From positions 1 through 19,736 of the forward strand of contig QMUF01000011.1 in the NCBI GenBank assembly GCA_003663525.1: a stretch of 19,736 nucleotides of DNA, written 5' to 3'. A program made the translations under genes and the position numbers. The DNA is from Thermococci archaeon. Its GTDB lineage: Archaea; Methanobacteriota_B; Thermococci; Thermococcales; Thermococcaceae. Shown in pieces: positions 1-19,736 of this stretch (position 1 is its first letter; every line of letters starts with the position of its first letter). The notes below the pieces were generated by a model that saw only the letters and a list, made by a program, of their open reading frames with translations, was not told the DNA's origin and ran no database searches.

Positions 1-22
1 CTTATATTCTTTTTGGAAATCT

Positions 23-40
23 TAAAATAAAAAAGAAAGA
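23..40 (-). terminator. oligo-T terminator after gcvPB
   Basis: On the minus strand the bases directly after the gcvPB stop are strongly T-rich (TCTTTC followed by TTTTTTATTTT). Runs of T without a hairpin are the usual archaeal intrinsic termination signal, so this probably ends the gcvPA-gcvPB transcript. Confidence 0.5.
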
Positions 41-1540
41 TTAGTAGTCAATTTCTTCCTTTTCCTTGAGTTCTTTATACATCCGCCACGTGATTATGGG
101 CCTTTTAGCTGCTAAGACATCATCTAGTCTTCTTACTGTGGTATTGTGAGGCGCACTTTTTACCAATTCAGGATTAGTATAAGCCTCCTCACTGATCTTT
201 TTGAGAGCCTCCACATAGGCATCTAAGTCTTCCTTCGTGATTGCCTCAGTAGGTTCTATCATTAATGCTTCGTGAACTATCAACGGGAAGTATATCGTAG
301 GAGCATGCAATCCAAAATCAAGCAGACGCTTTGCCACATCTAAAGTCTTCACACCAGTATCCCTTTTCATTGGTTCAGCAGAAAAAACTACTTCGTGCTT
401 TCTAAGTTCTTTGTGTGGTAATTCATATCCTTTAGTTCCTTTTAATTTCTGGGCCAAGTAATTGGCATTAAGTACAGCGACCTCTCCAACTTCTCTGAGG
501 CCGTCCCTTCCCATCATTTTAAGATATGTTAATGCTCTTACTAATACTGCAAAGTTTCCGTAGAATTCCTTTACTTTTCCTATGCTTTTTGGAAGGTCAT
601 AGTTCAAGTAGTACCTCTTTCCATCAAACTCAACGAGAGGTACTGGGAGATAATCGATTAAGTGTTTTTTTACACCCACAGGACCACTTCCAGGTCCTCC
701 TCCACCGTGAGGTGTAGAGAATGTTTTATGCAGGTTTATGTGAACAACATCAAATCCCATGTCTCCAGGTCTGGCTTTACCAAGAATTCCATTTAGATTT
801 GCACCGTCGTAATAAAGTAACCCACCAGCGTCGTGGACTATTTTCGCTATTTCGAGGATATCTTCCTCGAATATCCCGAGAGTATTGGGATTTGTTAACA
901 TTATCCCTGCTGTTTTTTCACTAACTGCATTTTCCAATGCCGCTATATCGACCATACCTTGTTCATTAGAAGGTATCTCTACGACCTTGAAACCGGCCAT
1001 AGCAGCACTTGCTGGATTTGTCCCATGTGCAGAATCTGGAACTATTATCTCATTTCTTTGTGTTTCTCCACGGTCTAAATGATAGGCCCTTATTATCATC
1101 ACTCCCGTAAATTCTCCATTTGCCCCAGCAGCAGGCTGTAAAGTGAAACGATCCATTCCAACGATTTCCTTTAACCATTGTTCAAGCTCCCACATTATCT
1201 GTAATGCCCCTTGAACTGTTCTCTCATCCTGGTAAGGATGAATGAATGCAACTTTTGGATGATTGGCCAGTTCTTCATTAATCTTGGGATTGTATTTCAT
1301 AGTACAGGACCCTAATGGGTACATTCCATTGTCCACACCATAGTTCATTTGACTAAGTCTCGTGTAATGTCTAACTACCTCAGGTTCGCTCAATTCAGGC
1401 AATTCTAGGTTTTTTCTCCTTAGATGCTGGGGGATTTGAACGTCAATGTCTTCGATCGGACTTGGAAGTGTGAATCCCATTCTACCCGGCTTAGAGAGCT
1501 CAAAAACAAGGGGCTCTTCCCATTTCGCTTGTCTGAACAT
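41..1540 (-). CDS. gcvPB: glycine dehydrogenase (decarboxylating) subunit 2, GcvPB
   Basis: PLP-binding subunit of the P-protein of the glycine cleavage system, which decarboxylates glycine and passes the aminomethyl group to lipoyl-GcvH. The PLP lysine is visible in [16 protein letters not shown] (Lys about 272), preceded by the cofactor-contacting YYDGANLNG and [10 protein letters not shown] motifs. At 499 residues it has the normal length of the split archaeal/Gram-positive type. The start is placed at the ATG at 1540 because GAGGTGG lies just before it and the protein then begins [10 protein letters not shown] longer reading from 1567 would run into the end of gcvPA. It lies 10 bases after the gcvPA stop, so the two are co-transcribed. 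No gcvT, gcvH or lpd gene is in the window. Confidence 0.95.
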
Positions 1541-1550
1541 CTTTCCCACC

Positions 1551-2906
1551 TCACAACTCTGCTTCATTTATTATCTCTCTCATGTTTATCACAAGCGCGT
1601 CAATCCACTCTTTTCTTGTTGTTTCAGTTACTGCGAGTAAAGCACTTTCCTCTAACTCTGGGAAGTGTGGTTTCAAGTAGAATCCTCCATGAATATTTCT
1701 CTTCAGGAGCTCCTCATGAATCACGTCATAGGGGATCTCAAATTTGACAACTACGTCTTTGAAATTAATCCCATCAAAAGGAATTTCGGCCACTTCGCTT
1801 ATACGCTTCTTGAAGTATTTAGTGTTCTTTAAAATGATCTCTCCTAACTTCTGTAGGCCTTTCGGCCCAAGTGTGGCCATGTGAATTGCCGCAGCAACTG
1901 CCACAAGAGCTTCATTTGAACAAATATTGGACGTTGCTTTTGCTCTTCTAATATGTTGCTCTCTGGTTTGTAACGTCATGACAAAGCCCCTTTTTCCATC
2001 TGCATCCTTTGTCATCCCTATTACCCTTCCGGGCATCTGCCTTAATATCTTTCTTTCATTTTTAACAGCAAAAATTCCTGCTCTGGGCCCACCAAAGTTC
2101 AATGCACTGCCCAAGAAAGAGGCTTCTCCAACTACCACATCTGCTCCAAGTTCACCTGGTGCTTCCATTATTCCAAGTATTGTTGGATCAACGCCCACTA
2201 CGAACAACGCTCCACTTTCATGGGCTATTTCTCCGATTTCCTTTATCTGTTCTTCAATTAATCCAAAAAAGTTCGGAACCTCGATGTAAATCCCCGCTGC
2301 ACCTGTGACCTTTTCCTTAAGGTCTTCAATGTCTACTTGACCCTTTTCATTCCACCTTACATATTCGATTTCAAGGCCGGGTCCTGCTGTGTAGGTATGA
2401 AGGATCTTCTTTCTATCAGGGTGTAAGTGTTCTGGCACTATGAATTTCTTTTTTCTTGTCACACGAGCACTCATTAAGGCAGCCTCAGCCATTGCTGTGC
2501 CCCAGTCATACATAGAGGCATTAACTATTTCTAACCCAACAAGCTCTCCAATTAGACTTTGATATTCGAATAGTGCTTGAAGCATTCCCTGGCTTATTTC
2601 TGCCTGATAAGGAGTATATGAGGTTATAAACTCGCTTCTTTCGATGAGATACTTCACATGAGCTGGCACATAGTGAAAATATGCTCCAGCACCTAAGAAA
2701 GTTGGCATTTCTAAAACACTCTTATTTTTGTTGAGTATTTCATTCATTTCAAGAAAAACTTCATATTCACTTTTGCCTTCTGGAAGGTTGAATTCCTTTA
2801 CGAAGCTCTCTGGAACATCTGAAAAGAGATCAGCAATGCTTTTGAAGCCAATCTCACAGAGCATTTCTTCCTTGTGGCCTGAGTTTGGGATATAGTGTCT
2901 TCCCAT
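1551..2906 (-). CDS. gcvPA: glycine dehydrogenase (decarboxylating) subunit 1, GcvPA
   Basis: First subunit of the split glycine decarboxylase. It has the fold type I aminotransferase fold but lacks the PLP lysine, which lies in GcvPB, and together they form the active P-protein. Recognisable stretches are the N-terminal [10 protein letters not shown], the [18 protein letters not shown] block, [13 protein letters not shown], and [15 protein letters not shown] near the position of the lost lysine. The 451-residue length is typical. An upstream in-frame start at 3041 would add 45 residues rich in Phe, Ser and Cys that do not look like the family. The ATG at 2906 instead has GGTGG in front and gives the conserved N-terminus. 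A TATA box on the minus strand near 2953-2960 drives the operon. It is divergent from the HAD gene. Confidence 0.95.
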
Positions 2907-2950
2907 TTTTACCACCTTTTTGAAGTCATCATCTAAACATTTTGTCCAAC

Positions 2951-2987
2951 TAAAATATATGCTTTTTGGAGAGCAAAACTTAAAGGG
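2951..2987. promoter_or_regulatory. back-to-back promoters for gcvPA (minus) and the HAD gene (plus)
   Basis: Minus strand: a purine-rich AAAAAGC (BRE-like) followed by ATATATTT at 2960-2953 should start transcription near 2930, leaving a leader of about 24 bases with GGTGG before gcvPA. Plus strand: ACTTAAAG at 2978-2985 would start near 3006 and leave a leader with GGGGGAGG before the HAD gene. The two boxes are about 20 bases apart, so polymerase binding may compete. Positions come from motif reading only. Confidence 0.5.
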
Positions 2988-3039
2988 AAATAATGTGTGG
3001 TTAGTGTGGAGAATCAAAAATATGGGGGAGGAACACTTC

Positions 3040-3711
3040 ATGATAATTGGCTTTGACTTTGATGGTACATTGATAGATAGCTACTCTGTTATAGAGGAAG
3101 CTTTTAGACGAGCCCTAAAAAAACACTTTCCATGGCTTCCATTTAGCTCTTTATGGGCTAAACTCCTTACTAAAGCAGAGTTACACTTTGAAAAGCCTAG
3201 GTTTGGAAAGCATTCTGGTAAAACAAGACAACCAAGATTCTTTAAAACAAAATTTGCCCGCACGTGGTTCGAAGAGAGAGCAAAGCTATCAAAACCCATT
3301 GACGATTCAAAAAACCTTCTGAAAAAGCTTAGAGAAGAAGGACATACAATAATTTCTTTTTCTGCTGAAGACTTTTTGACCGGGATGAAAGAATATCGTT
3401 TAAAAGTTGCAGGATTTTATGAGTTATTTGATGATATAATAATCTTTGGTGGGAATATGAGCCTCTGTGAAACTTTTCAGATTCTCAGAGAGAAATATGG
3501 AGATGAGGTATTCATATGGGTCGATGACAAGCCCTGGAGATTTGTAGGAAGGGGAGATGAGAATACTGAATATGTATGGTATTATTTCCCTATAACAGCA
3601 AAGTACGCCACTCAAGAAGTTTTGAATCAAATTCCACATCTTCATGTTATCAGCGATCTTTGGAGTATTTTCGATGTAATAGAGCGGGTTAAACAAGAAA
3701 GGGGTCTTTAA
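3040..3711 (+). CDS. HAD-superfamily hydrolase
   Basis: Probable phosphatase or phosphotransferase of the haloacid dehalogenase superfamily; the substrate is unknown. Motif I is FDFDGT (nucleophile Asp6, acid/base Asp8), the motif II serine is in IISFSAED (about residues 104-111), and the motif IV acidic pair is in FIWVDDKPW (Asp162/163). The cap between motifs I and II is helical and Lys/Arg/Phe-rich (residues 15-90). A longer reading frame from 2920 exists, but the ATG at 3040 has a strong GGAGG eight bases upstream and begins immediately with the conserved [10 protein letters not shown], so it is chosen (223 residues). The stop lies just before the TATA box of the next gene, so it is probably monocistronic. 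Confidence 0.85.
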
Positions 3712-3716
3712 TTATG

Positions 3717-3724
3717 TTTAAATA
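3717..3724 (+). promoter_or_regulatory. TATA box of a probably leaderless transcript
   Basis: TTTAAATA is centred about 26 bases before the ATG at 3747, and no Shine-Dalgarno sequence precedes that ATG. Transcription would therefore begin at or next to the start codon. Confidence 0.55.
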
Positions 3725-3746
3725 TTATTGCCACTAACTTACTCTC

Positions 3747-4427
3747 ATGAAATTTGAACTTCTCCCTCAGAAGGCCATCAAAATTGGGAATGAGTTAATA
3801 ATAGCAGACCTTCATCTAGGATACGAAGAGAGTCTGGCTCGGGAAGGAATTTATCTACCAAAAGCATTCGATCAGATGGTAACCTCACTAAAGAGTCTGA
3901 TAGAAAAAAATCATCCCAAACGACTTATTATAAATGGTGATTTAAAGCACTCTTTTGTCCCATTCAAACGAGAAAAAATTGAGCTAGAAACATTCTTTAA
4001 TAAGATCTCCCCGCTGGTTGAGGAGATAATAGTCATAAGAGGCAACCATGATGTTGGTATATTCTGGATAAAAAGCTTAGGAGTTGAGATTTTAGATGAA
4101 CTTGAAATTGGAAATTGGAAAATTGTTCATGGTCATAAACTTGTAGAAGGGGATAGATTCATTATAGGGCATGAACACCCTGCCATAAGACTACGAGATG
4201 AAGTAGGAGCTCTGATAAAGGTGCCAATATTTTTAAAAAGTGAAAATCTAATAGTCATGCCTGCCTTTTCCCCATGGGCCTATGGAAATGACATCCTCAG
4301 AGAGATTGTGTCTCCTTTCTTAAGAAGCTTGAATACAATAGCATTTGAGGTTTTTGTCCCATTAGAAACAGAAATGTTAAGTTTTGGAAAATTGACGGAA
4401 TTAATCAGGGCCATCCAAAGAATATAA
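3747..4427 (+). CDS. SbcD/Mre11-related archaeal metallophosphoesterase
   Basis: Calcineurin-like phosphoesterase of the small archaeal 'SbcD-related' group (TIGR00024 type), a two-metal phosphodiesterase or phosphatase of unknown substrate. The metal-binding motifs are all present: DLHLGYE (Asp21, His23), NGDLKH (Asp65), RGNHD (Asn100, His101, Asp102), VHGH (about 128-130) and GHEHP (His142, His144). At 226 residues it lacks the capping domain and DNA-binding regions of true Mre11/SbcD, and no Rad50/SbcC gene is adjacent, so a DNA-repair role should not be assumed. The ATG at 3747 lacks a ribosome binding site but sits at the expected transcription start, indicating leaderless translation. 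Confidence 0.85.
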   Translation: MKFELLPQKAIKIGNELIIADLHLGYEESLAREGIYLPKAFDQMVTSLKSLIEKNHPKRLIINGDLKHSFVPFKREKIELETFFNKISPLVEEIIVIRGNHDVGIFWIKSLGVEILDELEIGNWKIVHGHKLVEGDRFIIGHEHPAIRLRDEVGALIKVPIFLKSENLIVMPAFSPWAYGNDILREIVSPFLRSLNTIAFEVFVPLETEMLSFGKLTELIRAIQRI

Positions 4428-4469
4428 TGTGTCTATTTCCACAGGATAAGATTCTAAAAATCACAAAAG

Positions 4470-4477
4470 TTTAAAAT
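4470..4477 (+). promoter_or_regulatory. TATA box of the PrsW-type gene
   Basis: TTTAAAAT is placed so that transcription would begin around 4495-4500. This excludes the in-frame ATG at 4481 as a start and supports the ATG at 4508, which has GGTGA at 4499-4503. Confidence 0.5.
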
Positions 4478-4507
4478 TACATGGACTTAATTCTTTCTGG
4501 TGATGAG

Positions 4508-5206
4508 ATGGACATCTTCAGTACGATAATTTTCTTTGCTTACGCTCCTGCTTTAGCAATATTATGGTATTTCTATCATGAGGATAAATATGAACCTGAG
4601 CCCAAGCGATTTGTGATTGGCACCTTTATTTTAGGTGCAACACTCTCAATCGGTATAGCTATGATCGTAGAAGCTTTTTTAGTACGAGGGAGCTTTGGAT
4701 ATGCTCTTTTACCAGCGACAGCATTTTATATGTCATTAATAGCTGGATTTGTTGAAGAACCTGCAAAAGCATTGGCCATTAGGTTTCCATTCAAGGCTGG
4801 CCAAATGGATGGGATCATGGATGGGGTGGTTTATGGAGTAGCAGCAGGATTAGGATTTGCAGCTACCGAGAATTTCCTATATGGGATTGGCTTTGGAGTT
4901 GGCACCACTATAGTTAGAGCTTTTTTAACTCCATTCGCCCATGCAACATGGAGTGCAATAGTTGGGGGGGGATACGGTCTAAAAGCTGAAGGAAAAATTC
5001 AGAGTGTTTCTGCATATCTTATTTTAGGAATACTACTTCACTTCCTTTGGGATTACTTCACATTCCTAAGTCTCGCGATACCTGCATACTACATCTTCAC
5101 AATATTATTGATCTTTATCAACATAGCCATAATCAGATACTTTATAGTGGTTGGTCAACGGGAGGATTTAGAGAAAATGTGGTGGTATTGGTTTGATAGG
5201 GGGTAA
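4508..5206 (+). CDS. PrsW-family intramembrane metalloprotease
   Basis: Polytopic membrane protein of the PrsW (peptidase M82) family; bacterial PrsW performs site-1 cleavage of an anti-sigma factor, but archaeal substrates are unknown. The 232 residues contain about seven or eight hydrophobic segments. The family motifs are visible: EEPAK (Glu83, Glu84, Lys87), GFAATEN (Glu121), AHATWSA (His145) and LLHFLWD (His178), which together supply the putative metal ligands. The N-terminal YHEDKYEPEP after the first helix is also typical. The start at 4508 follows GGTGA and fits the TATA position better than the upstream ATG at 4481. The next gene begins five bases after the stop, so the two are probably co-transcribed. 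Confidence 0.85.
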   Translation: MDIFSTIIFFAYAPALAILWYFYHEDKYEPEPKRFVIGTFILGATLSIGIAMIVEAFLVRGSFGYALLPATAFYMSLIAGFVEEPAKALAIRFPFKAGQMDGIMDGVVYGVAAGLGFAATENFLYGIGFGVGTTIVRAFLTPFAHATWSAIVGGGYGLKAEGKIQSVSAYLILGILLHFLWDYFTFLSLAIPAYYIFTILLIFINIAIIRYFIVVGQREDLEKMWWYWFDRG

Positions 5207-5210
5207 TAAC

Positions 5211-5420
5211 ATGGAGGAAAAAATAGAACAGGTTCTTTTTGAGGTGAGACCCTACATTGAGTATTACGAAGAACTAAAGAAAAAGGTCGAAGAAATTGCT
5301 TCAATAACTGGCGAGGAGGATCTCTTTATCAAACTCTTAGAAGAAGAAATTAAAAAATCAGAAGAGCCCTTTAAGACGGATTTAAGAATATTTCTCCAGA
5401 AATTTACATCTTTCCTTTAA
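5211..5420 (+). CDS. small acidic protein of unknown function, downstream of prsW-like gene
   Basis: A 69-residue soluble protein that I do not recognise. It is very rich in Glu and Lys, with heptad-like spacing through residues 3-40 (beginning MEEKIEQVLFEVRPYIEYYEE), suggesting one or two amphipathic helices and possible oligomerisation. No signal peptide, cysteine or metal motif is present. The ATG at 5211 is preceded by GGGGG at 5199-5203, which overlaps the end of the PrsW-type gene, so translation is probably coupled. Being the second gene of the unit, it could act with or on the protease, but that is inference from position alone. Confidence 0.7.
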   Translation: MEEKIEQVLFEVRPYIEYYEELKKKVEEIASITGEEDLFIKLLEEEIKKSEEPFKTDLRIFLQKFTSFL

Positions 5421-5673
5421 AAGAACTCACCATCTAACCCGAAATTTCTTTCTATCTATTTGAAAATTTCTTGAGCAACCACCTACTCTGTGAAAAATTT
5501 TTGGAAATTTTGCATAATAATGAGCAACCATGGTTGATGAATTTACATTCAAGTAATTTTTTCATGGGCTTTGTGCATTATACATGGTTCATGATAGAAG
5601 TGCAACATAACTGAGCCTTTTGTGGTTTTATTGCTTTGTACTTCTCTTTAATGGCTTTAAACAGACTGAAAAA

Positions 5674-5682
5674 CTTTATATG
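5674..5682 (+). promoter_or_regulatory. TATA box of the OPT transporter gene
   Basis: CTTTATATG is preceded by the purine-rich BRE-like GAAAAA at 5668-5673. The predicted start near 5705 gives a leader of about 60 bases, long for this genome, with room for post-initiation control. Confidence 0.5.
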
Positions 5683-5738
5683 TGCAAAAAAGACAGAATG
5701 CCTTGCTTTTGTATCTTTAGTATAGATAATAAACCACA

Positions 5739-5754
5739 TGTACAAAAATGTACA
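5739..5754 (+). promoter_or_regulatory. paired TGTACA palindromes in the OPT leader (operator candidate)
   Basis: Two copies of the self-complementary TGTACA are separated by AAAA and end one base before the GGGGGT ribosome binding site of the transporter gene. A dimeric repressor bound here would block elongation or ribosome loading. No regulator is identified. Confidence 0.35.
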
Positions 5755-5766
5755 GGGGGTTGAAAA

Positions 5767-7506
5767 ATGGAGAGATATGCTGGACAGAGTGTTACAAAAG
5801 GAGAGGAAGGTTATAGAGAAGTAACACCTGCTGCAGTAGTTTTGGGTGTTCTTTGGGGTGCTTTCATGGCTGCAAGTTTTACTTACGCCGGGATGATAAT
5901 GGGCTTCACATCTGGAGGTTCTGCCATTGCAGCAATTGTTGGTTGGGGGATTCTCAGAGGTATCCTAAAGAAAGGCACGGTAGTAGAAAACAACATTGTC
6001 CAAACTGTCGCTTCAGCTGTTAACATTTCAGTGTCCGGTGTTATCTTTACAATTCCTGCACTCTACATAATGGGACTTCACCAAGAGATAAATACAATGT
6101 ACTTCTTCCTAGCGACAGCAGCCGGTGCAATTTTAGGTATAACCTTCATAATTCCCCTTAGAAAGCAGATGATTGAAATAGATAGACTTAGATTCCCCAC
6201 TGGAACTGCAGTTGCTACTATCCTTAAGACTCCGGGAAGTGGTATAGAGAAGGCAAGACTTCTTTTCTTTGGAATGATAATCAGTGCTGTGATTTATCTT
6301 ATTCAGCAGTTCCCAATCTTTGGATTGCCACATGTAATTCCTGAAGTCGTGGATTTAGGAGCAATGCTTCACCTTCCAACTTGGATCAACCTCACAGTGG
6401 CTGTCTCACTCATGGTATTTGGTATGGGTTTAATCACCGGAAGAAATGGTTTAATAGTTCTCGCTGGAGGGGTACTTTCCTATTACATTATAACTCCAGT
6501 GGTTAAGGCCCTTGGATGGATCCCAGCTGATGTTCAAGAAAGTGCAATAAGCGGTTATGTTTATGGTACAATGACAAGGCCTTTGGGTATAGGCATGCTT
6601 CTTGGAGGCTCAATAGCGGGATTGATACTTTCACTCCCAGTTATTGCAGTTGCCATGAAAAGCCTTGCACAGGCAAGCAAAGTAAAAGACAAAAATGGAA
6701 ACAATGAAGAGCTTCCAATTTACTATTTGATTGGTGGGGCAATTTTAGCATTTGTTTTGCTCTTAGTAACCGCGTACAAGCTCGGGGATCTTGGACTTGG
6801 TAGGAGCCTCCTCACAGCTCTCATAGGAGTTGCATGGATTTTTATAGCCTCACTCCTCGTAGCAATGTCCACTGGAATGACTGACTGGAGTCCAGTATCT
6901 GGTCTCTCCTTGGTCTCTGTGATGATACTCCTCTACCTAACCCACAAGAACATCCCACTAACAATATTAATGGGAGCAACAGTTGGTGTAGCCATTTCAG
7001 GGGCTGCAGACATGATGCAAGATCTTAAAACTGGACACATGGTAGGTGCTATTCCTTCAAGACAACAAAAAGTTGAGCTCTTAACCGCTTGGCTTGGGCC
7101 CATAATTGCCTTGACGGTTGTAGGACTTATCTGGAATGCTTATGGAATCGGAAACGACAAAGTTCCAGCTCCTCAAGCAATGGCCCTCAAGTCAATGGTA
7201 GAGGCAGTCCTTGGTGGAAGTGTACCAATAGACAAGTTCATAGCAGGAGGCCTTCTTGGATTCTTGCTTTCTCTTAGCGGAGTTCCAGGACTTGGTGTCC
7301 TCGTAGGCCTTTCAATGTATCTTCCAATGCTCTACATAATTCCCTATGGGCTTGGATGTATAGTTAATGAGATCACAAAGAGAAAGAAAGGCTACGAATT
7401 CATTGTCGAGAAGGTCCTCCCATTTGCCGCTGGACTAATGGTCGGAGAAGCCGCAATGACATTGCTCTTTGCAGTACTTACTGTAGCTGGAGTACTCCAT
7501 CCATGA
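5767..7506 (+). CDS. OPT-family oligopeptide transporter
   Basis: Integral membrane transporter of the OPT family, prokaryotic branch (TIGR00733 type), expected to import oligopeptides by secondary (ion-coupled) transport. Its 579 residues are mostly hydrophobic, with roughly fourteen or more membrane segments. Family hallmarks are the N-terminal TPAAVVLGVLWGAFMAASFTY, the FPTGTAVATILKT block, and the cytoplasmic DMMQDLKTGHMVGAIPSRQQ stretch near residue 415. The ATG at 5767 follows GGGGGT at 5755-5760. The following gene starts within about ten bases and probably shares the transcript. Peptide uptake suits the peptide-fermenting lifestyle of Thermococcales. Confidence 0.92.
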   Translation: MERYAGQSVTKGEEGYREVTPAAVVLGVLWGAFMAASFTYAGMIMGFTSGGSAIAAIVGWGILRGILKKGTVVENNIVQTVASAVNISVSGVIFTIPALYIMGLHQEINTMYFFLATAAGAILGITFIIPLRKQMIEIDRLRFPTGTAVATILKTPGSGIEKARLLFFGMIISAVIYLIQQFPIFGLPHVIPEVVDLGAMLHLPTWINLTVAVSLMVFGMGLITGRNGLIVLAGGVLSYYIITPVVKALGWIPADVQESAISGYVYGTMTRPLGIGMLLGGSIAGLILSLPVIAVAMKSLAQASKVKDKNGNNEELPIYYLIGGAILAFVLLLVTAYKLGDLGLGRSLLTALIGVAWIFIASLLVAMSTGMTDWSPVSGLSLVSVMILLYLTHKNIPLTILMGATVGVAISGAADMMQDLKTGHMVGAIPSRQQKVELLTAWLGPIIALTVVGLIWNAYGIGNDKVPAPQAMALKSMVEAVLGGSVPIDKFIAGGLLGFLLSLSGVPGLGVLVGLSMYLPMLYIIPYGLGCIVNEITKRKKGYEFIVEKVLPFAAGLMVGEAAMTLLFAVLTVAGVLHP

Positions 7507-7516
7507 GGTGATGAAA

Positions 7517-8023
7517 ATGAAAAAGCTCATTGGAAATATCATGCTTACAACCGCTTTGATTGGGGGAGCCATAGCTTCAGCTAGAAACCCTCCACTTTGG
7601 ATAGCGGTTGGTGGCGCTCTTGGTGTTATGGCTCTTGGAATACTCTTCAGAAGACAGGGAGAAAGAGAAGAATTACACAAAACAGCAGCCCATGGGAAAG
7701 GCGGAAAAGAAGAGCTCAAGAAAAGCCTAGAAGAGGCCCTTACAGAAATCGAAAAGGTGATGGAAGAAAAAGAGAGAGACATTGAAAAGGCTAGAGAAAA
7801 ACTAGGAAAAGTACTTGAAGCATTGGAGAATTTTACAGAAAAGGCCCAACCCCTTAGAATCGAAGGAATTAGAGTGTATGGAGAAGTAATGACAAGCTTC
7901 AGCAAAGCAGAAAGGCATTTAAATAGAGCTTGGAGTGCATATGCGGATGGATATATAAGGGAAGGGAATGCTTACCTCGAATCTGGATACGCCCAACTAA
8001 GGGAAACTTCTGAACTCCTATAA
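7517..8023 (+). CDS. two-TM coiled-coil membrane protein linked to the OPT transporter
   Basis: Unrecognised 168-residue protein. Residues about 4-22 and 26-44 are two closely spaced hydrophobic helices. Residues about 48-112 are highly charged with heptad character (runs of Glu, Lys and Arg), probably a coiled coil. Residues 115-168 are a further helical region rich in Ala, Tyr and Glu with the look of a helical hairpin. Three in-frame starts are close together (GTG 7508, ATG 7511, ATG 7517). The last is chosen because GAGGTG at 7505-7510 is correctly spaced from it. That binding site overlaps the transporter stop codon, indicating an operon. A role as accessory or scaffold subunit of the transporter is inference from position. 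Confidence 0.75.
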   Translation: MKKLIGNIMLTTALIGGAIASARNPPLWIAVGGALGVMALGILFRRQGEREELHKTAAHGKGGKEELKKSLEEALTEIEKVMEEKERDIEKAREKLGKVLEALENFTEKAQPLRIEGIRVYGEVMTSFSKAERHLNRAWSAYADGYIREGNAYLESGYAQLRETSELL

Positions 8024-8035
8024 TTCAAGAATTGA

Positions 8036-8054
8036 TTTTTCCTTTTTTCTTCTT
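8036..8054 (+). terminator. oligo-T terminator after the OPT operon
   Basis: Thirteen bases after the stop codon there is a dense T-run (TTTTTCC followed by TTTTTTCTTCTT) on the coding strand, the typical archaeal termination signal. Confidence 0.6.
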
Positions 8055-8107
8055 GTTTATAACAATAGATAAATAGTAAAAAGACTAAGCTACTCTTGGT
8101 GAACAAT

Positions 8108-8986
8108 GTGAGGAGATTTATTAGTTTGATATTAATTCTCATTATAGCTGTTAGTGTTTCTGCATGTGTTTCAAAAGAAAGTTCTATGCCCTCTACAAGC
8201 TCATCATCTGCATCAACCTCACTAATCACAGGTGAAAGTACCAGCACCCCCAGTACCTCATCAGAAACGACTACAACTCAAACAATAAACATAAACAAAG
8301 CAGATATAATTGAAGCTATTGAAAAAGTTGAAAAATACGAATTTGCTGCTCAATACTCCACAATTCCAGAAAGTGATATTCAGATAACCTCCAAAGGGGG
8401 TTTTGATTATAGCAAAGAAGAGGTTTTCTGGGAGATAATTAGTAAAAGTGGAGATTTTGTAACGTATTCTAATGAAACTGTATGGGATGACTCCATTTAC
8501 TACTCCGCTCTTGTTAAGCAGAATAACAAGATAGTTCAAAAGGGGGAAGTAACTTTAACAATAGATGAATACTTTGAAAAAGTCCTCAAAGGCCGTACAG
8601 AGACTGCAACTCCTGAGGAATTTAAGCAACAACTTTTCGAGGGCCCAGACCCTACACGGAATCCCATTTATTACATCAGAGATATTCTTAGCAATGCAGA
8701 CTCATTTACAGCAAGTCAAGAAGGAGACAATTACGTGCTAACCTTCACCTTTACAAAAGAGGAGCAAATAACCCTTAATTCTGTACAGAAAGTTGTAAAA
8801 ATCCAAGGGACTGGAAAGTTATGGATTCGGAAGGATAATTTACCAATAAAAGGGGAAATAGAAATCACAAAAACAACAAGCTATGCGGGATTAGAAGAGA
8901 GTGCCACAACTTTAAATGCCGAAATAACATTTGAAATAATGTATGAATACCAACCCCCAGAGTGGGTAACTAAAATTACTAAATGA
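8108..8986 (+). CDS. secreted lipoprotein with Ser/Thr-rich linker (paralogue 1)
   Basis: Putative membrane-anchored lipoprotein of unknown function. The N-terminus is MRRF, a hydrophobic stretch and VSAC with Cys20 as the lipidation site. Residues about 21-60 form a Ser/Thr-rich linker, probably glycosylated. The remaining ~230 residues look like a beta-rich extracellular domain with FDYSKEEVFWE, YSNETVWDD, LTIDEYFEKVLKG and NPIYYIRDILSNA. The GTG at 8108 is preferred to TTG/GTG at 8096/8099 because GGTGA lies five bases before it. The paralogue downstream has the same arrangement and also places its cysteine at residue 20. A TATA box (TTTATAAC, 8056-8063) precedes it. No ABC transporter genes are adjacent, so a binding-protein role is not supported. 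Confidence 0.8.
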   Translation: MRRFISLILILIIAVSVSACVSKESSMPSTSSSSASTSLITGESTSTPSTSSETTTTQTININKADIIEAIEKVEKYEFAAQYSTIPESDIQITSKGGFDYSKEEVFWEIISKSGDFVTYSNETVWDDSIYYSALVKQNNKIVQKGEVTLTIDEYFEKVLKGRTETATPEEFKQQLFEGPDPTRNPIYYIRDILSNADSFTASQEGDNYVLTFTFTKEEQITLNSVQKVVKIQGTGKLWIRKDNLPIKGEIEITKTTSYAGLEESATTLNAEITFEIMYEYQPPEWVTKITK

Positions 8987-9016
8987 TTTTCAAATTTTCT
9001 AATTTTTCAACCGAAA

Positions 9017-9024
9017 ACTATAAG
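9017..9024 (+). promoter_or_regulatory. TATA box of the second lipoprotein gene
   Basis: ACTATAAG is preceded by the BRE-like CCGAAAA at 9011-9017. It predicts a start near 9047, just before the GGTGA ribosome binding site, so the second lipoprotein gene has its own promoter rather than only reading through from the first. Confidence 0.5.
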
Positions 9025-9057
9025 TATTAGTTGTCATAATTTACTTTGGTGAGAAAC

Positions 9058-9864
9058 TTGGAGAGGACTTTTGCTCTAAGTTTAATTCTCATAATTATGG
9101 CTAGTTTTTCTGCGTGTATTCAGAAGGAACCAACTCCCCAAAATCTTGCCAATGAGATTGAGGATGTTGATAAGTACATGTATTCACTGGAATACCACCT
9201 AAAATCCCCTTATGGGAATAGTAGTATGTATTATAAGGGTGGTTTTAATTATGACAGGGCTGAAGCATTCTGGGAAGGAAAAATAATATATAGTAATGGG
9301 GATGTGATTTACATCAATGAAACAATTATTGAAGATTTTCTGTACTTCTCCTACGTAACAGAGAGGAATAACAAAATTATTAATAGTGACACGGCGAACA
9401 TGACAATTCAGGAATATTTCGAGAAACTCAAGGATCATCTTCAGCCAAATATCAAAACGGTGGAGGATCTAAGGTATGAAATTCTCAAAGGAGCAGATTT
9501 GAGGAGTAACCCGCTCTATTATATCCGAGAAGCCCTCAACAATGTTACAAACTTTGAAACTACAAAGGGAGATGGAATTTATCTGGTCGCGTTTAATTTC
9601 ACTAGAATATATGAGATGCCAATACCTGAAAATATCAGTGCAGCTGAGGTGGCCTACTATGAGAGTATAAAATATACCACTATAACAAAAGGCTTTATGA
9701 GACTTTGGGTCAAGGGCAATCTTCCTATAAAAGGGGAAATTAAGGGAATAGAAATATTTAAACTACTTGCAGAAAATATCACCTCGACAAGGGAATTTAA
9801 TGCCAAATTTGAAGTTACATCGGATTATAAAAGACCAGAATGGCTCAAAAAGGTGCTTCAATAA
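9058..9864 (+). CDS. secreted lipoprotein (paralogue 2, no linker)
   Basis: Paralogue of the preceding lipoprotein. The signal segment MERTFALS leads to FSAC with the lipidation cysteine again at residue 20. The domain then begins almost at once, without the Ser/Thr linker. Blocks shared with paralogue 1 include FNYDRAEAFWE, YINETIIED, RNNKIINS, MTIQEYFEKL, NPLYYIREALNN, and the closing PEWLKKV against PEWVTKI. The TTG start at 9058 is selected because GGTGA is five bases upstream, as in the paralogue; starts at 9046 and 9049 would overlap that site. Length is 268 residues. Tandem duplication followed by divergence is the simplest explanation. Function unknown. Confidence 0.8.
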   Translation: MERTFALSLILIIMASFSACIQKEPTPQNLANEIEDVDKYMYSLEYHLKSPYGNSSMYYKGGFNYDRAEAFWEGKIIYSNGDVIYINETIIEDFLYFSYVTERNNKIINSDTANMTIQEYFEKLKDHLQPNIKTVEDLRYEILKGADLRSNPLYYIREALNNVTNFETTKGDGIYLVAFNFTRIYEMPIPENISAAEVAYYESIKYTTITKGFMRLWVKGNLPIKGEIKGIEIFKLLAENITSTREFNAKFEVTSDYKRPEWLKKVLQ

Positions 9865-9962
9865 AGAGAAAGAATTTCTTTTGAGCTTTGCTTAATTTAA
9901 TTTTGAATTGTTGAGTTCATTGGAACAGAAGATATCCTTCATGCTTTAAAGGAGGGTGTAGG

Positions 9963-10058
9963 GTGAAATTCTACTTTCAAGAACCAAGAGTGACTTCTTC
10001 CGGGCCGTGGAGAGTTGACCTCTTGGCATGGATCGAGATCGTTTCTTGCCAAAAATAG
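9963..10058 (+). other. possible 31-codon ORF / structured element
   Basis: In the stretch between the second lipoprotein and the ParB-like gene there is a GTG with GGAGGG at 9951-9956, correctly spaced, opening a frame of 31 residues (start MKFYFQEPRVTSSG, end CQK) closed by TAG at 10056. The DNA is locally richer in G and C than its surroundings. The same bases form inverted repeats: CCAAGAG (9992-9998 region) with CTCTTGG about 30 bases on, and TTGGCA with TGCCAA at about 10023-10052. It could be a microprotein, a fragment of a decayed gene or a small structured RNA; the sequence alone does not decide. Confidence 0.3.
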
Positions 10059-10059
10059 T

Positions 10060-10093
10060 AGTTATAACTTAAAAGTTAAAAGGTAGAAGTTAT
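10060..10093. repeat. TTATAACTT-type repeats downstream of the parA pair
   Basis: Contains the perfect 10-base palindrome AGTTATAACT (10060-10069, including TTATAACTT at 10062-10070), a nearby AAAAGTTAAAA, and TAGAAGTTAT at 10084-10093 overlapping the stop of the ParB-like gene. The same short words recur upstream of parA at 11168-11212. Confidence 0.45.
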
Positions 10094-10404
10094 TCAACCT
10101 TTTTCATCTGCTTTTCAACGGAACTCCATACCTCTGGATATTTCTCCTTTATTGCTTTTTCTAAAAGCTTACTTGCTTCATTTGAAATACTAAATTCTGG
10201 GATAGTTTTTCTTAGATATCTAAGGACTGCAGCTGCTTCTGGTGACCATAATGTTATTCTTGGATTCTTTAGGGCCTCATGGATACTTAACATTAATACC
10301 TCTTCATTAAGTTCTCCTTTTGACTTTTCTTTTGGTTTTTCTTCAATTGGGAGTGGCTCCGAAATAAGGGCTTCTAAACCTCTTCCAAGGGCTTTTTTCT
10401 TCAT
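10090..10404 (-). CDS. ParB-peptide protein: ParA-activating N-terminus on a small helical domain
   Basis: 104-residue partner of the ParA gene. Residues 2-14 (KKKALGRGLEALI) match the N-terminal signature of chromosomal ParB/Spo0J proteins, the flexible peptide whose basic residue (here Arg8) stimulates ParA ATPase. What follows is not ParB: a Pro/Glu/Lys linker (about 17-30) and one helical domain (31-104) with SPEAAAVLRYLRKTIPEFS and EKAIKEKYPEVW. The ParB CTP-binding (ParB/Srx) domain, HTH domain and dimerisation domain are absent, and there is no sign of a frameshift that removed them. The ATG overlaps the parA stop as ATGA, so translation is coupled. Probable ParA-activating adaptor; its DNA or protein target is unknown. 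Confidence 0.75.
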   Translation of the reverse strand: MKKKALGRGLEALISEPLPIEEKPKEKSKGELNEEVLMLSIHEALKNPRITLWSPEAAAVLRYLRKTIPEFSISNEASKLLEKAIKEKYPEVWSSVEKQMKKVE

Positions 10405-11150
10405 TTTCCATCGACCTCCTCGGCCAGCTTCATATATGCTTTAGCACCCCTACTATCAGGAGCATAAAGGAATATTGGTCTTCCATAGGAGGGAGCCTCT
10501 GCAAGCCTGACGTTTCTCGGTATCATTGTCTTGAAGACCTTTTCTCCAAATGTTCTCTTTACTTCCTCTCTAACTTCCTTGGAAAGATTGGTTCTTTTAT
10601 CGAACATTGTAATTAAAAAACCTTTAATTTCAAGTGGAATGCCAAGTCTATCCCTCACCAACCTTATTGCTTTTAAAAGCAGAGCAATCCCTTCAAGAGC
10701 ATAGTATTCTGCTTGTATTGGGATAATCACTTCATTACTTGCTACTAATGAGTTCATAGTAAGCACTCCAAGAGAAGGAGGCGTGTCAATAATAATGTAA
10801 TCGTAATCCCTCTTAAGCTTTGCAAGCTTATTTCTAAGTATGTATTCTCTTCCTATTTGACTACTCAGCTCGATTTCAGCACCACTTAATGCTATGTTAC
10901 TCGGAATCAGATGAAGACCATCTATGGAGGTCTTTACGATCACTTCTTCTATCTCTGCTTCATCTATTATCACATTGTAAATGGTTGGTGTTGCTCCTCT
11001 GAGGCCAAGGCCAATTGTAGTGGCTCCTTGCGGATCCATGTCCACAAGAAGGACGTTTTTCCCTTTTAGCGCCAATGCTGTTGATAAGTTTATTGCGGTA
11101 GTGCTCTTTCCTACTCCACCTTTTTGGTTTGCAATACTTATTACGGACAT
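10401..11150 (-). CDS. parA: ParA/Soj-type partitioning ATPase
   Basis: 249-residue ATPase of the ParA/MinD group (SIMIBI class), likely binding DNA as an ATP dimer and released by its partner's N-terminal peptide. It has the deviant Walker A QKGGVGKSTTAIN (signature Lys10, Lys15), the A' motif LVDMDPQG (residues 35-42) and Walker B YIIIDTPPS (Asp122). PRNVRLAEAPSYGRPI near the C-terminus is typical of Soj/ParA. It begins directly at the Walker A region and has no N-terminal HTH, so it is the chromosomal (type Ib-like) form and does not regulate itself through its own HTH. The ATG at 11150 lies about 26 bases from a TATA-like element at 11172-11180, suggesting a leaderless message. It overlaps the downstream partner by four bases. 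Confidence 0.92.
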   Translation of the reverse strand: MSVISIANQKGGVGKSTTAINLSTALALKGKNVLLVDMDPQGATTIGLGLRGATPTIYNVIIDEAEIEEVIVKTSIDGLHLIPSNIALSGAEIELSSQIGREYILRNKLAKLKRDYDYIIIDTPPSLGVLTMNSLVASNEVIIPIQAEYYALEGIALLLKAIRLVRDRLGIPLEIKGFLITMFDKRTNLSKEVREEVKRTFGEKVFKTMIPRNVRLAEAPSYGRPIFLYAPDSRGAKAYMKLAEEVDGK

Positions 11151-11167
11151 GGTAGCCCTAAGGTAGT

Positions 11168-11212
11168 TAGAAGTTATAAATCTTGAGAATTATAAGTTCT
11201 AAGTTATAAGTT
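11168..11212 (-). promoter_or_regulatory. parA promoter with clustered AAGTTATAA / TTATAAGTT repeats
   Basis: On the plus strand AAGTTATAA occurs at 11171-11179 and 11201-11209, and TTATAAGTT at 11190-11198 and 11204-11212, giving direct and inverted copies within 45 bases (two copies 14 bases apart). The copy nearest the gene coincides with the TATA box (minus-strand ATTTATAACTT). A protein bound to the repeats would cover the promoter, so autoregulation or a centromere-like (parS) function is plausible. Confidence 0.5.
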
Positions 11213-11360
11213 GTACCCCAAACAGCCAAAAGAATAATAGCTTATTTCTTGAAATCCTTGCTCTTCAGGACTAGTAAGGGGCCAGATTCTTTGTATTCTC
11301 AATGATAACCTTGCAGTTTGTTAGAGGGAGTGATATAAAAGGAAAAGTTAAAAATATTTA
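11213..11360. other. gene-free spacer upstream of the parA promoter
   Basis: No ORF, RNA gene or clear repeat is supported in this stretch. Only A/T-rich TATA-like words (GATATAAAAG near 11333, AAAATATTTATG near 11351) are seen, without a gene behind them. Confidence 0.3.
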
Positions 11361-11437
11361 TGAGCTACTCCTCGGCATGAACTGATATTCTTTTTTATCC
11401 TCCTAGAAGACCCCATCCGTTAGGGTGGGGTAGTTCA
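11361..11437. repeat. GC hairpin and imperfect inverted repeat, IS200/IS605-end-like
   Basis: CCCCATCC-GTTA-GGGTGGGG (11411-11430) forms an 8-bp stem with a 4-base loop and one wobble pair, very GC-rich against its surroundings. GGGGTAGTTCA (11427-11437) is an imperfect inverted copy (9 of 11) of TGAGCTACTCC (11361-11371). Such hairpins flanked by GTAGTTCA resemble the subterminal palindromes of archaeal IS200/IS605 elements and their short non-autonomous derivatives, but no tnpA or tnpB is present. It abuts the stop codon of the minus-strand gene ending at 11435, so it could instead serve as that gene's terminator or RNA-stabilising hairpin. Confidence 0.35.
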
Positions 11438-13162
11438 CTCTTTTGATATTAAAACGTAAATTGGCCGGTGATCTGAGACTTCCACATCTAAGAGCCATCC
11501 ATAATCTTTAACCTTTAAAGCACTTCCCCTCTTTATGATGATGTAGTCAATGTTTTCTATATCCACATTGCCCCAATTGAAAGTGTATGGAGGTCTTTCT
11601 GGGAATGCATCATAATACTCCGTAAGAAGTAGTTCTATCGCTTTTTCATGCAGTTCCGCATTTGTATCACCTAGGATTATTTCAGCCGCTGGATCTTTTA
11701 GTGCCATTTCTAAAAGTTCTTCTGCCTGTAAGGTTCTTTCTTCTGGATAAAGGCCCATGTGAACGTTTATGAGAACTAATCCATTACTCAACACCTTGAT
11801 TTTTTGAGCTGGTCTTGCCTGCCCAACGCTTTTAAGGTTCCTTTCTTCTATGGACTCTAGTGGCCACCTAGAAAATGTTGTGACTCCATAAGTACCTTCA
11901 ACAGCAGGGCTATATTCATAATAATACCCAAAATATGCTGACAAAAGAACAGGAATATCTTGGTAACCATTTCCTATCATGCCGCCAACTACTTCCTGAC
12001 TTGCCATAACATCTGGACTGTAGGTTTTTAGAAGTTTTACCAGCTCGTTTCCATTGAAGGCCCCTTTATATGGGGCAAAGCCCTGGTGAATGTTATAAGT
12101 CCACACTATGATTTCATCTTTGGTTTCTACGTCTACTGGACGAACGTGAAAAGCGGAAACTACAACGAGAGAAGCAATTATCATGCCAGCTATTGGAACT
12201 CCTATCTCTCTCATGTTGGGCCGCTCAATAACCAAAGGCCTAGAAGATAGAGTATAGACTAGTGTACTGGAGAGTATTAAAACTTCTAGATGATCTTCCA
12301 TAAAGGGGATTCCTATGTCTCTCCCCACATAAGCTCCAATGGCAAGTACTGAGACAGTTACGAAATATAGGGCACCAATAACTCCAAAACGGCCTTTTTT
12401 CACACTTTCGAGCAATGCAAGAGCTGAAGTGAGTGCAATGGGAATTCCTACAATGCCAAATGGTGGAACAAAGAGAGCAAACACACCAGCAATCAATAAT
12501 AGAGAGGTAAATTTATTGCCTGCTAGATATGGTGAAATAAGAATGGCCAGGGCCACTACAAATGAGTATCCCACAAAATGAAGCAAATAGCATGTTTCAA
12601 ATCCTGAATAGCGCATTATTGCGTTTGGGTAGATAAAACCCAAGTTGAGCAAGGCAGCAAAAGCATAAAGACCAAATCCAGGGCTTTTTAATTGGCCTTT
12701 CCCTTTCCATAACACATATGAAGCCCCTAAAATACAAATCACAAGCAAAATCCTTGTATAAATAAAATCAATTGGTTCTCCTCCAACTGCAAGCACCCTG
12801 AGCGTTAAGTCCATCACAAGCCCGAGAATAATGTACTTTACTTTAACCTCTTTTACGAGAGATAGAGCTACTGGCAATGCAAAGGCTGCTATTAAGTGAG
12901 TATACTCCGTGGCATCAGTTATTAAAGAAGCTATTGCATAAGCAGTTATTATAATTGCGCCTGTCTTTCGCTGCATCTTACCAACAAAGAAGGAAGCAAT
13001 CAAAAATAAGATTATTCCAAGAGCTGATGGAAACATGACTCCATAGAAAAAAGTTTTTTCAACGCTTGCATATGCCCCTGAAACAAAAATTCTCATAGAA
13101 GAGGCCAGTAAAACACCGCCTCCAATTCCTAAGATCATGTTATCTTGTTCCGATAATTTCAT
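11435..13162 (-). CDS. multi-TM membrane protein with C-terminal endonuclease/exonuclease/phosphatase domain
   Basis: 575 residues in two parts. Residues 1-340 contain about nine or ten hydrophobic helices. Residues 350-575 are an EEP (DNase I/AP endonuclease/sphingomyelinase-like) phosphodiesterase domain. Its active-site set is complete: YNIHQG (Asn357), SQEVVGG (Glu390), NVHMG (His468), LGDTNAE (Asp499, Asn501), IDYIII (Asp539) and VSDHRP (Asp564, His565). Such a membrane-tethered enzyme may act on phospholipid, inositol-phosphate or nucleotide phosphodiesters at the cell surface; the sequence does not say which. The ATG at 13162 has GGTGA six bases upstream and a TATA box (ATTTAAAT, 13198-13205). 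It is divergent from gap. Confidence 0.85.
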   Translation of the reverse strand: MKLSEQDNMILGIGGGVLLASSMRIFVSGAYASVEKTFFYGVMFPSALGIILFLIASFFVGKMQRKTGAIIITAYAIASLITDATEYTHLIAAFALPVALSLVKEVKVKYIILGLVMDLTLRVLAVGGEPIDFIYTRILLVICILGASYVLWKGKGQLKSPGFGLYAFAALLNLGFIYPNAIMRYSGFETCYLLHFVGYSFVVALAILISPYLAGNKFTSLLLIAGVFALFVPPFGIVGIPIALTSALALLESVKKGRFGVIGALYFVTVSVLAIGAYVGRDIGIPFMEDHLEVLILSSTLVYTLSSRPLVIERPNMREIGVPIAGMIIASLVVVSAFHVRPVDVETKDEIIVWTYNIHQGFAPYKGAFNGNELVKLLKTYSPDVMASQEVVGGMIGNGYQDIPVLLSAYFGYYYEYSPAVEGTYGVTTFSRWPLESIEERNLKSVGQARPAQKIKVLSNGLVLINVHMGLYPEERTLQAEELLEMALKDPAAEIILGDTNAELHEKAIELLLTEYYDAFPERPPYTFNWGNVDIENIDYIIIKRGSALKVKDYGWLLDVEVSDHRPIYVLISKE

Positions 13163-13197
13163 AACAATTCACCAGAATAGCAAATACATGTTAAAGG

Positions 13198-13212
13198 ATT
13201 TAAATCTTTTTG
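13198..13212 (-). promoter_or_regulatory. BRE/TATA of the membrane-EEP gene
   Basis: On the minus strand AAAAAGA (13212-13206) is followed by ATTTAAAT. Transcription would start near 13175, giving a leader of about a dozen bases that contains GGTGA. Confidence 0.5.
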
Positions 13213-13244
13213 ACTTTAGTGCTTCGGTCTACTGCATTTCTTAT

Positions 13245-13276
13245 TCCTCACTTCCAGTGAAAGCAATCTTTAAGTA
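13245..13276 (+). promoter_or_regulatory. gap promoter with degenerate TGM-like inverted repeat
   Basis: TCAC-TTCCA-GTGA at 13248-13260 keeps the central TCAC-N5-GTGA of the Thermococcales glycolytic motif (TATCAC-N5-GTGATA) but differs at three of the four outer positions (CC for TA, A for T). It sits immediately upstream of the TATA box TTTAAGTA (13269-13276). In this order the motif is upstream of BRE/TATA, the position known for activation of gluconeogenic genes by Tgr/TrmBL1. Transcription is predicted near 13297, just before GGTGA. Confidence 0.45.
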
Positions 13277-13308
13277 TTTCACTCATATAAAATAATCTGG
13301 TGAGAAAA

Positions 13309-14313
13309 ATGAAAGTTAAGGTAGGAATTAACGGTTACGGGACTATAGGAAAAAGAGTGGCTTATGCAGTCTCGAAACAGGTTGATATGGAATTAGTAGG
13401 TGTTGCAAAAACAAAACCGGATTTTGAGGCTTACCGAGCTAAAGAGCTTGGGATACCCGTTTATGCTGCATCACCTGATTTTGTTCCAAGATTTGAGAAA
13501 GTTGGGTTCGAGATTGTTGGAACCCTTGAAGACCTCCTTGGGAAAGTGGATGTAATTGTGGATGCCACTCCCGGTGGAATGGGTGAGAAGAACAAAGCTC
13601 TCTATGAAAAAGCGGGGGTTAAGGCAATATTTCAGGGCGGAGAGAAGGCAAGTGTCGCCGAGGTTTCCTTTGTCGCACAAGCGAACTATGAAAAGGCCTT
13701 GGGCAAAGACTACGTTAGGGTTGTTTCCTGCAACACCACGGGGCTAACGAGAACTCTGAATGCAATAAAGGACTACATTGACTACGTATATGCTGTGATG
13801 ATTAGAAGGGCCGCAGATCCCAACGACATCAAGAGAGGTCCCGTTAATGCCATAAAGCCCAGTGTTGAAGTTCCTTCCCATCATGGACCAGATGTGCAGA
13901 CCGTAATTCCAATAAACATTGAAACAATGGCGTTTATCGTACCAACAACCCTCATGCATGTCCACAGTGTAATGGTGAAGCTCAAAAAGCCCCTTACAAG
14001 GGAAGATGTTATTGAGATTTTTGAAAACACCACGAGAGTTCTGCTCTTTGAGAAAGAAAAGGGCTTCGATAGCACGGCCCAGTTGATAGAGTTCGCCCGT
14101 GACTTGCACAGGGAGTGGAATAACCTTTATGAGATAGGAGTGTGGAAGGAAAGCATCAATGTAAAAGGCAACCACTTATTCTACATTCAAGCAGTTCACC
14201 AAGAAAGTGACGTTGTGCCAGAGAACATAGACGCTATAAGAGTCATGTTCGAGCTGGCCGACAAGTGGGACAGCATAAAGAAGACGAATAAGAGCTTGGG
14301 GATTTTGAAGTGA
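13309..14313 (+). CDS. gap: glyceraldehyde-3-phosphate dehydrogenase (phosphorylating, archaeal type II)
   Basis: Converts glyceraldehyde 3-phosphate, phosphate and NAD(P)+ to 1,3-bisphosphoglycerate. In Thermococcales the glycolytic step is taken by GAPOR, so this enzyme mainly serves gluconeogenesis. The N-terminal Rossmann motif is [11 protein letters not shown] (residues 6-16), the catalytic cysteine is in [10 protein letters not shown] (Cys141), and the archaeal [16 protein letters not shown] and SHHGPDV segments follow. The 334-residue length equals that of archaeal orthologues. The ATG at 13309 is chosen over the GTG at 13300, because that GTG is part of the GGTGA ribosome binding site. 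The gene looks richer in G/C-ending codons than its left-hand neighbours, as expected for high expression. Confidence 0.95.
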
Positions 14314-14395
14314 TCTAATTCCCGGGGCAGTCACTCCCTTTTCTTTCCCTTGTTCTTAGGTGGGAGAAGCCGGGAGAAAGAAACAAAGCCCATTT

Positions 14396-15302
14396 TTACT
14401 CCCACACTGCTTTGACGTCCAGCTTTTCGAAATCTTCCAAATCCCACAGGGGCCACCCCTCTCCCCTCAGTGTTTCTTTGTTTTTAACCTCTTTAGCCAC
14501 CAGGCCGTAGAAATGTTCCCACCCTTCCAGCCCCCACTAACTCACTCTTCCTTTCTAAGCTCTTCAAAATTCCCCTCGCTTCCCTTTCACTCAAGTCTTT
14601 CCACTTAACTTCAACGAGTAAAGCTTTCTTCTCACGCTCGTTCAAAGCGAGCAAATCAACCTCCTCGTTCCTGTGCCACCATCATCCAATTTTCGTGAAC
14701 TTAAAAGGCAACTCCTCTGCCCTGTTGAGCTCAATGAGGAACTGCTGGCCCATGTCTTCAAAGGCCCTATCCACATATGTGTTGAAAGCGGCCCAGTCCA
14801 TTTTAAACGTCCCAATCTCTATCTTTCCTCTGTTTGGCTTCACGAATCGAAACCAGAAGGTAAAGAAGTTGTCGTTTAGGTAGTAGCGGGCCTTCTTACT
14901 TCTTTCAGACTCCGTAATGGGAACTTCACGCCTCACGAGTTCAAGAGAAGTAAGGGTTTTTACGTATTTGGGCATGTCCTTGGTCTCAATTCCCGCAAAC
15001 TGGGCAATCTCACTTATCCGGTGCTTTCCAAGGGCTATCGCCTCAAGGATGAGATAATAGCGGTGAACGTCTCCAAGCTCTTCCCTCAGTATGAATTCTG
15101 GCTCCTCGTAGAGTATTGACGTCGGCGAGAACGCGAGCTTCAGCAGCTCCCCCTCAAAGTCCCTCCCTTTAAAAAGCCTGAAGTACATCGGAACGCCACC
15201 AGTGACTGAGTATATTCGAACTACAGTCTCTATGGGAGCATCTTTGAAGTATTTCCTCACGTGGAAAAAGTTAAGGGGCTTAAGCTTGAGCTTCTTCACC
15301 AA
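14396..15302 (-). pseudogene. broken archaeal DEXX-box ATPase (DUF234 C-terminal part)
   Basis: Relic of a member of the archaeal AAA-type ATPase family that carries a C-terminal DUF234 nuclease-like domain. The readable frame (14682-15302, 206 residues) starts in the middle of the family, LKPLNFFHVRKYF...YSVTGGVPMYF, then the winged-helix-like middle and FRFVKPNRG. The N-terminal P-loop ATPase domain is missing. At 14682 a TGA replaces a residue in FTKIG-WWHRNEEVDLLAL, and the same frame continues with LLVEVKWKDLSEREARGILKSLE. At the G-run 14531-14535 an apparent extra base moves the rest into another frame, EGWEHFYGLVAKEV to KAVWE, ending with TAA at 14396-14398. Base composition is more GC-rich than most of the window, suggesting transfer. 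Confidence 0.8.
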
Positions 15303-15331
15303 GATAATCTTAGTAAGGATAATTATTTAAG
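15303..15331 (-). promoter_or_regulatory. intact promoter and operator-like repeat in front of the ATPase relic
   Basis: On the minus strand CTTAAATA (15331-15324) is spaced about 26 bases from the TTG at 15302, predicting a leaderless message. Between them lies an imperfect palindrome (15304-15323) with outer ATNATC and GATNAT arms, also readable as two direct GATAAT copies 15 bases apart. Confidence 0.4.
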
Positions 15332-15393
15332 CCTTTCAGAAGCACTTAGAAAAACACCTATACCCTGCCTATAACTATTTAAGAGTTTCAGAA

Positions 15394-15672
15394 TCAGAGA
15401 CCGAGCTTCTTCTTTACCTCTTCCACTTTTAACCCCTTAACGAGCAAGTCCTTCTCCCTACCTGTCTTCCCACGGATTATCAAGACTTCAGCACCGAATA
15501 GCTTCGAGAAAAACTTTACAATTTCTTTGTTCGCTTTTCCTTCAACAGGAGGAGCTTTTACTTTAACCTTCAATCTCTTGCGCCAATCATCTATCCCATC
15601 TATCTCAGTTCTTTTTGCCTTTGGTTGCACATAGATTTGGAGTATTACCCCTTCTTTGCTCTCTTTTACCAT
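15394..15672 (-). CDS. DUF167 (YggU/UPF0235) family protein
   Basis: 92-residue conserved small protein of unknown biochemical role. The family signature is visible throughout: LQIYVQPKAKRTEIDG at the start, LKVKVKAPPVEGKANKE in the middle, and the C-terminal FGAEVLIIRGKTGREKDLLV. The length matches the bacterial and archaeal members, a small alpha/beta fold. The ATG at 15672 is preceded by GGTGG and a minus-strand TATA box (GTTTAAAT, 15714-15707), with a leader of about a dozen bases. It is divergent from the beta-helix gene, whose start is only 55 bases away. Confidence 0.9.
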   Translation of the reverse strand: MVKESKEGVILQIYVQPKAKRTEIDGIDDWRKRLKVKVKAPPVEGKANKEIVKFFSKLFGAEVLIIRGKTGREKDLLVKGLKVEEVKKKLGL

Positions 15673-15727
15673 CCAACCACCATAAGGTATTTTAGGTATG
15701 ATGTCTATTTAAACGTGAGGGAGTCTA

Positions 15728-16933
15728 ATGAGAACCCTAGTGGTTTTTGTTATACTTCTTTTTGTGCCCTTAGCAAGTGCAGCTCAGCTAGCATTTGTTG
15801 GAGACGAGAGCCTAAGGGAACTTCCTGGCTCTGGAACTTCGGCTGATCCATACCTTCTCAGAGATCTCGTCATAAATGCCACCAATAACACCGGTATCTT
15901 AATCAAAAACACCAGTGCATTCATTTTAATAAAAAACGTAAGCATAGTGGGAGAGAACAAGCGCCCGGGAATAATTCTTGAGAATGTAAAAAACGTCAGG
16001 ATTGAGAATGTACGAATAATCAGATGCAGTTATGGTATTAAAATCGTTAGTTCCAAAAACATTACGATAGTTAACAGCATCTTTAAAGGGAACTTATACT
16101 GCTACTGGAAAAGTGAGTTTGCAGGAGATGCTGACTGCAGAGGGGGAGCGATTTTTGCTGATTATTCAAAAAACCTTTATATCATAAATAATTCTTTTGT
16201 TCCGTACTCGTCTCTTTTCTCAAATATATATGGAGTTTATCTAGTCAGTGTTAGAAACTCAAAAATTTACAATAATTGGTTTGTAGGTTCTATAAAGTGT
16301 TACCCTTCTGCTGCATTTGGTGGATACTGCAAAGGAGCTGCTATATATCTAACCCGTTCAAACGAGAATGAAATTGTAGGAAATCTTATCTATCTCCCCA
16401 TGAGTGGAGGGATGGAATATGCCTCAGAAGTCTACGGAATATACCTTTCTGGAGTTAACAACAGCATTTATTTGAATGATTTCTATGGGGAAGAAGTGTC
16501 ATATCAAATAGACATGGGCATAGGGTTTTACTACGTCTTCCCAAGAAGTAAGGGCAAAAACACATTCCACTCTCCAAAAGTTGTCTATGAGTTTGCAAAT
16601 GAAACTTTTGAAGGATTTTTAGGCAATTATTGGGATTCCTATAAAGAAGTTGATACTGAGGGTGATGGGATCATTGATACTCCCTTTATTGTAGATCACT
16701 ACCCTCTAGCCCTCCCTTCAGAAAACTATAAGATCATAAGACCAGCAGAGAAAATCAAAACAATCACAAATTCTTCAACACTCATCTCAAATACTTCAGC
16801 AACTCCTTCATCGATCTTATCAACGAGTTCGACGAGTTCTCCTACATTCTCTCAAGAAGAAGAGAATCTCAAATACATGGGGACCCTTTTAGTTTTGGCA
16901 ACAATTCTAATCATTCTCTGGAGAAGAAAGTGA
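15728..16933 (+). CDS. secreted right-handed beta-helix (NosD-like) surface protein with C-terminal membrane anchor
   Basis: 401 residues. A signal peptide occupies residues 1-18 (cleavage after LASA). SGTSADPYLLRDLVI opens a series of parallel beta-helix turns (about 40-270) of the NosD/pectate-lyase-like type, with stacked Asn and Ile and many N-glycosylation sequons (NVS, NIT, NNS, NST). GNYWDSYKEVDTEGDGIIDTP closes the helix, as is common in NosD-like proteins. A Ser/Thr-rich spacer (about 340-375) precedes a final TM helix and RRK at 383-401, so it is exported and anchored in the S-layer zone. Cysteines cluster in paired loops (LYCYWKS...DADCRGG and IKCYPSA...GGYCKGA). GAGGGAG precedes the ATG. 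The substrate, perhaps a polysaccharide, is unknown. The last 27 bases overlap the convergent DUF402 gene. Confidence 0.85.
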   Translation: MRTLVVFVILLFVPLASAAQLAFVGDESLRELPGSGTSADPYLLRDLVINATNNTGILIKNTSAFILIKNVSIVGENKRPGIILENVKNVRIENVRIIRCSYGIKIVSSKNITIVNSIFKGNLYCYWKSEFAGDADCRGGAIFADYSKNLYIINNSFVPYSSLFSNIYGVYLVSVRNSKIYNNWFVGSIKCYPSAAFGGYCKGAAIYLTRSNENEIVGNLIYLPMSGGMEYASEVYGIYLSGVNNSIYLNDFYGEEVSYQIDMGIGFYYVFPRSKGKNTFHSPKVVYEFANETFEGFLGNYWDSYKEVDTEGDGIIDTPFIVDHYPLALPSENYKIIRPAEKIKTITNSSTLISNTSATPSSILSTSSTSSPTFSQEEENLKYMGTLLVLATILIILWRRK

Positions 16934-17425
16934 GTACTTCCAAACTATGTCTGGTGGAAATTCTCCTTTCTTAAACTTTTTCATAATTTCCATTGCCTTT
17001 GAATATGCAAAATCAAATGTTTCTTTATTGATAAGGCCATAATTGAAGGCCATTTCCAGCTCTTCTTCATCTAAGAGAAAAGTCTCTCCATTTGGAAAGA
17101 TAAAGATGTCTAAGAAGAGGTCGAACATTTCTAACTTATTTCTCTCTCTTTTAGCGTAAGCCAAAATGTCAATATAGAGACCCTTAAAGTTGCCTTCTTT
17201 GTCATAGACTTTTAGTATATCATACTTCTCTCCAATAAAGGCAAAATAGATCATTGTGTAACCATTATCAATAACTTTGACTCCGTTAACGAAAAGTGGA
17301 GTAAGCATCCCCTCAAATTTTGACTTTGCTACAATTATATCACCTAGATCTGCTATGAGCTCATCTTCTCTCTCAAGAATTCGATCTGGAACACGCTTGT
17401 AAATGAGGTGAATTTTCCTGACCAT
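16907..17425 (-). CDS. stand-alone DUF402 protein
   Basis: 172-residue protein whose C-terminal two thirds fit the DUF402 domain: GLYIDILAYAKR, the acidic FDLFLDIFIFPNGE, LLDEEELEMAFNYGLI and a closing helical region. DUF402 occurs in nucleoside di/triphosphatases and at the end of the archaeal RNase E/G-like FAU-1 protein, where acidic residues bind metal. Here it stands alone, preceded by about 50 residues starting MVRKIHLIYKRVPDRILE. The ATG at 17425 lacks a good ribosome binding site but lies about 26 bases from a minus-strand TATA element (TTAATATA, about 17456-17449), so the message is probably leaderless. The gene follows glyS on the same strand. A nucleotide-hydrolase function is inference from the family. 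Confidence 0.8.
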   Translation of the reverse strand: MVRKIHLIYKRVPDRILEREDELIADLGDIIVAKSKFEGMLTPLFVNGVKVIDNGYTMIYFAFIGEKYDILKVYDKEGNFKGLYIDILAYAKRERNKLEMFDLFLDIFIFPNGETFLLDEEELEMAFNYGLINKETFDFAYSKAMEIMKKFKKGEFPPDIVWKYSLSSPEND

Positions 17426-17476
17426 TGATAATTCACTGCATTTTGAGATATATTAATTCTCCGGTACAAGACAATA

Positions 17477-17495
17477 CAATGAAGAAAAGAGGAAA
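17477..17495 (-). terminator. oligo-T terminator after glyS
   Basis: Directly after the GlyRS stop codon the minus strand reads TTTCCTCTTTTCTTCATTG, a T-rich archaeal termination signal. It separates glyS from the DUF402 gene promoter. Confidence 0.5.
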
Positions 17496-19199
17496 TCATC
17501 CAAAAATAAGCTTCCTTAACTTCTCTGGAAGCTCCTCTATTTTCACCCTTATCTGTTTCCTCGTGTCCCTGTCCCTTATTGTCACAGTGTTGTCCTCTGG
17601 AGTCTGGTTATCTATGGTTACACAATAAGGTGTTCCAATTTCATCATATCTTGCATATCTCCTCCCAACGGTGTCTTTTTCATCATAAACTACTATAAAT
17701 CCCTCTTTCTGTAGTGTTCGAAAGATCTCATAGGCTATGTTCGTAAGGGGTTCTTTTGCTACTAAGGGTAAAACTGCAACCTCAATTGGAGCCATATCCT
17801 TCTTTACCTTTAGATAGGCTCTACCGTCTTCATCTATAACTAGTGAATTCTCCAAAAGGAGATAGAAAGGCCTATCAATACCAAAGCTTGGTTCCAGTAC
17901 ATGGGGTACTAACTTTTCACCATGTACTTTTTCTTCCACTTCTTTGATTATGAAATCTTCTTTTTCAAGCTCATAGTCATCTAGAAATACTTTTCCAATT
18001 TTTTCAAGGCCTTCAAATATCTTCTTAAGCTCTTCTTGACTCATCTCTTGGAGTTTCTGGTTGATAATCTTTGCATCCCCTTTAAGTTTGGGGCCAACTC
18101 TTCTCATGTTAAGGGAAATTTTGAGCTTCTTAATTATCTTAGGTTCCTTGTAGTGCATCATAACAGTTAAATCAGCCCCGCTTTCTTTTATATGCCTACT
18201 CAAATCATAATCCCCTCTGTAGGCTATGCCTACGCACTCTATCCATCCAAATCTTTCACTGTGAATTTCCACATCCCATGTATCACTTGAGTAGTGGGCC
18301 CTTTCCTCCGGTAACTGCTGTCTGAATCGTATTTTATCCGCTGGAATACCGATATCAAGAAGGATTCTTTTAACCATGGCCATATAGTAAGCAAAAAATG
18401 TATTCATAACATATCCTTTTTTAACCGCCTCGTCAAGTGTGAGTTCAATCATTCCGAGGTTTTTAAGTTGGTTCTCTATTGGATAGAATCTTAAAACTTC
18501 ATCTTTAACTTCTTCAAAATGTGGATGCTCCTTTTGTTTAGGATTAAAGAAAATCTCCACTTCCGCCTGAGAAAACTCTCTAAGTCTTAACATTCCCTGT
18601 CTAGGAGAAATCTCGTTTCTATAAGCCTTTCCTATCTGGAAGACCCCAAAAGGTAATTGATTTCTGGCGAAGTTGTTTAAGCGTTTAAAGTTTACAAATA
18701 TACCCTGAGCAGTTTCGGGCCTAAGATAACCTTTTTTATCTTTATAAGGTCCGATATAAGTCTCAAACATCAGGTTGAAATACCATACATCAGTCAATTC
18801 TCCCCTACACTCAGGGCATTTTATATTATGTTCCCGTATTAATTGAGTGAGATGTTCAGCGCTTAGTCCTTCAGTGTCAATCCCAAGTACCTCTTCAACA
18901 ATATGATCTGCTCTAAACCTTGACCCGCATTTTTTACACTCAGTCAAGGGATCTACAAACTTTTCCACATGACCAGAAGCTATAAAAACCTCCTCTGGTG
19001 TAATGTCGGGAGTTTCAATCTCAAAGAAACCTTCTCTTATAAAAGCTTCTCTAATCTTCTTTTCAATTTTTCTTTTTATTGTAGCTCCAAGAGGACCATA
19101 ATCATAAAAGCCTCTCGCTCCTCCATAGATTTCAAAACTACTCCATGCAAAACCTCTCCTTCTCATTAAATCCTGAAGGGCCTCATACTTATCTACCAT
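17496..19199 (-). CDS. glyS: glycyl-tRNA synthetase, archaeal/eukaryotic alpha2 type
   Basis: Class IIa aminoacyl-tRNA synthetase that charges tRNA-Gly. The 567 residues show motif 1 in FYDYGPLGATIKRKIE, an inserted zinc-binding region with two Cys pairs (Cys88/Cys91 in CKKCG, Cys128/Cys131 in CPEC), WYFNLMFET, and PETAQGIFVNF. Motif 2 is FQIGKAYRNEISPRQGMLRLREF (split by residues 187-209). Motif 3 is LEPSFGIDRPFYLLL, followed by the anticodon-binding domain (PIEVAVLPL to the end). The frame stays open upstream to 19289, but the ATG at 19199 has GGTGGTGATA immediately before it and begins with the conserved MVDKYEALQDLMRRRGF. A TATA-like CTTTTTTAG on the minus strand (19240-19232) precedes it. 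It is unlike the bacterial alpha2beta2 enzyme. Confidence 0.95.
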   Translation of the reverse strand: MVDKYEALQDLMRRRGFAWSSFEIYGGARGFYDYGPLGATIKRKIEKKIREAFIREGFFEIETPDITPEEVFIASGHVEKFVDPLTECKKCGSRFRADHIVEEVLGIDTEGLSAEHLTQLIREHNIKCPECRGELTDVWYFNLMFETYIGPYKDKKGYLRPETAQGIFVNFKRLNNFARNQLPFGVFQIGKAYRNEISPRQGMLRLREFSQAEVEIFFNPKQKEHPHFEEVKDEVLRFYPIENQLKNLGMIELTLDEAVKKGYVMNTFFAYYMAMVKRILLDIGIPADKIRFRQQLPEERAHYSSDTWDVEIHSERFGWIECVGIAYRGDYDLSRHIKESGADLTVMMHYKEPKIIKKLKISLNMRRVGPKLKGDAKIINQKLQEMSQEELKKIFEGLEKIGKVFLDDYELEKEDFIIKEVEEKVHGEKLVPHVLEPSFGIDRPFYLLLENSLVIDEDGRAYLKVKKDMAPIEVAVLPLVAKEPLTNIAYEIFRTLQKEGFIVVYDEKDTVGRRYARYDEIGTPYCVTIDNQTPEDNTVTIRDRDTRKQIRVKIEELPEKLRKLIFG

Positions 19200-19322
19200 T
19201 ATCACCACCTTAGTCCATGAAGGTGAATCATCTAAAAAAGTTTTGCCCCAATCTTTGAAAAAATGATAAAAGGGTTGAGCTTCCCCCAAGATAAAACCAG
19301 ACTTGCCAGTTTAGATATTAGC

Positions 19323-19736
19323 TTAAATTGCTTTTATCTTCTCTTTTAGTCCCATAGAACCCTTCTTAAATAGTCTTTCATCCATTTCATCTAGTTTTCT
19401 ACTAATTTTGGGTCGGAACTGCATCCTATCTAGGATGTCCTTGTCTACATCAATTCCCGGGACATACTCCTCAAGAACAAGCCCTTTCTCTTTTTACCCA
19501 ATTCATTCAAATATTCACCGTCTTTTCTTGGGTCAAGAAATGTACCAAGTCCAAGCCTAGTTAATACACCAGGTAGACCCCTTGCAGCTTCCCTGAGAAA
19601 CCAAGAGACTGTTCCAACCGACCAAGTGTACCTTTCGATTCTATTTTCTTGGATCATCTTTTGTGGTGTTGGAGACCAGCCAGGATAAGTAACCAAGATT
19701 CTGGACAAAAACTCTTGGGCAGGATCGTTGTATAGC
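19323..19736 (-). pseudogene. acyl-CoA:acetate/3-ketoacid CoA-transferase with internal deletion and frameshift (partial)
   Basis: Relic of a propionate/3-ketoacid CoA-transferase (YdiF/PCT type), which moves CoA between acyl-CoA and carboxylates. The frame enters from the window edge (NDPAQEFLSRILV) and shows the family's N-terminal domain: YPGWSPTPQKMIQENRIE, GTVSWFLREAARGLPGVLTR, LGLGTFLDPRKDGEYLNE. Then, near 19490, the sequence jumps to the family's C-terminal end in another frame: GLVLEEYVPGIDVDKDILDRMQFRPKIS, MDERLFKKGSMGLKEK, TAA at 19323-19325. The original frame stops at 19445. The middle, including the second domain with the catalytic glutamate, is absent (about 300 residues by family length, an estimate). 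The gene cannot encode an active enzyme. The true start lies outside the window. Confidence 0.85.

Follow-up and report, generated by a model that had tools for sequence, protein, structure and literature searches.

A euryarchaeal SegAB cassette in a Thermococci genome, with a ParB-like peptide on SegB and candidate heptad-repeat centromere sites

The closest described relatives of the locus analysed here are the SegAB cassettes of archaea, which are reported to be widespread in Thermoproteota and Euryarchaeota, to consist of overlapping genes and to include the segAB of T. sibiricus (Kabli 2025, PMC12284271; this and the other papers are cited from the part of their text that was accessible). 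In Sulfolobus/Saccharolobus solfataricus, as here, the ParA-family ATPase SegA and its partner SegB are encoded in this overlapping order, and SegB binds DNA through a ribbon-helix-helix (RHH) domain (PMC12284271, PMC9178275). The published Sulfolobus site, TCTAGA-S-TCTAGA, occurs upstream of segA and clustered round segAB. When T. sibiricus was searched with that motif, seven weak sites were found, none of them near segAB, and sites of another sequence are considered in the accessible text to be probably present there, yet not found (Kabli 2025, PMC12284271). How far SegAB is conserved across Euryarchaea, and whether variants exist, has been raised as a question (PMC5120986, accessible part).

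Bacterial partition systems offer further comparisons. Chromosomal ParABS (Soj/Spo0J) shares with our locus a Soj-type ParA and an N-terminal LG[RK]GLxAL box like that of T. thermophilus Spo0J, whereas the SegB described below lacks a ParB_N/CTPase domain and would bind DNA through an RHH domain at sites made of heptad arrays. The omega/delta system of pSM19035 and the ParFG system of TP228 combine a ParA with a small RHH centromere-binding protein, as here; both are bacterial plasmid systems, and the likeness is one of description. Omega is reported to bind heptad repeats and to wrap DNA in the manner of SegB (PMC9178275), and the N-terminus of ParG to activate ParF (PMC12462528).

In the window, by which we mean the whole stretch of 19,736 nucleotides analysed, we found the following features.

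10401..11150, minus strand: segA, 249 aa, ParA/Soj-type Walker ATPase with Walker A motif KGGVGKS
10090..10404, minus strand: segB, 104 aa, with a putative N-terminal ParA-contact box, a linker and an RHH domain; N-terminus MKKKALGRGLEALI
10401..10404, minus strand: ATGA in which the segA stop and the segB start overlap, read from the ORF coordinates and the sequence
10363..10404, minus strand: ParB-like box LG[RK]GLxALI, SegB residues 1-14, from the alignment, a PDB profile match and counts in relatives
10309..10362, minus strand: variable linker, SegB residues 15-32, gapped in the alignment and predicted disordered
10102..10275, minus strand: RHH DNA-binding domain, SegB residues 44-101, by homology to Sulfolobus SegB
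11167..11216, no strand assigned: upstream (TTATAAS)n array in the segA promoter, candidate SegB centromere/operator, 4 of the 6 window matches
11174..11180, minus strand: TTTATAA, likely segA TATA box inside the array, read directly and assigned by its distance from the segA ATG
10062..10081, no strand assigned: heptad array immediately 3' of the segB stop, also a candidate SegB site, 2 of the 6 window matches

The initial annotation had described an intact gene of 104 residues, coupled to parA by an ATGA overlap, and both reading frames were indeed found at these coordinates, with segB directly 3' of the overlapping segA, the product of which belongs to Pfam AAA_31 (220.6 bits). A database search with the 104-residue protein at E <= 10 returned 111 relatives, every one at E <= 1.1e-12; given these relatives and its presence in nearly all genomes of the genus (below), the frame is confirmed as a real gene, beyond chance. 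That part of the initial reading stands, as does its ParB-type peptide, whereas its new domain and new type of system do not.

Structures of SegA and SegB were reportedly obtained by Yen in 2021. In a sequence search of the PDB, residues 34-101 of the partner matched the Sulfolobus SegB structure 7duv (E 1.1e-9) and residues 44-101 matched 7dv2 (about E 1e-9), the title of which names a Sulfolobus solfataricus SegB-DNA complex. Just these two chains, both SegB, were found at that level, and a profile built from a 26-row SegB alignment reached 7duv at E 3.5e-15. RHH had been one of the folds suggested for residues 31-104, and it is the one that the sequence search gave; the remainder of the protein is thus SegB and not a new domain, and the supposed separate type of partition system is the known SegAB, because of this structure match and because T. 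sibiricus segAB is in print (PMC12284271, accessible text). The idea that the adaptor domain is new, and the system a novel one for partition or protein positioning, which draws on the lack of any Pfam family above cut-off and of any NCBIfam family for the 104-residue protein, is rejected on the same two grounds, and we regard it as scarcely credible. Two sub-threshold Pfam matches (T4_y05I_C, E 0.043; CM1, E 0.049) were ignored. Foldseek with the SegB model gave no significant structural match, and pLDDT fell below 50 at model residues 12-28 (numbered without the Met).

Still less credence can be given to a decayed parB that retains only its 5' end. The N-terminal box does resemble ParB, and, as the initial annotation had it, the 104-residue protein contains no PF02195 (ParB_N) domain, but the frame has stayed open in 12/13 genus genomes and the rest of the protein is SegB; a broken parB, which the annotation had also discounted, is rejected for these reasons. 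A full-length ParB elsewhere in the genome had been named as a possible objection. No PF02195 match was found in the organism's own genome, an absence that is not conclusive because this genome is 82.8% complete.

The most distinctive part of the protein is its N-terminus. L6, G7 and G9 (full-protein numbering) are invariant in 26/26 aligned euryarchaeal SegBs, within a box that reads LG[RK]G[LI]xALI, and by regular expression it was recognised in 82/111 relatives, with R at its central position in 61, K in 18, A in 2 and M in 1. The 29 others include one near-box and three with another N-terminus, and many of them look N-terminally truncated. Three relatives (P0105, P0106 and P0111) carry a third type, PIPxSRxGxLF, in place of the LGRGL box. 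In contrast, the box occurs in 0/52 of the proteins found with Sulfolobus SegB, which mostly start MSELDFLLKKKK or alike (46/52 start MS[ED]L[DE]). When a profile of 19 SegB N-termini was compared with the PDB, the top match was T. thermophilus Spo0J, residues 4-18 (KPSGLGRGLEALLPK), at an E of only 0.01; residues 1-11 of H. pylori ParB were also among the five matches (E 1.1), and the three ranked between these two were lumazine synthases or a design of that length. The ParB-like N-terminus that the initial annotation had recognised is borne out by these results, the likeness to ParB being suggested by a weak match (E 0.01) that falls at the right place in Spo0J. The ParA-binding motif of ParB is described as both positively charged and aliphatic; its central residue is R or, in roughly half of the chromosomal ParBs, K (PMC12462528, accessible part). 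SegB itself is said in the accessible texts to be without similarity to ParB (PMC9178275) and evolutionarily unrelated to it (PMC12284271), and the N-terminal peptide of euryarchaeal SegB is, as far as its sequence tells, an exception to this, over a likeness of 9-12 residues. In a literature search poor in subscription papers we found no publication on the box in SegB, and the string TTATAACTTATAA retrieved one paper, on a phage and unrelated in its accessible part.

With SegA as query, bacterial ParA/Soj chains scored far higher than the Sulfolobus one: 8ray, a bacterial ParA named 'ParA family protein', scored 243 bits and 1wcv, which we take to be T. thermophilus Soj, 225 bits. The chain 7dut, presumably S. 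solfataricus SegA although its database name is Soj, scored 73 bits at rank 12, below MinD-type archaeal chains. Euryarchaeal SegA is nevertheless treated as SegA in print (PMC12284271, accessible text), and because closeness to the Sulfolobus SegA is not what defines the family there, we retain the name SegAB on the strength of SegB and the gene order. Here a Soj-type ATPase goes with a ParB-type peptide, whereas in Sulfolobales both the SegA and the peptide are of another kind; from the score ranks we read this as a possible swap of the two together on an RHH body that the groups have in common.

These are the same genes as those already in print for T. sibiricus and other Euryarchaeota (Kabli 2025; Barilla 2016; accessible parts), so that segAB in Thermococcus is already known. 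In a survey of 61 genomes with the single query sequence, which distant copies may escape, SegB was present in the 12 genus genomes mentioned above, in 0/24 of the sister genera, in 1/21 further genomes of the class and in 1/3 of the domain; the sole genus genome without a match (G001) is 61% complete. This confinement to one genus within the family suggests gain by transfer, or loss elsewhere. Among Methanobacteria, SegB was found in 49 of the 51 genomes examined, one of which (G102:C1:478541-478741) has a second, weaker match (E 6.9e-13), perhaps a second cassette.

Other genes of the window were looked at in passing. The frame at 11435-13162, upstream of segA on the same strand, encodes a C-terminal endonuclease/exonuclease/phosphatase domain behind a first half with membrane helices by eye. 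On the other side, 8096-8986 and 9046-9864 are tandem paralogous genes, lipoprotein-like by eye, 32% identical and with no Pfam match. The 206-aa DUF234 piece at 14682-15302 matched no ATPase domain and probably comes from a truncated gene for an archaeal ATPase.

On both sides of the operon we found TTATAAS (S being G or C) repeated in phase every 7 bp. The pattern TTATAASTTATAA, at two mismatches or fewer, has six matches in the window, all of them flanking the operon, compared with 1.31 expected and with 0/200 shuffles reaching six. The upstream matches share a single 7-bp register, with centres at -63, -56, -49 and -42 from the segA start. Across the loci L001-L012, upstream matches in register, lying beyond the TATA region, number three in L001-L003 and L009-L012, two in L004-L006 and one in L007 and L008, and a copy 3' of segB at two mismatches or fewer is found in 12/12 loci. 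The sites upstream of segA are palindromic, in a hexamer-S-hexamer arrangement with TTATAA replacing TCTAGA, and thus keep the layout and the 7-bp period of the Sulfolobus site (PMC12284271, accessible text) while its letters differ. The Sulfolobus letters themselves (TCTAGASTCTAGA) gave 7 matches in the window at 3 mismatches, 6.0 being expected and none flanking the operon, and were rejected as a site near segAB, being at chance level. Whereas sites of the Sulfolobus motif in T. sibiricus are, in print, absent from the neighbourhood of segAB (accessible text), arrays of another hexamer stand beside it here. The recognition strand of SegB differs too, being NPR[IV]x[LVT]W in 108/111 SegBs of the euryarchaeal set and DPKIG[VI]W in 51/52 Sulfolobus-type SegBs. 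Taken together, the (TTATAAS)n arrays are likely centromere sites of SegB, judging from sequence. The new DNA target that the initial annotation had foreseen would then be new in that it is not the published Sulfolobus sequence, and not new in that it is a related 7-bp repeat. We found no publication on the heptad site, again in a search poor in subscription papers.

The arrays resemble TATA elements in sequence, and the likely segA TATA box falls within one of them, so it could be considered that SegB is the partner of SegA while the arrays belong to another regulator or are promoter elements; the case for SegB binding to them being one of sequence, this has to be weighed. Against it, an array also stands just 3' of the segB stop, and the 7-bp phasing is common to the published Sulfolobus SegB site (PMC12284271, accessible text). 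Loci outside the Thermococcus group bear on the same question. Of 80 related loci, a subset of 104 confirmed, we used 67 (2 Thermococcus loci, 8 in which segA was not found and 3 with fewer than 150 bases upstream were excluded), and 50 of these have arrays upstream of segA, with 116 matches in all; the reversed pattern gave 2 and dinucleotide shuffles a mean of 1.9 (max 5), and 51,360 bases of segA coding sequence gave zero. Because the loci are related, they are not independent samples. Those with matches are nearly all Methanobacteriales; each of the two Archaeoglobaceae loci has a single match, and the only Methanosaeta locus has no match to the 13-mer. Independently of the hexamer letters, G/C spacing upstream of segA peaks at 7, 14, 21 and 28 bp (1.48-1.65x expectation), other spacings up to 30 bp being at 0.78-1.05x.

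Genome-wide counts in Thermococcaceae also follow segAB. At one mismatch or fewer, TTATAASTTATAA occurs 7-22 times per genome in 10 segAB-positive genomes (reversed pattern 3-12) and 0-7 times in 12 segAB-negative sister genomes (reversed 0-11), the 22 genomes being 10/13 of the genus and 12/24 of the sister genera from the survey. Triple heptads at three mismatches or fewer number 24, 18, 17, 15 and 17 in five of the 13 genus genomes, all complete and segAB-positive (reversed 0-5), and 0-2 each, seven in sum, in the 12 sister genomes (reversed 0-3); the contrast is one of a single clade with others. With matches merged and those beside segAB excluded, 28/33 distal arrays are no further than 250 kb from segAB, compared with an expectation of about one in four, and the clustering is significant in all five complete genomes (G003, G008, G010, G011 and G012; p 0.00005-0.013 per genome). 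The arrays are not centred on the best-scoring orc1/cdc6 gene, which is 419-763 kb from segAB; in G011 there is another gene of orc1 type, at 1339272, which is 84 kb from segAB. An internal control used 51 of 52 fetched stretches, L034, beside segB, being left out. Of the sites with at least three heptads, 24/26 lie within 15% of genome length of segAB and 22/26 have a syntenic counterpart in another species, compared with 11/25 and 6/25 for two-heptad matches. Nineteen of the 26 distal arrays sit no more than 60 bases from the stop of a frame that is open for at least 240 bases, and two (the syntenic pair L017 and L027) are enclosed in a frame that stays open across the whole fetched stretch. 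This preference for 3' ends of frames, the rarity in segAB-negative sisters, the clustering in five of five genomes and the upstream arrays of the other loci speak against a foreign regulator or promoter elements, which we now hold to be quite improbable.

A second alternative would make the arrays autoregulatory operators of segAB only, with the distal copies neutral remnants and SegAB doing another job, and here the Methanobacteria are informative. Triple heptads at two mismatches or fewer occur 2-17 times in 12 complete Methanobacteria genomes (reversed 0-6) and zero times in two genomes without a SegB match, the reversed pattern exceeding the true one in G068 (6 vs 2) and reaching 4 vs 9 in G078. 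Clustering was analysed in 11 of the 12 (G095 was left out), and in nine of these 11 arrays lie within 3 kb of segB. G108 has a tight cluster of five arrays within 76 kb (at about 1286883, 1294869, 1317954, 1337242 and 1362087), with orc1 41 kb from segB, and tight distal clustering was also found in G110, G063 and G070, the last with only two arrays, within 6 kb. G063 has no array within 3 kb of segB and six perfect copies of a 27-bp heptad palindrome 31-94 kb from it; because five of the six (L149-L153) share flanking sequence, as parts of a larger repeated element, they are partly duplications of that repeat. Arrays more than 3 kb from segAB were not significantly clustered in G059, G074, G076, G078, G079 and G098 (p 0.08-0.90, five of the six lengths being rounded in the test), and G068 has none beyond 3 kb, so in these seven genomes the repeats could be mainly operators. 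G059 has one array 5 kb from orc1, and G098 has none near segB. The operator-only explanation is thus favoured by six Methanobacteria without distal clustering and by G068, but it has to contend with the synteny of 22/26 distal arrays of at least three heptads between Thermococcus-group species and with significant distal clustering in nine genomes (the five of the Thermococcus group and G063, G108, G110 and G070), and we consider it unlikely, if somewhat less so than the preceding alternative. Clustering is thus observed for Thermococcus and for some methanogens.

We consider it very probable that the locus is the known SegAB chromosome-segregation cassette in its euryarchaeal form, in which SegB sits on a dispersed (TTATAAS)n centromere and its ParB-like box triggers a Soj-type SegA. 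SegB dimers would bind the phased 7-bp repeats through the RHH domain, several of them probably side by side, as reported for omega and Sulfolobus SegB (PMC9178275, accessible part). One array on each side of segAB, and others, mostly at gene ends, over a few hundred kilobases, would make up the dispersed centromere, those at segAB probably acting as autoregulatory operator too. From there the disordered SegB N-termini could reach a Soj-type SegA dimer on nucleoid DNA, where the LG[RK]GLxALI box would dock like that of ParB and lead SegA to hydrolyse ATP; hydrolysis would release SegA, and the centromere (segAB) region would be moved or tethered. SegB is reported to stimulate SegA in Sulfolobus (PMC11381335, accessible part); in the present case, both the binding of SegB to the heptads and the activation of SegA by the box are our inference. 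With less assurance, though we incline towards it, the cassette may be seen as a hybrid, with an RHH body, a ParB-type peptide and a Soj-type ParA on a conserved (TTATAAS)n centromere; between Sulfolobales and Euryarchaeota, ATPase and peptide would have been exchanged together, and the site would have kept its 7-bp layout while its letters changed along with the recognition strand.

Beyond what is in print, we found a ParB-like box that is widespread in euryarchaeal SegB and (TTATAAS)n repeats that flank segAB. The heptad motif supplies testable SegB sites in Thermococcus and Methanobacteriales, and makes of euryarchaeal centromeres a question for EMSA and ChIP. The ParB-type box qualifies the printed claim of no similarity between SegB and ParB, and suggests that ParA-activating peptides may be exchangeable modules.
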